A stretch of DNA of 64,000 bases from Plesiomonas shigelloides (GTDB taxonomy: Bacteria > Pseudomonadota > Gammaproteobacteria > Enterobacterales > CAMTGL01). A program made the position numbers and the translations under genes. Below the pieces are notes generated by a model, which made no database searches, had not been told where the DNA came from, and saw only the letters and a program-made list of their open reading frames with translations. Every line of letters begins with the position of its first letter. Within the stretch, counting starts at the first letter, position 1. The stretch is taken from contig NZ_LT575468.1 in the NCBI RefSeq assembly GCF_900087055.1, forward strand, positions 930,001-994,000, written 5' to 3'. Below are positions 1 to 64,000 of the stretch, piece by piece.

Positions 1-967
1 GGTGGTGGGTTTGACCGGCACCGGAGAAAAGAGCCCGTTTACCGAGCAGAGCTTCAAGGCGATGCTGCAAAACTTTGGCATCCAGATCCCGGCCAACGTC
101 AAGCCGAAGATCAACAACGTGGCAGCGGTAGCGGTAACCGCCGAGTTGCCGCCGTTTACCAAGCAAGGGCAGAGCGTGGATGTCACGGTGTCGTCGCTGG
201 GTGAAGCCAAAAGCCTGCGCGGCGGTATGCTGCTACAAACCATGCTGAAAGGCTTGGATGGTCAGGTGTATGCGGTGGCGCAGGGCAGTTTAGTGGTCGG
301 CGGTTTTAGCGCCGAAGGCAATGACGGCTCTAAGGTGCAAGCCAACACCCCGACCGTAGGCCGAATTCCAAACGGTGCGACGGTGGAGCAGGAAGTGCCA
401 ACTCCGTTTGATCGCGGCGATTTCATCACCTACAACCTGCACAGTGCCGATTTTACCAGCGCCCGCCGTATGGCCGAGGCGATCAATGACACCTTAGGTG
501 GTCAAATTGCCCAAGCGGTTGATGGCACCTCGATTCGAGTGCGCGCGCCGCGCGATGCCACCGAGCGGGTGAATTTCCTGTCGACGGTGGAAAATATCGA
601 TTTTGATCCAGCGGAAGAGGCGGCCAAGATTGTGGTCAACTCCCGTACCGGCACCATCGTGGTCGGTCAGAATGTGCGTTTGCGCCCTGCAGCCATCACC
701 CATGGCGGCTTGACCGTGACCATCAACGAAAATCTCAATGTCAGTCAGCCAAATCCATTGTCGCAAGGGCAAACGGTGGTGACACCGCAGTCTAACGTCC
801 AAGTCGATCAAAACAAATCCAAGATGGTGAAGTTTGATCCGGGCGTGACCCTCGACGATCTGGTGCGGGCGGTGAACGATATTGGCGCGGGCCCGTCTGA
901 TGTGATGGCGATCCTCGAGGCCTTGAAACAGGCCGGGGCGATTCAAGGTGAGTTGGTGGTGATCTGA
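1..967 (+). CDS. flgI: Flagellar P-ring protein FlgI, 5' truncated by window edge
   Basis: This is the C-terminal 321 or so residues of FlgI, the periplasmic protein that polymerises into the P ring around the flagellar rod. Only the region after the N-terminal secretion signal is present: the frame is open through base 1 and the first codons read VVGLTGTG, which matches the conserved segment some 45 residues into the usual ~365-residue protein. The early GTG codons are therefore not a start. The tail ends in [10 protein letters not shown], typical of the family. The stop overlaps the flgJ start (TGATG), so the two are translationally coupled. The call is secure; only the 5' end is missing. 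Confidence 0.96.
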
Positions 968-1935
968 TGGACAGCGGATTTGTTGATGCCAGTACTTATC
1001 ATGACTTAAACAGCCTCAGCCGTATGCGTGAGGCGGCGCTGAAAAATGATAAGGATGCGCTGCGCGCAGCAGCCAATCAGTTCGAGGCCACTTTTATGCG
1101 CCAGATGCTGAAAAGCATGCGTGACGCTAACTCGGCCTTCAAATCCGAAGACTCGCCGTTTAACTCGCCATCGGCAGATTTTTATCAGCAGATGTACGAC
1201 GAAGAGCTGGCGGCGGAGCTATCGCGCAAAGGCTCATTGGGGCTTGCAGATCTGCTGGTCACGCAATTGGGCGGTAAAGACGCCAAGCATGAGGGCAACA
1301 GCGCTGCACCGGTCGCGCAGGCCGGTGGCGATCTGCTCTCTGAGCTGCGCCTGCGTAAAAATAAATCCTCTGGTCTGCATCAACCCGATCCGGTGACCGG
1401 CATCGCGAGTCATCGTAAAACCCGTTCGGTGGGAACCGATGACAATTTGCCCGATGCGCCAGAAGACGGTTTTTCCAGCGCGCAAGAGTTTGTGGCGACC
1501 TTGTTCCCGCATGCCTTGAAAGCGGCTAAAAAACTGGGGACGACGCCGGCAATTTTGATTGCGCAGGCCGCCTTGGAAACCGGTTGGGGCAAGAGCATCA
1601 TTCAAAACGCCGCCGGCAGCAGTAATAACCTGTTTAACATCAAAGCCGGTAAGAGCTGGGATGGCGATAAGGTCACCGTGCGTACGCTGGAGTATTTCGA
1701 CGGTACGGCGGTGAACGTGACCTCTCCATTCCGAGCCTATGACAGCTTTGCCGATAGCTTTGAGGATTACGTACGTTTCTTGCAAGAAAACGGCCGTTAC
1801 GCGCAGGCGCTCAAACAGGCCGCCAATCCAGAAAACTATATCTCGCATCTGCAAAAAGCCGGTTATGCCACCGACCCGCGCTATGCCAACAAGGTCATCA
1901 GTATTCTGCGCCGTGTCCAGTCACTGCTGGAATAA
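967..1935 (+). CDS. flgJ: Flagellar rod assembly protein / peptidoglycan hydrolase FlgJ
   Basis: FlgJ (322 aa) is the rod-capping protein that opens the peptidoglycan so that the rod can cross it. It has two parts: an N-terminal rod-binding domain (about residues 20-100, with the conserved FEATFMRQMLKSMRDA stretch) and a C-terminal glucosaminidase-type domain (about 160-320). The catalytic glutamate is visible as Glu204 in AALETGWGKS. A low-complexity linker joins the two. The two-domain form is the one seen in beta- and gammaproteobacteria. It overlaps flgI by 3 bp. What follows is flgH, not flgK, which is not the canonical order. Confidence 0.96.
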   Translation: MDSGFVDASTYHDLNSLSRMREAALKNDKDALRAAANQFEATFMRQMLKSMRDANSAFKSEDSPFNSPSADFYQQMYDEELAAELSRKGSLGLADLLVTQLGGKDAKHEGNSAAPVAQAGGDLLSELRLRKNKSSGLHQPDPVTGIASHRKTRSVGTDDNLPDAPEDGFSSAQEFVATLFPHALKAAKKLGTTPAILIAQAALETGWGKSIIQNAAGSSNNLFNIKAGKSWDGDKVTVRTLEYFDGTAVNVTSPFRAYDSFADSFEDYVRFLQENGRYAQALKQAANPENYISHLQKAGYATDPRYANKVISILRRVQSLLE

Positions 1936-1974
1936 CGCGCCTAGACGTCATCTATTTTGTCGGAACCCGTGAAC

Positions 1975-2667
1975 ATGATGCAATTTCGCCGAATCTCTTC
2001 CCTGCTGGTACTGCTGTGCGGGATCACGCTAGTCGGTTGTGCTAGCCCCAATAAACCGATTGCCGATGATCCCAACTGGGCACCGGTCGAGCCGCCGCCA
2101 GCGCCAAAGCCGCCGGTTGAACTGACTGGCTCCCTGTTTATTAAACCGCAAGGCGGCGGGATGTATTCGGATATCAAGGCGCACCGGGTAGGTGACATCA
2201 TCACCGTGCAGCTGATGGAAAACACCAAAGCCAAGAAAAACGCCAAGACCGACTTGAGCAAAGAGAGCAACGCCAGCCTGCCAAGCCCAACCATTGCCGG
2301 TCGCCCTGTGACCATCAACGGGGTGCCGGTTTCCTTTGGCATCACTAACAGCAATGACTTTAACGGTGGGGCGGCCGCCGATCAGAGCAACAGCCTAAGC
2401 GGCTCGATTTCGGTGGAAGTAATTCAGGTGCTGTCGAACGGTAACCTGCGTGTGCGCGGCGAGAAGTGGATCACCTTGAATAACGGTGAAGAGTTCATTC
2501 GCCTGACCGGCACGATCCGCCCAGAAGACATTAGCCCAGATAACGTGATTGCCTCGGTGAAAGTTTCCAATGCGCGTATCCAATACTCCGGTACCGGTGC
2601 GTTCTCGGATACCCAGAAGCAGGGTTGGTTGTCACGCTTCTTTAATAGCGAGTGGTTCCCGTTCTGA
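1975..2667 (+). CDS. flgH: Flagellar L-ring lipoprotein FlgH
   Basis: FlgH forms the outer-membrane L ring of the flagellar bushing. From the ATG at 1975 the protein is 230 aa, starts with a lipoprotein signal ending LVGC (lipidated Cys22), then carries the family core: GSLF, YSDIKAHRVGDIITV, SGSISVEVIQVLSNGNL, EEFIRLTGTIRPEDI, and ends in SRFFNSEWFPF. A TTG at 1957 and a GTG at 1969 are in frame, but the ATG has a CGGAA element 9 bp upstream and gives a normal signal peptide. In the usual operon flgH lies between flgG and flgI; here it lies 39 bp after flgJ. Whether another flgH exists upstream cannot be seen in this window. Confidence 0.95.
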   Translation: MMQFRRISSLLVLLCGITLVGCASPNKPIADDPNWAPVEPPPAPKPPVELTGSLFIKPQGGGMYSDIKAHRVGDIITVQLMENTKAKKNAKTDLSKESNASLPSPTIAGRPVTINGVPVSFGITNSNDFNGGAAADQSNSLSGSISVEVIQVLSNGNLRVRGEKWITLNNGEEFIRLTGTIRPEDISPDNVIASVKVSNARIQYSGTGAFSDTQKQGWLSRFFNSEWFPF

Positions 2668-2689
2668 TTCGGGTAAAGTTTTTCTGAGT

Positions 2690-2718
2690 ACGGCAGATAC
2701 ATATCAGGTAGCTGCCGT
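2690..2718 (+). other. Hairpin between flgH and flgK
   Basis: A 7-bp perfect inverted repeat (ACGGCAG ... CTGCCGT, 15-nt loop) lies in the 104-bp flgH-flgK gap. There is no T tract behind it, so it is not a typical intrinsic terminator. It could be an RNA-processing or partial-attenuation structure separating the rod/ring genes from flgKL. Confidence 0.4.
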
Positions 2719-2771
2719 CGTCTGAACTGGCTAAACGCCGCTTCAGGGCACATCAGATTGAGGAGAAGGTA

Positions 2772-4691
2772 ATGAATGATCTACTGCAACTGGGCATGAG
2801 CGGTGTATTGGCTAACCAAGCTCAGCTTCGGGTAACCGGTAACAACATCAATAACGTCAATACCATCGGTTACAGCCGTCAGGTTGCGGTTCAGACCACC
2901 AACGGAACCCAGTATCAGGGCAACCTGCAGTTCGGTACCGGTGTGAACATCACCGAAGTGCGTCGCGTGTACAGCACTTACGCCAACAACGAACTGAACA
3001 TGGCGACCACCAAATTCTCCAACGCCACTCAGCGCACCACCGGGTTGACCGAGCTGGATAACTTGCTGTCGAAAGTGGGGATTAAAATTCCGAACACCCT
3101 CAACAGCTGGTTTGATGCGGTGAATAAACTGGGCGATGCACCGAATGATGTTGCACTGCGCCAGCAAGTTCTTGAACAGGGAAAAAACCTCTCCGCCCAG
3201 TTCAATAACCTGCACAGCACCCTCGATAACAAAGTTAATGAACTGAATGATCAGCTGACCGGCAGTGCGCAGCGGGTTAACGATATCGCCAAAGAGTTGG
3301 CCGATCTGAACAAAACCATCGTCGAACAAGGCGGTAGCTCCAACGAGATGGAAGACCGTCGTCAGTCGCTGCTGGACGAGCTGGCTGAGTACACCCAAGT
3401 CTCGACGGTGCCGAAAGACGATGGCTCGATGAACGTCCTGATTGGTGGTGGTCACACCCTTGTGTCCGGTGGCGACAGCGCCAAAATCAAGATGGTGGAT
3501 GGCTCACCCGATCCTCGTCAAAGCCAAATGGCGATTAGCTGGGGTAACAGCAGCAAGCCGCTCAACGGCCAGTCGCTCGGCGGTAAGCTGGGTGCGATGT
3601 TTGAAATGCGCGATGTGCATATTCCGAAGGCGATGGATCAAATCGGTCTGATGGCGATAGGCATTGCGGATGCGATTAACAAGCAGCAGCAACAAGGCTT
3701 GGATCTCAATGGCGATATCGGTCAAAACATGTTCACCGATATCAATAGCGATCAGGCCAAGCAGAGCCGTGCTATCAGCAACAATCCGGGCTTGGATCTG
3801 GGCGTCAACATTGATGATGTCAGCAAACTCAGCGCCGGTCCGTTCCAAGTCGAGTTTGACGGTAAAGATTACATTCTGCGTGATAAGAGCGGTAACGAGC
3901 TGGAAAAGCTGACGCCGAAAGGCACGCCGATGAACGGTTTAAGCTCTGATAAATACGGCTTCACGCTGGAGATCAACGGCGGCACTATCGCCAAAGGCGA
4001 TAAAATTGAAATTCGTCCAACCCGCCAAGGTGCAGCGGATATCGGTATGAACATGACCGATCCATCGCAAATCGCTGCGCAAGGCATTACCAACAAAGGT
4101 GAAGCTAACAAGGGCAGCGGTAGCGTGAATGTCTCGGTGAAAGATAAAGCCGATCCGAATTATCCGATTGATGGCCGTAAGCTGAATATCGAATACTTCG
4201 ATGATGGCGGCAAGTTGTCATACCGCATCACCGATGGTGGCGAGCCACCAAAAGAGCTGCAAAAAGGCGAGTATACCGCAGGCGCTAAAGTGAACGTGGG
4301 CGGGATGGAAATTACCCTCGGCGGTAAACCGCAAGTCGGCGATTCTTTCAGCATCGATATGGATCCTGCCTCAGGTAGCAACACCAACTTGCTGGCAATG
4401 CAAGATCTGCAGAACAGCAAAATCATGGGTAACGGCACCCAGACCCTGTTTGATGTGTACGAAAAACTCAATACGGATATCGGTGCGGCGCAGTCATCGG
4501 CTATGCGTGATTACAGCCACACCAAACTGGAGTATCAGAGCGCGGCAACTCGCGCTAGCAGTGTCTCCGGTGTGGATCTGAACGAAGAGGCCGGTAATTT
4601 GATTCGCTATCAGCAGTCTTACTCAGCCAGTGCGCGGATCATTACATTAGCCGACGATATTTTTAAAACCCTGATGGGCGCGCTGGGCTGA
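2772..4691 (+). CDS. flgK: Flagellar hook-associated protein 1 FlgK
   Basis: FlgK (639 aa) forms the first hook-filament junction ring. The N-terminal flagellar rod/hook motif (LLQLGMSGVLANQAQLRVTG, then NNINNVNTIGYSRQ) and the C-terminal coiled-coil D0 segment (VSGVDLNEEAGNLIRYQQSY) are both clear. The long central region is the variable domain that makes polar-type FlgK longer than the ~550 aa enteric protein. GAGGAGAAGG precedes the ATG at optimal spacing. It pairs with flgL 88 bp downstream. Confidence 0.96.
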   Translation: MNDLLQLGMSGVLANQAQLRVTGNNINNVNTIGYSRQVAVQTTNGTQYQGNLQFGTGVNITEVRRVYSTYANNELNMATTKFSNATQRTTGLTELDNLLSKVGIKIPNTLNSWFDAVNKLGDAPNDVALRQQVLEQGKNLSAQFNNLHSTLDNKVNELNDQLTGSAQRVNDIAKELADLNKTIVEQGGSSNEMEDRRQSLLDELAEYTQVSTVPKDDGSMNVLIGGGHTLVSGGDSAKIKMVDGSPDPRQSQMAISWGNSSKPLNGQSLGGKLGAMFEMRDVHIPKAMDQIGLMAIGIADAINKQQQQGLDLNGDIGQNMFTDINSDQAKQSRAISNNPGLDLGVNIDDVSKLSAGPFQVEFDGKDYILRDKSGNELEKLTPKGTPMNGLSSDKYGFTLEINGGTIAKGDKIEIRPTRQGAADIGMNMTDPSQIAAQGITNKGEANKGSGSVNVSVKDKADPNYPIDGRKLNIEYFDDGGKLSYRITDGGEPPKELQKGEYTAGAKVNVGGMEITLGGKPQVGDSFSIDMDPASGSNTNLLAMQDLQNSKIMGNGTQTLFDVYEKLNTDIGAAQSSAMRDYSHTKLEYQSAATRASSVSGVDLNEEAGNLIRYQQSYSASARIITLADDIFKTLMGALG

Positions 4692-4721
4692 TTAAAGCTT
4701 CAATGAGCCGTGCCCAAGAAA

Positions 4722-4737
4722 ACCGGTCTAGACCGGT
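4722..4737. other. Perfect 16-bp palindrome upstream of flgL
   Basis: ACCGGTCTAGACCGGT is a perfect palindrome in the flgK-flgL gap, followed by CTTTG. It could fold as a 6-bp hairpin with a CTAG loop, acting as a weak terminator or processing site, or could be a protein-binding site. No T run follows. Confidence 0.45.
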
Positions 4738-4779
4738 CTTTGCCAGACGTTTTACCGATTACATTACAGGACCAGCATT

Positions 4780-6033
4780 ATGATGCGTGTATCTTCTTTT
4801 CAGGACTACCGCCTGTTTACCACTAACATGGGGCAAAAGCAGGTTGAGCTGAGCAAAGTATGGAGCCAGATTGATTCTGGCAAACGGGTTCAGACCGCCG
4901 GTGATGATGCGGTGGCCATGGTCTCCATCCATAACCTCAAACAGCAAAGCACCCTGAATCAGCAGTACACCAACATGGCGGACTTGGCGCTCAATCGCTT
5001 AGGGCAGGAAGAGACCTACCTGAAAAATGCTGACGATTTGATTCAAAACAGCAAAGAGCGTGTGCAAGGGGCATTAAATCCGTCACTGGACCAAGATGGC
5101 CGTAATGCACTGGCGCAAGACATGCAATCTAACTTAGATGCTCTGTTTGATCTGGCCAATACCCGTGATGAAGCCGGTAACTATATCTTTGGTGGTACCA
5201 AAACCGATCAACCGCCATTTTTCAAAGATGCCAGCGGTAAAATTCAGTACCGTGGCAACGATGAACAGCGTTTCATGCAGGTGGCATCCTCAATTCAAGT
5301 TCCGGTGAATGATTCTGGGGCAAAGCTGTTCCAGCAAGTGCCGAACCCATTTGGTGATTATCGACCGGATTACAATCTTAGCGAAGGCTCGGATTTCTTC
5401 ATCAATAGCACCGAGAACCTGAAAGGTTCTGATGAGCAGTATGATGTCGAGTTTGTCAAAATGGCTGACGGCTCAACCGGTTTTCTGGCTAAAAATAGCA
5501 AGGGCGAGTACGTTCCGGCGCAAAAAACGGATACAGCTACAGGCGCGTTATTACCGCCGGAGCCGCAGCCAGTGGATATGAAAAATGGCCAACTGGTGAT
5601 CAATGATGGCACGCAGGATCTGGCGCGGATCAAATTCAGCGGCGAGCCTAAAGTGTCAGATGATGGTGCGGATAAAGTCAGCATCAAGCCGGGTAAAACC
5701 ATCGATGCATTCGAAGCAATGCAAGACGCAATCAAAAACGTGCAAGATGGCACCAACACCGGCAACATCAGTATGGGTCTTGCCGACCTGGATGCCATCA
5801 GTAAACACCTGAACTCGGTACGTGGTGAAGTGGGTACGCGCATGCAAGCGGCGGAAACTGCAAAAGAAGATCATGCCGATAATGATGTGGTGGTAAAAAG
5901 CGCTCTCTCTACCCAAGAGGATGTGGACTATCCGACTGCCATTTTGCAGATGACCATGCTCAGTAGCTCAATGCAGGCCAGTCAGGCCACGTTCATGAAG
6001 TTGCAGGGGTTGAGTCTGTTTAACTATATCTAA
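4780..6033 (+). CDS. flgL: Flagellar hook-associated protein 3 FlgL
   Basis: FlgL (417 aa) is the second junction protein, linking FlgK to flagellin. It has the flagellin-like N-terminal coiled coil (MRVSSFQDYRLFTTNMGQKQ...WSQIDSGKRV) and the C-terminal LSTQEDVDYPTAILQMTMLSSSMQASQATFMKLQGLSLFNYI. The insert between them (about residues 190-300) is the variable part. Two ATGs are adjacent (4780 and 4783); AGGA 8 bp upstream suits the first. It closes the flg operon and is followed by a strong terminator at about 6100. Confidence 0.96.
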   Translation: MMRVSSFQDYRLFTTNMGQKQVELSKVWSQIDSGKRVQTAGDDAVAMVSIHNLKQQSTLNQQYTNMADLALNRLGQEETYLKNADDLIQNSKERVQGALNPSLDQDGRNALAQDMQSNLDALFDLANTRDEAGNYIFGGTKTDQPPFFKDASGKIQYRGNDEQRFMQVASSIQVPVNDSGAKLFQQVPNPFGDYRPDYNLSEGSDFFINSTENLKGSDEQYDVEFVKMADGSTGFLAKNSKGEYVPAQKTDTATGALLPPEPQPVDMKNGQLVINDGTQDLARIKFSGEPKVSDDGADKVSIKPGKTIDAFEAMQDAIKNVQDGTNTGNISMGLADLDAISKHLNSVRGEVGTRMQAAETAKEDHADNDVVVKSALSTQEDVDYPTAILQMTMLSSSMQASQATFMKLQGLSLFNYI

Positions 6034-6099
6034 ACTTAATCTGCTATCGCTAATTGTTTAATTAATGGGCTGCAGATAACAAATGGCTTCTTTGGTGAA

Positions 6100-6126
6100 A
6101 AACCGCGCTTAGGCGCGGTTTTTTTA
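6100..6126 (+). terminator. Rho-independent terminator after flgL
   Basis: Stem AACCGCGC / GCGCGGTT with a TTAG loop, followed directly by a run of T. It separates the flg operon from the glycosyltransferase gene. Confidence 0.9.
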
Positions 6127-6167
6127 CGCCTTTATCATGCCGAATACCGCAGAGAAACCGCAGAAAA

Positions 6168-6183
6168 TGGCGTAATAATTGCT
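6168..6183 (+). promoter_or_regulatory. Sigma-54 promoter candidate for the glycosyltransferase gene
   Basis: TGGCGTAATAATTGCT matches the RpoN consensus with GG-N10-GC spacing, TGGC at -24 and TTGCT at -12. It lies about 40 bp upstream of the ATG at 6222 and just after the flgL terminator, so this gene appears to be its own RpoN-dependent unit. Confidence 0.75.
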
Positions 6184-6221
6184 ATATCAGGCATATCAGT
6201 GACGGGCAATCAGAGGAAAAC

Positions 6222-8312
6222 ATGTCTGACATACAGAACCTGCCTTCGGCAGAAGAGATCGAAGCGCATTTTCAACGTGGCGTGGAATTGTTTAATCAGG
6301 GCAACAAGGAAGACGGTTATCAGGTTGTACGCCTGATGGCGGACCTGTGTCCCGACAATTTTACCTATCAGCATACCGCCGGTCTGATTGCCTTTGAAAA
6401 CAACAACCAGGAAGCTGCTCAGCGCTATTTGTGGCGCGCCGCCGAGTGTGACCCAAACAATCTTGAACTCTATTTCACGCTGGCACAATCCTATTTTCGC
6501 AGTCAGCAGTACGTAAGTTGTCTGAACTTATTGACTGAGCTGGAACAGCATATTTCCGGTAGTGTCGAGCTTTTGACGCTGAAGAAAGAAGCCTACGAGC
6601 AAATTGGCGATAAACCCAATGCCATGCGCTACCGTGCATTGCTGCGTGAAGTGCAGCAAAGTGAAGAGATTGTGGAGCTGGAAACCACGCTGCAAGAGTA
6701 TTATGAGCAAGCACAAGCGCTGATCGAAAACGGGGATTTCTCTGATGCTGAGTTCTTGCTCTCAATGGCGCAAGAGCTCAAAGACGGTGATGCCGAACAC
6801 GATTTTCTGTGGGCTTATCTCTATCATCGCCAAGATAAAAATGAGCAGGCCAAAACCAAAGCTGAACTTGCTTATAAAAAAGGCTTCCGTAAGCCAGGAA
6901 TCTACTATGTGTACGGCTATATTCTCAATGACTTAGGCGAATATCCTGCTGCACGTGAGATCTTGCAAGAAGGCGTAAAAGCTTGCCCGCAAAGCTTTGT
7001 TATCTATGAAACTCTGGCCAAAAACTACCTCAAATCCGGTGCCTACGAGCAGGCTCTTAAAGCCTATCGGAAACTGAGTGTAGATAAACCATCTGATGAA
7101 TACCGCATCCAAATGGCTATTGCTGAGTTTAAATGGTTACAAAGCAGCAATAAAAACCTTGATTACCCAACGGTACGTCAGTTCCAAGATAAGTTGTTGC
7201 CGTTATATCACCAATTTCCGGAAAATATTGAGTTGGCAGATGCTGCCGCCAAGATTTACCAGTGGTTAGGGATGGGTGAGCAAGGGGATTTGGTGTATCA
7301 GGATCTGATTGAACGCTATCCGAATGTGTTGTCGCCAAAATGGAATCGGCATTCATATTTATGGATGAGCAAGCAGTATGAAGCATTTTTAGCGTCTTAT
7401 CGGTTTGGTGAGCAATGCGGCCAACGCGTAAGTTTTGGTCGTGAAGTTAACCGCTGGCAAGGCCAAGAATTAAAAGATGACGAAACACTATTGATTTATT
7501 GCGAGCAAGGGGTTGGGGATGAAATCCGCTTTGCGCATAACTACGCTATAGCTGCTCAAAAAGCGAAAAACGTAATTGCCTATACTGAACCTCGTCTTAT
7601 CGAAATGTTTAGCTTAGCATTTCCAACGATTAAGTTTATTCCATGTGGATTTAATGGCTCGTCACGTACTTACCCTGATGAACTTTTACATATTAAAGAT
7701 AATACGTTCATTGTGGCTGCTGGTGATTTAATGGAAATTAACTTCCGTGAGTCTGGTTCATTAATGCGGACAGAGCCCTATGTAGTATTGCCAACAGAGT
7801 TAACTGACTTCTGGAAAGAACGCATCAAGCAATTACCTAAACGCAAATATAATATTGGTATCTCATGGCGAAGTGGGATGCGAAACCAAGGGCGTAACTT
7901 GGGCTTACTGGATGTAATGGATATGCTGCCAGTGTTTGAGTTGGATGCGAATATCATCTCTTTACAATACGATGACGTGAGTAAAGAGCGTAAGCAGTTA
8001 CAAAAGCGTGGAAAAGATTTGGTTGTTTTTGATGATCTTGACCAAAAAAATGACTTTATGGGCGTTGCTGCCTTGTATCAATCACTGGATTTTGTCATCT
8101 CAGTAGGTACATCCGTAGGTGATATTGCGTATGCTGCTGGTGTTCCTGCCATTATGCTATATGCCAATTATCTTGGCCAAGAGGAAGGTGTGCTGCATAA
8201 AGACTTTAGTGGTTGGGGACGTCAGTACTATTTGTTTTCACCATTAACGAAAGATAAGTCTACTGTTGTACAACAGTGCGTTAAAGATATGTTGACTCGT
8301 ACTGAAGCATAA
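6222..8312 (+). CDS. TPR-containing glycosyltransferase, probable flagellin glycosyltransferase
   Basis: This 696-aa protein has a TPR-rich N-terminal half (about residues 10-330; repeats such as the one at 224-290 with YYVYGYILNDLGEYPAAREIL) and a C-terminal glycosyltransferase-like domain (about 415-690). The latter carries LIYCEQGVGDEIRFA near residue 420 and DFVISVGTSVGDIAYAAGVP near 625, the pattern of TPR proteins with a GT9/GT41-like fold that glycosylate flagellin in polar flagellates. Context supports this: an RpoN promoter, flagellar genes on both sides, and convergence with a CMP-pseudaminic acid operon. No Maf family transferase is present, so this is the best local candidate for attaching the sugar. 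The 3' half is more A+T-rich than the 5' half. Substrate is inferred, not shown. Confidence 0.8.
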   Translation: MSDIQNLPSAEEIEAHFQRGVELFNQGNKEDGYQVVRLMADLCPDNFTYQHTAGLIAFENNNQEAAQRYLWRAAECDPNNLELYFTLAQSYFRSQQYVSCLNLLTELEQHISGSVELLTLKKEAYEQIGDKPNAMRYRALLREVQQSEEIVELETTLQEYYEQAQALIENGDFSDAEFLLSMAQELKDGDAEHDFLWAYLYHRQDKNEQAKTKAELAYKKGFRKPGIYYVYGYILNDLGEYPAAREILQEGVKACPQSFVIYETLAKNYLKSGAYEQALKAYRKLSVDKPSDEYRIQMAIAEFKWLQSSNKNLDYPTVRQFQDKLLPLYHQFPENIELADAAAKIYQWLGMGEQGDLVYQDLIERYPNVLSPKWNRHSYLWMSKQYEAFLASYRFGEQCGQRVSFGREVNRWQGQELKDDETLLIYCEQGVGDEIRFAHNYAIAAQKAKNVIAYTEPRLIEMFSLAFPTIKFIPCGFNGSSRTYPDELLHIKDNTFIVAAGDLMEINFRESGSLMRTEPYVVLPTELTDFWKERIKQLPKRKYNIGISWRSGMRNQGRNLGLLDVMDMLPVFELDANIISLQYDDVSKERKQLQKRGKDLVVFDDLDQKNDFMGVAALYQSLDFVISVGTSVGDIAYAAGVPAIMLYANYLGQEEGVLHKDFSGWGRQYYLFSPLTKDKSTVVQQCVKDMLTRTEA

Positions 8313-8322
8313 TTCATTAAGT

Positions 8323-8352
8323 ATCGCCCCAATAATTGATTATCGGGGCGAT
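8323..8352. terminator. Hairpin between convergent glycosyltransferase and pseI
   Basis: ATCGCCCC / GGGGCGAT, an 8-bp perfect stem with a 14-nt loop, between convergent genes. Its position fits a bidirectional terminator, but T tracts on either side are short. Confidence 0.5.
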
Positions 8353-8375
8353 TACTTTGAGCGGTTATTTAGCTG

Positions 8376-9431
8376 TTAGCCATTACTGATATCGTCCCAC
8401 GACAAGGCGGTCCCTTTTTTTAATGGGCGATGGGCTACTCTCCCTAGGACTTCATCATAATATCGTGGCGATAAGCCAAAGCCTGGTCGAATGCTACGAA
8501 TGTTATCAGCGTTCAGTTGTTCTCCTACAGCAATATCTTTTACTACATATAATGAGCGTCGGAACTTGACGTTGCCTTTTTCAGCTTCTGTTCGTTCATA
8601 GGTCGCGCAGCCTAAAGCTGACCATGCTGTTCGGGTATCTTGGCATAAACGAGTCAGTTCATTGGGATCTAGTGAAAAGCTGTCATCCGGTCCACCGGCT
8701 GAGCGATCAAGAGTCACATGTTTTTCTATCACACAAGCGCCTAGAGCGACGGATGCAATCGCCGTGGCATTATCCAAGGTGTGATCGGATAATCCCGTGA
8801 TGCTATTAAAGCGTTGTGCCATATCAGGAATTGTCCGCAAATTATATTGCTCTGCGGGGGCAGGGTAACCACTCACACAATGCAGCAATATGAGCTGTTG
8901 GCAGCCATGTGAGCGTGCAGTATTCACGGCCTCTGCTATTTCTTCAGCAGTTGCCATCCCCGTTGACATAATCATCGGCTTACCGGTTTGGGCGACGCGG
9001 CGAATAAGTGGTAAATCAACCAATTCAAATGACGCAATTTTATACGCGGGTGCGTCTAACTGTTCGAGTAAATCTACTGCAGTAAAATCAAATGGCGAAC
9101 TAAATATCGTAATTCCCAGTTTTTTGGCATGTTCGAATAGCGGTTGATGCCATTCCCACGGTAGATGGGCTTTTTGATAGAGAGAATACAGAGTTTCACC
9201 ATCCCACAAGCCACCATGAATTTTGAACTCATCACTGTCATGCTCAATGGTGATAGTGTCTGCGGTGTAAGTCTGCAATTTAACAGCATCTGCGCCTGCT
9301 TGTTTGGCTGCGTCTATGATCTGGATTGCACGGTTGATATCGCCATTATGGTTTGCTGACAATTCAGCAATAATATAAGGTGGGTAGTCTGCACCAATAC
9401 GGCGACCATCGATTTCAATGTATTTATTCAT
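8376..9431 (-). CDS. pseI: Pseudaminic acid synthase PseI (NeuB family)
   Basis: PseI condenses 2,4-diacetamido-2,4,6-trideoxy-L-altrose with phosphoenolpyruvate to give pseudaminic acid. The 351-aa protein has the NeuB TIM barrel (IIAELSANHNGD, AVKLQTYTAD, SSPFDFTAVDLLE, MIMSTGMAT, GLSDHTL, EKHVTLDRSAGGPDDSFSL) and a C-terminal SAF/antifreeze-like domain (about 285-350). The ATG at 9431 overlaps the pseH stop by 4 bp (ATGA), which decides the start over an upstream in-frame ATG inside pseH. NeuB homologues making Leg or Neu look alike; the Pse assignment rests on PseB, C, G and H beside it. Confidence 0.88.
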   Translation of the reverse strand: MNKYIEIDGRRIGADYPPYIIAELSANHNGDINRAIQIIDAAKQAGADAVKLQTYTADTITIEHDSDEFKIHGGLWDGETLYSLYQKAHLPWEWHQPLFEHAKKLGITIFSSPFDFTAVDLLEQLDAPAYKIASFELVDLPLIRRVAQTGKPMIMSTGMATAEEIAEAVNTARSHGCQQLILLHCVSGYPAPAEQYNLRTIPDMAQRFNSITGLSDHTLDNATAIASVALGACVIEKHVTLDRSAGGPDDSFSLDPNELTRLCQDTRTAWSALGCATYERTEAEKGNVKFRRSLYVVKDIAVGEQLNADNIRSIRPGFGLSPRYYDEVLGRVAHRPLKKGTALSWDDISNG

Positions 9432-9949
9432 AATGTGATTTTCAATTTTTTTGCAATAACAGTACGATATTCTTGCCAAATAGTGCGGGTTATCGCTAAA
9501 TGTACGACTTGGTGTTGTCCATGATTTGAGCAAATATCCTGCGCAATAAAACCAAAACGTTGGTGTAATTTTATCACCGAGTGATTGAAGTCAAGAACTT
9601 CACAGCGTAAACGTTCTAATTGCAAATTATGGAATGCATATTCTAAAGCGTAAAACTCTAACAGGCTCCCAGCTTTAAGTGGCGCAGGCTGCGCCGCGTA
9701 AAATGCCCATGATGCGGATTTATCAGCTGGGTTAATATCTGAAAAAGCAATAACTCCCATGGGTACGATATCTGCATAGGCTATAAAATAAGCATAGGAT
9801 GGGTCATGTTTAATTTTTGAGAACCATACCGAGTGCTCTTCGTATGAAATAACATGCGTTGTATACATGTTTTTTCGTACATCTGGATGATTACGCCATG
9901 CAAGTACCTGTTCGAGATGTTTATCATCCATCGGAGTTAATTTCAGCAT
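9428..9949 (-). CDS. pseH: UDP-4-amino-4,6-dideoxy-AltNAc N-acetyltransferase PseH (GNAT)
   Basis: A 173-aa GNAT-family protein beginning MLKLTPMDDKHLEQVLAWRN, with HPDVRKNMYTTHVIS typical of PseH. The acetyl-CoA fold region includes FAFHNLQLERLRCEVLDFN-like sequence (residues about 108-126) and LHQRFGF, the usual GNAT C-terminal motif. In the Pse pathway it N4-acetylates the PseC product. It overlaps pseG by 7 bp and pseI by 4 bp, so the genes are translationally coupled. A PglD-like left-handed beta-helix acetyltransferase, expected for legionaminic acid, is not present. Confidence 0.85.
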   Translation of the reverse strand: MLKLTPMDDKHLEQVLAWRNHPDVRKNMYTTHVISYEEHSVWFSKIKHDPSYAYFIAYADIVPMGVIAFSDINPADKSASWAFYAAQPAPLKAGSLLEFYALEYAFHNLQLERLRCEVLDFNHSVIKLHQRFGFIAQDICSNHGQHQVVHLAITRTIWQEYRTVIAKKLKITL

Positions 9950-10971
9950 GTGAGTATCCTGAAAAATGAATTAGCTGTAATAATTGCGCCATTACCGTCA
10001 ATGGTGATTGGCGATAAAGTAGGAAGAGCAGTCCAATGTTGGATGAGCCAGGTTAATTCAGCATAATAGTCTGCAGAATTCAGGAGTTGAGCTTCTCCTA
10101 GGTAGCGTATAGCACCTAGATTCGCTAGATGTTCGGATGTATCACGCTGATTATCCGCAACACAGACCACCGAAGCTGGCGTGTTTAAGCACAGGCGTTC
10201 CCAATTACTACTGCCAGATGCACCAATCATGTAATGTGAGGTAGCTAACAGTTGTTCAAAATCATCGCGATGCGCATATAGCAACACATCCGTGTTTTCC
10301 GCGATTGCCTGTAATTGCGGATAGCGCAAATTAGCTCGACCGGCAATCAAGATAACCGTGAAGGGAAGTGCGGGCATCTCTTGTACCGCGCGTAAGAATT
10401 TTTCACACTCTCCCGTTGGATCGCTACCGCCAAAGCAGACCAATAATTGATTTTCTCTGGGTAAATGCTGTTCTCTCAGTGAGGCAAAACTTGGCCGTAA
10501 TAAAGCGTATTCAGGACCGATAAGATGGGTTCCTGGACTATTTAAGTAACGTTGACTTCCGGCTGGCCAGAGATTTTGATCCAAGATTAAATCGCTCTGA
10601 TGAGGACGATTCATGTCATCAATTGCCAGCAGAGGACATGCAAAATGGGTGCTAATTGCGGACTCCCATTCTTTTCCTAGCTGATAGTGATCAACTATCA
10701 CCCCATCGGCGTGCGCATGTTGCGTAATGATATTCGCAACATCATCTTGCCACGTAACGGATTCTGCATTATCAGGTAATACGGTGATGCCATATCCATG
10801 AGCGGCAATATAATCATTCAGATTGCCTGGTAAATCGCGGCAAATGAAATGAACCTGACAGCCTAATACGGTGAGATGCTGTGCTAAGACCATACAGCGC
10901 ATCACATGTCCCGTACCAATCAGTGCTGAGGCGTCGGCTCTAATAAGGATATGGCGTGGCTTTTCAGTTTT
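9943..10971 (-). CDS. pseG: UDP-sugar hydrolase PseG
   Basis: PseG removes UDP from UDP-2,4-diacetamido-2,4,6-trideoxy-L-altrose. The 342-aa protein starts MKTEKPRHILIRADASALIGTG, then HVMRC; this is the diagnostic glycine-rich loop of PseG with its catalytic histidine. Later it has CFGGSDPTGEC and the GASGSSNWERLCLNTPA nucleotide-binding stretch of GT-B folds. The ATG at 10971 lies 8 bp inside the end of pseF; an in-frame ATG further upstream would overlap pseF much more and adds no family sequence. A hydrolysing 2-epimerase of the Leg pathway is absent, so PseG is the key gene that marks this as a Pse pathway. Confidence 0.9.
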   Translation of the reverse strand, partial: KTEKPRHILIRADASALIGTGHVMRCMVLAQHLTVLGCQVHFICRDLPGNLNDYIAAHGYGITVLPDNAESVTWQDDVANIITQHAHADGVIVDHYQLGKEWESAISTHFACPLLAIDDMNRPHQSDLILDQNLWPAGSQRYLNSPGTHLIGPEYALLRPSFASLREQHLPRENQLLVCFGGSDPTGECEKFLRAVQEMPALPFTVILIAGRANLRYPQLQAIAENTDVLLYAHRDDFEQLLATSHYMIGASGSSNWERLCLNTPASVVCVADNQRDTSEHLANLGAIRYLGEAQLLNSADYYAELTWLIQHWTALPTLSPITIDGNGAIITANSFFRILTC

Positions 10972-11656
10972 CATCGTGCAATAACCGAAACATGAGCTCT
11001 GCATATTCCCAGTCTTCAGGTGTATCAATATCCTGTACTCGCTGACGGGGTAAAATCATGGCGCGCGCAGCAGGGGAGAAGATAGGTTTGCCATTTAAAA
11101 AAGCATCAGCGGTTCCCCAGTAAAACTGGCCTGCATCATGAAATGCTTCAGGCAAGTCTTGTGAGCGAGTGCTTAAGTGTTCAGGTTGAAACATGCTCAC
11201 TCGTTGCTGGGCATCGAGTCTAATCGCACGTTGGATCGGAAAAGCATAGCGGGTGGCACTGAATACATAGTCGGTATCGTCTTGTGCCAATAAATGATAT
11301 CCCGCCAACAAATCTTCAGCACGTACAAAAGGGGCCGTGGCATACAGGCAACACAATACATCTACGGGCTGTTGCTGCTGGTGAAACCACAGCAAAGCAT
11401 GTCGAATTACATCCGTAGTTGTCGCGTAATCGTTGGCAATATCCGCAGGCCGCATAAAGGGGACTTCAGCACCATATTGCTGCGCCACCTCGGCGATTGC
11501 AGGATCATCAGTCGATACAACGACAGCATCGAAGCAGCCCGCTTGCAGAGCTGCTTCGATGGAGTAAGCAATGATCGGTTTTCCAGCAAAGGGACGAATG
11601 TTTTTATGAGGGATACGCTTGCTACCACCTCGTGCTGGGATCAATGCAATTTTCAC
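10964..11656 (-). CDS. pseF: CMP-pseudaminic acid cytidylyltransferase PseF
   Basis: PseF activates pseudaminic acid with CTP. The 230-aa protein starts MKIALIPARGGSKRIPHKNI, the CMP-sugar synthetase signature (AxRxGSKRxxxKN), followed by GKPIIAYSIEAAL and VVSTDDPAIA. It includes the DVLCCLYATAPF segment and the C-terminal RVQDIDTPEDWEYAE typical of the family. It overlaps pseC by 4 bp (ATGA) and pseG by 8 bp. Confidence 0.92.
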   Translation of the reverse strand: MKIALIPARGGSKRIPHKNIRPFAGKPIIAYSIEAALQAGCFDAVVVSTDDPAIAEVAQQYGAEVPFMRPADIANDYATTTDVIRHALLWFHQQQQPVDVLCCLYATAPFVRAEDLLAGYHLLAQDDTDYVFSATRYAFPIQRAIRLDAQQRVSMFQPEHLSTRSQDLPEAFHDAGQFYWGTADAFLNGKPIFSPAARAMILPRQRVQDIDTPEDWEYAELMFRLLHDEN

Positions 11657-12825
11657 AGTTGTGCATCCTGTAAAATGGTACGCAGTACTTCGATTACGGT
11701 GTCTTGCTGCTGATCTGTCATTGCCGCAAACATAGGTAATGAAATAGCGTCTTCATAATAGGCTTCAGCTATCGGGTACTCGCCAATTTGAAAACCTAAG
11801 TTTTGATAATAAGGCTGGGTATGAACAGGGATATAGTGAATATTGACACCGATTCCGGCATTTCTCAGCGTATCAAAAATGTCTCGCCGTGTTTTGTTGA
11901 GTTTTGAACGTTGAAGCCGGATCACATACAGATGAAGAGCAGAATAAGCATCTTGTTGGCTGAACAATGGCCGCGTTAGCGGTAAATCATGTAGCGCTGC
12001 ATGATAACGTTGGGCCAGTTGATGGCGGCGCGTAACAAACTCATCTAAGCGTGTCATTTGAGAAACGCCGAGCGCGGCTTGTAATTCGGTCATACGGTAG
12101 TTATAGCCAAGGTCAATTTGTTGGTAATACCAACTACCGTGACTTTCGCCCTGCATTCTTGATGGCTCTCGGGTGATGCCATGGCTGCGTAGCAGTGCCA
12201 TGCGCTCGGCTAATTCTGGGCAGTTGGTCAATGCAGCGCCACCTTCGGCGGTGGTGACGATTTTTACCGGATGAAAGCTAAAAATCGTGATGTCGGAGTA
12301 TCGGCAGTTACCGATGGGTTCGCCATGGTATTGCCCCCCAATTGCGTGCGAGGCATCTTCGATGATATGAAAGCCGTACTCTTGCGATAGCGCATAAATG
12401 GCTGCCATATCGCATGGATAGCCGCATAAATGTACCGGCACAACAATTTTTGGCAGGGTACCGTTTTGTTGAGCCTGCTTGAGTTTTTTCTCCAGCTGCT
12501 GTGGGCACAAGTTATAGGTCACGGGGTCAATATCGACAAAATCGACATCGGCACCACAATAGCGGGCACAGTTAGCGGATGCGACGAAGGTAATCGGTGT
12601 TGTCCATAAACGATCGCCAACACCTAATCCGAGCGCCATACAGGCAATATGTAACGCCGATGTCGCACTGTTGACAGCCAGAGCATATTGAGCGCCGGTA
12701 GCTTGCTGTAAAGCCAACTCAAAGGCCGGCACTTGTGGCCCTTGAGTTAAGAAATCCGACTGCAATACAGCAACAACGGCATCAATATCATCCTGAGAGA
12801 TCTGCTGTCTACCGTAAGGGATCAT
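11653..12825 (-). CDS. pseC: UDP-4-amino-4,6-dideoxy-AltNAc transaminase PseC
   Basis: PseC is the PLP-dependent DegT/DnrJ/EryC1 aminotransferase that aminates the C4 keto product of PseB. The 390-aa protein has NSATSALHIACMALG, WTTPITFVASANCARYCGA, IIEDASHAIGGQY and the PLP-lysine region SFHPVKIVTTAEGG (Lys188). The TTPITFVASANC and FHPVK forms are those of PseC rather than the broader ArnB group. GGAG lies 10 bp upstream of the ATG. The gene starts 3 bp after the pseB stop. Confidence 0.92.
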   Translation of the reverse strand: MIPYGRQQISQDDIDAVVAVLQSDFLTQGPQVPAFELALQQATGAQYALAVNSATSALHIACMALGLGVGDRLWTTPITFVASANCARYCGADVDFVDIDPVTYNLCPQQLEKKLKQAQQNGTLPKIVVPVHLCGYPCDMAAIYALSQEYGFHIIEDASHAIGGQYHGEPIGNCRYSDITIFSFHPVKIVTTAEGGAALTNCPELAERMALLRSHGITREPSRMQGESHGSWYYQQIDLGYNYRMTELQAALGVSQMTRLDEFVTRRHQLAQRYHAALHDLPLTRPLFSQQDAYSALHLYVIRLQRSKLNKTRRDIFDTLRNAGIGVNIHYIPVHTQPYYQNLGFQIGEYPIAEAYYEDAISLPMFAAMTDQQQDTVIEVLRTILQDAQL

Positions 12826-12828
12826 GAA

Positions 12829-13827
12829 TCAGATACTCCCAATTTTAGCTTGGTTCAGCTCAATCCATGTCTGAAGCGTATCTTTGCTCATCCATTCAGT
12901 GTTGTTATCACTGGAATAAACAAAGCCTTCAGTCACTTTCTTACCATCTTTGATACGCTCAGGAGATGCATGCCACTCATGGATTGCGGGTAGGATTTTA
13001 TAATGTTCAGGGTATTCGTAGGTGTAGTAGGAGTCTTCAACACCAATCATTTGTTCATGCAGTTTCTCACCTGGACGGATACCGACAATTTCTTGTTGTG
13101 CTTCCGGTGCGATCGTTGCTGCAATATCTGTGATATTCATCGACGGGCTTTTCTTAACGTAAATCTCGCCACCCACCATATCTGCGAAGGCATGCCAAAT
13201 GAGTTCAACACCTTGCTCTAGCGTGATCATAAAGCGTGTCATGCGCGGATCTGTTACTGGCAGAACGCCTTTGTCTTTGATTGACAGGAAAAATGGAATA
13301 ACTGAACCGCGAGATCCCATCACATTGCCATAGCGAACAACGGCAAAGCGGGTTTTGTTAGCACCAGAGTAAGAGTTGCCCGCAACAAAGAGCTTATCTG
13401 AGGCTAACTTAGTCGCCCCATACAAGTTCGCAGGGCTGCTAGCTTTATCTGTAGACAGTGCGACAACTTTTTGAATACCTTTATCGATGCAGGCATCAAT
13501 TAGGTTCATGGCACCATTGATATTGGTTTTGATGCATTCAAACGGATTGTATTCAGCGGTAGGCACAATTTTAGTTGCGGCGGCGTGCACAACAAAATCA
13601 ACGCCATCCAGTGCACGCATTAAACGATCTTTATCACGCACGTCACCAATGAAAAAGCGCAGGCGTTTTTCGTTTGGATATTTCTTAGCCATATCCCATT
13701 GTTTCATTTCATCACGTGAATAAATGATGATTTTTTTAGGGTTGTATTTGGCCAGAGTCATTTCAACAAACTGGTGACCGAAAGAGCCAGTACCGCCGGT
13801 TACCAGAATCACTTTGTCATTAAACAT
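12829..13827 (-). CDS. pseB: UDP-GlcNAc 4,6-dehydratase (inverting) PseB
   Basis: PseB is the first enzyme of pseudaminic acid synthesis and converts UDP-GlcNAc to the 4-keto-L-arabino sugar. The 332-aa SDR protein has the NAD loop VTGGTGSFGHQF near residue 10, IIIYSRDEMKQWDM, the STDKASSPANLYGATK active-site stretch (Asp/Lys and Tyr-x-x-x-Lys) and the C-terminal WMSKDTLQTWI. It is the promoter-proximal gene of pseBCFGHI. A strong RpoN-like site lies about 107 bp upstream on the same strand. The ribosome binding site is weak. Confidence 0.93.
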   Translation of the reverse strand: MFNDKVILVTGGTGSFGHQFVEMTLAKYNPKKIIIYSRDEMKQWDMAKKYPNEKRLRFFIGDVRDKDRLMRALDGVDFVVHAAATKIVPTAEYNPFECIKTNINGAMNLIDACIDKGIQKVVALSTDKASSPANLYGATKLASDKLFVAGNSYSGANKTRFAVVRYGNVMGSRGSVIPFFLSIKDKGVLPVTDPRMTRFMITLEQGVELIWHAFADMVGGEIYVKKSPSMNITDIAATIAPEAQQEIVGIRPGEKLHEQMIGVEDSYYTYEYPEHYKILPAIHEWHASPERIKDGKKVTEGFVYSSDNNTEWMSKDTLQTWIELNQAKIGSI

Positions 13828-13933
13828 AGATACGCCATTAATTCATTAGTGAAGGGCTGCAAAGGGAATGCATCCTCTATAGGAAGTCGATTTCTTGACA
13901 TGCCGCGTTGCAAACTCGTTATGGCAAGTCTCA

Positions 13934-13949
13934 AGCATAACTTGTGCCA
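13934..13949 (-). promoter_or_regulatory. Sigma-54 promoter candidate for the pse operon
   Basis: On the minus strand the sequence reads TGGCACAAGTTATGCT: a perfect TGGCAC -24 element, GG-N10-GC spacing, and ATGCT in place of TTGCT. It lies about 107 bp upstream of the pseB ATG. Confidence 0.7.
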
Positions 13950-14055
13950 ATACGATTGGTGACATATCGGTGTGTTTTTATCCGGGGTTTACATCGCGGA
14001 AAATAAATAAACTCTTTTTAATCAATGCATTGTGTGAATTGGTGAAATTTATTCT

Positions 14056-14081
14056 TCAAGTTTTCTAGCGTCCGCCGATTA
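14056..14081 (+). promoter_or_regulatory. Distal sigma-28-like promoter of flagellin gene
   Basis: TCAAGTTT-N10-GCCGATTA resembles the FliA consensus TAAAGTTT-N11-GCCGATAA with two base differences and one base less spacing. Confidence 0.45.
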
Positions 14082-14154
14082 ACTATTACAAGCAGTCAGC
14101 ATGCTGGCTGCAACGTTAGTTCTAGCGATGAAAATAAAAAATTGATCAATGGGC

Positions 14155-14179
14155 TAATGTTGTTGTCGGCAGTGCCGAT
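14155..14179 (+). promoter_or_regulatory. Proximal sigma-28-like promoter of flagellin gene
   Basis: An exact GCCGATAA -10 element at 14172-14179 lies 76 bp upstream of the flagellin ATG. The -35 match is weaker (TAATG at 14155), with spacing shorter than the consensus. FliA is encoded in this window. Confidence 0.6.
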
Positions 14180-14254
14180 AAGTAATGACGTAACACAATC
14201 AATAAGTTGCTGCGGGCAGTATGCTGGGCGGCAAGTTTAACGGAGATTACAAGC

Positions 14255-15391
14255 ATGGCTATTACTGTAAATACCAACGTAACCGCGCTGAATGCCCAGC
14301 GTAACCTGAACAAAACCAACAACGCGCTGAACGTATCCATCCAGCGTCTGTCTACTGGTAGCCGTATCAACTCTGCAAAAGATGATGCTGCTGGCCTGCA
14401 GATCTCCAACCGTCTGACCTCTCAGATCAATGGTCTGGATGTGGCAGCAAAGAACGCTAACGACGGTATCTCCATTGCACAAACTGCTGAAGGTGCAATG
14501 CAAGAATCTACCAACATCATGCAAACTATGCGTGAAAAAGCGCTGCAATCTGCTAACGGTACTAACTCTGCGGATGACCGTGCGGCAATCCAAAAAGAAG
14601 TGTCTGCTCTGTCTACTGAACTGGATCGTATCGCGAATACTACCTCTTTCGGTGGCCAAAAACTGCTGGATGGTTCTTTCGGTAGCCGTGCACTGCAGGT
14701 AGGTTCTGAAGCTGGTGAAACCATCAACCTGAGCCTGAACAGTACTAAAGCTAGCGATCTGAAAACAAAAGTTCATTCAGTGACGATGAGTGCAAAAGAG
14801 GTTACTGTTGGCACTGCTGGTACTCCAGGAACTACTAGTTTTGCTATCAGTGGCGCTGATGGTAAAGCGATTGCAACTATCAATACTGCAACCATGAATA
14901 AATGTATGGGTGGCGATGGTAAAGTAGACCTGAGCAAAGTTGCAGAGGAAATTAATAAGCAGTCTGGTAAAAGTGGTGCAACAGCATCTGTAAATGCATC
15001 TGGCAAACTGGAGATCATCAGCGCTAGCAAAATTGGTGCTAAAGGGGCTGCTGCTGGTGCTGCTGCTTCTGCTACCATTTCTATGGCTGACATCGATATG
15101 TCTACCCAGTCCGGCTCTAACAAAGCACTGCTGGTTATCGACTCATCTCTGAAGCAAATCGACAGCCAGCGTGCTGATCTGGGTGCGCTGCAAAACCGTC
15201 TGAGCAGCACCATCAGCAACCTGGAGAACATCTCTGAAAACTCCGCTGCTGGCCGTAGCCGTATCATGGACGTAGACTTCGCGAAAGAAACGACCAACAT
15301 GACCAAGCAGCAGATCCTGCAACAAGCAGGTGGCGCGATGCTGGCTCAAGCGAAAGCTCTGCCACAAGCAGCGCTGTCTCTGCTGGGTTAA
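14255..15391 (+). CDS. flaA: Polar flagellin
   Basis: This is the filament subunit. From the ATG at 14255 (CGGAG 9 bp upstream) the protein is 378 aa and begins [20 protein letters not shown], the canonical flagellin start; a frame open upstream of it is not used. The D0/D1 termini are strongly conserved ([20 protein letters not shown] near residue 35; [21 protein letters not shown] and [11 protein letters not shown] at the end). The central region (about 175-290) is Thr/Ala/Gly/Ser-rich and variable, with less biased codon use than the ends. Serines and threonines there are plausible sites for nonulosonic acid. Only one flagellin gene is seen, unlike the multi-flagellin loci of Vibrio. Confidence 0.96.
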
Positions 15392-15411
15392 TTCTTTCTC
15401 AGCCAAGTATA

Positions 15412-15436
15412 AAAAAGGGAGCGTTGCTCCCTTTTT
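15412..15436 (+). terminator. Rho-independent terminator after flagellin
   Basis: An 11-bp perfect stem (AAAAAGGGAGC / GCTCCCTTTTT) with a GTT loop, 20 bp after the stop. The flagellin gene is likely monocistronic. Confidence 0.93.
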
Positions 15437-15470
15437 ATTATCTGAAACATCCTGATTAAGAGGCTCCTTT

Positions 15471-15869
15471 ATGGATATCTCTTCTCATGCAGCAAGTCTG
15501 CTGCCTTCAACTGATTCTATTAATCGTCAGGCTAAACAGCATTCTTCTTCTGTCGACGCTCATTTTGCCGAAAACACCGGCAAGATGCTGACATCTGAGC
15601 ATACGTCGCCGCAAAATCACAATTTTGTTGATAAAAATCTTGAAGAGAGTGATTTAAGTGAAGTAACCGCACAGATTGAAAAATTCATGAACAGCATGCA
15701 GCGTGGGCTGGCGTTTAGTATTGATGAAAAGTCGGGCAACCAAGTGGTCTCAGTGTTGGATAAGCGCAGCGGTGAGGTGATCCGCCAGATCCCGTCAGAG
15801 GATATGCTGGTGATTGCGCGCCAAATGGCGGACAAAGCGGCAGGAATTTTGCTTAAAACCGAAGTATAA
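15471..15869 (+). CDS. flaG: Flagellar protein FlaG
   Basis: A 132-aa FlaG family protein. The conserved C-terminal part runs from about residue 62: VTAQIEKFMNSMQRGLAFSIDE, then VVSVLDKRSGEVIRQIPSEDM and a closing LVIARQMADKAAGIL. The N-terminal 60 residues are low-complexity. FlaG proteins of polar flagella influence filament length by an unclear mechanism. Position between flagellin and fliD is the standard one. AGAGG precedes the ATG. Confidence 0.92.
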   Translation: MDISSHAASLLPSTDSINRQAKQHSSSVDAHFAENTGKMLTSEHTSPQNHNFVDKNLEESDLSEVTAQIEKFMNSMQRGLAFSIDEKSGNQVVSVLDKRSGEVIRQIPSEDMLVIARQMADKAAGILLKTEV

Positions 15870-15946
15870 CGCACCGAGATATAGATGCTGTGCTGAAACA
15901 CTATTGCTCAGCGATAACGAATAAATGATGTAGGAAGGGGAAAACT

Positions 15947-17287
15947 ATGCGTGCACCGGGAATCGGCTCAGGCTTACCGATCACTGATTGGGTTAACATG
16001 ATGGTGAAAGCGGAAGCAACACCAAAAATGAAGCAGTTCCAGAGCCAGCAAACCAAACTGGACACTCAGCTCTCTTCCTATGGTCAACTTAAGTCCAGCC
16101 TGTCTGAGTTTAAAGATATGCTGGAAAAAATGCAGAAAGATGAAGCATTTGAAAAACGCAGCGTAACAATTAATGGTAAAGATCAGCCATTTAGTGCGAC
16201 AGCAGATAAAAATGCTATCTCCGGAAACTTTGATATTTCTGTTCAGCAATTAGCTAGTGAACAAAAAACAACGCTGAACGGAGTGAATGCGGACGCTAAA
16301 TTCTCTGGTACACTCGATTTTTCTGTGGGTAAAGATGGCTCAGAAACCTTCAGTGTTGATATCAAAGAGGGAAGTAGCCTTAAAGAGGTGGCTGATGCCA
16401 TCAACAAGTCACCTGATAATAAAGGTGTAAAAGCTACTATCCTTGCCGGAAATGATGGTACAAGTCGTCTTGTCTTGGTGGGGCAAGATACCGGTGAAGA
16501 GAATCAATTTACCGTAGCAGGCTCAGGCTCTACAGAGCTGACAAATATGTTGGCCGGGCAGTCAACTCAACCGGCTAAAGATGCTGAATTTACCGTTGAT
16601 GGCCAGAAGATGACGAGCAGTACCAACAAGGTGAAGAATGCTATTCAAGGCATCACCTTGGAGCTGACGGATGTGTCAGAAAAAGTGGGGGATGCTTATA
16701 AGACCAATCGTATTACCATCGACTACGATCGCGATGGAGTAAAGGATAGTCTGAAGAAGTTTGTCGATGCCTATAACAAGGTAATTGACGTTACAACTGA
16801 GCTAACGAAATACAACAAAGAGACAAAAAAAGCCGCCCCACTGACCGGCGATAGTCTGACTCGTTCGCTAAATACCGAGATGCGCGGTATCCTGACTGCT
16901 CCAGACGAAAACAACAAAGACATCAAATTCTTGGCTGACTTAGGGATCACCTCGGATCGTGACGGTAAGCTTCAGATTGATGATAAAAAGCTGGATGGCG
17001 CGTTAGAGAAGCACTTTACCCAAGCCGGTGATATGTTCGGTGGAAAAGACGGTATCATCGGGAAAATGGAATCCCTGATGAAAGACTATGTGGGGACTGG
17101 CGGCACTCTGACTGAAAAAGATAAAACCCTACAAGAGCAAAAGAGCAAGTTAGATACTCAGATTAGTGCGTTTGAAAAGCACATGAAAGAGTACGAAGCT
17201 CGAGTGACAGCGCAGTTTAGCGCCCTGGATCAGTCGATTGCTCAGATGAACCAGCAAATGAGCACCTTGATGTCCTCATTGGCCTAA
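15947..17287 (+). CDS. fliD: Flagellar filament cap protein FliD
   Basis: FliD (446 aa) is the filament cap that inserts flagellin subunits at the tip. It starts MRAPGIGSGLPITDWVNMMV, a typical HAP2 N terminus, followed by a coiled coil (KMKQFQSQQTKLDTQLSSYG). The DNISVQQLA-type segment and the C-terminal coiled coil (DTQISAFEKHMKEYEARVTA) are clear. AGGAAGGGG precedes the ATG. The central surface-exposed part is more A+T-rich than the neighbouring fli genes, as is usual for exposed flagellar proteins. Confidence 0.95.
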   Translation: MRAPGIGSGLPITDWVNMMVKAEATPKMKQFQSQQTKLDTQLSSYGQLKSSLSEFKDMLEKMQKDEAFEKRSVTINGKDQPFSATADKNAISGNFDISVQQLASEQKTTLNGVNADAKFSGTLDFSVGKDGSETFSVDIKEGSSLKEVADAINKSPDNKGVKATILAGNDGTSRLVLVGQDTGEENQFTVAGSGSTELTNMLAGQSTQPAKDAEFTVDGQKMTSSTNKVKNAIQGITLELTDVSEKVGDAYKTNRITIDYDRDGVKDSLKKFVDAYNKVIDVTTELTKYNKETKKAAPLTGDSLTRSLNTEMRGILTAPDENNKDIKFLADLGITSDRDGKLQIDDKKLDGALEKHFTQAGDMFGGKDGIIGKMESLMKDYVGTGGTLTEKDKTLQEQKSKLDTQISAFEKHMKEYEARVTAQFSALDQSIAQMNQQMSTLMSSLA

Positions 17288-17305
17288 TTTTATGCGGAGT
17301 ACACC

Positions 17306-17590
17306 ATGCTAGTGGAAATCAGCGCGCTAGATACCCGCCTTCGTGAATTGTTTGCCCCAGATGCGGATCCGGATCCAGATGAGATCTTACAGTTGATGGG
17401 ACAGCGTCAGCAGCTGTTGCAACGCCTGATACCAACATTGTCGGTCGAGAATAAGCAGCAGTTATTGCTAGAGACGCAAAGTTTGCTTTGCTTAGCGCAA
17501 ACCGCGAAGCAGGAGTGTGGTGATAAGCTGGCTGTGCGCAAACGCGGCCAGCGTGGGATTAATGCGTATCGCCAAGTCAGTACGCAGTAA
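17306..17590 (+). CDS. FliT-like / FlaI flagellar chaperone candidate
   Basis: A 94-aa, Leu/Gln-rich helical protein located exactly between fliD and fliS, where Vibrio encodes FlaI and enterics encode FliT nearby. It has predicted amphipathic helices (ISALDTRLRELF; LLQRLIPTL; QQLLLETQSLL) and a basic C-terminal tail (KLAVRKRGQRGINAYR). Role as an export chaperone for FliD or a related protein is inferred from position and shape, not from a sequence signature. GCGGAG precedes the ATG. Confidence 0.65.
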   Translation: MLVEISALDTRLRELFAPDADPDPDEILQLMGQRQQLLQRLIPTLSVENKQQLLLETQSLLCLAQTAKQECGDKLAVRKRGQRGINAYRQVSTQ

Positions 17591-17629
17591 GTTGCATTGG
17601 AATTTATGCAGTAAAGGTGAATTTAAATA

Positions 17630-18034
17630 ATGCGTGGCACATTACAAGCTTATAAAAAAGTATCCGTAGACAGTCAGTTAGATGCGGCATCACCACACCG
17701 GATTATTCAGATGCTGCTTGCCGGCGCTATTGAGCGTTTAATTCAAGGTAAGGCGGCGATGCAGGCCGGAAATACCGCGCAAAAGGGTGAGCGGCTAGGA
17801 AAGGCGATTGATATATTGACTAACCTAAAGGCCAGTTTGACCCGTGAAACGCCAGAGGCGGAAGCGATTGCTAATAATCTTGAAGGGTTATATGACTATA
17901 TGATTCGTCAAGTTTTTGACGCTAATGTCAATAATGAGACAGCAGGTCTTGACACCGTTATCGAATTATTACGTGAGATAAAAAGCTCATGGGATCAAAT
18001 ACCTGCAGATTTACATCATATCGGTGCGGAATAA
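17630..18034 (+). CDS. fliS: Flagellin export chaperone FliS
   Basis: FliS (134 aa) binds the flagellin C terminus in the cytoplasm and prevents premature polymerisation. Family features: LQAYKKVSVDSQLDAASPHRIIQMLLAGAIERLIQGK split across residues 4-42, then GKAIDILTNLKASLTRETPEAEAIANNLEGLYDYM and the C-terminal EIKSSWDQI. The gene is 39 bp after the fliT-like gene. Confidence 0.95.
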   Translation: MRGTLQAYKKVSVDSQLDAASPHRIIQMLLAGAIERLIQGKAAMQAGNTAQKGERLGKAIDILTNLKASLTRETPEAEAIANNLEGLYDYMIRQVFDANVNNETAGLDTVIELLREIKSSWDQIPADLHHIGAE

Positions 18035-18086
18035 ATTCGTTACAGAATTGGCAAAAACTTAGGGATGCTGCTAAATAAGCGAGAAC

Positions 18087-18102
18087 AGTGATATGTATCA
18101 CA
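18087..18102 (+). promoter_or_regulatory. CRP-like site upstream of flrA
   Basis: AGTGA-TATGTA-TCACA differs from the CRP consensus TGTGA-N6-TCACA at one core position. It lies about 175 bp upstream of flrA in a 243-bp A+T-rich gap. Catabolite control of the flagellar master regulator is plausible but not shown. Confidence 0.45.
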
Positions 18103-18277
18103 ATTATTTGTGATAATTTTTTTCTGATGTTATGCTTTTATGACTGAGCGATACGGGATTTTAGTTAATAACCTCACAAAATCACGAAATATTAAATAAA
18201 GCTCATGTTATAGGGTAGTCTGATATTGCTATAGTCGCTGCCATAAATACTAGAATCGTTACGTTAGACACATAATC

Positions 18278-19807
18278 ATGCCGGGACTGCAAAAATTTTT
18301 ACTGATAGAAGATGAGCCTCACCGCCGTGAGGTTCTGACGGTTATTTTTAACTTTATAGGTCAGGAAAATATCGTTGTTTCATCCAGAGATGTAGAGCTG
18401 TCTCTGGAGGAAAAGCATTCCTGGGCAGGCTGTTTGCTCGGCCGTATCACAAGTACGGATTCTCAGTATCAAGCAGTGATTGATTTTCTGCGTATCAATC
18501 ATCATATCCCTGTGATTACGTTTGCTGGGCAGGGCGAGGATTTACAAGGGCTTGCTAACTATGTTGGCGAAGTGGCTGAGCCTCTCAACTACGTTCAGTT
18601 AACCGAAGCGCTGGGGCACTGTTACGAATTTCAAGGTAAGCACTCGGCTTCTTATCCGCAAATTACCCGTAAAAACAGTCTATTCCGTAGCCTGGTAGGG
18701 CGCAGCCATGCGGTGCAAAATGTGCGCCGTATGATTGAGCAAGTAGCGCCTACTGACGCTAACGTGCTGATTTTAGGTGAGTCTGGTACCGGTAAAGAGG
18801 TGGTGGCACGTAATATCCACTATTACTCTGCTCGTCGAGAAGGGCCTTTTGTTCCGTTAAACTGCGGCGCTATTCCAGCCGAATTGTTGGAAAGTGAGCT
18901 GTTTGGGCACGAAAAAGGTGCGTTTACCGGTGCCATTTCTGCGCGTAAAGGCCGTTTTGAACTGGCTGAAGGCGGTACACTGTTCTTGGATGAAATCGGC
19001 GATATGCCGATGTCCATGCAGGTGAAGCTGCTGCGTGTATTGCAAGAGCGTTGCTTTGAGCGTGTGGGGAGCAATAAGACCATCCGCGCGGATGTGCGAG
19101 TGATTGCGGCAACACACCGTAACTTGGAAGAGATGATTGCCAATGGTGAGTTTCGCCAAGACTTGTACTACCGTCTGAATGTATTCCCGATTGATGTCCC
19201 AGCACTGCGTGAGCGGGCCGAGGATATTCCTTTGCTATTGCAAGAGTTGCTATCGCGTTTAACTGCCGAAGGTGCTCGCTCCGTTCACTTTACTCCGCGA
19301 GCGCTGCACTCACTGTGCGAGTACTCTTGGTCGGGTAATGTGCGTGAGTTGGCGAATTTGGTGGAGCGCTTAGTTATTTTGTATCCGGATGAGCTGATTG
19401 ATATCTGCCATTTGCCACCGAAATACCGCAGTGTTGAGGTATCGAGCTTCCAGCCGAATACCACACCAGCCGTGCAGGACTTGTCTGCATTACACGGTTA
19501 TCCGCGTAGCCATGAAGATGAACAAACCGAGCTAGAGCGTGCCGCACTGTCTGAGATCTTCAACGAGGCGGTGCCAGCCACAGGGGCTAGCCAGTCAGAA
19601 GGACCGTCTACTTTGGGTGCGTTACCGCCGGAAGGAATGAACCTCAAAGAGATGCTCTCTGATTTGGAGATTGGATTGATTCGTCAAGCGCTGGATGCTC
19701 AGTTCTGGGTTGTAGCCCGTGCCGCAGACATGCTGGGTATGCGCCGTACAACATTGGTTGAAAAAATGCGTAAGTACGGATTGAACAAGGAAAGCGCTGC
19801 AGTTTGA
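18278..19807 (+). CDS. flrA: Flagellar master regulator FlrA (sigma-54 activator)
   Basis: FlrA/FleQ (509 aa) activates RpoN at class II flagellar promoters. It has an N-terminal FleQ-type receiver-like domain ([21 protein letters not shown]; lacking a standard phosphoacceptor pattern), a central AAA+ domain (about 135-375) with Walker A GESGTGKE, the RpoN-contact loop GAFTGA and Walker [11 protein letters not shown], and a C-terminal Fis-type HTH (about 465-505; [20 protein letters not shown]). FleQ homologues bind c-di-GMP, so the same may hold here. It is transcribed alone, with a terminator at 19854-19902. The ribosome binding site is weak. Confidence 0.95.
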
Positions 19808-19853
19808 CCGTTTAAGCGTTCTGTTACACATCTTATTAGTTCTGTCTCCAATC

Positions 19854-19902
19854 AAACACCACTGACTTTTCGGATGCTCCGTTTAAGTAGTGGTGTTTTT
19901 TT
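19854..19902 (+). terminator. Rho-independent terminator after flrA
   Basis: A 9-bp perfect stem (AACACCACT / AGTGGTGTT) with a 25-nt loop, followed by seven T. Confidence 0.8.
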
Positions 19903-20478
19903 ATGCGTTTTTGATGTTTCTCTTTTTTATTTACAGCTGCCACGAATCCAGTTGCCTCGATGCATATCTCAACTCTCAACTTGATGCTGAGGATTTTTAT
20001 CATGGTGGCTGCACGTAAATGACAAGTATCATAATGAGACACCTAGTTTGATGTAATTGGCGAATCGTGCTGAATTTTGGTTGTTACCTTAAATTATGAA
20101 TGTTACCGGTAAAATTGAGCACGATTCGCTAAATATAAGTATGGCTATAGTGTGGTATGCAAAGTTTATTTTCCGCTGCTATGAGCTATTCGGCTCAGTT
20201 AATATATGCAGTGGGGTTTGACTGCAATTTTAGCTAAACGTGCGATTGCTAAATAATGATATAAAATAATGTTGGCTAATTATTTTATTATTTCATCATA
20301 TAATTAACGAATTATATGCACGGCGGCGCACTTGTGCATCTTTGTGTTTTCCAAAATATACGCTTATTGATACATCGATATGATGTGATGAGTTTTCTGT
20401 TCTTATCTTGAAACCGCATCGGCTTTTATATGATGCTTTTACCGTACACTAAGGATAACCACACCGATTCTGCTGCTC
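19903..20478. other. Long A+T-rich gap between flrA and flrBC
   Basis: About 575 bp without a credible ORF. It contains a 70-bp imperfect inverted repeat (20060-20129) and ends at an RpoN-like promoter. The base composition is well below that of the neighbouring genes. Confidence 0.6.
20060..20129. repeat. 19-bp inverted repeat in flrA-flrBC gap
   Basis: The left arm GCGAATCGTGCTGAATTTT (20060-20078) and the right arm AAAATTGAGCACGATTCGC (20111-20129) are complementary at 18 of 19 positions, with a 32-bp spacer. The spacer has two copies of TGTTACC. No T tract follows. Function unknown: operator, structured RNA or small inserted element. Confidence 0.75.
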
Positions 20479-20494
20479 TGGTCTGCTATTTGCT
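20479..20494 (+). promoter_or_regulatory. Sigma-54 promoter candidate for flrBC
   Basis: TGGTCTGCTATTTGCT has GG-N10-GC spacing, TGG at -24 and TTGCT at -12. It is 61 bp upstream of the flrBC ATG, consistent with activation by FlrA. Confidence 0.65.
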
Positions 20495-20554
20495 TAGTTC
20501 TCCATAAATCACTGTTTTCAGTCAGTGCGACTTAAGCAAAATGAAGGTGGAACC

Positions 20555-22231
20555 ATGTCTGACCCTGTCGCTCCTCTCTTGCAACCGGCTGCCTATTATC
20601 AGCAAATGATTGCGGCGATGCCGGTGGCTGTGATTGTGCTGAATGGGCATGGTTATGTGGCCGAGGCCAATGCGGAAGCAGTGCGTTTGCTGGGCGAGCC
20701 TCTGTGTGGTGAGCGTTGGTTAGATATTATCCAACGCTGTTTTGCACCACAAAAAGATGATGGTCATGAAGTGTCGCTGCGTGATGGGCGACGGGTGCGG
20801 GTGGCGCTGTCTGCAACCGATGCGGGGCAACTCATCTTGATCACTGATTTGACCGATTCGCGCTTGTTACAGGCGCGAGTGAGTAAGCAGCAACAGCGTT
20901 CGTCACTGGGCCAAATCTTGGCCTCGGTCGCGCATCAACTGCATGCGCCGCTTTCATCGGCGTTGCTATACGCTGAAGAGTTACAGTCGGCGGCCTTGCA
21001 GCCTGAGCAGCGACAGCGTTTTCAGCGCAAGCTGTACGAGCGATTACAGGAGCTCAGTGCGCAAGCGCAGGATATGCGCCGTTTTTGTCGGCAAAATCCA
21101 CTGTCTAGCAATAGCCCATCGTCGAACAATAGCGAACAGTACGGTACTGAGCTGACCTCTGAGTGTGCCAGTCAGCCGGTGATCCATGATGCTCGTTCGT
21201 GCCATTTGTATACCTTAGCCGAAAAAGTGGCGGCGACCGATGCGACGGTGATGATCCAAGGGCCGAGTGGGGTCGGTAAAGAGGTGCTAGCGCGTTTTAT
21301 CCATCAGCACTCACCGCGAGCCGGTGCGCCATTCGTGGCGATTAACTGCGCGGCGATCCCGGATCACATGTTGGAAGCCACCTTGTTTGGCTATGAAAAG
21401 GGCGCGTTTACCGGCGCGGTGCAAGCTTGTCCAGGGAAGTTTGAGCAGGCGCAAGGCGGTACCTTACTGCTGGATGAAATCAGTGAGATGGCGCTTAGCC
21501 TGCAGGCGAAATTATTGCGGGTGCTACAAGAGCGTGAAGTGGAGCGCTTAGGGGGACGCAAGACTATCAGCCTGAACGTACGGGTGCTGGCGACCTCGAA
21601 CCGGCAGCTGCTGGATGCGGTGCGTCAGGGCGAATTTCGTGAAGATCTCTACTATCGCTTGAATGTGTTTCCACTGCACTTGAGCGCCTTGCGTGAGCGA
21701 CCGGATGACATTATCCCGCTGGCGCATTATCTGCTCGCGCGCCATGCTGCGCGTGATTATCAGCTGACAGGGCGCAGTACCTTACCGCGTTTGACTGCCG
21801 ACGCGGCGCAGCTGCTGCGCCGTTACCGCTGGCCGGGCAACGTGCGTGAACTGGACAACGTGATGCAGCGCGCCTTGATCTTATCCGCTAGCGATGAAAT
21901 CGGCGTGCATGACATTTTGCTGGAGCCTGAGCAGTGTCAAACGGCCATGACGCCATCCCTGAGCGAGTTTTCCCCTGCAGTGAGCCATGCGGAGCAAGAC
22001 GCTCTGAGCGCAGCGTTACCCGAGGCAGGCTTGGATCCTGCGATAAGCGCAACCTCGGCGGCTACCCTCGATGGTGACCTGCGTTTGCAGGAAGCCAACT
22101 TGATTTTACAGGCGCTGCACGCCTGCGATGGGCGCCGCCTCGAAACTGCGGAGCGCCTCGGCATTAGCCCTCGCACCTTGCGCTACAAACTGGCTCGCAT
22201 GCGCGATAGCGGGATAGCGATCCCGCAGTAA
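20555..22231 (+). CDS. flrBC: Fused FlrB/FlrC-type sigma-54 activator (PAS-HisKA-AAA+-HTH)
   Basis: This 558-aa protein combines parts of two proteins that are separate in other polar flagellates. Residues about 12-105 are a PAS domain of the FlrB/FleS kind ([32 protein letters not shown]). Residues about 117-180 are a histidine box, [20 protein letters not shown], with His127. The HATPase domain is absent, and so is any receiver with its phosphoacceptor aspartate. After a short Ser/Asn-rich linker (183-195) comes an AAA+ domain with Walker A GPSGVGKE (236-243), GAFTGA (283-288) and Walker B LLLDEIS, then a Fis-type HTH (about 515-550). The ATG at 20555 is preceded by AAGGTGGA; an upstream GTG is unlikely. 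It should activate class III promoters, without ordinary phosphorelay. Confidence 0.88.
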
Positions 22232-22250
22232 TCCCGCATCGCATTTTTTT
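22203..22250 (+). terminator. Terminator at the 3' end of flrBC
   Basis: GCGAT-a-GCGGGAT pairs with ATCCCGCATCGC, followed by seven T. The loop contains a second ATCCCGC, so two alternative hairpins are possible. The left arm is inside the coding region. Confidence 0.75.
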
Positions 22251-22309
22251 GCTACAGCAGAGGTTGGCGATTTCGGTGCGAGTGATGCCACATTTTGGTT
22301 CGCCGGATG

Positions 22310-22325
22310 TGGTATCTAAATTGCA
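22310..22325 (+). promoter_or_regulatory. Sigma-54 promoter candidate for fliE operon
   Basis: TGGTATCTAAATTGCA has GG-N10-GC spacing and a full TTGCA -12 element. It is 61 bp upstream of the fliE ATG. Confidence 0.72.
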
Positions 22326-22386
22326 TGAGGGGTAATTAATCTTAATTTAAGTCGTTCTGATGACGTTTTGACGATGGAGTTTGAGG

Positions 22387-22710
22387 ATGGAATTGTCCGC
22401 AATACAGCAAGAAATGAAGAGCATGGCTCTGGATGCTGCGGGATCCGCGCGCAGCCTGCCGGTAACGGGTACGGCGCAGAACAGTGCTTTGGACTTCTCT
22501 GCTTTATTAGGGGATGCCATCAACCATGTCAACGGTCTGCAAAAGGCCTCTAACACCATGGCGACGCGCTTTGATGCCGGCGATCACAGTGTTGGGCTGG
22601 CAGATGTGATGATCGCGGGGCAAAAATCCTCCGTGGCCTTTGAGGCGACGGTACAGGTACGTAATAAGCTGCTTGAAGCTTATAAAGAAATCATGAGTAT
22701 GCCTGTCTGA
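22387..22710 (+). CDS. fliE: Flagellar hook-basal body protein FliE
   Basis: FliE (107 aa) links the MS ring to the rod. The conserved C-terminal half is present: MATRFDAGDHSVGLADVMIA, then QKSSVAFEATVQVRNKLLEAYKEIM (split for display). The ATG at 22387 with GGAG 6-8 bp upstream is preferred over an in-frame TTG two codons earlier. First gene of a tight fliEFGHIJ operon. Confidence 0.94.
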   Translation: MELSAIQQEMKSMALDAAGSARSLPVTGTAQNSALDFSALLGDAINHVNGLQKASNTMATRFDAGDHSVGLADVMIAGQKSSVAFEATVQVRNKLLEAYKEIMSMPV

Positions 22711-22727
22711 CGGCACGCGGTTGAATT

Positions 22728-24437
22728 ATGGCAGACTCCAGTACAACTTTAGCAACAGCAACCGATCCGGTGGGCGCAGGTAGCGCCGGACAAAATCCGG
22801 ATCTGGGTGAGCGCTCCTCGCGCTTTGAATTTCTCTCGCAGGTCGACTGGCTACGCCAGCTGATCTTGGTCGTGGCAGTCGCAATTTGTATTGCGCTGAT
22901 TATCTTTGCTTTTTTCTGGGCTCAAGAGCCGGAAATGCGTCCGCTTGGCACTTACGGTAACGAAGAGTTGGTGCAGACGCTGGACTATCTTGACCAGAAC
23001 AAAGTGCCCTACAAACTCGATGGCAACACCATCAAGGTCGCTCAAGACCAATATCAGAAAGTCCAACTGATGCTGACCCGTGCCGGGCTGGATAAACCGG
23101 CTGATAACGGTGATAGCATCTTGCTCAGTGATATGGGCTTTGGGGTTTCGCAGCGTCTGGAGCGGGAACGCCTGAAGCTAAGCCGTGAGCGGCAGTTGGC
23201 GTCGGCGATTGAGCAAATTCGCAACGTGATGAAGGCGCAGGTTCTGTTGGCGCTGCCGCGTGAGAGCGTGTTTATCCGCGATCAGAACAACGCCAGTGCC
23301 AGCGTGATGGTGACGCTGCGCGCCGGTAAGAGCCTGACTCAGGAAGAGGTGGACTCGATTGTGGATATGGTCGCATCGGCCGTACCGGGATTGAGCACCA
23401 CGCGGGTGACGGTTTCCGATCAAACCGGTCGTTTGCTGAATTCCGGCAGCCAAGATCCAGCGTCAATGGCCCAGCGTCGGGAATTTGACTTACAGCGGCA
23501 GCAAGAAAAAGCGCTGCGCGAAAAGATTGACTCCATCCTGATCCCGGTCTTGGGCATGGGCGCCTATACCGCCGAAGTCGGCGTGCTGATGGATTTTACC
23601 CAGCGCGAACAGACGCAAAAGCAGTTTGACCAAGACAAACCGGCGATGCGCAGTGAGTTTAGCCGCGAGAACGTGAACCGTGGCCGTGGTGTGGCCGGCG
23701 TACCGGGCGCGCTGAGCAATCAGCCACCGGCGGACTCTTCAATTCCGCAGGATGTTAAAGCACTGCAAAACGGTGACAAGCTTTCCGACGGTAGCTTTAG
23801 CAAAGAGTCGACTCGTAACTACGAGGTGGATACCACCATTAAGCACACCCGTCAGGCGACCGGTCAGCTGGAGAAAATGAGCGTTTCGGTGGCGGTGGAT
23901 TACAAGCCGGGTACGGCGCCGGATACCGGCAATGCGGTGCGTGTGGCGCGAAATGATGCTGAACTGGAAAACTTACGTCGCTTGCTGATTGGCGGTTTGG
24001 GTATGGACATGAAGCGCGGCGACGTGCTGGAGCTGGTCTCCGTACCTTTCGCGTCTACCGATGCCTTGGCCGATATTACCGAGCCGGCGTTCTGGGAAAG
24101 TGAGAACTTCCGTCAGAGCATTCGATATCTGTCTGCGGCGCTGGTGGTGGTGGTTCTGCTGCTGGTGCTGGTGCGTCCGGCGATGCAGCGTCTGCTCAAT
24201 CCGAAGATCGACAAGCAACTGCAAGAAGATGCCGAAAACGAATTGCTGCAAGAAGACGAGCTCAAATTGCTCAGCAGCGATTTGGAAGACAGCACCCTGT
24301 CGATAGGCAGTATGTTGGAGCTGCCGAACTTGCACCGAGATGAAGATCTGGTGAAAGCCGTGCGGGCTCTGGCCGCGAACGAGCCTGAGTTGGCAACGCA
24401 AGTAATTAAGTACTGGCTGGAAAACCATGACAAATGA
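22728..24437 (+). CDS. fliF: Flagellar MS-ring protein FliF
   Basis: FliF (569 aa) forms the inner-membrane MS ring. It has two membrane segments, LILVVAVAICIALIIFAFFW (about 44-63) and AALVVVVLLLVLV (about 467-480). The periplasmic secretin-like repeats include DLDQNKVPYKL-type and MLTRAGLDKPADNGDS sequence, and a ring-forming segment with RARVLLALPRES-like KAQVLLALPRESVF. The C-terminal cytoplasmic tail (LVKAVRALAANEPELATQVI) is the FliG-binding part. It overlaps fliG by 11 bp. Confidence 0.96.
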   Translation: MADSSTTLATATDPVGAGSAGQNPDLGERSSRFEFLSQVDWLRQLILVVAVAICIALIIFAFFWAQEPEMRPLGTYGNEELVQTLDYLDQNKVPYKLDGNTIKVAQDQYQKVQLMLTRAGLDKPADNGDSILLSDMGFGVSQRLERERLKLSRERQLASAIEQIRNVMKAQVLLALPRESVFIRDQNNASASVMVTLRAGKSLTQEEVDSIVDMVASAVPGLSTTRVTVSDQTGRLLNSGSQDPASMAQRREFDLQRQQEKALREKIDSILIPVLGMGAYTAEVGVLMDFTQREQTQKQFDQDKPAMRSEFSRENVNRGRGVAGVPGALSNQPPADSSIPQDVKALQNGDKLSDGSFSKESTRNYEVDTTIKHTRQATGQLEKMSVSVAVDYKPGTAPDTGNAVRVARNDAELENLRRLLIGGLGMDMKRGDVLELVSVPFASTDALADITEPAFWESENFRQSIRYLSAALVVVVLLLVLVRPAMQRLLNPKIDKQLQEDAENELLQEDELKLLSSDLEDSTLSIGSMLELPNLHRDEDLVKAVRALAANEPELATQVIKYWLENHDK

Positions 24438-25455
24438 TAATGAGCTGGCCCCTTCGGTCTCGATGTCGGGGCTGGAGATGGCCTCGATTTTGTTGCTGAG
24501 CCTGAGCGAAGAAGACGCCGGTAACATTCTCAGCAAACTCGAGCCTAAGCAGGTGCAGAAACTGGGCCGTCAGATGGCGGTCACCCTCGACCCGGGTCAC
24601 GATCAGGTGTCGTATGTGCATCGCCGCTTTGTGGATGATATCCAGAAATTCACCAGCATTGGTGTCGGTAGCCATGACTTCGTGCGTAATGCCTTGGTGG
24701 CGGCACTGGGTGAAGATAAAGCCAGCAATCTGGTGGATCAGATCATCTTGTCCAGTGGCTCCAAAGGCTTGGATACCCTCAAGTGGATGGATGCGCGTCA
24801 GGTGGCCAGCATCATCCAGCACGAACACCCGCAGATCCAGACCATTGTGTTGGCCTATCTGGAGCCGGATCAGTCGGCCAGTATCTTGGCCCAGTTCCCA
24901 GAGCGGGTACGTCTGGATTTGACCATGCGTATAGCGAACTTGTCCGAGGTTCAGCCAGCCGCGCTGCAAGAGCTGAACGACATCATGGAGAAACAGTTCG
25001 CCGGTCAAGCCGGTGCCCAGTCTGCGAAGATGGGTGGACCGAAGGCGGCGGCCGAGATCATGAACTATCTGGACACCTCTATCGAATCGCCATTGATGGA
25101 TTCTCTGCGCGAGCACGACGAAGAGCTGGCTCAGCAGATCCACGATCTGATGTTTGTGTTCGACAACCTGATGGACGTGGAAGATCGCGGTATTCAGATG
25201 TTGTTGCGCGAAGTGCCGAACGATGTGCTGCAGCGGGCTCTCAAAGGCGCCGACGAACACCTGCGCGAAAAGGTATACCGCAATATGTCCAAACGGGCGG
25301 TGGAAATGCTGCGCGAAGATCTGGAAGCCATGGGCCCAGTACGGGTCGCCGATGTGGAGGCCGCCCAGAAAGAGGTGCTGGCTATCATTCGTCGGATGGC
25401 CGATGCCGGCGAGATTGTGATCAACAGCCCTGGCAGTGGCGATCAGTTTATCTAA
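24427..25455 (+). CDS. fliG: Flagellar motor switch protein FliG
   Basis: FliG (342 aa) is the rotor protein that takes torque from the stator. The N-terminal FliF-binding domain (ASILLLSLSEEDAGNILSKL), the middle domain with the EHPQ motif (QHEHPQIQTIVLAYLEPDQS) and the C-terminal domain with charged torque residues (VFDNLMDVEDRGIQMLLREV) are all present, followed by KRAVEMLREDLEAMGPVRV. The start lies inside the end of fliF. Confidence 0.97.
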   Translation: MTNDNELAPSVSMSGLEMASILLLSLSEEDAGNILSKLEPKQVQKLGRQMAVTLDPGHDQVSYVHRRFVDDIQKFTSIGVGSHDFVRNALVAALGEDKASNLVDQIILSSGSKGLDTLKWMDARQVASIIQHEHPQIQTIVLAYLEPDQSASILAQFPERVRLDLTMRIANLSEVQPAALQELNDIMEKQFAGQAGAQSAKMGGPKAAAEIMNYLDTSIESPLMDSLREHDEELAQQIHDLMFVFDNLMDVEDRGIQMLLREVPNDVLQRALKGADEHLREKVYRNMSKRAVEMLREDLEAMGPVRVADVEAAQKEVLAIIRRMADAGEIVINSPGSGDQFI

Positions 25456-25471
25456 GCGGTGAGGTAACCAG

Positions 25472-26440
25472 ATGGATGAGCGTCAAACCGGCCGCTATGT
25501 GCGCCCCGACGAGACCGCAGCCGAGCAGTTTGAAAGCTGGTCGCTGCCCGATTACAGTCACGAGGTGCTGGATGAAAGCACCTTAAACGCGCTGGGCTAT
25601 AACCGCACAATCCGCTGGCCGGATCCCGAGCCGGAGCAGGAAGAGAGCGTACCGGCGCTGACTGCCGAAGAGCTGGAGCAAATTCATCAGGCCGCCCGCG
25701 ATGAGGGATTTGCCGCTGGTCACGCCGAAGGTAAACAAGAAGGTTTTACCGCCGGTCACGCCGAAGGTAAGAGCGCCGGTTTCACTGAAGGGCTGGCCGA
25801 AGGCCGTGAGCAGGGCATTGCCGAAGGGCAAGCCGAAATCGCGCAGCATGTGCAGGCGTTGACTCAGGCGCTGGGTCAGTTGCATCAGCCTTTGCGCGAT
25901 ATCGACACCCAGCTCGAGCAGCAACTGCTGCACATGGTGCTGACGCTGACTCGCGAAGTGACGCAAACCGAGGTCAGTCTCAATCCGGCAGTATTGCTGG
26001 AGACTTTGCGCCAAGCCATTGCCGCGCTGCCGGTTGCTGCCGAACATCCGTTAATCTGTCTGCATCCGCAGGATTTAGCGTGCGTTGAGCAGCACTATTC
26101 GCCAGAGCAAATTCGTGAGCAGGGTTGGCGTTTGCGCGCCGATCCGGCGATGGCGCGCGGCGATGTGCGGGTCAGTGAGCATGTCTCGCAAGTGCGCTGT
26201 GATATGGCGCAGCGTCTGGCGCAAGTGCTGGAGCAATTTCGCCATGTGAACCATCGCCGCTTAGAAGCACTAGATGAAGCGGTACAGGCTGCGCATGATC
26301 GCATGCCGCCGGCACCGCCTGAGCTCGCGCCAGATGAGTCAGCTCCAGCGCAGCTAACGCCAGAGCAGGCCAATTCCCTTTCTGATACCAGTGCTGAGCC
26401 ACAGCGCAGCGATGCGGAGACCGCGCATGTCCCTGCGTGA
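25472..26440 (+). CDS. fliH: Flagellar export ATPase regulator FliH
   Basis: FliH (322 aa) anchors and regulates the FliI ATPase. It has an N-terminal region of repeated GxxxG helix segments (about residues 76-122; GHAEGK occurs twice and GLAEGR/GQAE follow), the hallmark of FliH, and a conserved C-terminal domain ([33 protein letters not shown]). The C-terminal 50 residues are Pro/Ala/Glu-rich and not conserved. The repeats are also visible in the DNA as near-identical 33-bp units at about 25712-25775. It overlaps fliI by 14 bp. Confidence 0.93.
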
Positions 26441-27746
26441 GTCGCTGGCCGCTTATCAATGCCGCAATCTTGCCGATAAGCCGGTGGCGGCCGGTAAACT
26501 GGTGCGCGTGGTCGGGTTGACCTTGGAAGCCATTGGCTGCCGTGCGCCGGTCGGTAGCCTGTGCCTGATTGAAACTGTCTCTGGTGAGATGGAAGCTGAA
26601 GTGGTCGGCTTTAGCGGCGATACCCTGTTTTTGATGCCCACAGAGCCGTTAACCGGCGTGTTACCGGGTGCGCGCGTCACGCCGATTGTCAGCAAGCAAG
26701 GGATCCCGGTGGGGCCGGAGCTATTAGGGCGCATTATCGATGGTGTTGGCCGTCCGCTCGATGGCTTAGGGCCGCTGCGCTGTCAGCAAAGCGCCGATTT
26801 TTCTGCTGCGCCGATTAACCCGCTGCAACGTAAACCGATCCATGAAGTGCTGGATGTCGGCATCAAGGCCATCAACAGCATGCTGACGGTAGGCAAGGGT
26901 CAGCGTATTGGCCTGTTTGCCGGCTCCGGTGTTGGTAAGTCGGTAACCCTCGGCATGATGACCCGCGGTACTACCGCGCAGGTGGTGGTAGTGGGCCTGA
27001 TCGGGGAGCGTGGCCGTGAGGTGCGTGAATTTATCGAAGAGATTTTAGGTGAAGAGGGGCGTCGTCGTTCGGTGGTGATCGCCGCGCCGGCGGATTCTTC
27101 ACCGCTGATGCGTCTGAAAGGCTGTCAGACGGCGCTAACGGTCGCCGAATATTTTCGTGATCAGGGGCAAGATGTGCTGCTGCTGATGGACTCACTGACC
27201 CGTTTTGCTCAAGCGCAGCGGGAAATCGCGCTGTCGGTCGGCGAGCCTCCGGCCACCAAAGGCTATCCGCCGTCGGTATTTGCCAAACTGCCGGCACTGG
27301 TGGAGCGCGCCGGTAATGGCGCGGAAGGGAAGGGTTCGATCACCGCATTCTTTACCGTACTGAGTGAAGGTGATGACCTGCAAGACCCGATTGCCGATGC
27401 ATCGCGGGCCATTCTTGATGGTCACATCGTGTTATCGCGCCAATTGGCTGATGCCGGTCACTATCCTGCGATTGATGTTGAGCGCTCGGTTAGCCGAGTG
27501 ATGCCAGCGATTACCAGCAATGAGCATCAACTGATGGCACGCGCGGTGCGGCAAATTTGTGCCACCTACAACCGCAATCAGGATCTGATTGCCATCGGCG
27601 CTTATCAGCGCGGCAATGATCCGCGGGTGGATCAGGCGATTGATTTTAAACCGAAGGTCGATGAGTACCTGCAACAGGGTATGAAAGATGTCTGGCCGTT
27701 TGATCGCTGTGTCAGTGATCTGAAACAGGTTCTGCTCGGTGGTTGA
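26427..27746 (+). CDS. fliI: Flagellum-specific export ATPase FliI
   Basis: FliI (439 aa) is the ATPase of the flagellar type III export gate. Walker [13 protein letters not shown] (about residue 165), the [21 protein letters not shown] segment (Walker region), [20 protein letters not shown] and the [19 protein letters not shown] motif match the family. The ATG at 26427 has GCGGAG 7 bp upstream; an upstream in-frame ATG would extend it into fliH with non-family sequence. Confidence 0.96.
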
Positions 27747-27764
27747 CGCAGAGGTTAATGCAAC

Positions 27765-28205
27765 ATGAAAGCCTTGGATTTACTGTTAGAGCAAGCCGGT
27801 AAAAAAGAGCAAGATGCCTCCGGCCATCTGTCACAAGCGCGCCAGCAATTGAGCATGCATGAGGCGCAGATGGAGCGGATCCATGAGTATCGCTATGACT
27901 ACTGCCAACAGATGTCACAGCGCGGTTGTGCTGGTTTAAATGCCAGTGAATATCACCATCTGCAGCAGTTTATTGGCCATTTGGATCAGAATCTGGTCAA
28001 ACAAAACTATGCTCGCCGCACCTTTGAAGAGCAAGCGGACCGCGCGCGTGAGCTGTGGCTGGATGCCAAGCAAAAACGCAAATCCCTCGAAATGCTGGTG
28101 GAGCGCCGCGAAAAACAAAAGCAGCAAAAAGCCGCGCGCGAAGAGCAAAAATTAAATGATGAGATGGCGGCGCAGTTGCTGCGCCGTTTACAAACTCAGC
28201 GTTAA
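27765..28205 (+). CDS. fliJ: Flagellar export chaperone FliJ
   Basis: FliJ (146 aa) is a coiled-coil stalk-like subunit of the export apparatus. It starts MKALDLLLEQAGKKEQDASG and is almost wholly helical, with long Gln/Lys/Arg heptads (EEQADRARELWLDAKQKRKS, LEMLVERREKQKQQKAAREE). It closes the fliE operon; a 243-bp gap with an RpoN-like promoter follows. Confidence 0.92.
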   Translation: MKALDLLLEQAGKKEQDASGHLSQARQQLSMHEAQMERIHEYRYDYCQQMSQRGCAGLNASEYHHLQQFIGHLDQNLVKQNYARRTFEEQADRARELWLDAKQKRKSLEMLVERREKQKQQKAAREEQKLNDEMAAQLLRRLQTQR

Positions 28206-28328
28206 TCCGCATGCAGCAGATAGCCGCGTTGGGTGACGTAGCGTGCTAAAGCGCACTGGTGTGATTCGCGCGGATATGATTGGCGCAACTATCTTAGCCG
28301 CAAGCATCTTGGCAGGATGTCAATTTGT

Positions 28329-28344
28329 TGGCGTGCTTTTTGCT
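28329..28344 (+). promoter_or_regulatory. Sigma-54 promoter candidate for fliK operon
   Basis: TGGCGTGCTTTTTGCT has GG-N10-GC spacing, TGGC at -24 and TTGCT at -12. It lies 105 bp upstream of the fliK ATG in the fliJ-fliK gap, and implies that fliK onwards can be transcribed independently of fliE. Confidence 0.7.
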
Positions 28345-28448
28345 CATATGGTTGAGTAATTGACGCGATTTGATCTGCGCCGCATTTTGCTTGGCCGGTC
28401 AGCCGCGCTCTGTTCCCTGCATGATTAATTATCCTAAGGAAGGTTGAG

Positions 28449-29915
28449 ATGCCACAATCCGTTCTTCTTCCCGCCGCGCCATCCGCCGCTGGCAGTGCCG
28501 GCCCCGTGTCTCAAACTTCGACTCCAACGTCGGGCTCTGCACGCTCAGCCTCTGCGAGCGGTCGCTTTGATGAATGCCTGAACAAAGCGCAGCAGCGTGA
28601 TGAGCGGCAAAAAGATGCCGCCGGTAAAAAAGCAGATAACAATGCAAACACGGCGGCCAGCGATAAGGCGGGCAATACCGATAAAACCGACAAAACAGAT
28701 AAGTCGGATAAATCCCACAAAGCCGATAAAAAAGATAAAGCGGCCGCGAATAAAGACAAAAAAGATCTCGCGGTAGACGCCAATGCGAATACTGCCGACA
28801 CTGCTGCGACTAAGCCGCAAGAGGCGGCTGACGACTCAGCTAGCGGTGATAAGACCCTGACTATCGATACTTCCGAGGCAGAGAGCGAAGCGTCCGCCAA
28901 GGCTTCGCCAAGCATGGATGCCAATAGCGCAGCCAGCAAAGCCGAGACCGTGGCCAGTGCCAGCGATGATCCGTGGCTGCAGCAAATCACCGCGAGCCGT
29001 CAGGCCTTGCAGTCAGCAAAAGGTGCCGAGGGCGGCGCAGGCAGTGCCAGCAAAGAAGCGAACCTGAACGCCTTGAGTCAGTTGACCGGCGTGTCAGGCC
29101 GCACGCAAGTGCCGAGCGTAGAATTAGATGCCAGTGGCAAACTGAACGCCAGCGCCGAGCAAATGGCGGCGGCATTAAAAGGGGTGGGCGAGCCCAAAGT
29201 GGAGGCTTCGGCGGTATCTTCGCAGCATACCGAGAGTGCCTTAAAAATGTTGCTCGGCACCGATGAGCCAAGCGATAACGCGACCAGCAAAGCGGATAGC
29301 ACCCTGCTGGCCGCGACCAAAGCCGCCACCCATCAGGCTACCGACACCCCAGCGACAGCCGCGCATCCACAAGCGGCCACCCACGATTTTCTCGACAGCT
29401 TGCGCCAAGCGCAGGGCAATAACGGTTTGTCGGCAATGCGTCAGCCTGAACCTCAAGCGCCTACGCCGCTGCCGCTGCGTCATCCGGAACAAAGTGCGCA
29501 AGCCTTGCAAGAACAGGTACAGTTTTTGCTTAACCGCAAGCTGGATACGGTGGAAATCCGTCTGGACCCGCCAGAGCTGGGCAATTTGCAGATTAAATTG
29601 CACCTCAATCAGGATCAGGCGCAAGTCGGGATCGTGGTGCAAAACAGCCATGCGCGCGAGTTACTGGAGCAAACCTTGCCACGGCTGCGTGAAATGCTGG
29701 CCCAGCAAGGGATCCAACTGGGACAAACGCAGGTTCAGCAGCAAAGCCAGCAACAGCAAGGCGGTGCGTCGGGTCAAGGTCAGGATCTGCGCGGCGCGCC
29801 GGGACACTCTGGCAGCAGCCTCGGCAATGGCAGCGATGTCGGTACTGACGAGGCCCTGACGGTACAGCAGCACACAGTCACCGGCAGCGCACACGCGGTC
29901 GATTACTACGCGTAA
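28449..29915 (+). CDS. fliK: Flagellar hook-length control protein FliK
   Basis: FliK (488 aa) measures hook length and triggers the export switch. Most of the protein is a low-complexity Ala/Ser/Lys/Asp ruler; residues about 75-105 are a run of DK units (DKTDKTDKSDKSHKADKKDK). The conserved C-terminal domain (about 340-430) has LNRKLDTVEIRLDPPELGNL and IKLHLNQDQAQVGIVVQNSH, then ARELLEQTLPRLREMLAQQG. A Gln-rich tail follows. AAGGAAGG lies before the ATG. Confidence 0.93.
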   Translation: MPQSVLLPAAPSAAGSAGPVSQTSTPTSGSARSASASGRFDECLNKAQQRDERQKDAAGKKADNNANTAASDKAGNTDKTDKTDKSDKSHKADKKDKAAANKDKKDLAVDANANTADTAATKPQEAADDSASGDKTLTIDTSEAESEASAKASPSMDANSAASKAETVASASDDPWLQQITASRQALQSAKGAEGGAGSASKEANLNALSQLTGVSGRTQVPSVELDASGKLNASAEQMAAALKGVGEPKVEASAVSSQHTESALKMLLGTDEPSDNATSKADSTLLAATKAATHQATDTPATAAHPQAATHDFLDSLRQAQGNNGLSAMRQPEPQAPTPLPLRHPEQSAQALQEQVQFLLNRKLDTVEIRLDPPELGNLQIKLHLNQDQAQVGIVVQNSHARELLEQTLPRLREMLAQQGIQLGQTQVQQQSQQQQGGASGQGQDLRGAPGHSGSSLGNGSDVGTDEALTVQQHTVTGSAHAVDYYA

Positions 29916-29962
29916 GACGGTTTCCCCCGCTCCCGTCAGACATTATTAGGAAAAGAGAACAG

Positions 29963-30457
29963 ATGGCAGAGAACCTTACGCTGGATGGCAACGCCAGCGG
30001 CAATAATAAAAAACGCTGGCTGATTATCGGCCTGATCGCGCTGCTGGTGATTGGCGCGGGTGCCGGTAGTTACTACTGGTTTGCTGCGGATAAGAGCGAA
30101 TCCCTGCCGAAAAAAGGCTTCTCGCCGGTATTGGGCACCATGGCGATGTATGTGAATACCTCGCGCCCCTTCGTGTTTAACGTCTCCGGTGGTCTGCGCG
30201 ATCGCTTGGTGGAGATCCGGGTGCAACTGCTGGTACGCAGTGAAACCGATCGCGCCTTGGTGCAAGCGAACTTACCTCTGATTGAAAGCATTATTTTGTC
30301 GTCCTTCTCTGCGGCTACCGTAGAGCAGTGGCGCGATCCGCGCAGCCGTGAATTGCTGCGTGATCAGGCCCTCAAAGAGGTGCGTGATTCGATGGAAAAA
30401 TTGGTCAACGCACCTGCCGTTGAACAGATCCTGTTAACCAGTTATGTCATGCAGTAA
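29963..30457 (+). CDS. fliL: Flagellar basal body-associated protein FliL
   Basis: FliL (164 aa) is a single-pass inner-membrane protein that supports the stator under load. One membrane segment is clear (WLIIGLIALLVIGAGAGSYY, about 19-38), followed by a periplasmic domain containing FNVSGGLRDRLVEIRVQLLV and the C-terminal VEQILLTSYVMQ. It is 8 bp from fliM. Confidence 0.95.
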   Translation: MAENLTLDGNASGNNKKRWLIIGLIALLVIGAGAGSYYWFAADKSESLPKKGFSPVLGTMAMYVNTSRPFVFNVSGGLRDRLVEIRVQLLVRSETDRALVQANLPLIESIILSSFSAATVEQWRDPRSRELLRDQALKEVRDSMEKLVNAPAVEQILLTSYVMQ

Positions 30458-30465
30458 GGTAGCCC

Positions 30466-31509
30466 GTGTCTGATATCCTCTCACAAGACGAAATTGATGC
30501 CCTGTTACACGGGGTGGACGATGTCGTTGACGATGCGCCGGAGCAGCCGAAATCACAGGGTGTGAAGGCCTTTGACTTTTCCTCGCAGGATCGGATTGTC
30601 CGTGGCCGGATGCCGACTCTGGAGCTGATTAACGAACGTTTTGCCCGTCACATGCGCATCAGTTTGTTCAACATGATGCGCCGCACTGCCGAAGTGTCGA
30701 TCAACAGCGTACAAATGCTCAAGTTTGGTGAATACGTGCACACCCTGTTTGTGCCGACCAGCTTGAACATGGTGCGTTTCCGCCCACTAAAGGGCACTGC
30801 GTTGATCACGCTTGAAGCGCGCTTAGTGTTCATTTTGGTGGAAAACTTCTTCGGCGGTGATGGCCGTTTCCCAAATAAAGTGGAAGGGCGGGAATTTACC
30901 CCTGCCGAGCGCCGAATTATCCAGATGCTGCTTAAGCTGATCTTTGGTGATTACAAAGAGGCGTGGGGACCGGTGATGGATGTCGAGTTCGATTATCTCG
31001 ACTCCGAAGTGAACCCAGCGATGGCCAACATCGTCAGCCCGACCGAAGTGGTAGTCGTCAGCTCGTTCCATATCGAACTCGATGGCGGCGGTGGCGATGT
31101 GCACATCACTATGCCGTATTCGATGCTGGAGCCAATTCGTGAACTGCTGGATGCCGGTGTTCAAGGTGACAAGAGCGACACCGACATGCGTTGGGGCAAG
31201 GCCCTGCGCGAAGAGATCATGGAGATCAACGTCGATCTGCGCGCCAAGTTGTTGGATGTCGATCTGACGCTGCGCGATCTGATGAACATGAAAGCGGGCG
31301 ACATTATTCCGGTGGATATGCCGGAAAACCTGCTGGTATATGTTGAAGACCTGCCGAGCTTCCGTGCCCAGTTAGGGCAGGCCAATGAGAATCTGGCCCT
31401 CAAGATCACCGAGCGTCTGAAACGGCCGGAGGTGATGAAAAGTGAACTGTCCCTGATCCGGGGCAGCGATAAATTACTCGATGAAATTGTGGTGTTAGAC
31501 GATGAGTGA
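30466..31509 (+). CDS. fliM: Flagellar motor switch protein FliM
   Basis: FliM (347 aa) is the C-ring protein that binds CheY-P. The N-terminal CheY-binding peptide is intact (MSDILSQDEIDALLHGVDD), followed by FDFSSQDRIVRGRMPTLELI, the middle domain (ALITLEARLVFILVENFFGG) and the C-terminal SpoA-like domain. The start is GTG at 30466 with AAGGTAG upstream. It overlaps fliN by 8 bp. Confidence 0.97.
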   Translation: MSDILSQDEIDALLHGVDDVVDDAPEQPKSQGVKAFDFSSQDRIVRGRMPTLELINERFARHMRISLFNMMRRTAEVSINSVQMLKFGEYVHTLFVPTSLNMVRFRPLKGTALITLEARLVFILVENFFGGDGRFPNKVEGREFTPAERRIIQMLLKLIFGDYKEAWGPVMDVEFDYLDSEVNPAMANIVSPTEVVVVSSFHIELDGGGGDVHITMPYSMLEPIRELLDAGVQGDKSDTDMRWGKALREEIMEINVDLRAKLLDVDLTLRDLMNMKAGDIIPVDMPENLLVYVEDLPSFRAQLGQANENLALKITERLKRPEVMKSELSLIRGSDKLLDEIVVLDDE

Positions 31510-31897
31510 TATGACAACCGATCAGGAGAAACTGGCCGCGCAGTGGGCTAGCGAAATGGGCGTGGAAGACGATGGCGTCAAGCGTGCCGAGCTCGAAGAG
31601 CTGCAGGACGAAAGTGTGCCGCTCAATCCAAACGAGCGTAAGCGTCTGGACAGCATTCTGGACATTCCGGTGACCATCTCCATGGAAGTGGGTCGCAGTC
31701 AGATCAGCATCCGTAACCTGCTGCAATTGAACCAAGGTTCGGTGGTGGAGCTGGAGCGTATTGCCGGTGAGCCGCTGGACGTGATGGTTAACGGCACCTT
31801 GATCGCGCACGGCGAAGTGGTGGTGGTGAACGACAAGTTCGGCATCCGTCTGACCGATGTGATCAGCCAAACTGAACGCATCAAGAAGCTGAAGTAA
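31502..31897 (+). CDS. fliN: Flagellar motor switch protein FliN
   Basis: FliN (131 aa) completes the C ring. The C-terminal SpoA domain is typical: ILDIPVTISMEVGRSQISIR, NLLQLNQGSVVELERIAGEP, and LIAHGEVVVVNDKFGIRLTD. The N-terminal 45 residues are an acidic variable region. Confidence 0.97.
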   Translation: MSDMTTDQEKLAAQWASEMGVEDDGVKRAELEELQDESVPLNPNERKRLDSILDIPVTISMEVGRSQISIRNLLQLNQGSVVELERIAGEPLDVMVNGTLIAHGEVVVVNDKFGIRLTDVISQTERIKKLK

Positions 31898-31899
31898 GC

Positions 31900-32319
31900 A
31901 TGAAACGTCTTTTACCGGCAGCCGCGTTGCTGCCGTTACCGGCTTGGTCTGCCCAGCCGGACATGAATATCGGCATGGCGCTGATGTCACTGCTGCTGGT
32001 GCTGGGTCTGATTGTTGGATTGGGCTGGGTCGCCAAGCGTATGCGATTGCCGTTTAACGGGCATGGCAATATGCGTGTTGAGCAGCAACAGGCGCTCGGT
32101 CAGCGCGAGCGGTTGATGGTGGTAAATGTCGAAGGCCAGCGTTTATTGCTGGGGGTGACGCCGCAAAGCATCAGCCTGCTCAAAGAGTTGGGCGACGCGC
32201 CGGAAAGTCACGCCAATCCGCCATCGGGCTTTCAGCAGCAGCTCAATGCCCTGCTGGAAAAACGCAAGTCGGCGGCCAAGTCCGCTGCGTCTGCTTCTGA
32301 TAACGAGTCTGCTCACTGA
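31900..32319 (+). CDS. fliO: Flagellar export protein FliO
   Basis: FliO (139 aa) is an assembly factor for FliP in the export gate. It has a hydrophobic signal-like start ([18 protein letters not shown]), one membrane segment ([20 protein letters not shown], about 27-46), then [20 protein letters not shown] and [12 protein letters not shown], the conserved cytoplasmic part. It begins 2 bp after fliN and overlaps fliP (TGATG). Confidence 0.93.
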
Positions 32320-33104
32320 TGTTCCCGACCTTTTCTCGCTTGCGTAGCTTACGGGCTACGTTGCAGCGTCCGCTGTATATTGTCTTGCCGTTGTTGTTGC
32401 TGTTACCGGCCGGGGTATGGGCGGCGGGAACCGGTATTCCGGCCATCACCATGAACGATAACCCAGGCGGTGGCACCGATTATTCGGTATCGCTGCAGGT
32501 GTTGATCCTGATGACCATGCTGAGCTTCTTGCCAGCCATTGTCATCATGATGACCTCGTTTACTCGCATTATTGTGGTGCTGTCGATTTTGCGCCAAGCC
32601 ATTGGTCTGCAACAAAGCCCGTCTAACCAGATTTTGATTGGCATTACCTTGTTCATGACCTTGTTTGTAATGTCGCCAGTACTGGACAAGATCAACCAAG
32701 ATGCCTTGCAGCCTTATATGCGCGAAGAGGTGAGCGCCCAAGAGGCCATTACCCGCGCTCAGAAGCCCCTGCATGCCTTTATGCTGGGACAGACCCGCGA
32801 AACCGATTTAGCCACTTTCGTGCGCTTATCCGGTCACAAGGTGCAATCACCGGAGCAGGTCAGCATGACCGTGCTGATCCCAGCGTTTGTGACCAGCGAG
32901 CTGAAAACCGCGTTCCAGATTGGCTTTATGCTGTTCCTGCCGTTTTTGATTATCGACTTGGTGGTCGCCAGTGTGTTGATGGCGATGGGTATGATGATGC
33001 TGTCGCCGATGATCGTGTCGTTGCCATTTAAGCTGATGCTGTTTGTGCTGGTGGATGGCTGGAATTTGGTTTTAGGCACCTTGGCCGGCAGTTTTGGTAT
33101 GTAG
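32319..33104 (+). CDS. fliP: Flagellar export gate protein FliP
   Basis: FliP (261 aa) is a core export-gate membrane protein. It has a cleavable signal (residues about 10-35), the [20 protein letters not shown]-like segment, [20 protein letters not shown], and the C-terminal [20 protein letters not shown]-like region with [20 protein letters not shown]. The following gene fliQ is 128 bp away rather than immediately adjacent. Confidence 0.96.
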
Positions 33105-33232
33105 CGCGGTTTAGCATGTAACTTGTGCATGCGGTTGCGACATGTACAAACTGCCGTTTGGCGTCTCAGTGCATCTTACTCATTAATTTCATGCGTTATC
33201 GACGTGTGGCTGCATAGAACAAGGAACCGCAG

Positions 33233-33502
33233 GTGTCTCCCGAAGCCTTTGTAGAAATCTTTCAGCATGCGCTCTATCAGGTACTGGTGATGGTGTCGGC
33301 CATCATGGTGCCGGGGTTGCTGATTGGTCTGGTGGTGGCGGTATTTCAGGCTGCCACCTCGATCAACGAACAGACCTTGAGCTTCTTACCGCGTCTGGTA
33401 GTGACCATTTTGGCGCTGATTTTCCTCGGCCACTGGATGACCGGTCAGCTGATGGATTTCTTTTACGCCATGATTGATGACATCCCTCGGGTGATCCGCT
33501 GA
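33233..33502 (+). CDS. fliQ: Flagellar export gate protein FliQ
   Basis: FliQ (89 aa) has the two membrane segments of the family (ALYQVLVMVSAIMVPGLLIG and LVVTILALIFLGHWMTGQLM) with VAVFQAATSINEQTLSFLPR between them. The start is GTG at 33233, with AAGGAA upstream. It overlaps fliR (TGATG). Confidence 0.96.
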   Translation: MSPEAFVEIFQHALYQVLVMVSAIMVPGLLIGLVVAVFQAATSINEQTLSFLPRLVVTILALIFLGHWMTGQLMDFFYAMIDDIPRVIR

Positions 33503-34296
33503 TGGATTGGTTATCGGGCAATATCATGCAGTTTTGGGCCAGTTTCTTGTGGCCGTTTGCCCGTATCAGCAGCATGCTGATGACCATGACCGCCATTGGC
33601 GCGGCGTTCGTGCCTGCGCGGGTGCGTTTGCTGTTGGCGGTAGCGGTAACGCTGGCGTCATTGCCCTCCATTCCCGCCATGCCGCAAGGCATTGAGCTGT
33701 TTAGCCTACACAGTGCGCTGATCACCGCGCAACAGATCTTAATTGGCGTGGCGATTGGCATGATCTCGCAGTTTCTGACCCAGATCTTTGTGATGCTGGG
33801 GCAGGTGGTGAGTATGCAATCGAGCCTCGGTTTTGCCTCAATGGTCGATCCGGCCAGTGGTCAGAATACGCCGCTGCTGGGTCAGATTTATATGATGCTG
33901 ACGCTGCTGGTGTTTTTGCTGCTCGATGGTCATTTGATCATGATTGAGATGCTGGTGCGCAGTTTTACCACCTTACCGGTGGGGGAAACCGGCATTACCG
34001 CTGGCGGCTACCATCTGCTGAGTCAGTGGTTTGGCATTTTGTTTCTCGGCTCAGTGAGTATGTCGTTGTCGGCGATTATCTCGCTGCTGACCGTCAACAT
34101 CGCGATGGGGATCATGAACCGCGCCGCGCCGCAGCTTAACGTTTACAGCCTCGGCTTTGGTCTGATTTTGCTGTGCGGCTTGTTCTCTCTCTGGTATCTG
34201 CTGTCCGCCTTCCCGCGCCACTATGATATTTATTGGCGTGTGGCGCTGGATGATATGTGTACCTTGCTGCACATGACCTGTGGGGATGGTTTGTAA
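33502..34296 (+). CDS. fliR: Flagellar export gate protein FliR
   Basis: FliR (264 aa) is a polytopic export-gate protein. It has six or so hydrophobic segments, and the family features FWPFARISSMLMTMTAIGAA-like sequence, SSLGFASMVDPASGQNTPLL and LTVNIAMGIMNRAAPQLNVY. It closes the fliK-fliR gene group; flhB starts 58 bp later. Confidence 0.95.
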   Translation: MDWLSGNIMQFWASFLWPFARISSMLMTMTAIGAAFVPARVRLLLAVAVTLASLPSIPAMPQGIELFSLHSALITAQQILIGVAIGMISQFLTQIFVMLGQVVSMQSSLGFASMVDPASGQNTPLLGQIYMMLTLLVFLLLDGHLIMIEMLVRSFTTLPVGETGITAGGYHLLSQWFGILFLGSVSMSLSAIISLLTVNIAMGIMNRAAPQLNVYSLGFGLILLCGLFSLWYLLSAFPRHYDIYWRVALDDMCTLLHMTCGDGL

Positions 34297-34354
34297 TGCT
34301 GACCGGCTTGCCGCAGTACACTGCAGCTATTCGTAACCGTAAAGGAGGCGCCTG

Positions 34355-35488
34355 ATGGCGGAGTCCGACGGCCAAGAACGCACGGAACAGGCGTCGTCTA
34401 AGCGTTTAGAAGACGCCCGTAAAAAAGGTCAGGTTGCGCGTTCGCGCGAGTTTGCCACGGTGATCGTGCTGGTGATGGGCTCGGTGGCGCTATTGTGGTT
34501 TGGTCAGAACCTTGCCATGGCATTGGCGCGCCTGATGCACCGTTTGTTCAGCTTTACCCGTGATGAAGTGTTCGATTCTGATGCGCTGCTTACCATTGCC
34601 TGTAAAGCGCTGCTGAATATCTTACCGTCACTGGCGATGATTTTGCTGCTGCTGTTTGTCGCCTCGGTGTTGGGCGCATCGCTAATCGGCGGCTTTAACT
34701 TCTCGGTTGAGGCGATGCAGCCTAAGTTCAACAAACTGAACCCAATGTCTGGCATTAAGCGGATGTTTGGTCTGCAAAGCTGGGTTGAACTGGGTAAATC
34801 CATTCTTAAGATCTTGCTCATTGGTGTGGTGACCTGGCGCTTGCTGCTCAACACGCGCAATGATTTGGCGCAGCTTAGCTTGGAAGCCTTCCCGCGCAAT
34901 ATTTTCCATGCGGTCGATTCACTACTGTGGTTTGTTCTGCTGCTCAGTTGTACCCTGATTTTGGTGGCGGCGATTGATATTCCGTATCAGCTGTGGAATC
35001 ACAGCCAAAAGCTGATGATGACCAAGCAGGAAGTGAAGGAAGAATACAAAAACAGCGAAGGTAACCCGCACATCAAAGGGCGCATTCGTCAGTTACAACG
35101 CGAGATGGCCAGCCGCCGTATGATGGGCGAAGTGCCATCGGCGGATGTGATTATCACCAACCCGGAGCACTTTTCGGTGGCACTGCGCTATCAGCGTGAT
35201 GTGGATAAAGCGCCGGTGGTAGTAGCCAAAGGGGTCGACTTCACGGCGATGAAGATCCGGGAAATTGCTAATGCCCACGATATTCCGATAGTCCCAGCGC
35301 CCCCTCTGGCGCGGGCGTTGTACCACAGCGCCGAGTTGGAGCAGCCGATCCCCGATGGCCTGTTTATGGCTGTTGCGCAGGTGCTGGCTTACGTATTCCA
35401 GCTGCAACAATACCGCAAGGGCAAAACCTTCCGTCGGCCAATTCCGTTGCCGGACGAGCTCCCAATTCCGGACGATCTGCGCCGTTAA
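34355..35488 (+). CDS. flhB: Flagellar export switch protein FlhB with NPEH motif
   Basis: FlhB (377 aa) is the export-gate protein that switches specificity from hook to filament substrates by autocleavage. The N-terminal ERTEQASSKRLEDARKKGQV and four membrane segments are typical. The cleavage motif reads N269-P270-E271-H272 instead of the common NPTH, with normal flanks (PSADVIITNP, then FSVALRYQ). Asn269 and Pro270, which carry the chemistry, are retained. AAGGAGGCGCC precedes the ATG. Confidence 0.96.
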   Translation: MAESDGQERTEQASSKRLEDARKKGQVARSREFATVIVLVMGSVALLWFGQNLAMALARLMHRLFSFTRDEVFDSDALLTIACKALLNILPSLAMILLLLFVASVLGASLIGGFNFSVEAMQPKFNKLNPMSGIKRMFGLQSWVELGKSILKILLIGVVTWRLLLNTRNDLAQLSLEAFPRNIFHAVDSLLWFVLLLSCTLILVAAIDIPYQLWNHSQKLMMTKQEVKEEYKNSEGNPHIKGRIRQLQREMASRRMMGEVPSADVIITNPEHFSVALRYQRDVDKAPVVVAKGVDFTAMKIREIANAHDIPIVPAPPLARALYHSAELEQPIPDGLFMAVAQVLAYVFQLQQYRKGKTFRRPIPLPDELPIPDDLRR

Positions 35489-35491
35489 TCT

Positions 35492-35507
35492 TGGCACTCA
35501 TATTGCT
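35492..35507 (+). promoter_or_regulatory. Sigma-54 promoter candidate for flhA operon
   Basis: TGGCACTCATATTGCT matches the RpoN consensus at all key positions (TGGCAC-N5-TTGCT). It is 175 bp upstream of flhA, just after the flhB stop, and probably drives flhA-flhF-flhG-fliA and the che genes. Confidence 0.85.
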
Positions 35508-35598
35508 TTAAACCAAGATATTGACGGTGTTCAGCCAATTTATCGTCGCTTCAATGAGATAGCGCACTGTTTTGTGTGATTTTTAGACGCGCCGCCGC

Positions 35599-35660
35599 TC
35601 GCAAAACGCGAGTTAGCGTGCGTCTGGCAGCAAGATACGGCGGCTGAACTAAAATTTAGT
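35599..35660 (+). other. Structured leader of flhA
   Basis: Between the RpoN-like promoter and flhA lie a hairpin (CTCGC AAAAC GCGAG, about 35599-35613) and a perfect odd palindrome, ACTAAAATTTAGT (35648-35660). The leader would be about 170 nt. Role unknown. Confidence 0.4.
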
Positions 35661-35681
35661 GCACGATCAGGTCTGCTGTTC

Positions 35682-37778
35682 ATGAATCTCCAAGCGGTAT
35701 TGGGCAAACTGCCATCGGATAAAACACAACTGCTGCGCGGACTCGGTACCCCGCTTCTGGTGCTGGCGGCGCTGGCCATGGTGGTGCTACCGATGCCAGC
35801 CATGCTGCTGGATATCGCGTTTACCTTCAACATCGCGTTGGCACTGGTGGTGCTGATGGTGTCGGTGTACTCCTTGCGGCCAGTGGATTTCGCGGCGTTC
35901 CCAACGGTGCTGCTGATTGCCACGTTATTGCGCTTGGCACTGAACGTGGCCTCGACCCGCGTGGTGTTGCTGGAAGGTCATAACGGCCCGGAAGCGGCCG
36001 GTAAGGTGATCGAAGCGTTCGGTAACGTGGTGATTGGCGGTAACTACGCTGTGGGTATTGTGGTGTTCGTCATCTTGATGATCATCAACTTCATGGTCGT
36101 GACCAAAGGTGCAGGCCGTATCTCCGAGGTGAGCGCCCGCTTTACCCTCGATGCGATGCCCGGCAAACAAATGGCGATTGACGCCGACTTGAACGCCGGT
36201 CTGATTGACCAAGAACAAGCCCGCTCCCGCCGTGAAGAAGTGACCCGCGAAGCGGACTTCTACGGCTCCATGGACGGTGCCTCCAAATTCGTTAAAGGCG
36301 ATGCCATCGCCGGTATCCTGATCCTGTTTATCAACATCATCGGTGGTTTTTTCATCGGCATGATCCAGCATGGGTTGTCCGCCGGCGAAGCGTTGTCTAT
36401 CTACACCCTGCTGACCATCGGTGATGGTCTGGTAGCGCAAATCCCGTCGCTGCTGCTCTCTATCGCGGCGGCCATCATGGTGACCCGTCAGAACCGCTCC
36501 GAGAACATGGGCGAGCAGCTGGTGCAGCAAATGACTGGCAACCCGAAATCCTTGATGATTGCCACCGGCATTCTGTTCGTGATGGGGATTGTGCCGGGCA
36601 TGCCGCACATTGCGTTTTTGTCCTTGGCGTTGGCCTGTGCCGGTTTGGTGTACTGGAAGCTGGAGCAGCAGAAAAAACGGGCGGTGCAGGAAAAAGAGCA
36701 AGCCGACGCGCCGACCGAAGCCTTGCCTGCGCCGCTGCGCGAGCTGTCATGGGATGACGTACAGCCGATTGACATCATCGGGCTGGAAGTGGGCTATCGC
36801 CTGATCCCGCTGGTGGATCGCAGCCAAAACGGTGAGCTGTTAGAGCGGATCAAAGGGGTGCGTAAGAAGCTGTCGCAAGACTTGGGCTTTTTACTGCCTT
36901 CTGTACATATTCGCGACAACCTTGAGCTGCAACCGAGCACCTATCGCATCGTGTTAATGGGCGTGAATTACGGTGAGGCGGAAATCCGTCACGACTGTGA
37001 GCTGGCTATCAATCCCGGTCAGGTTTTTGGCCCCATTGATGGCCAAGCAACCCGCGATCCGGCCTTTGGTCTGGAAGCGGTGTGGATAGCCCCTGAGCAG
37101 CGTGAACATGCGCAAGCCTTGGGTTACACCGTGGTGGATGCGGCCACGGTGGTGGCCACCCACATCAGTCAGGTGTTGATCAACAACGCCTCGCAGCTGA
37201 TTGGTCACGAAGAAGTACAAAACCTACTGCAGATGCTGTCGCGCAGTGCGCCGAAACTGGTGGAGAACTTCACGCCGGAGACGCTGCCGCTGGGTACTGT
37301 GGTCAAAGTGCTGCAAAACCTGCTGAGCGAAGCCATTCCAGTGCGCGATATCCGCACCATCGTACAAACCCTGACCGAATATGCGCCGCGTAGCCAAGAT
37401 CCGGATGTGCTGACGGCCGCGGTGCGTATTGCACTGCGCCGCATGATTGTGCAGGAGATTAACGGTAACGCGGGCGAATTGCCGGTGATTACCTTGGCCC
37501 CTGAGCTGGAACAGATGTTGCATAAAACGATGCAGGCGGCGGGCGGCGATGCCGGTGGCATTGAGCCGGGCTTGGCTGAACGTTTGCAACAATCTCTGCT
37601 GCAGGCGGCGCAAGATCAGGAACTGCAGGGTGAACCTGCGGTACTGCTGACATCCGGGGTACTGCGCTCCACCATGGCGCGTTTTGTGAAAAACGCGATA
37701 CCAAGCTTACGGGTGCTTTCTTATCAGGAAGTACCGGATGATAAACAAATTCGAATCGTTAATTCAGTCGGGCGATAA
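35682..37778 (+). CDS. flhA: Flagellar export gate protein FlhA
   Basis: FlhA (698 aa) forms the nonameric export-gate ring. The N-terminal half has about eight membrane segments with the FHIPEP landmarks (YSLRPVDFAAFPTVLLIATL, RLALNVASTRVVLLEGHNGP, GRISEVSARFTLDAMPGKQM, IDADLNAGLID). The cytoplasmic half (about 350-698) includes GYRLIPLVDR, REHAQALGYTVVDAATVVAT and the SQDPDVLTAAVRIALRRMIV segment. It is 18 bp from flhF. Confidence 0.97.
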   Translation: MNLQAVLGKLPSDKTQLLRGLGTPLLVLAALAMVVLPMPAMLLDIAFTFNIALALVVLMVSVYSLRPVDFAAFPTVLLIATLLRLALNVASTRVVLLEGHNGPEAAGKVIEAFGNVVIGGNYAVGIVVFVILMIINFMVVTKGAGRISEVSARFTLDAMPGKQMAIDADLNAGLIDQEQARSRREEVTREADFYGSMDGASKFVKGDAIAGILILFINIIGGFFIGMIQHGLSAGEALSIYTLLTIGDGLVAQIPSLLLSIAAAIMVTRQNRSENMGEQLVQQMTGNPKSLMIATGILFVMGIVPGMPHIAFLSLALACAGLVYWKLEQQKKRAVQEKEQADAPTEALPAPLRELSWDDVQPIDIIGLEVGYRLIPLVDRSQNGELLERIKGVRKKLSQDLGFLLPSVHIRDNLELQPSTYRIVLMGVNYGEAEIRHDCELAINPGQVFGPIDGQATRDPAFGLEAVWIAPEQREHAQALGYTVVDAATVVATHISQVLINNASQLIGHEEVQNLLQMLSRSAPKLVENFTPETLPLGTVVKVLQNLLSEAIPVRDIRTIVQTLTEYAPRSQDPDVLTAAVRIALRRMIVQEINGNAGELPVITLAPELEQMLHKTMQAAGGDAGGIEPGLAERLQQSLLQAAQDQELQGEPAVLLTSGVLRSTMARFVKNAIPSLRVLSYQEVPDDKQIRIVNSVGR

Positions 37779-37796
37779 AACCGTCAGGGGTCAGTG

Positions 37797-39377
37797 TTGA
37801 AGATCAAACGTTTTTTTGCCAAAGACATGCGCGAAGCACTGGAGCAGGTGAAAGAGCATCTGGGTCCGGATGCCGTCATCATGTCCAATAAGAAAGTGGC
37901 AGGCGGGGTTGAGATTGTAGCCGCGTTTGATGACGCCGCTTCCGCCGCGCCGGTCAGCCGGCAGGATGACAATGAAGCCATCAAGCGTGAGCTGGTTAGC
38001 CAGCTGACCGCTGCGCGCAAGCGACTGATGGAAGAGGGCAAGGGGCTTAAGCCGGGCGCAACATCTGCGCAGCCGGGTTTTGGCTATGCGCCAGCGAATA
38101 ATCGCGCACCAGCTGCGGACAGCGCACCGTCATCCTTGCCATCGTTTTATGCCCGTGGTCGTGAGCAAGACGACGCACCGGCGGACTCCCTGAGTGCCTT
38201 GCTGGATCGCCAGCAGCGTTTTCGCCAAGAAGGCCGACCGGATAGCCAAAGTCAGGCGGCGGGGATGCCTAATTCGCTTGGCAGCAACGCCGGCCAAGGC
38301 GCGGTAGGCAGCGCGGCGCGCCATGATGCGAGCCGTCAGGCGAGTACTGATGCGCCTGTGAACGGTGGCGCGCGCTACGCCAACCTTGATCCACTTTCCA
38401 ATACCGAATCGCGCCCGCGCTCACGCTCACAAGAAAATCAGCGCGCCCTTGAGCAGATGCGCAGTGAGATGCAGTCTATCCGCCGGTTGCTGGAGCATCA
38501 GGTCTCGAACCTGATGTGGCAGGAGATGGAGCGCAAAGAGCCGGTACGCGCCATGCTGATTGACCGTCTGCTGAAGATGGGCTTTCCCGATAATCTGGCG
38601 GAACAGCTGGTGGGTTATATCCCAGAAAAGACCGAATTAACGCAAGCGTGGTCGTTGGTGCTGGAGCTGCTGACCGATCAGCTGATGATCTCGGATGACA
38701 ATTTGCTCAGCCGCGGCGGCGTGGTTGCGCTGGTTGGCCCGACAGGCGTAGGTAAAACCACCACCATCGCCAAGCTGGCAGCGCGCTATGCCATGGAGTA
38801 CGGCGCGGAGCATATCGCCTTGGTGACCACCGACTCCTACCGTATTGGTGCCCATGAACAATTGGCCACCTATGGACGAATTTTAGGCTGTCCGGTGCGG
38901 GCGGCTAAAGATGCGGACGAACTGGCCGCTGTATTATATCAGCTGCGGCATAAACACTTTGTCCTGCTGGATACGGCCGGTATGGGTCAGCGCGATTTGC
39001 GCCTGACAGAACAGCTGAACACGCTGATGCAGACCCAAGGCGAACGTATCCGGAGCCTGCTGGTATTACCGGCCACCGCGCAGCGCAGTGTGCTGCAAGA
39101 AACGGTGGAACATTTTCGGCGCATCCCCCTCTCCGGCACCATTTTAACCAAGCTGGATGAGAGCTTAAGTTTGGGAGAGGTAATGAGCGTTACGATTCAA
39201 AACGCCTTACCTATCAGTTACATCACTGACGGGCAGCGGGTGCCGGAAGATATCCGGATTGCCAGTCGGGAGAACTTAGTGAAACGGGCGGCAGAATTGT
39301 TGGATAAGGACATCTCTGTACAGCATTTTTGGACGAGCGAGCGTGCTCAGCCTCAGGCAGCGGACCTCTATGAGTAA
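37797..39377 (+). CDS. flhF: Polar flagellum placement GTPase FlhF
   Basis: FlhF (526 aa) is the SRP-type GTPase that places the flagellum at the pole. It has the B domain start MKIKRFFAKDMREALEQVKE, a long variable linker (about 65-210), then NG domains with the P loop GPTGVGKTTTIAKLAARYAM, TTDSYRIGAHEQL, LLDTAGMGQRD and ILTKLDESLSLG. The start is TTG at 37797 with AGGGG 6 bp upstream; a GTG one codon earlier is the alternative. Its presence with FlhG defines a polar system. It overlaps flhG by 8 bp. Confidence 0.95.
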   Translation: MKIKRFFAKDMREALEQVKEHLGPDAVIMSNKKVAGGVEIVAAFDDAASAAPVSRQDDNEAIKRELVSQLTAARKRLMEEGKGLKPGATSAQPGFGYAPANNRAPAADSAPSSLPSFYARGREQDDAPADSLSALLDRQQRFRQEGRPDSQSQAAGMPNSLGSNAGQGAVGSAARHDASRQASTDAPVNGGARYANLDPLSNTESRPRSRSQENQRALEQMRSEMQSIRRLLEHQVSNLMWQEMERKEPVRAMLIDRLLKMGFPDNLAEQLVGYIPEKTELTQAWSLVLELLTDQLMISDDNLLSRGGVVALVGPTGVGKTTTIAKLAARYAMEYGAEHIALVTTDSYRIGAHEQLATYGRILGCPVRAAKDADELAAVLYQLRHKHFVLLDTAGMGQRDLRLTEQLNTLMQTQGERIRSLLVLPATAQRSVLQETVEHFRRIPLSGTILTKLDESLSLGEVMSVTIQNALPISYITDGQRVPEDIRIASRENLVKRAAELLDKDISVQHFWTSERAQPQAADLYE

Positions 39378-40260
39378 TGCAGTTTTAAATGATCAAGCCA
39401 GCGGTTTACGAAGTCTGGTACAGCCGGCCAAAACCAAGGTTATCGCCGTTACTGGTGGTAAAGGTGGTGTAGGGAAAAGCAACATCACCTTAAACATGGC
39501 GGTAGCTATGGCCCGTAAAGGACTGCGGGTAATGATTTTTGATGCCGACTTAAGTCTGGCTAATGTCGATCTGCTGCTCGGGATCCGAGTGGGGCGTAAC
39601 CTGTCACATGTGCTGGCAGGTTTGTGCGATCTGGAAGATATCATCGTGGAAGGGCCATACGGCCTGAAGGTGATCCCCGCATCGCCGGGTACCCAGTCGA
39701 TGACCGATTTGTCGGAGGCGCAGCACGCCGGTTTGATCCGCGCGTTTAGCTCGCTGCAAGATCAGGTCGACGTACTGCTGATTGATACCGCGGCGGGGAT
39801 CTCTGACATGGTGATGAGCTTCTCGCGCGCGGCGCAAGACGTGCTGGTTACCGTGTGTGATGAGCCAACCTCAATTGCGGATGCGTATGCCCTGATGAAG
39901 GTGCTCAACCGTCAGCATGGCCTGACCCGGTTTAAGATTGTCGCCAACATGGTGCGCAGTTACCGCGAAGGCTTAGATTTATTCAGCAAACTGAGTCGGG
40001 TAACTGACCGTTTTCTGGATGCCAGCTTAGAGCTGGTGGCCTGCATCCCACTGGATGAACATGTCCGGTTGGCGGTGCGTAAGCAAAAAGTGGTGGTGGA
40101 TGCGTACCCGCAATCGCCGGCTGCGTTGGCCTTGAACACCTTGGCCCAGCGCGCCAGCAGTTGGCCGGCACCGAACCACCCGACAGGACATCTCGAGTTT
40201 TTCGTCGAGCGCTTATTGCGCCGTCCCGTCATGATACGGGAGGAAGAGTGTCGTGAGTAA
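39370..40260 (+). CDS. flhG: Flagellar number regulator FlhG (FleN), MinD-like ATPase
   Basis: FlhG (296 aa) limits flagella number and in related species inhibits FlrA. It has the deviant Walker A KGGVGKSNITLNMAVAMARK, VMIFDADLSLANVDLLLGIR, DVLLIDTAAGISDMVMSFSR and the FKIVANMVRSYREGLDLF segment. The N-terminal DQASGLR motif, used by FlhG to stimulate FlhF, is intact near residue 8. The ATG at 39370 lies inside the end of flhF. Confidence 0.95.
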   Translation: MSNAVLNDQASGLRSLVQPAKTKVIAVTGGKGGVGKSNITLNMAVAMARKGLRVMIFDADLSLANVDLLLGIRVGRNLSHVLAGLCDLEDIIVEGPYGLKVIPASPGTQSMTDLSEAQHAGLIRAFSSLQDQVDVLLIDTAAGISDMVMSFSRAAQDVLVTVCDEPTSIADAYALMKVLNRQHGLTRFKIVANMVRSYREGLDLFSKLSRVTDRFLDASLELVACIPLDEHVRLAVRKQKVVVDAYPQSPAALALNTLAQRASSWPAPNHPTGHLEFFVERLLRRPVMIREEECRE

Positions 40261-40975
40261 AGCCCTGGCTTACAGCCAATGTCAGGATCGCAACAGCCTG
40301 CTGATGCGCCATGTTCCGCTGGTGAAGCGTATAGCCTGCCATCTGATGGGGCGCTTGCCACCGAGTGTACTGCTCGAAGATCTGGTTCAGGCCGGCATGA
40401 TTGGCCTGCTGGAAGCTCAGCAAAATTACGATGCCAGCAAAGGGGCCAGTTTTGAAACCTATGCCGGCATTCGGATCCGTGGCGCGATGTTGGATGAGAT
40501 CCGACGTGGCGACTGGATCCCGCGCTCTGTTCACCGCAACAGTCGCAGCATTACGGAAGCGATCGAAAATTTAGAAAAACAGCTCGGTCGCGATCCGCGT
40601 GATCACGAAGTGGCCGCGTATATGGAGGTCTCACTGGATGAGTACCACCACATGCTGCAAGACGTGAACGGCGGTAAAGTGATTGGCTTTGATGACCTCG
40701 GCGTGCCCGAGGATGTGGCGTTTGCACCAGAAGCCCGTCACGACGATTTACCGTTTCAAGGCGTGGAAAATGACAACTTCCAGCAGGCGCTGGCCGATGC
40801 CATTCGCAGCCTGCCGGAGCGCGAAGCCCTCGTGTTGTCACTGTATTACGATGAAGAATTGAATTTAAAAGAAATTGGCGCCGTACTTGGCGTAAGCGAA
40901 TCGCGGATCAGCCAGATTCTGAGTCAGACGATGCACCGTCTGCGGGCTAAGCTGCATGCTTGGTCAGCCGTATAA
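40253..40975 (+). CDS. fliA: Flagellar sigma factor FliA (sigma-28)
   Basis: FliA (240 aa) directs late flagellar transcription. It has sigma-70 regions 2 (LVQAGMIGLLEAQQNYDASK, GASFETYAGIRIRGAMLDEI, RRGDWIPRSVHRNSR), 3 and 4 (LPEREALVLSLYYDEELNLK, then IGAVLGVSESRISQILSQ). The start is GTG at 40253 with GGGAGGAAGAG upstream, overlapping flhG by 8 bp. Confidence 0.97.
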   Translation: MSKALAYSQCQDRNSLLMRHVPLVKRIACHLMGRLPPSVLLEDLVQAGMIGLLEAQQNYDASKGASFETYAGIRIRGAMLDEIRRGDWIPRSVHRNSRSITEAIENLEKQLGRDPRDHEVAAYMEVSLDEYHHMLQDVNGGKVIGFDDLGVPEDVAFAPEARHDDLPFQGVENDNFQQALADAIRSLPEREALVLSLYYDEELNLKEIGAVLGVSESRISQILSQTMHRLRAKLHAWSAV

Positions 40976-41029
40976 GAAGCGGCACGTTTTATTCACTCAA
41001 TTGAGCACTACACCTCATTGGAGGCTACT

Positions 41030-41413
41030 TTGGACAAAGATATCAAAATCCTTATCGTTGACGACTTCTCTACGATGAGACGCATCATTAAGAACCTGCT
41101 GCGCGATCTGGGATTTAACAATACCCATGAAGCGGATGACGGTACTACCGCCTTACCAATGCTGCGCAACGGCGATTTTGATTTTGTCGTAACCGACTGG
41201 AACATGCCGGGTATGCAGGGTATTGACCTGCTGAAAACCATCCGCGCCGATGCCGATCTTAAGCATCTGCCGGTATTGATGGTGACCGCAGAAGCCAAGC
41301 GTGAACAGATTATCGAAGCGGCGCAAGCGGGCGTTAACGGTTACATCGTTAAACCGTTCACTGCGGCGACCTTGAAAGAGAAACTAGACAAAATTTTCGT
41401 GCGGATCCAGTAA
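41030..41413 (+). CDS. cheY: Chemotaxis response regulator CheY
   Basis: CheY (127 aa) binds FliM when phosphorylated. Asp11-Asp12, phosphoacceptor Asp56 ([10 protein letters not shown]), Thr86 (VTAEAK) and Lys108 (IVKPF) are all present. The start is TTG at 41030 with TGGAGG 5 bp upstream; a TTG at 41018 overlaps that ribosome binding site and is unlikely. A TTG start on a highly used signalling gene is unusual. Confidence 0.96.
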
Positions 41414-41437
41414 TCCCCACTGAACGGAAGAGATCCC

Positions 41438-42163
41438 ATGATCACGCTCGAACAAGCCAAAGAGCTGGTGGCACTGCTGGAAAATGGTCAGCAGGAAGAA
41501 GCCAACCAGATCGTCCAGATGTTAGCGTCGCAAAGCTATAACACCCTGTTCAATGAAGTGGGCAAAGTGACGCGGGTACTGCACAGCGGCCTGTCAGAAT
41601 TCAGATTAGACCCACGCCTGTCGCAACTGACCCAGCAGGATTTGCCGGATGCACAAGGCCGCTTGAATTACGTGGTTAGCATGACCGAAACGGCAGCCAA
41701 CCGCACCATGGATGCGGTCGATGCGGCGTTCCCCATTGCGGACAGCTTGGCGGAGCGAACCGGTGCCATTTTACCGGTGTGGCAGAAGCTGTTTAACCGC
41801 GAAATGGAGCTGGGGGAATTTAAGTCTCTGTGTCTGGAGCTGGATGAATTCCTCAAGTCGACCGAACAGCAAAGCGATCAGTTGCGTAGCCAGCTGACCG
41901 AAATCTTGATGTCGCAAGACTTCCAGGATCTGACCGGCCAGATTATCCGTCGTGTGACTGGGCTGGTGGGTGAGGTGGAAGAGCACCTGATCAACATCAT
42001 GAAGTCGTTCGGGATGACTGAGGTCGAGAATCCGTTGCAAGAGCAAGATCTGCGCGCGCAGGCCATTTGTGCCGAAGGCCCGATCCATGATCGCGAAAAA
42101 CGCGCAGATGTGGTTCAAAGTCAGGATGACGTGGACGATCTGCTCTCTAGCTTAGGCTTTTAA
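41438..42163 (+). CDS. cheZ: CheY phosphatase CheZ
   Basis: CheZ (241 aa) dephosphorylates CheY-P. The long helical hairpin and catalytic region are clear: LMSQDFQDLTGQIIRRVTGL, with the catalytic Gln in QDLTGQ. The C-terminal CheY-binding peptide is DDVDDLLSSLGF. CGGAAGAG precedes the ATG. Presence of CheZ here is typical of Vibrio-type polar clusters. Confidence 0.96.
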   Translation: MITLEQAKELVALLENGQQEEANQIVQMLASQSYNTLFNEVGKVTRVLHSGLSEFRLDPRLSQLTQQDLPDAQGRLNYVVSMTETAANRTMDAVDAAFPIADSLAERTGAILPVWQKLFNREMELGEFKSLCLELDEFLKSTEQQSDQLRSQLTEILMSQDFQDLTGQIIRRVTGLVGEVEEHLINIMKSFGMTEVENPLQEQDLRAQAICAEGPIHDREKRADVVQSQDDVDDLLSSLGF

Positions 42164-42219
42164 GCCCGGCGTCAATCCGTCGCTTATTAGATATTCAGAA
42201 TCATTTTCAGGGGCAAGTG

Positions 42220-44439
42220 ATGAGTTTTGAACTAGACGAAGACATTCTGCAGGATTTTCTGATTGAAGCCGGTGAGATCATCGAGCGTCTGTCAGAGCAG
42301 CTGGTAGAGCTGGAACAACAGCCGAATGACAAAGACCTGCTGAATGCCATCTTCCGCGGCTTTCATACGGTCAAAGGGGGCGCAGGTTTCCTGTCCCTGA
42401 CATCACTGGTTGACACCTGTCACGGCGCTGAAAATGTGTTTGACGTTCTGCGTAACGGTAAGCGACAGATTGACTCGGCGCTGATGGATGTCATTTTACA
42501 AGCACTGGATACCGTGGTGGCGCAGTTCCAGCAAGTGCAAAACGGCGAAGAGCCGGTACCGGCTGCACCTGAGCTGCTGGAAGCCTTGCATCAACTGTGT
42601 GAAGAGCCGACTGCCGCGCCGCAAGTGGTGCCAGAGCCTGTCGCCGCTCCGGTGGCTCCGGCTGCCGATGCCGAAGCGCTGCTGATGGCCGAAATGAATG
42701 CACTGGCCCAAATGCAAGCGGCTAGCGAGCCACCGGCTGCGCCGCAGACCTTCGGTATCGACGACATTTCCGACGATGAGTTTGAACGCCTGCTCGACGC
42801 CCTGCACGGCGAAGGCAAAGGCCCGAGCGCGTCAGCGGAAGTAGCGTTAGCACCAGCCACTGCGGCACCGGCCGCAGTAACAACCGAGAGCGCGCCTGCT
42901 GCGAGCAGCGACGCCATCTCTGATGACGAATTTGAACGCCTGCTGGATGACCTGCACGGTGTTGGCAAAGGCCCTGCGGCTACCGCCACCCGCGCACCGG
43001 CCACGGCCAGCAGTGACGAAATCTCCGATGACGAATTCGAGCGTCTGCTCGATGATTTGCACGGTGCCGGTAAAGGCCCTGCGGTCACCCGTTTACCAGC
43101 TGCATCCGCCAGTGCTGCACCGGTAGCGCCAGCTGCGCCGGCCGCTGTTGCAACAGCACCGACCCCAGCACCAGCCTCAGTGCCGAATGTGGCTCGGGAA
43201 GAAAGTGCGCCAGCAGCCCCTGTGGCTGCGGCGGCCAGTAAAGCGCCAGCGTCTAACGCCGTGCAACCGGAAACCACTTTGCGCGTGGATACCAAGACCC
43301 TCGACGACATCATGAACATGGTGGGCGAGCTGGTACTGGTGCGTAACCGCCTGATCAGCCTTGGCATCAATAGCGATGACGAAGAGATGTCCAAAGCGTG
43401 CGCCAACCTCGATGTGGTGACCGCTGATCTGCAAGGCGCCGTGATGAAAACCCGCATGCAGCCAATCCGTAAGGTATTTGGCCGCTTCCCGCGCGTGGTA
43501 CGCGACTTGGCCCGTAGCCTGAAAAAAGAGGTGGTACTGGAGCTGAGTGGGGAAGACACCGATCTGGATAAAAACTTGGTCGAAGCGCTGGCCGATCCGT
43601 TGGTGCACTTGGTGCGTAACGCGGTGGACCACGGCATCGAAATGCCGGATGTCCGCGTACAAGCGGGTAAACCGGCGCAAGGTAAAGTGCGTCTGGCCGC
43701 TTCCCAAGAAGGTGACCATATCCTGCTGATCATCGAAGATGATGGCGCGGGGATGGATCCCGAAAAACTGCGTGGGATCGCCGTTAATCGCGGCATGATG
43801 GACGCCGATGCCGCCGCTCGCCTGAGTGACAATGAAGCCTACGCGCTGATTTTTGCGCCGGGCTTCTCGACCAAAAAAGAAATTTCCGACATCTCCGGCC
43901 GTGGCGTGGGGATGGACGTGGTGAAAACCAGTATCACCAAACTTAACGGTGCCATTCACATTGATTCCAGCAAAGGGCGCGGTACCCGCTTGGAAATCAA
44001 AGTGCCGTTGACGCTGGCTATCCTGCCAACTCTGATGGTTGGCGTATCGAATCAAACCTTCGCGCTGCCGCTGGCGAGCGTGAATGAAATTTTCCATCTG
44101 GATCTGAGCAAAACCAATTGTGTGGATGGTCAGTTGACCGTGATCGTGCGTAACAAAGCCATCCCACTGTTTTACTTACAGGACTGGCTGGCGAAAACCC
44201 GCGGCGAATGCCAGCAGGAGCGTCCGCAGTTCGGCCATGTGGTGATTGTTCAGATTGCCCATCAGCGTATCGGTTTTGTGGTCGATACCCTGATCGGACA
44301 GGAAGAAGTGGTGATTAAGGCGCTGGATAAATTCCTGCAAGGAACGCCGGGCATGGCCGGTGCCACCATCACCAGTGACGGCGGAATCGCTTTGATTCTG
44401 GATGTACCGGGTCTGCTTAAACATTACACCCATCGCTGA
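42220..44439 (+). CDS. cheA: Chemotaxis histidine kinase CheA
   Basis: CheA (739 aa) is the chemotaxis sensor kinase. P1/HPt holds His49 (FHTVKGGAGFLSLTSLVDTC). Residues about 125-350 are an Ala/Pro-rich linker without a recognisable P2 fold but with three copies of ISDDEFERLLD-x-LHG-x-GKGP (182-202, 232-252, 267-287). P3 (TTLRVDTKTLDDIMNMVGEL), P4 ATPase (LVHLVRNAVDHGIEMPDVR; DDGAGMDPEKLR; SGRGVGMDVV) and the P5 CheW-like domain (about 600-735) follow. The ATG at 42220 with AGGGGC upstream is preferred to the GTG one codon earlier. Confidence 0.96.
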   Translation: MSFELDEDILQDFLIEAGEIIERLSEQLVELEQQPNDKDLLNAIFRGFHTVKGGAGFLSLTSLVDTCHGAENVFDVLRNGKRQIDSALMDVILQALDTVVAQFQQVQNGEEPVPAAPELLEALHQLCEEPTAAPQVVPEPVAAPVAPAADAEALLMAEMNALAQMQAASEPPAAPQTFGIDDISDDEFERLLDALHGEGKGPSASAEVALAPATAAPAAVTTESAPAASSDAISDDEFERLLDDLHGVGKGPAATATRAPATASSDEISDDEFERLLDDLHGAGKGPAVTRLPAASASAAPVAPAAPAAVATAPTPAPASVPNVAREESAPAAPVAAAASKAPASNAVQPETTLRVDTKTLDDIMNMVGELVLVRNRLISLGINSDDEEMSKACANLDVVTADLQGAVMKTRMQPIRKVFGRFPRVVRDLARSLKKEVVLELSGEDTDLDKNLVEALADPLVHLVRNAVDHGIEMPDVRVQAGKPAQGKVRLAASQEGDHILLIIEDDGAGMDPEKLRGIAVNRGMMDADAAARLSDNEAYALIFAPGFSTKKEISDISGRGVGMDVVKTSITKLNGAIHIDSSKGRGTRLEIKVPLTLAILPTLMVGVSNQTFALPLASVNEIFHLDLSKTNCVDGQLTVIVRNKAIPLFYLQDWLAKTRGECQQERPQFGHVVIVQIAHQRIGFVVDTLIGQEEVVIKALDKFLQGTPGMAGATITSDGGIALILDVPGLLKHYTHR
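42763..43080 (+). repeat. Triplicated acidic motif in CheA linker
   Basis: Three 63-bp coding units at 42763-42825, 42913-42975 and 43018-43080 encode almost identical 21-residue peptides. They differ at one or two positions (ALHGEG, DLHGVG, DLHGAG). The spacers are Ala/Pro/Thr-rich. Synonymous differences show that the copies are not very recent. Confidence 0.9.
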
Positions 44440-44519
44440 GGACTTGGGGCCAGCGCGCGCTGGCCTTCATCCCTGCCGTCATAACGACCCGAAAAAAGAG
44501 ATAAAAAAGTAGAGGGATA

Positions 44520-45653
44520 ATGGGAATCAAAGTATTAGTTGTTGATGACTCGGTATTTTTCCGTCGCCGTGTCAGTGAGATCCTGAACAGTCATCCACAG
44601 CTGGAAGTGATTGATACCGCTAACAACGGCAAAGAAGCGCTCGAAAAAGTGCAGCAGTTGCGCCCTGATGTCGTCACCATGGACATCGAAATGCCGGTGA
44701 TGAACGGCATTGATGCGGCACGGGAAATTATGCGGGTGCGGCCAACGCCGATCCTGATGTTCTCTTCTTTGACCCATGAGGGTGCCAAAGCCACGCTGGA
44801 TGCGTTGGACGCCGGTGCCGTCGATTTCCTGCCGAAGAAATTTGAAGATATCGCCCGCGATCGGGAAGAGGCGATTACCTTGCTGCAACAGCGGGTGATC
44901 TCTATCTCTCGTCATCGGGTGCGTCCTCTGCTCAGTCAGCGTCCAGCGACCAGCAGTTTGAGCGCGAGCCGCACGCCAGCGACCAGCAACAGCGCGACAC
45001 CGCTGCGTGCCGCGGCGCCTGCTGCGGAGAACCGTCCGGTGCGTCCGGCGGCGCTGAATACCCGCCGTAGTGGCAAGGTGTATCAGTTGGTGGCGATCGG
45101 CACTTCAACCGGTGGTCCGGTTGCGCTGCAAAATATCCTGACTAAATTGCCGGGTAATTTCCCGCATCCAATTTTGCTGATCCAGCACATGCCCGCGACC
45201 TTTACCGCGGCGTTTGCCAGCCGTCTGAACAACTTGTGTCAGATTAACGTCAAAGAAGCGGCAGACGGTGATGTGGTGCAACCGGGTACCGCTTATCTGG
45301 CGCCGGGTGGCAAGCAGATGGTGCTGGATGGCCGTCCGGGGGCGATGCGCATTCGGATCCTCGATGGCGGTGAGCGCATGAACTACAAGCCGTGCGTGGA
45401 TATCACCTTTGCCTCGTGTGCCCGTCAATATCGTGACAAAGTTCTGGCGGTTGTGCTGACCGGTATGGGCGCCGATGGTCGCGATGGCGCCAAACTGCTG
45501 CATGAGCAGGGCGCAACTATCTGGGCACAGGATGAAGAGAGCTGCGTGGTATACGGTATGCCACAGGCCATTGTTAAAGCCGGTATTGCCGCGGAAATCC
45601 TGCCACTGGAGCGGGTTGCCCAGCGGATCATGATTGAAGTCGGTTGTGAATAA
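44520..45653 (+). CDS. cheB: Chemotaxis methylesterase CheB
   Basis: CheB (377 aa) demethylates chemoreceptors. The N-terminal receiver has [27 protein letters not shown] (phosphoacceptor Asp) and FLPKKF. The catalytic domain (about 190-375) has the Ser-His-Asp triad context: [31 protein letters not shown] and [16 protein letters not shown] Ser/Thr/Ala-rich linker (about 138-185) joins them. cheW follows at 17 bp with nothing between. Confidence 0.96.
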
Positions 45654-45670
45654 TCATTAAGGAATCAGCA

Positions 45671-46159
45671 ATGAATAGCAGCAGTGCTGTCGATACCGGC
45701 GAAAGCCGCGACAAAGTATTACAGTGGGTAACCTTCAATCTGGGCGAAGAAACCTACGGGGTTAATGTAATGCAGGTACGTGAAGTGCTGCGTTACAGCG
45801 AAATCGCGCCAGTGCCGGGCGCGCCATCTTACGTGCTGGGGATCATCAACCTGCGCGGTAACGTGGTGACCGTGATTGATACGCGCTCTCGTTTTGGCCT
45901 GTATCCAAGTGATGTGACCGACAATACCCGTATTGTGATCATCGAAACCGAACAGCAAGTGATCGGTATTCTGGTCGACAGCGTGGCAGAAGTGGTTTAC
46001 CTGCGTGCATCAGAAATCGACAAAACGCCAAATGTGGGCACCGATGAGAGCTCGCGCTTCATTCAGGGCGTCTCCAACCGCGATGGAGAGTTGTTAATTC
46101 TGGTAGATTTGAATAAATTACTGACCAACGATGAGTGGGATGAGTTGAGTGGTCTGTAA
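45671..46159 (+). CDS. cheW: Chemotaxis coupling protein CheW
   Basis: CheW (162 aa) couples receptors to CheA. It has QWVTFNLGEETYGVNVMQVR, EVLRYSEIAPVPGAPSYVLG, IINLRGNVVTVIDTRSRFGL and the C-terminal ELLILVDLNKLL. Length and order match polar-flagellum CheW. It overlaps the next gene (TAATG). Confidence 0.96.
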   Translation: MNSSSAVDTGESRDKVLQWVTFNLGEETYGVNVMQVREVLRYSEIAPVPGAPSYVLGIINLRGNVVTVIDTRSRFGLYPSDVTDNTRIVIIETEQQVIGILVDSVAEVVYLRASEIDKTPNVGTDESSRFIQGVSNRDGELLILVDLNKLLTNDEWDELSGL

Positions 46160-46581
46160 TGATTGGATTAATGGTTGCCGTAGCGGTACTGAGTGTGGTC
46201 TGTGCCGGTCTGGCGTGGAGCCTGATTTCTCTGTGGCGGCAACATAAAACCATTCTGCGTCGGGTTGAGGCCAGCGAAGTATTGCTGAAGGCCGCCCGGC
46301 GTCAGTTTGATACGACCGGAAAAAGTATCGAAGAGCTGCGTGGCGGCTTTATCGGTCTGGGAAATGAACTGCATCAGCTGGTGGATAAGCAGGAGCAGTT
46401 TAGTGTCAAACTGAATGAAGTGACCTATATCGATCCTGAGCATCGCCTGTATAGCCGTGCCACCAAGCTGGCGGAAATGGGCGCCGGTCTGGATGAGCTG
46501 ATGCAAGAGTGCGAGCTGCCTAAGGCCGAAGCGGAATTGTTGCTGAACTTACAGCGGCAGATGAAAAATCGTCGCACCTAA
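46159..46581 (+). CDS. DUF2802 membrane-anchored protein, end of che operon
   Basis: A 140-aa protein with an N-terminal membrane anchor (MVAVAVLSVVCAGLAWSLIS, about 4-23) and a cytoplasmic coiled-coil part (ASEVLLKAARRQFDTTGKSI; LNEVTYIDPEHRLYSRATKL; CELPKAEAELLLNLQ). It matches the DUF2802 family that regularly follows cheW in polar flagellar loci. Molecular role not established. Confidence 0.82.
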   Translation: MIGLMVAVAVLSVVCAGLAWSLISLWRQHKTILRRVEASEVLLKAARRQFDTTGKSIEELRGGFIGLGNELHQLVDKQEQFSVKLNEVTYIDPEHRLYSRATKLAEMGAGLDELMQECELPKAEAELLLNLQRQMKNRRT

Positions 46582-46692
46582 TCTCGTCAGCCTCTTTGAG
46601 CAATCGGCTAAATTGCCGTTGTGAACAGAGAGTATGAACAGAGAGCGTGAACAGCGAGTACGCTCAGCACGCGGTGAGAAACCCGATTGATA

Positions 46693-46719
46693 AAAAAAGC
46701 CGGCATTGCCGGCTTTTTT
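46693..46719. terminator. Bidirectional terminator between che operon and iolA
   Basis: A 12-bp perfect stem (AAAAAAGCCGGC / GCCGGCTTTTTT) with an ATT loop and T/A tracts on both sides, between convergent genes. It marks the boundary between the flagellar and inositol loci. Confidence 0.92.
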
Positions 46720-46801
46720 GTGGGTGTTCGAGCGGGGGGTTATCCCGCTACTTGCGCCTGGCTCTGACTTGCCGGCGCTCTGGCACGTTATTGAGCTTCT
46801 A

Positions 46802-48319
46802 TCACTCGAGGGTAGGCATGGTGAAAGTGCCGCTATGTTGCTCCAAACGCACCCCCGCTGGCCAACGGCTGGTGATGGTTTTCATGCGGGTGTAGAAACG
46901 CACGCCGTCACTGCCATGCACATTCAATGGCCCAAACACTGAGCGCTTCCAGCCGCCAAAGCTGTGGAATGCCATTGGTACTGGAATGGGCACGTTAATT
47001 CCCACCATCCCCGCTTGCACTTGCTCACCAAACTGACGCGCGGTTTCGCCATCACGGGTGAAAATGGCCGTGCCGTTACCGTATTGGTGACGATTAATCA
47101 GCTCCAGCGCGGTGTGATAATCGGGGGCGCGCACCACGCACAGCACCGGCCCGAAGATCTCCTCTTGATAGATCCGCATTTCTGGCGTAACCCGATCAAA
47201 CAAGGTCGGGCCGACAAAAAAACCCTGCTCATGACCGGCGACGTGGAAAGCTCGGCCATCGATACACAAGGTCGCGCCTTGTTCTACACCCGAATCGATA
47301 TAGTGCAGGATAGACGCGCGGTGCTGGGCGGAGATCACCGGTCCCATATCATTTTCGGGCTCACCAGCCGGTAAAATGCCTGGGCCGACGCGCATTGTGG
47401 CAATGCGCGCTTTGACGCCGGCGATCAGGGCATCGGCTACATCATCTCCAACCGCTACCGCCACCGACAGCGCCATGCAGCGTTCACCCGCCGCGCCAAA
47501 TGCTGCGCCCATAATGGCGTTCACCGTCATATCCAGATCGGCATCCGGCATCACGATACAGTGGTTTTTCGCGCCGCCCAGCGCCTGACAGCGTTTACCG
47601 TGCGCCGAGGCTACCGAGTAAATGTACTCGGCAATCGGTGTTGAACCGACAAAACTCACCGCTTGAATGCGCGGATCGGTCAGCAGAACATCCACCGCTT
47701 CTTTATCGCCGTTCACTACGTTGAATACACCATCGGGCAGACCGGCTTCTTTTAGCAGTTCGGCCAGTGCTAGCGCCAGTGACGGATCTTTTTCCGAGGG
47801 CTTGAGAATAAAGGTATTGCCGGTAGCCAGTGCAATCGGGAACATCCACATTGGCACCATGGCAGGGAAGTTAAACGGCGTGATCCCGGCGCATACCCCG
47901 AGCGGTTGCATCAGTGAATGGCTATCGACCCCGGTTCCCACATTGGCCGAGTGTTCGCCTTTTTGCAGATGCGGAATACCACAGGCAAACTCGACCACTT
48001 CTAAGCCGCGCACCAACTCGCCATGGGCATCGGACAGGATCTTACCGTGCTCTTCTGAGATCAGGCGTGCCAGCCGGTCTTTGTGCTGTTCGAGTAAGGC
48101 TTTAAAGCGGAACATCACGCGGGCACGGCGCAGTGGTGGCGTGCGTGACCATGCAGGGAAGGCGGCATCGGCGACACTGATCGCGTGTTCGACTTCAGCC
48201 ACGGTACTGAGGGCGACCTGCCGCACCGGCTCACCGAGTGCCGGATTAAACACAGGGGCTAAACGTTCGCTGCGGCTCGCGGTCAGTTGGCCGCCGATAA
48301 AGTTGTGTACGATATCCAT
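46802..48319 (-). CDS. iolA: Methylmalonate-semialdehyde dehydrogenase (acylating) IolA
   Basis: IolA/MmsA (505 aa) turns malonate semialdehyde into acetyl-CoA and CO2 with NAD and CoA, the last step of inositol breakdown. It starts MDIVHNFIGGQLTASRSERL and has GVCAGITPFNFPAMVPMWMF, ILKPSEKDPSLALALAELL, VSFVGSTPIAEYIY and the catalytic cysteine in AAFGAAGERCMALSVAVAVG, the MmsA form of the ALDH active site. The ATG at 48319 is preceded by a purine-rich GAGAGAGA; an in-frame ATG 42 bp upstream lacks family sequence. It is divergent from iolR. Confidence 0.95.
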   Translation of the reverse strand: MDIVHNFIGGQLTASRSERLAPVFNPALGEPVRQVALSTVAEVEHAISVADAAFPAWSRTPPLRRARVMFRFKALLEQHKDRLARLISEEHGKILSDAHGELVRGLEVVEFACGIPHLQKGEHSANVGTGVDSHSLMQPLGVCAGITPFNFPAMVPMWMFPIALATGNTFILKPSEKDPSLALALAELLKEAGLPDGVFNVVNGDKEAVDVLLTDPRIQAVSFVGSTPIAEYIYSVASAHGKRCQALGGAKNHCIVMPDADLDMTVNAIMGAAFGAAGERCMALSVAVAVGDDVADALIAGVKARIATMRVGPGILPAGEPENDMGPVISAQHRASILHYIDSGVEQGATLCIDGRAFHVAGHEQGFFVGPTLFDRVTPEMRIYQEEIFGPVLCVVRAPDYHTALELINRHQYGNGTAIFTRDGETARQFGEQVQAGMVGINVPIPVPMAFHSFGGWKRSVFGPLNVHGSDGVRFYTRMKTITSRWPAGVRLEQHSGTFTMPTLE

Positions 48320-48625
48320 TCGGTTTCTCTCTCTGTCAGCAGGATCAAAGATGTCATGCAAAAAGCATAATGAAATATTTATTTCATTTAAACATAAAGT
48401 GATTTCATTATTCTGTTTTGTGATCCCGATGCCGTTCGGCAGACAGTAGGGTAGGCGGCGGCTTTTTTTTGTGTCTTAATTTATTCAAATCTTTCATAGA
48501 TATAGAATAACAGAACAGATATTCTATTCTTTATTACCAGCGTCCGCGCTTTTTCTGCGGTATCAGGGTGTTTCGCCATCGGTAAACATCGCTGCAGAGC
48601 TAAGGATATAACGGGGGAGACTCGC
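48320..48625. other. Divergent iolA-iolR intergenic region
   Basis: This A+T-rich 306-bp gap contains a GAAATATTTATTTC palindrome-like box near iolA (48372-48385) and an inverted repeat, ATAGAATA-N10-TATTCTAT (48502-48527), about 100 bp upstream of iolR. Both are candidate operators. No ORF is supported. Confidence 0.65.
48372..48386 (-). promoter_or_regulatory. Candidate IolR box upstream of iolA
   Basis: On the minus strand TGAAATAAATATTTC, 52 bp upstream of the iolA ATG. It is nearly identical to the boxes before iolD and iolC. Confidence 0.6.
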
Positions 48626-49471
48626 GTGAGCAGTGCCAAAAATTTTGCCGAATTGCAAGACCAAATCCGCGCCCGCTATGCAGAGCTGAGTAAGCGTCTG
48701 CAGCAGGTTGCCAAGTATGTGATTGATAATAAAAACACCGTGGCAATGCAGACGGTGGCGGTGATTGCTAAAGAAGCCGATGTGCCGCCTTCTACCTTGA
48801 TCCGGTTTGCCAATACCTTTGGCTTTAGCGGTTTCAATGAAATGAAACAGATATTTCGCCTAGATCTGGTCAAGGAAACCGCCAATTACACCGAGCGAGC
48901 ACGTCTGTTCCGGGAAATGGAAGGGGCCAGCGCCGCCGATCAACCGCACGATATTTTGCAAGAGTTCGCCCGCGCTAATGCGCAGGCATTGCAGCAGCTG
49001 GTGGTGCATACTCCCGCTGAGGAAATGCAGCGGGCAGTTGATCTGCTGGAGCAAGCTCAGACCATTTATGTCATCGGTTTGCGCCGCTCGTTCAGCGCCG
49101 CGGCTTATTTGCGCTATGCCTTGAGTCATCTGGAGCGTCGGGTGGTGTTGCTCGATGGCCTCGGTGGCATGCTGGCGGAGCAGCTTAATCTGATGGGCCG
49201 TGAGGATGTGGTGCTGTCGATCAGCTTCACGCCGTATGCCGAGGAGACGGTGATGGTCAGTGAAAAGGCCTCCCAAACCGGCGCACGCCAAATTGTGATC
49301 ACCGATAGTCAAATCAGTCCGTTAGCCTCACTGAGCGATGTGTGTTTCGTGGTTAAAGAAGCGCAAGTCGGCGCGTTTCGCTCGCAATCTGCCACCTTAT
49401 GTCTGCTGCAATCGCTGGCCGTGGGGTTGGCGTTTCAAACGTCCGGTCAAGATGTGGCCGCCTCGCTGTAA
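48626..49471 (+). CDS. iolR: RpiR-family transcriptional regulator of inositol genes IolR
   Basis: A 281-aa RpiR-type regulator: N-terminal HTH_6 (residues about 10-85; LSKRLQQVAKYVIDNKNTVA, and KEADVPPSTLIRFANTFGFS) and C-terminal SIS sugar-binding domain (about 130-260; TIYVIGLRRSFSAAAYLRYA). Gammaproteobacterial IolR proteins of this type repress iol genes until an inositol breakdown intermediate binds. It lies in the middle of the iol locus, divergent from iolA. The start is GTG at 48626 with GGGGGA upstream. Confidence 0.88.
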   Translation: MSSAKNFAELQDQIRARYAELSKRLQQVAKYVIDNKNTVAMQTVAVIAKEADVPPSTLIRFANTFGFSGFNEMKQIFRLDLVKETANYTERARLFREMEGASAADQPHDILQEFARANAQALQQLVVHTPAEEMQRAVDLLEQAQTIYVIGLRRSFSAAAYLRYALSHLERRVVLLDGLGGMLAEQLNLMGREDVVLSISFTPYAEETVMVSEKASQTGARQIVITDSQISPLASLSDVCFVVKEAQVGAFRSQSATLCLLQSLAVGLAFQTSGQDVAASL

Positions 49472-49618
49472 GTGAGCGTATCGCATGTTACCTCGCCGGT
49501 GGTGTTCGCCATCGGTGGGGCTGATCTTCTTCGATTTATTAGCACCGCTGGCATTGTTTTGTTTGTCTTGAGCTAGCGAGTGCTGTTTGCGCTGGGCGCG
49601 GTGTGGGCTCGGGGTTAC

Positions 49619-49684
<66 letters not shown>

Positions 49685-49771
49685 TTTTCGATTTCGTGCG
49701 TGGATGGCAGCGTGCTGCTTAACCGCATGCGGATCACACTCCGGCAATTTCATTTCGAATAAATCTTTAAA

Positions 49772-49785
49772 TGAAATAAATATTC
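49772..49785 (+). promoter_or_regulatory. Candidate IolR box upstream of iolD
   Basis: TGAAATAAATATTC, 118 bp upstream of the iolD ATG, identical over 14 bases to the box before iolC. Confidence 0.6.
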
Positions 49786-49903
49786 TATAAAGTAATCGTT
49801 ATGGAAATAATGCGAACAGCAAAGGCACCGGCTTGGCCGGAAAGCAGGCGCGCCGCCGTTATGCGGGCAGCGTGACGGTAGCAGGGAATCTGGAGTTGTG
49901 GCT

Positions 49904-51838
49904 ATGCGCACAGAGAGAATGACAACCGCACAGGCGCTGGTGAAATTTTTGAACCAGCAATATATCGACGTGGACGGCGTGGAAGAGAAGTTCGTACACG
50001 GGATCTTCACCATTTTCGGGCATGGTAACGTGCTGGGATTGGGGCAGGCGTTGGAGCAAGATGCCGGTGACTTACAGGTGTATCAAGGCTGCAATGAGCA
50101 AGGGATGGCGCACATCGCGCTCGGTTTTGCCAAACAGCACAAACGCCGTCGGATCTGTGCGGTTACCTCATCAGTAGGGCCGGGCGCGGCCAATATGGTG
50201 ACGGCCGCCGCGACAGCCACCGCCAACCGCCTGCCGATTTTGTTACTGCCTGGCGATCTGTTTGCGACCCGCCAGCCTGATCCGGTGTTGCAGCAGGTGG
50301 AGCAGTATCATGATGCCTCGATCAGCACCAACGACTGTTTCCGTCCGGTATCGCGCTATTGGGATCGCGTTTCGCGCCCAGAGCAGCTGATGAGTGCGAT
50401 GCTTAATGCCATGCGTGTGCTGACCGATCCGGCCGATACGGGCGCGGTTACGGTGTGTCTGCCGCAAGATGTGCAAGCCGAAGCCTATGATTTCCCCGAT
50501 TCTTTCTTTCGCAAGCGCGTGCACCGTTTGGAGCGCCGCCCGCCAACCGCGGCGATGCTGGATGATGCCCTGACTTTATTGCTATCAAAGAAAAAACCGC
50601 TGTTGGTGTGCGGTGGTGGGGTGCGTTACTCGCAGGCGCATGAGGCGTTTCGCCGTTTCGCCGAGTGCTTTGGCATTCCGTTTGCGGAAACGCAAGCGGG
50701 TAAAGGGGCGATCCCTGCCGATCACCCGCTCAACTGTGGCGGGCTGGGTACCACCGGTTGTTTGGCGGCCAATACCTTGGCGGCAGAAGCGGATTTGATT
50801 ATCGGGGTCGGAACCCGTTTCACTGATTTCACTACGGCATCAAAAAGCTTGTTCCGCCATCCACAGGTGGATTTTCTGACTATCAATATCGCGGCTTTTG
50901 ATGCCATGAAGCTCGATGCGGTGCCGGTGGTAGCTGATGCGCGCGCTGCGCTGCAAGCGCTGCATGGCGTGTTAGCGCCAACCGGCTATCAGGCCGCTTA
51001 TGGCAACGAGATTGCCCAAGCGAGAGCCGCGTGGGAGCAAGAGTGGCAACGCTTGGCTGCCATTGAGGTGGATGAGCAGTTTGTGCCGGAAGTGGCCGGT
51101 CAGCTCGATGATCGCCTGCCGGAGTATATGGATACCCTGCAAACCCATTTGACGCAAACCCGCGTGCTGGGGCTGTTAGACCAAGTCTTAGCACCGGATG
51201 CGATTGTGGTCGGCGCGGCCGGCTCGCTGCCAGGAGATTTGCAGCGCATGTGGCGACCGAAAGTGGCTGACACTTACCACATGGAGTACGGCTATTCGTG
51301 CATGGGTTATGAGATTGCCGCCGCGGTGGGCGCGAAGATCGCCGCTCCGCAGCAGCCGGTGTATGCTTTTGTCGGCGATGGCTCTTATCTGATGCTGCAT
51401 TCTGAGCTGCAAACGGCAGTACAAGAGGGGATCAAAATTACCGTGCTGCTGTTTGATAACGCCGGTTTTGGTTGCATCAATAACCTGCAAATGGGGCAGG
51501 GAATGGGCAGTTTCGGCACCGAAAACCGGCATCGCGATCCCCGTACTGGCCAGATGAGTGGGCCACTTGTGAAGGTGGACTTTGCGGCCAACGCCGCCAG
51601 TTATGGCTGCGTGAGTTATCGAGTGCACAATGAAGCCGAATTGTTGGCTGCATTGGCCGATGCCGCGCAGCAAACCGCGCCGGTGCTGATAGATATCAAA
51701 GTGCTGCCCAAAACCATGACCCACGGTTACGCCGCCTGGTGGCGCACCGGCACGGCGCAGGTGGCGGATAATCCGGCCATTGTGGCGGCGGCCGAGGATA
51801 TTCAGCAGGTGCTGCGTACGGTAGCGCGTCAATATTAA
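49904..51838 (+). CDS. iolD: 3D-(3,5/4)-trihydroxycyclohexane-1,2-dione hydrolase IolD
   Basis: IolD (644 aa) is the ThDP-dependent hydrolase that opens the inositol ring. It has the ThDP enzyme plan: N-terminal PYR domain ([37 protein letters not shown] with the catalytic Glu), a central domain ([20 protein letters not shown]), and the PP domain with the ThDP motif starting [16 protein letters not shown] and ending [12 protein letters not shown]. The ATG at 49904 has TGGAG 8 bp upstream. A 19-bp direct repeat spans its stop codon. Confidence 0.96.
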
Positions 51839-51871
51839 TGCTTAAGTCATGGATTAATGCTTAAGTCATGG
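51834..51871. repeat. 19-bp tandem duplication across the iolD stop
   Basis: ATTAATGCTTAAGTCATGG is present twice head to tail (51834-51852 and 51853-51871). The first copy contains the TAA stop of iolD. Confidence 0.9.
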
Positions 51872-51989
51872 GTATAGGCCGGGCGCTGGGGCGACCGGCC
51901 ATGGTGAGTGAGCCTGCGGAGTTAATCGCTCTGCTTTAGCTGTTCAGACGGCGTGCTGATTCGTGTGCGCTGGCCTGTTTCTGCTGTTC

Positions 51990-52011
51990 GGGGGCGTAGG
52001 CCCCCTTTTTT
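51990..52011 (+). terminator. Rho-independent terminator after iolD
   Basis: GGGGGC-GTAG-GCCCCC followed by six T, about 150 bp after the iolD stop. Confidence 0.85.
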
Positions 52012-52586
52012 CGTTCCCTGCGCCTTGTTGTTCTTTGCGTTATTTTCTTTCTTTTATCTTATTCAATTGCCTTTATCGTCTTTTTCTATTCTCTTTGCTC
52101 CCTTTTTCTTGCCGCTACGCTTCGCGTGTCATTTGCTGCACTTGTATTTCGCATTCAGTAAAAATGGAACTTTCATTTCTTCAATTTTATGGTTGTATGG
52201 CTTAGCAGTTTCATCATGGTGGCGTGATCTTGCGCAGGGCGATGCTGCGGGACTCGAGCCGAATAGCGTCCAATCAGACTCGTAACACAATGTTTTTTAT
52301 TGAATTAATTACGTTATGCGACCGCGCTGACATCGGTTCAGCGTGAATTGATGCAAACTGTTACCTCGCCAGCAAAAATAAAATATCCAATATAAATTAA
52401 ATTGAAATAAACGTTTCGCGTGCTATGTTTTTAGCATACCAGCATGGATGCCGACACGAAGGGCTTGCGAGCAGGCCGATAGGGTGACCGGCGCTGGGAC
52501 ATAACAACAGAACAACAGCAGATGCCGCGCCCATGCGCTGACCTCTGCCTCTCTACCTTACGGATACACAGTATCAAGGAGTTGCT
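52012..52586. other. iolG upstream region with pyrimidine-rich tract
   Basis: From about 52006 to 52130 the + strand is strongly T/C-rich. A candidate IolR box (52403-52417) and A+T-rich promoter-like DNA follow. An open frame through the pyrimidine tract encodes only Phe/Leu-rich low-complexity sequence and crosses the terminator, so no gene is called. Confidence 0.6.
52403..52417 (+). promoter_or_regulatory. Candidate IolR box upstream of iolG
   Basis: TGAAATAAACGTTTC, 170 bp upstream of the iolG ATG; the GAAA-N6-TTTC geometry is the same as at iolA. Confidence 0.5.
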
Positions 52587-53573
52587 ATGTACAATATCGC
52601 GTTATTCGGAGCTGGCCGCATCGGACAGGTCCATGCCGTGAACATTGCCGGACACAAGGAAACTTGCCTGTACTCGGTGATTGACCCGCACCAGGCCGGT
52701 GCTGAAGCGTTGGCGCACAAGTATGGCGCCAAAGTGCAGAGTGCCGAAGAGGCCATGGCCGATCCGAATGTGCAGGCAGTGATGATTGCCTCGGCCACCG
52801 ATACCCATGCCGATTTGATTGAGCAAGCGGCGCGCGCCGGCAAGGCTATCTTCTGCGAAAAACCGGTGCATCTGGACTTGGCGCGGGTGCGCGATTGTCT
52901 GGCTACCGTACGTGAGTGCAATGTCCCGCTATTTATCGGCTTTAACCGCCGTTATGACCCGCAATTTCGTAAAGTGCGCGAAATGCTGAGCGCAGGCGCG
53001 ATTGGCAAGGCGGAGTCTTTGGTGATCACCTCCCGTGACCCGTCGCCGCCGCCAGCCACCTATGTCAAAGTCTCCGGTGGGATGTTCCGCGATATGACCA
53101 TCCATGACTTTGATATGGCGCGTTTCATCATGGGCGAAGACCCGGTTGCCGTGTACGCCAAAGGCAGCAATCTGGTGGATCCGGCCATCGGCGCTGCCGG
53201 TGATATTGATACTGCGTTTGTGGTGCTGACCTTCCCATCGGGCGCTATGGCGACGATCTCCAACAGCCGTCGCTCCGGTTATGGCTATGATCAGCGCATT
53301 GAGCTGCACGGTTCACAAGGCTTGCTGACGGCGAAAAATATCCACGAAAACGCCGTTGAGCAGTGGAGCGAAGCGGGCTGCGTAGCCGCTAAACCTGAAC
53401 ACTTCTTCTTGCAGCGTTATGCCGCCGCCTATCAGGCCGAGTGGGAGCATTTTGCCGATGTGTTGGCCGGTCGCGCCGAGCCACAATGCAGCGGCTATGA
53501 TGGCGAACAAGCCCTGTATCTGGCGGACAAAGCGCTGGAATCCCTACGCAGCGGCAAAGAAGTTCAGCTGTAA
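52587..53573 (+). CDS. iolG: myo-Inositol 2-dehydrogenase IolG
   Basis: IolG (328 aa) oxidises myo-inositol to 2-keto-myo-inositol with NAD, the first catabolic step. It is a Gfo/Idh/MocA protein: N-terminal Rossmann motif ALFGAGRIGQVHA, the catalytic-lysine EKP motif in IFCEKPVHLD, FNRRYDPQFRKVREML, and MTIHDFDMARFIMGEDPVAV with the conserved Asp/His. AAGGAG lies before the ATG. The sodium symporter gene follows, with a GC-rich hairpin in the gap. Confidence 0.93.
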   Translation: MYNIALFGAGRIGQVHAVNIAGHKETCLYSVIDPHQAGAEALAHKYGAKVQSAEEAMADPNVQAVMIASATDTHADLIEQAARAGKAIFCEKPVHLDLARVRDCLATVRECNVPLFIGFNRRYDPQFRKVREMLSAGAIGKAESLVITSRDPSPPPATYVKVSGGMFRDMTIHDFDMARFIMGEDPVAVYAKGSNLVDPAIGAAGDIDTAFVVLTFPSGAMATISNSRRSGYGYDQRIELHGSQGLLTAKNIHENAVEQWSEAGCVAAKPEHFFLQRYAAAYQAEWEHFADVLAGRAEPQCSGYDGEQALYLADKALESLRSGKEVQL

Positions 53574-53586
53574 TTCCCTTATCTGT

Positions 53587-53606
53587 CAGGGGCGGCAACG
53601 CCCCTG
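53587..53606 (+). other. GC-rich hairpin with GCAA tetraloop after iolG
   Basis: CAGGGGCG-GCAA-CGCCCCTG is a perfect 8-bp stem closed by a GNRA-type loop, 14 bp after the iolG stop. No T tract follows, so it probably stabilises or processes mRNA rather than terminating it. Confidence 0.65.
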
Positions 53607-53704
53607 CTGTCTGATCCGATTGTACCCCTCTTAGAGAGTGTCCGTGCCGCCTGTGGAAGGGGCGGTAACGTAAAACAGAAACGAAAGACACGGAGAAGCA
53701 CACA

Positions 53705-55414
53705 ATGTTAGCTTTTATTTCGTTTGTCGGTTTTACCCTGTTCGTGGCCGGATTTGCGTATTACAAAACCCATAATGCTCATCTGACCGATTCCGCCGAA
53801 GGCTATTTTCTGGGCGGACGTTCGCTGACCGGCATCTATATCGGCGGCTCTATGCTGCTGATGAACCTCTCCACCGAGCACTTGGTCGGCTTAAATGGCC
53901 TGTCATTTCGCACCGGTTTTATCGTTATGGCGTGGGAAGTGATGGCGGCGATGACCATTGTGTTATTCGCTATCGTATTCTTGCCGAAATACTTAAAACT
54001 GGGGATCTCAACCATTCCCGAATACCTTGAACGGCGCTTTGATAAGCAAACGCTGACCATCACTTCGATTTTATTCTTGGGGATGTACGTGATTTCGCTG
54101 CTGCCGATCGTGCTGTATACCGGGGCGATTGCGCTGGAAAGCCTGTTTCAAGTCTCGCATGTGTTCAGCGTGGATAAAACCACCGCGCTGTGGATCATGG
54201 TGTGGGGCGTGGGCGGTTTGGGCGCGATTTACGCGGTATTTGGCGGGATCAAAGCCATCGCGGTGGCCGATACCATCAACGGGGTGGGTTTGATCACCGG
54301 TGGTTTGATGGTAACGCTGTTTGCGCTGGCTTATGTTGGCGACGGCAACGTGTGGACTGGTATGGTTGAGGTGTACACCAATAACCCAGCCAAGTTTAAC
54401 TCTATCGGTGCGGAAGATTCGCTGGTGCCGTTTTCCACCTTGTTCACCGGTCTTATCATCTCCAACATGTTTTTCTGGTGTACGAACCAGTCGATTGTGC
54501 AAAAAGCGCTGGGAGCCAAGAATCTGGCTGAAGGGCAAAAAGGGGTTCTGCTGTGCGCCTTTTTCAAACTGATGATCCCATCCATCATCATTTTGCCGGG
54601 CATTATCGCCTTCCATATTTTCCAAGGGCAGATTGATAATCCTGATAACGCGTACCCGAATCTGGTGCAACTGGTGCTGCCAGAAGTGTTGGTTGGGTTC
54701 TTCGCCGCAGTCGTGGTGGGGGCGGTATTCTCAACTTTCAGCGGCGGTTTGAACTCCTCGGTGACGTTGTTTACCGTCAACATCTTCAAAAAATCCCTCA
54801 AACCGGATGCGACCGAAGCGCAAACCGTGGCCGTGGGTAAATATCTGGGCTTAGGGCTGGCGCTGATTTCCATGATCGTGGCACCGCTGGTGGCGAATGC
54901 GCCAGATGGTTTGTTCTACCTGATCCAACAGCTGCAAGGTATTTTCAACGCGCCAATTCTGAGCGTGGTGTTGGTCGGTTTGCTGACCAAACGCGTACCG
55001 GCAATTGCCGCCAAGTTGGGTCTGCTGTTCGGCATGTCGGCCTATATCCTGTTTAACTTCGTGTTCAAGGTCGATATCCACTTCTTCCATCTGCTCGGCA
55101 TTTTGTTTTTGCTGAACGTGGTATTCATGCTGCTGATTGGTCACTTCTTCCCGCAAGAGGCTTATCAAGAGGTGTACACCAAGCAGGTGGATATTCAGCC
55201 GTGGTCGCTGGTGCGTCCGGTGGCGGTGCTGATCACCTTGGGTTCAGTGTCTATGTACGTGTTCTTGGCGCAAAACGTACCGGGCTGGTTGATGGCGGTG
55301 TATTACACCTTCGCGGTGGCAGCGCTGGGTTATGTGTTCTGGGGCATTGGGCGCGAGCTGTTTGGTATGCAGCGTAATCAGCCAATGGTGCCAGAGTTGG
55401 AGGATGAGGCTTAA
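53705..55414 (+). CDS. Sodium:solute symporter (SSS family), probable inositol transporter
   Basis: A 569-aa inner-membrane protein with about 13-14 hydrophobic segments. SSS/SGLT features include GYFLGGRSLTGIYIGGSMLL, MNLSTEHLVGLNGLSFRTGF and VGAVFSTFSGGLNSSVTLFT. The C-terminal segment SMYVFLAQNVPGWLMAVYYT is also hydrophobic. Location between iolG and the rest of the iol genes suggests inositol uptake with sodium; substrate is inferred. The DUF294/exonuclease pair downstream is often found beside SSS transporters. Confidence 0.85.
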   Translation: MLAFISFVGFTLFVAGFAYYKTHNAHLTDSAEGYFLGGRSLTGIYIGGSMLLMNLSTEHLVGLNGLSFRTGFIVMAWEVMAAMTIVLFAIVFLPKYLKLGISTIPEYLERRFDKQTLTITSILFLGMYVISLLPIVLYTGAIALESLFQVSHVFSVDKTTALWIMVWGVGGLGAIYAVFGGIKAIAVADTINGVGLITGGLMVTLFALAYVGDGNVWTGMVEVYTNNPAKFNSIGAEDSLVPFSTLFTGLIISNMFFWCTNQSIVQKALGAKNLAEGQKGVLLCAFFKLMIPSIIILPGIIAFHIFQGQIDNPDNAYPNLVQLVLPEVLVGFFAAVVVGAVFSTFSGGLNSSVTLFTVNIFKKSLKPDATEAQTVAVGKYLGLGLALISMIVAPLVANAPDGLFYLIQQLQGIFNAPILSVVLVGLLTKRVPAIAAKLGLLFGMSAYILFNFVFKVDIHFFHLLGILFLLNVVFMLLIGHFFPQEAYQEVYTKQVDIQPWSLVRPVAVLITLGSVSMYVFLAQNVPGWLMAVYYTFAVAALGYVFWGIGRELFGMQRNQPMVPELEDEA

Positions 55415-55471
55415 TTGCGAGCCCACAATTTGGGGATGCCGAGTATTGGCCAACCTAAGTTGAGTGTCATC

Positions 55472-55510
55472 ACGCCCCTGCGCTATCGCTTTGACGTCGC
55501 GCGGGGGCGT
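55472..55510 (+). other. Long GC-rich hairpin after the symporter gene
   Basis: ACGCCCCTGCGC pairs with GCGCGGGGGCGT (12 bp, one G-U), with a 15-nt loop, 58 bp after the stop. A T-poor sequence follows, so termination is uncertain. Confidence 0.5.
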
Positions 55511-55600
55511 TGCTATTTGGCGTGCCTTGGCTAGCGAGAGTCAGGGGATGTTCAGAGTACAAGATAAAAAATGACAAGATCAAAAAGGAGCATTCCGGTG

Positions 55601-57466
55601 ATGGATGAGTCGTTGCTGCCCAATATCTGCCTGTTTTTATCACAAATCGACCCGTTTGATGCTTTGCCAGACGCAGTGCGCGCCGAGCTGGCAGCGCAGA
55701 TTGATATTTCGTACTGGGTGCAGGGGGAAACGCTACCGGCCACATTATTGGTGGGACAAGGGCTGTATCTAGTGCGAAGCGGCGCGGTCGAGCAGCGCCA
55801 TCCTGATCGCACCTTGCGCGCCCGTCTGGGCAGTGGCGATTTGTTCGGATTTAGTCAGCTAGAGCGCGAGGGCGACAGTGCCTACAGCGTGACCGCATTG
55901 GAAAATACCTTGCTGTACCGCATCCCCAAAGCGGTGCTGTATCAGGTGATGACTGACAACCCGGCGTTGCAGCACCATTTTGCTACCGCCGAGCATCAGC
56001 GTCTGGCCGGCGGCCAGACACGTACCAGCCTCACCGACGATGATTTGCTGTACCTCAAGCCGGTGGCCGAGATGGTCAATCGCGATATGGCCGTAGTGAC
56101 GCCGCACTCCTCGATTAGCGCCGCCGCGCGCGAGATGGTGCGCTGTCATCGCTCCTCGGCGTTGGTGATGGACGATGAACGGCTGCTCGGCATCATCACC
56201 GATCGCGACTTGACCAAACGGGTGGTCGCCGAGGGACGCGACCTCAGCGGCCCAGTGGCCGAGGTGATGACGGTGTCGCCGTGCACCATTGATGCCCGTG
56301 AACCGCTGCTGCGCGCCGTGGAGCTGATGATGCAGCATAACGTGCGCAGCTTGCCGGTGGTGGATCTGGGCAAGGTGTGCGGCGTACTGACCGCCACCAG
56401 TTTGGTCAGCAAAAGTCGGGTGCAGGCGGTGTTTCTGATCAGCCGTATTTATCGGCAAGAGTCCGTCACAGCCCTACGGGCGCTGGGCGTGCAGCGCCAA
56501 GCGATTTTTGAAGCGCTGGTGGAAAATGGCGCTCATGTGCGCACCATTCAACAGATGATGACCCTGATTGCTGATGCCTTTAATAAGCGTTTACTGCAAT
56601 TGGCCGAGCGCGAGCTGGGCGCGCCGCCGTGCGACTATGCGTGGATGGTGGCCGGCTCTCAGGCGCGCCAAGAGATGCATCCGCTCTCGGATCAAGACAA
56701 TGCCATTATCACCGGTCGGCCGGTCAGCGGCGAAGAGAAAGAGTATTTTCGCCGACTGGCGGAGTGGGTTTGCTATGCGCTGGCCGAGTGCGGTTATCCA
56801 CTGTGCCCGGGGCATATGATGGCGTCAAATCCGCAGTGGTGTACCGATATTCGTACTTGGGAAGGCTATTACCGGCACTGGGTGCGAGAGCCTGAAGCTG
56901 AGGCGCTATTGAATGTCAGCGTATTTCTCGATTTGCGGGCGCTGTATGGCTCAACGGCGCTGGTCGAGCGTTTGCAGCGCTATCTGTATGCCGAAACGGC
57001 GGCCAATCGACGCTTTATTGCGGTGCTGGTGGCCAATTCGCTGAGGATCACCCCGCCGCTCGGCATGTTTCGCCAGTTTGTGTTGGCGCGCGATGGCGAA
57101 AATCGCAGCGTGCTGCACATTAAAAAGCAGGCGGTGAACCTGATTGTCGAATTAGCCCGTATTTATGCTTTAGCCGGTGATTGCCGTGCCACCGATACTG
57201 ACAGTCGTCTCAGTGGCGCGGTGCAAGCCGGTATTATTAGCGAAGGCAGTCGGCGTGAGCTGTGTGAGGCGTTTTATTTTATCAATCAGGTACGTTTTAC
57301 CCATCAGCGACAAGCCATGTTGCAAGGTCGCCGCCCTGCCAATAGCGTTTCGCCCGCGGATTTAACCCAATTTGAGCGCAACCATTTGAAAGACGCGTTT
57401 CGGATCATTGCACGTACCCAAGAAGCGGCAATGCAGCGTTTTCATGCGCAGGGGATTTTGCGATGA
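55601..57466 (+). CDS. cNMP-binding/CBS/nucleotidyltransferase regulatory protein (DUF294 family)
   Basis: A 621-aa soluble protein with, in order: a cyclic-nucleotide-binding-like domain (about 8-125; LVRSGAVEQRHPD, GSGDLFGFSQLE), two CBS domains (about 155-280; LLGIITDRDLTKRVVAEGRD, and NVRSLPVVDLGKVCGVLTAT), a nucleotidyltransferase-like domain (about 320-450; VAGSQARQEMHPLSDQDNAI) and a C-terminal helical DUF294 domain. Such proteins resemble GlnD-type sensors and often sit next to SSS transporters with a DEDD exonuclease, as here. Target unknown. The ATG at 55601 or the GTG one codon earlier is preferred, with AAGGAG upstream. Confidence 0.82.
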   Translation: MDESLLPNICLFLSQIDPFDALPDAVRAELAAQIDISYWVQGETLPATLLVGQGLYLVRSGAVEQRHPDRTLRARLGSGDLFGFSQLEREGDSAYSVTALENTLLYRIPKAVLYQVMTDNPALQHHFATAEHQRLAGGQTRTSLTDDDLLYLKPVAEMVNRDMAVVTPHSSISAAAREMVRCHRSSALVMDDERLLGIITDRDLTKRVVAEGRDLSGPVAEVMTVSPCTIDAREPLLRAVELMMQHNVRSLPVVDLGKVCGVLTATSLVSKSRVQAVFLISRIYRQESVTALRALGVQRQAIFEALVENGAHVRTIQQMMTLIADAFNKRLLQLAERELGAPPCDYAWMVAGSQARQEMHPLSDQDNAIITGRPVSGEEKEYFRRLAEWVCYALAECGYPLCPGHMMASNPQWCTDIRTWEGYYRHWVREPEAEALLNVSVFLDLRALYGSTALVERLQRYLYAETAANRRFIAVLVANSLRITPPLGMFRQFVLARDGENRSVLHIKKQAVNLIVELARIYALAGDCRATDTDSRLSGAVQAGIISEGSRRELCEAFYFINQVRFTHQRQAMLQGRRPANSVSPADLTQFERNHLKDAFRIIARTQEAAMQRFHAQGILR

Positions 57467-58293
57467 GCATATTTAGCGCCTTGCGCCATTTTCGCCGCGA
57501 TCCCCTGTCGCGCTTGGCCTTACGACGTGAGCACTTCCTTACATTGCAGGCAGTGCAGCCTTTAGTTCATCAGTTTTTGTTGCCACCATTGCCCGCCAGC
57601 GATGTCGACCCGTGGTCGTTGGATATGCTGGTGTTGGATATGGAAACCACGGGGCTAGATGCGCAGCAAGACAGCGTATTATCTCTCGGGATGGTGCCGA
57701 TCCGTGCTGGCATGGTGCAGCTGGGCCAATCACAACACCTGTATTTGGATGCCTGTGCGCAGGTGCGCGCCGATACCGCTGTGATTAACCACATCTTGCC
57801 GCAAACCCTGCAACAAGGGATGAGCGCCTCACAGGCGTTGATGCACCTGTTCACTGTGTTAGCCGGTCAGAATACCGCTCGTGCTATGGCCGATGTTGAG
57901 TGCGGAGTTAGGGGCGAGGTTCAACCGCATGGCGCAATGCGTACAGAGCCTGCGCATGCTGGTTTTCCCATTTTAGTTGCGCATGGCGCGGCCATTGAAC
58001 AGCAGTTTTTGCAGCAGTGGGTGAGTACCTGCTTCGGCCTACAGGCGGAGTTACCGCTGCTGTGGCTCGATACTTTGGCTCTGGAACGCTCGCTGGTAAG
58101 CAATCGACATTCTGCTCGGCGAGATTATCGACTCAGTGAGATTCGCCGCAGTTACGGATTGCCCGCTTATCTGGCGCACAATGCCCTAGCCGATGCCGTC
58201 GCGACGGGGGAATTGCTGTTGGTACAGATGAAACACATCTTTGCCGGTCGGCGTCCGCAACTGGGTGAGCTGTATCGGCGTAGTCTGTCGTGA
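57463..58293 (+). CDS. DEDDh 3'-5' exonuclease domain protein
   Basis: A 276-aa protein of the DnaQ/PolC-epsilon exonuclease superfamily. Exo I motif LVLDMETTGLDAQQDSVLSLG (Asp and Glu near 56-58) is split here as LVLDMETTGLD and AQQDSVLSLG. Exo II lies near FPILVAHGAAIEQQFL, and exo III is YLAHNALADAVATGELLL, with the conserved His and Asp. It overlaps the preceding gene by 4 bp (ATGA), so the two work as a pair. An apparent insert (about 145-165) is not conserved. Substrate unknown. Confidence 0.85.
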   Translation: MSIFSALRHFRRDPLSRLALRREHFLTLQAVQPLVHQFLLPPLPASDVDPWSLDMLVLDMETTGLDAQQDSVLSLGMVPIRAGMVQLGQSQHLYLDACAQVRADTAVINHILPQTLQQGMSASQALMHLFTVLAGQNTARAMADVECGVRGEVQPHGAMRTEPAHAGFPILVAHGAAIEQQFLQQWVSTCFGLQAELPLLWLDTLALERSLVSNRHSARRDYRLSEIRRSYGLPAYLAHNALADAVATGELLLVQMKHIFAGRRPQLGELYRRSLS

Positions 58294-58314
58294 CGCGTTA
58301 AGGTAAGCGGGTAC

Positions 58315-59211
58315 TCACGTACCCAGCTTGAGCAGCAAGATCCCCGCTAAGATAGTCAGGCCAGCTAACAGTCGCCGCCGCTGTAGCGGCTCGCCGAGCC
58401 ACACAACCGAAAGCAGTAGCGCGAACAGCACGCTGCTTTCACGTAGGGCCGCGACTAAGCCAATCGGAGCCTGACTCATCGCCCAAATTACGATCCCGTA
58501 AGCGATAAGTGACAGCGCACCGCCAATGGCACTGCGCACCAACACTCGACGCCCCGGTCGCCACCAATGTACACCGGCATAGCGGCGTAGTAAGAATGGC
58601 GTGAGCAACGCAGTTAAGGAAAACAGCCACAGCGCATAGCGGATCGGCATGTCACCGGCTCGAGCTCCCATGCCATCAGCCAGCGAATAGCCGGTGGTGC
58701 ACAAGGCGGTCGCGCCGATGGTGGCCATTAAGCGCACTCGGCTTACTGTTGGGGCTTGAACTGCGGTGGTTTGCGGCGTGCCCGCTATCGGTGACACAGC
58801 GCGCACCGCGCTGGCTCGCGCCATCAATAAAATGCCGCCAATCAGCACTACTGCGCCTAGCGCCGCCGTTTCGGGGGGCCATTCCCCGAGCAGCACTGCA
58901 CCGGCCAGCAGGGTGAGTAACGGTGCGCTACCGCGTGCGAGAGGATAAATCTGGCCGAAATCCCCCAATTGGTAGGCTTTGCCTAAAAATAAGAGATAAC
59001 CGGTGTGCATCAGGAGTGACAGCATCAGCCAAGGTAATTCCGCCGCGTGTGGCAAGCCGACCCATGGCAGTGGCAACAGGGCAAATACCCCCGAAAACAG
59101 GGCGACCCACTGTACCCCGGTTTGTCCTTGTGGATGACGTTTGGCCAGCGCGTTCCATAGTGCATGTAAAAAAGCGGCCAGCAAAATTGCGGCAAATACG
59201 CTACCGGTCAC
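58315..59211 (-). CDS. DMT-superfamily (EamA) transporter
   Basis: A 298-aa membrane protein with about ten hydrophobic segments in two EamA repeats. It starts MTGSVFAAILLAAFLHALWN, with AKRHPQGQTGVQW, and includes GEWPPETAALGAVVLIGGIL and LGEPLQRRRLLAGLTILAGI, typical of EamA drug/metabolite transporters. It is on the opposite strand, between the exonuclease and iolC. Whether it takes part in inositol metabolism cannot be told. Confidence 0.83.
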   Translation of the reverse strand: MTGSVFAAILLAAFLHALWNALAKRHPQGQTGVQWVALFSGVFALLPLPWVGLPHAAELPWLMLSLLMHTGYLLFLGKAYQLGDFGQIYPLARGSAPLLTLLAGAVLLGEWPPETAALGAVVLIGGILLMARASAVRAVSPIAGTPQTTAVQAPTVSRVRLMATIGATALCTTGYSLADGMGARAGDMPIRYALWLFSLTALLTPFLLRRYAGVHWWRPGRRVLVRSAIGGALSLIAYGIVIWAMSQAPIGLVAALRESSVLFALLLSVVWLGEPLQRRRLLAGLTILAGILLLKLGT

Positions 59212-59742
59212 GTCATTCTATCCCTATGAATTAAAAATTTATTTTACTGATTTCGTGCTAGGCAGAATGCGAACTATCTCATGTCCTGCTGTCTCTTATT
59301 CTGCAGTGTTGTTGCCCGCAGTTTGCCTTGACTCGCTGAGCACTTAACCTGCCGTTTCATGCATTTCATTTCATCCGCGGGGTTCTCTCTTTTTCCCTCT
59401 TACTCCTTATTTTTCTTTTTCTCTTACTTTGGCTCTGCGTGTTAAGTGAGCTGTCTATTGGGTTCGTTGCATAGTGAATTGATCTGACGCGATGGGGGAT
59501 GAGTGCGGTGTTGTGACTTCTGGCGAAACAAAAGTTCCTGTCTGATCACATGTTGAAATTTTAAGTTCAAAAATCATTGTTAGTGAAATAAATATTCCGT
59601 ATCGTGATTGGTATGAAATGCCGGAGCGGGGAGCTAGCTTGGGTGAGCACCAAGGAGCATTCGGCGAAAATCATCCGGCAAGAGTAAGCGCAGCCTGCAC
59701 TTTTGCTGTTTACCCAGCGGGTAATGGAGAATGGAGTCAGTC
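59212..59742. other. iolC upstream region with pyrimidine-rich tract
   Basis: The 531-bp gap has a T/C-rich stretch at about 59380-59440, comparable to that upstream of iolG, a repeat TTGAA-N8-TTCAA at about 59554-59571 and a candidate IolR box at 59584-59597. No gene is supported. Confidence 0.6.
59584..59597 (+). promoter_or_regulatory. Candidate IolR box upstream of iolC
   Basis: TGAAATAAATATTC, 145 bp upstream of the iolC ATG and identical over 14 bases to that before iolD. Confidence 0.6.
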
Positions 59743-61653
59743 ATGAACAGTGAAAAAAAGTTTGATCTGATTTGTATGGGGCGAGTGGCGGTAGATTTGT
59801 ACGGCCGGCAGATTGGCTCTCGTCTGGAAGACATGGGTAGCTTCGCCAAATATCTCGGCGGTTCATCTGGCAACGTTGCCTTTGGCACCGCGCGCTTGGG
59901 GTTGCGCTCTTCCATGCTGGCGCGGGTGGGAGATGAACACATGGGCCGTTTCCTGCGTGAAGAGTTAAACCGCGCAGGATGTGATACCAGCCATCTGATC
60001 ACTGACCATGAACACCTGACTGCTTTAGTGCTGCTGGGCATTAAAGACCAAGAGACTTTCCCGCTGATTTTCTACCGTGAAAATTGTGCCGATATGGCGA
60101 TTACCCGTGCCGATGTGGATGAAAACTACATCGCTTCTGCACGTTGTTTGGCGATCACCGGCACCCACCTGTCACACCCGAAAACTCGCGATGCCGTACT
60201 GACTGCGCTGCACTATGCCCGCCGTCACGGCGTACAAACCGCTATTGATCTGGATTACCGCCCGGTACTGTGGGGGCTGACATCCTTGGGGGATGGTGAA
60301 ACCCGTTTCATCGCCGATGAGCAAGTCACCGCGCAGCTGCAAGAGGTGTTGGGGCTGTTTGACTTAATTGTCGGCACCGAGGAGGAGTTCCACATTGCCG
60401 GTGGCTCAACCGATACCATCGCTGCCTTGCGTAAGGTGCGTGAGTTGACCGGCGCGGTACTGGTGTGCAAGCGCGGTCCGCTCGGCTGTTCGGTCTTTAC
60501 CGATGCTATTCCGGCGACGTTGGATGAGGGGATCACCGTACAGGGTGTGCGCGTGGCGGTACTGAATGTGTTGGGCGCGGGCGATGCCTTTATGTCAGGT
60601 TTGCTGCGCGGTTATTTGCGTGGTGAGAGCTGGGAGCAAGCGTGCGCCTATGCCAATGCTTGTGGCGCATTGGTGGTGTCGCGCCACGGCTGTGCGCCAG
60701 CGATGCCAACCGCTGAAGAGTTAGACGACTATTTAAGCCGCGCCGCAGAAGTGCCGCGTCCGGATTTGGATGAGCGTCTTAATCACTTGCACCGCGTGAC
60801 CACGCGTGCTCAGCGCTGGGATGAGCTGTGCGTGATGGCCTTCGATCATCGCAGTCAGTTTGTCGATATGGCGCGTGAGGCCGGAGCGCCGCTCAGCCGT
60901 ATTTCGCAGCTGAAATCGCTGATCTATGCCGCCAGCCGTCGCAGTGCTGAGATGGCTGGGCTACAAGGGCAGGCGGGGTTATTGTGCGATAGCACCTACG
61001 GTCAGGATGTGCTCAATGATGTTACCGGTCGCGGCTGGTGGATTGGCCGACCGATTGAGCTGCCAGGGTCACGTCCGCTGGCGTTGGAGCACGGCGATAT
61101 TGGCTCTCAGCTGGTGAGCTGGCCGCTAGAGCACGTGGTGAAGTGTCTGGTGTTCTTCCATCCCGAAGACCAACCACAATTGCGCCGCGAACAAGAGTGT
61201 ATGGTCAGCGAAGTGTATAACGCCTGTTGCCAAAGCGGCCATGAGCTGCTGTTGGAAGTGATTTTACCGGCCAACATGCCGCGCACCGATGATCTGTATC
61301 TGCGCGCCGTACAGCGCTTTTATAACCTTGGCATCAAACCAGATTGGTGGAAGTTACCGCCGCTGCAGGCTGAAAGTTGGCAGACGTTGGATGCCTTGAT
61401 TGCCGAGCGCGATCCACATTGTCGCGGTGTGGTGCTGCTTGGCTTGGATGCGCCAGAAAGTGAGCTGGCCGCCGGATTTGCCGCCTCGGCAGCGTCCAGC
61501 CGCGTGAAAGGATTTGCCGTGGGCCGCACCTTGTTTGGACAGCCGTCACGGGATTGGCTGGCCGGCAACATTGATGATGACACCCTAATTGCGCGGATCA
61601 GTGATAACTATTTGCGTCTGATTGCCTTGTGGCGGCAGCGCAAAGCGCAGTGA
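59743..61653 (+). CDS. iolC: Bifunctional 5-dehydro-2-deoxygluconokinase with DUF2090 (aldolase-like) domain, IolC
   Basis: The 636-aa protein has an N-terminal PfkB kinase (about 1-330) that phosphorylates 5-dehydro-2-deoxygluconate, with GGSSGNVAFGTARLG and NVLGAGDAFMSGLLRGYLRG (catalytic Asp). The C-terminal DUF2090 domain (about 345-636; ELCVMAFDHRSQFVDMA, RGVVLLGLDAP) is a TIM-barrel domain taken to be the aldolase step normally done by IolJ. No separate iolJ is seen in the locus, in line with this. The ATG at 59743 with TGGAG 6 bp upstream is preferred over one at 59731. Confidence 0.92.
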   Translation: MNSEKKFDLICMGRVAVDLYGRQIGSRLEDMGSFAKYLGGSSGNVAFGTARLGLRSSMLARVGDEHMGRFLREELNRAGCDTSHLITDHEHLTALVLLGIKDQETFPLIFYRENCADMAITRADVDENYIASARCLAITGTHLSHPKTRDAVLTALHYARRHGVQTAIDLDYRPVLWGLTSLGDGETRFIADEQVTAQLQEVLGLFDLIVGTEEEFHIAGGSTDTIAALRKVRELTGAVLVCKRGPLGCSVFTDAIPATLDEGITVQGVRVAVLNVLGAGDAFMSGLLRGYLRGESWEQACAYANACGALVVSRHGCAPAMPTAEELDDYLSRAAEVPRPDLDERLNHLHRVTTRAQRWDELCVMAFDHRSQFVDMAREAGAPLSRISQLKSLIYAASRRSAEMAGLQGQAGLLCDSTYGQDVLNDVTGRGWWIGRPIELPGSRPLALEHGDIGSQLVSWPLEHVVKCLVFFHPEDQPQLRREQECMVSEVYNACCQSGHELLLEVILPANMPRTDDLYLRAVQRFYNLGIKPDWWKLPPLQAESWQTLDALIAERDPHCRGVVLLGLDAPESELAAGFAASAASSRVKGFAVGRTLFGQPSRDWLAGNIDDDTLIARISDNYLRLIALWRQRKAQ

Positions 61654-61798
61654 TTTGCCTCTGAAGAGCTCATCACTTGGGCTTTTCAGAAGATTGGATC
61701 AGAAAACCATTATTGAGCTTGTTACGGAAATCAGGATTTAAAACATCAAACCTACATTGATTCGATACCGGAACCGTCTTATCTCAAGGAGCACGATC

Positions 61799-62689
61799 AT
61801 GACCGTACAACTGGGCATTAACCCGCTGACCTGGACCAATGACGACCTGCCTTCTCTGGGGGCGGAAACCCCGCTAGAAACCTGCCTGAGCGAAGGTAAA
61901 CTGGCTGGTTTCGAAGGCTTTGAACTCGGCAACAAGTTCCCGCGCCAAGCCAGTTTGCTGGGCCCGATTTTGGCGCGTCACCAACTGAAACTGGTGTCTG
62001 GCTGGTACTCCGGTGAACTGCTGACGCGCAGTGTGGAGGAGGAAATTGCCGCAGTGCAAGATCACCTGACTTTACTGCGCGAGCTCGGTGCCAACGTGAT
62101 GGTGTTCTGTGAAGTGACGGATTGTATTCACGGTAAGCAGCAAGTGCCGGTCAATCAGCGTCCGCATTTCCCTGCCGAGCGCTGGGCGGAATATGGTGCC
62201 AAACTGACCGAGTTTGCCCGCTATACCCAAAGTCAGGGGGTGCAGATTGCCTATCACCATCACATGGGCACCATGATTGAAACTGAGCAGGATATCGATC
62301 TGCTGATGCAGCATACCGGTGAGGAAGTGGGATTGCTGCTGGATACCGGTCACCTGACTTTTGCTGGGGTTGATCCGGTAGCCGTGGCGGCGCGCTGGGC
62401 AAAACGCATCAACCACGTGCACTGTAAAGATGTGCGCCCAGCGGTCTTGGCCGAAGTGAAGAACAAAAAAATGAGCTTCCTCAATGCGGTACTGGCCGGT
62501 GTTTATACCGTACCGGGTGATGGTTGTGTGGACTATCCGGCGGTATTCCGTGAGCTTAAGCGGGTAAATTACCAAGGCTGGTTGGTGGTGGAAGCGGAGC
62601 AAGATCCAGCGATTGCCCATCCGCTGACTTACGCGCGCCTTGGCTATAACAATTTACATCGCTTTGCCGAGGATGCCGGCTTGCTGTAA
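61799..62689 (+). CDS. iolE: myo-Inosose-2 dehydratase IolE
   Basis: IolE (296 aa) dehydrates 2-keto-myo-inositol to the diketone. It starts MTVQLGINPLTWTNDDLPSL and is a TIM-barrel xylose-isomerase-like protein, with GFEGFELGNKFP, IAYHHHMGTMIETEQDID and LLLDTGHLTFAGVDP carrying metal ligands, and INHVHCKDVRP. AAGGAG is well placed before the ATG at 61799; an upstream in-frame ATG adds unrelated residues. Confidence 0.94.
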   Translation: MTVQLGINPLTWTNDDLPSLGAETPLETCLSEGKLAGFEGFELGNKFPRQASLLGPILARHQLKLVSGWYSGELLTRSVEEEIAAVQDHLTLLRELGANVMVFCEVTDCIHGKQQVPVNQRPHFPAERWAEYGAKLTEFARYTQSQGVQIAYHHHMGTMIETEQDIDLLMQHTGEEVGLLLDTGHLTFAGVDPVAVAARWAKRINHVHCKDVRPAVLAEVKNKKMSFLNAVLAGVYTVPGDGCVDYPAVFRELKRVNYQGWLVVEAEQDPAIAHPLTYARLGYNNLHRFAEDAGLL

Positions 62690-62692
62690 GGG

Positions 62693-62725
62693 TCACCTAA
62701 GCGCTCATCGGGTTTAGGTGAGCGC
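62693..62725 (+). other. Overlapping alternative hairpins between iolE and iolB
   Basis: TCACCTAA (62693-62700) pairs with TTAGGTGA (62714-62721), and GCGCTCA (62701-62707) pairs with TGAGCGC (62719-62725). The right arms share three bases, so only one hairpin can form. The arrangement looks like a switch, but no T tract follows. Confidence 0.5.
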
Positions 62726-62891
62726 GCATTGTTCTAACCGCGATTGTTCTAACCACGATTGCTGTCACCCTTATTGTGGTCACCACTCAGCCGGTATGCT
62801 CGCCATACTGGCTGTGATTGCATCTAAACCGCACTTTTTAAGTCTCAAATTTAACCGCGATATTTACATGCTAAGGTTTAAGGAGCTGAAC

Positions 62892-63731
62892 ATGCCAAGC
62901 CTGTTATCCCGTTACCAGCAGCCTGATGCCACCGGGCAAACTCAAAATATCACGCCGGCGCGGGCGGGCTGGCAGCATGTCGGATTTACTGTGTATGAAT
63001 TGCAAGCGGGCCAGCAGCTGTCGTTTGCTGCCGATAGCGATGAGCGCTGTCTGGTATTACTCGGAGGGATGGCGAGGGTCACCACGCCACATGTTGAATA
63101 TTCTGCAATCGGTGAGCGAGATAACCCATTTGCCTGTGAATCGGCGCAGTCTGGCGGGCAGCATAAAAAGCCCTATGCCGTATATGTAACGCAAGGCGAT
63201 AGCTGCCAGATCACCGCCTTATCGCCGTTGGAGTTGGCGGTATGCCGTGCACCGGGCAAAGGCACCTATCCCTCGCGTCTGATTACACCGGTGGATATCG
63301 GCGCGGAAGCGCGAGGCCGTGGTCACAATCGGCGCTATGTGCACAATATTTTGCCTGACACCGCGCAGGCCGATAGTTTGCTGGTGGTGGAAGTGTTCAC
63401 CGAAGAGGGCTGTACCAGCTCTTATCCTAGTCATAAGCATGACACCGCCAATCCACCACACGAAACTTATCTGGAAGAAACCTATTACCACCGTATCAAC
63501 CCGCCACAGGGTTTTTGTTTCCAGCGCGTGTACACCGATGATCGTTCGTTGGATGAGTCGATGGCGGTGTATGACAAAGATGTGGTGATGGCGCCGCGCG
63601 GTTATCATCCGGTCGCGACGTTGGCCGGTTACGATAACTATTATCTGAATGTGATGGCTGGTCCTGTGCGCCAATGGCGTTTTACGTGGGAGCCCGAGCA
63701 TGCGTGGATCAACACCGAGGCGTATGCATAA
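62892..63731 (+). CDS. iolB: 5-deoxy-glucuronate isomerase IolB
   Basis: IolB (279 aa) converts 5-deoxy-D-glucuronate to 5-dehydro-2-deoxygluconate. It is a bicupin: the second cupin has the metal site EEGCTSSYPSHKHDTANPPH and ETYLEETYYHRINPPQGFCF. The C terminus YDNYYLNVMAGPVRQWRFTW is diagnostic. The ATG at 62892 with AAGGAG 6 bp upstream is chosen; the frame is open 58 codons further upstream, but that part has no family sequence. Confidence 0.94.
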   Translation: MPSLLSRYQQPDATGQTQNITPARAGWQHVGFTVYELQAGQQLSFAADSDERCLVLLGGMARVTTPHVEYSAIGERDNPFACESAQSGGQHKKPYAVYVTQGDSCQITALSPLELAVCRAPGKGTYPSRLITPVDIGAEARGRGHNRRYVHNILPDTAQADSLLVVEVFTEEGCTSSYPSHKHDTANPPHETYLEETYYHRINPPQGFCFQRVYTDDRSLDESMAVYDKDVVMAPRGYHPVATLAGYDNYYLNVMAGPVRQWRFTWEPEHAWINTEAYA

Positions 63732-63758
63732 CGCGCTACTGACTCTCATCCATACAGC

Positions 63759-63784
63759 AAGGAGGCATACCGCCTCCTTTTTTG
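63759..63784 (+). terminator. Rho-independent terminator after iolB
   Basis: AAGGAGGC-ATACC-GCCTCCTT followed by T. It closes the iolC-iolE-iolB unit. Confidence 0.92.
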
Positions 63785-64000
63785 TGTCTATGATTTTGTG
63801 TCTGCGATTTTAATCCTTGTCATTAACCTTAACTGGCCGAGGTCGGTGCGGTAGCCGATTGACCGAAAGAAAGCAGAGTATAAATGTGACATCTCGCCGT
63901 GCCTGAGTAACAAAAAACACCGTATTCCTGTTATAAATAAAAAAGCCATAAATCGGGCGGGAAAGAGTTTTTATTTTTTGTACTCGACATCTCACTTTCA

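Follow-up and report, generated by a model that had tools for sequence, protein, structure and literature searches.

Absence of ParC and ParP from the polar chemotaxis operon and genome of Plesiomonas, and conservation of a CheA linker motif

In relatives of the water-borne gut bacterium Plesiomonas, ParC and ParP hold the chemical-sensing arrays at the cell pole. In Plesiomonas shigelloides, both genes are missing from the polar chemotaxis operon, and neither was recovered by profile searches of the whole genome. Because the loss is genuine, genome-wide and common to a second Plesiomonas species, the arrays in Plesiomonas cannot be tethered by ParC/ParP. The long linker of CheA, through which ParP might be bound in other genera, nevertheless keeps its conserved motifs.

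The analysis was performed on a window of 64,000 nucleotides, positions 930,001-994,000 of the single-contig P. shigelloides genome (G000; 3,405,979 bp, 100% complete). The window shows the linkage of an F6-type polar operon, with cheYZAB and cheW accompanied by flhFG-fliA and DUF2802/fipA, and the flagellar and chemotaxis genes given here lie on the + strand. The polar flagellum site determinant flhF (37794-39377) is retained as an ORF of 527 aa; the FlhF listed for strain 302-73 in Table 3 of PMC4481668 has the identical size. The gene flhG (39343-40260) encodes a MinD/ParA-type ATPase with Pfam ParA/CbiA and MinD-like matches. CheY (41018-41413) matched the NCBIfam CheY equivalog above its cut-off, and CheZ (41438-42163; Pfam CheZ, 2e-72) ends in QDDVDDLLSSLGF, a C-terminus that is conserved in relatives. 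For cheA (42217-44439), Hpt, H-kinase_dim, HATPase and CheW-like domains, but no P2, were recognised with Pfam. It is followed by cheB (44520-45653; Pfam CheB_methylest, 4e-67), cheW (45671-46159), which encodes the genome's sole single-domain CheW, and fipA (46159-46581; Pfam DUF2802, 2.7e-21).

In other genera, parC-parP, in some relatives together with motC-motD, are found between cheB and cheW, as comparison with loci collected across the order and with 80 named loci showed. In the window this position is reduced to a junction of 17 bp (45654-45670), which carries an AAGGA ribosome-binding site. This agrees with the original prediction that cheW begins 17 bp after cheB with no remnant of either gene, whereas DUF2802 is retained. 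The gene order itself is already known: the polar flagella region I of strain 302-73, published in 2015, likewise has cheB adjacent to cheW (Merino et al., 2015; PMC4481668). According to its gene lists, CheW (162 aa), CheB (377 aa), CheZ (241 aa), FliA (240 aa), FlhF (527 aa) and FlhA (698 aa) are equal in size to the proteins of the window, and judging by these sizes 302-73 is the same species. The gene-list passages of that paper contain no remark on missing parC or parP.

A whole-genome search for ParC and ParP homologues had been set beforehand as the test of their absence. Profiles were built from ParC and ParP proteins of loci across the order and run on the whole genome (3.41 Mb). ParP was not found: the best match, at 15 bits, was cheW itself, compared to ∼210-323 bits for genuine ParP. 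ParC was not found genome-wide either, with MinD as the best match at 48 bits, while in five comparators genuine ParC scored 427-440 bits and chromosomal ParA 180-195 bits. FlhG reached only 26 bits with the ParC profile. A ParC encoded elsewhere was rejected, as the ATPases present are MinD, Mrp-like, FlhG and BcsQ-like proteins only. Three proteins with a CheW domain are encoded in the genome (CheW, CheV and CheA), so that a further CheW-like adaptor was also rejected, CheV being the only additional one. The 20 chemoreceptors are accompanied by one each of CheA, CheW and CheV.

An assembly error or a strain-specific deletion could in principle give the same picture, and apart from general caution nothing speaks in its favour. 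The genome is a single contig of 3.41 Mb with a completeness of 100%, which argues against an assembly error. A deletion confined to this strain is contradicted by 302-73, in whose published gene list CheW of 162 aa adjoins CheB of 377 aa (PMC4481668), and by a second Plesiomonas species, in which no parC-parP lies between cheB and cheW. With an independent strain and an independent species showing the same arrangement, this explanation is refuted and was given a negligible probability.

The nearest relative of the window genome is an uncultured Plesiomonas sp. In the second Plesiomonas species (G010/L140), a metagenome-assembled genome (MAG) that is 75% complete and in which the cheB-cheW junction is covered, ParC and ParP are missing as well. 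The arrangement in loci across the order is cheB-(motC-motD)-parC-parP-cheW-DUF2802, and in 76 of the 80 named relatives cheB and cheW were separated by both genes, in line with the Vibrio-type order on which the original prediction was based. The other four comprise two loci cut at a contig end, the second Plesiomonas species and a Psychromonas MAG (L200). A DUF2802 match was obtained in 96 of the 148 genomes sampled from the order, and 92 of these 96 had a strong ParP. ParP was missing from the two Plesiomonas and from two further genomes, whose DUF2802 matches are weak and probably spurious. Since both Plesiomonas species are without ParP while 92 of the 96 DUF2802-positive genomes have it, the genomic comparison places the loss of parC and parP at the level of the genus.

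The loss is distinctive within the order, but by the same kind of comparison it is not unique within the Gammaproteobacteria, because in the class-wide sample four genomes with an F6-type CheA (G157, G148, G169 and G159) had no recognisable ParP and one (G203) had ParC only. In the F6-type operon of the latter (L104), ParC lies directly between cheA and cheW, with no recognisable ParP. As a separate observation, parC-parP are missing between motD and cheW in L200, where ∼690 bp without a long ORF are found; this loss is possibly independent.

The DUF2802 gene corresponds to FipA, the partner of FlhF in polar flagellum formation and placement (PMC11620751). In the alignment, the window protein showed the FipA features: an N-terminal hydrophobic segment, one DUF2802 domain and the conserved Gly/Glu/Leu region. 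As FipA places flagella, its retention next to cheW is uninformative on the arrays and presents no paradox. The polar hub protein HubP/FimV is also kept, as an ORF of 1233 aa (TIGR03505, 4.7e-25; weak LysM match). Three client ATPases of HubP are described, ParA1, ParC and FlhG (PMC11620751), of which only FlhG is kept in Plesiomonas. Neither a ParB match nor the chromosomal ParA (ParA1) was found in the Plesiomonas genome, whereas both were present in all five comparators; the chromosome partition system typical of Vibrio, Aeromonas and relatives is therefore missing from this genome. The loss of parC/parP would then be one of two polar-hub cargo losses in the lineage, the other being that of chromosomal ParA/ParB. 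Presumably, HubP, FlhF, FlhG and FipA still place polar flagella in Plesiomonas. As a basal branch of the enterics (PMC8042155), Plesiomonas may record an intermediate in the dismantling of the polar hub, in which the chromosome and array cargo systems have been lost and the flagellar cargo has been retained.

ParP binds CheA via the LID, which has been described as lying between P2 and P3 and as occurring only together with ParC/ParP (PMC7534058). Pfam found no P2 domain in four F6-type CheAs. In this CheA type, conservation in the long linker between P1 and P3 is confined to repeats of the motif I-[ST]-D-D-E-F-E-x-L-L-D-x-L-H-G. Because no other element of this linker is conserved, the motif is a likely candidate for the ParP-binding LID. 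The Plesiomonas CheA contains three copies of ISDDEFERLLD[AD]LHG (window 42766-43065): the first (42766-42810) reads ISDDEFERLLDALHG, and the second (42916-42960) and third (43021-43065) both read ISDDEFERLLDDLHG. Every F6-type CheA with a frame that extends into the linker had the motif, and 31 other CheAs from the Gammaproteobacteria all lacked it; five truncated or interrupted cheA frames (L065, L087, L091, L098 and L213) were not scorable. Every ParP-less F6 CheA in the sample keeps at least one copy. The CheA of L088 was not accepted as motif-less, since its two variant copies had been missed by a too strict pattern.

When 45 motif-core codons were compared between the two Plesiomonas species, 21 synonymous differences stood against 1 non-synonymous difference, while the linker outside the motif cores was barely alignable. 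These differences argue for strong purifying selection on the motif in the absence of ParP, assuming that ParP was already gone in the common ancestor. As the motif is strictly conserved although ParP is absent, it probably serves a ParP-independent role. In 52 genes of the window, the pattern [DEQN]-hydrophobic-[DE]-x-LL was found six times: three times in CheA, once at the CheZ C-terminus and twice elsewhere. FliM carries EIDALLH, and the CheA motif has the element hydrophobic-[DE]-x-L-L in common with the C-terminus of CheZ (DVDDLLSSLGF) and the N-terminus of FliM (EIDALL). The CheZ C-terminus and the FliM N-terminus are CheY-binding peptides, and because of this short likeness it is proposed that the motif docks CheY/CheB instead of the missing P2. 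It is further conceivable, and offered tentatively, that the supposedly ParP-specific LID motif, if it is the LID, serves the docking of response regulators in general, standing in for P2 in F6-type CheA, and was merely borrowed by ParP, so that Plesiomonas would naturally separate both functions.

No literature on array localisation in Plesiomonas was found. With the ParC/ParP tether excluded, the part of the original prediction that assumed another mode of array placement is a fair inference. In E. coli, the default route to the pole consists of stochastic nucleation, curvature and Tol-Pal, and TolB is present in the Plesiomonas genome. The preferred explanation, which we regard as moderately probable, combines loss of parC/parP without remnant, default array placement and a ParP-independent role of the CheA motif. 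Comparison of the two sampled Plesiomonas species suggests that parC and parP would have been lost before these split. HubP, FlhF, FlhG and FipA have stayed, and receptors, CheA and CheW would self-assemble into arrays that most likely reach the poles by the E. coli-like route. FlhF or the motors may bias the arrays toward the flagellated pole, as an effect of FlhF on chemoreceptor-array position has been reported in P. aeruginosa (PMC12410967). The retained linker motif would dock CheY/CheB in place of P2.

Alternatively, the arrays might now be tethered by some other protein, either unrelated or strongly diverged, or directly by HubP or FlhF, with the CheA motifs as docking site of the new tether. 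The retention of HubP, FlhF, FlhG and FipA, the influence of FlhF on array position in P. aeruginosa (PMC12410967) and the conservation of the motifs are all compatible with such a replacement. However, there is no CheW-like adaptor candidate besides CheW, CheV and CheA, and all scorable F6-type CheAs carry the motif whether or not ParP is present, which rather points to a shared function, for instance the docking of response regulators; a replacement tether is therefore considered rather unlikely.

Lateral flagella had been proposed to have permitted the loss by making strictly polar arrays dispensable. P. shigelloides indeed makes functional lateral flagella (PMC4481668), but the rationale built on them is not supported. 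V. parahaemolyticus also has lateral flagella, and its polar arrays depend on ParC in swimmer as well as swarmer cells (PMC5090175), lateral motors have been described as non-chemotactic (PMC8042155), and among the 80 named loci Aeromonas and Vibrio diabolicus keep both parC and parP, which makes this cause very improbable. Multiple polar flagella were likewise rejected as cause of the loss. Aliivibrio fischeri is lophotrichous and its locus (L177) keeps both genes.

Compared with known systems, Plesiomonas shares with Vibrio, Aeromonas and Shewanella the ParC/ParP-dependent type of F6 operon (flhA-flhF-flhG-fliA-cheY-cheZ-cheA-cheB-...-cheW-DUF2802) and a CheA of the same type with repeated linker motifs, but differs from them in that parC and parP are deleted without a homologue elsewhere in the genome. 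It resembles E. coli in having no ParC/ParP, whereas E. coli has no FlhF, FlhG or FipA and a different CheA with P2 (PMC11620751 and general knowledge). With P. aeruginosa it has FlhF-positioned polar flagella and an F6 chemotaxis system in common (PMC12410967); guidance of arrays by FlhF is a feature of P. aeruginosa and, by analogy, only putative for Plesiomonas. Plesiomonas thus represents a natural ParC/ParP-free form of a Vibrio-like polar motility system, which allows asking whether a dedicated tether is required for polar arrays and separates the ParP-binding role of the CheA linker from its other functions.

Downstream of fipA (window 46802-51838), genes resembling those of inositol catabolism were recognised by eye, including an aldehyde dehydrogenase, an RpiR-type regulator and an IolD-like protein. 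Directly 3' of the RpiR-type regulator gene lies a perfect 7-bp tandem repeat, TCTTCTG, in 9.6 copies (window 49619-49685), which could allow phase variation.
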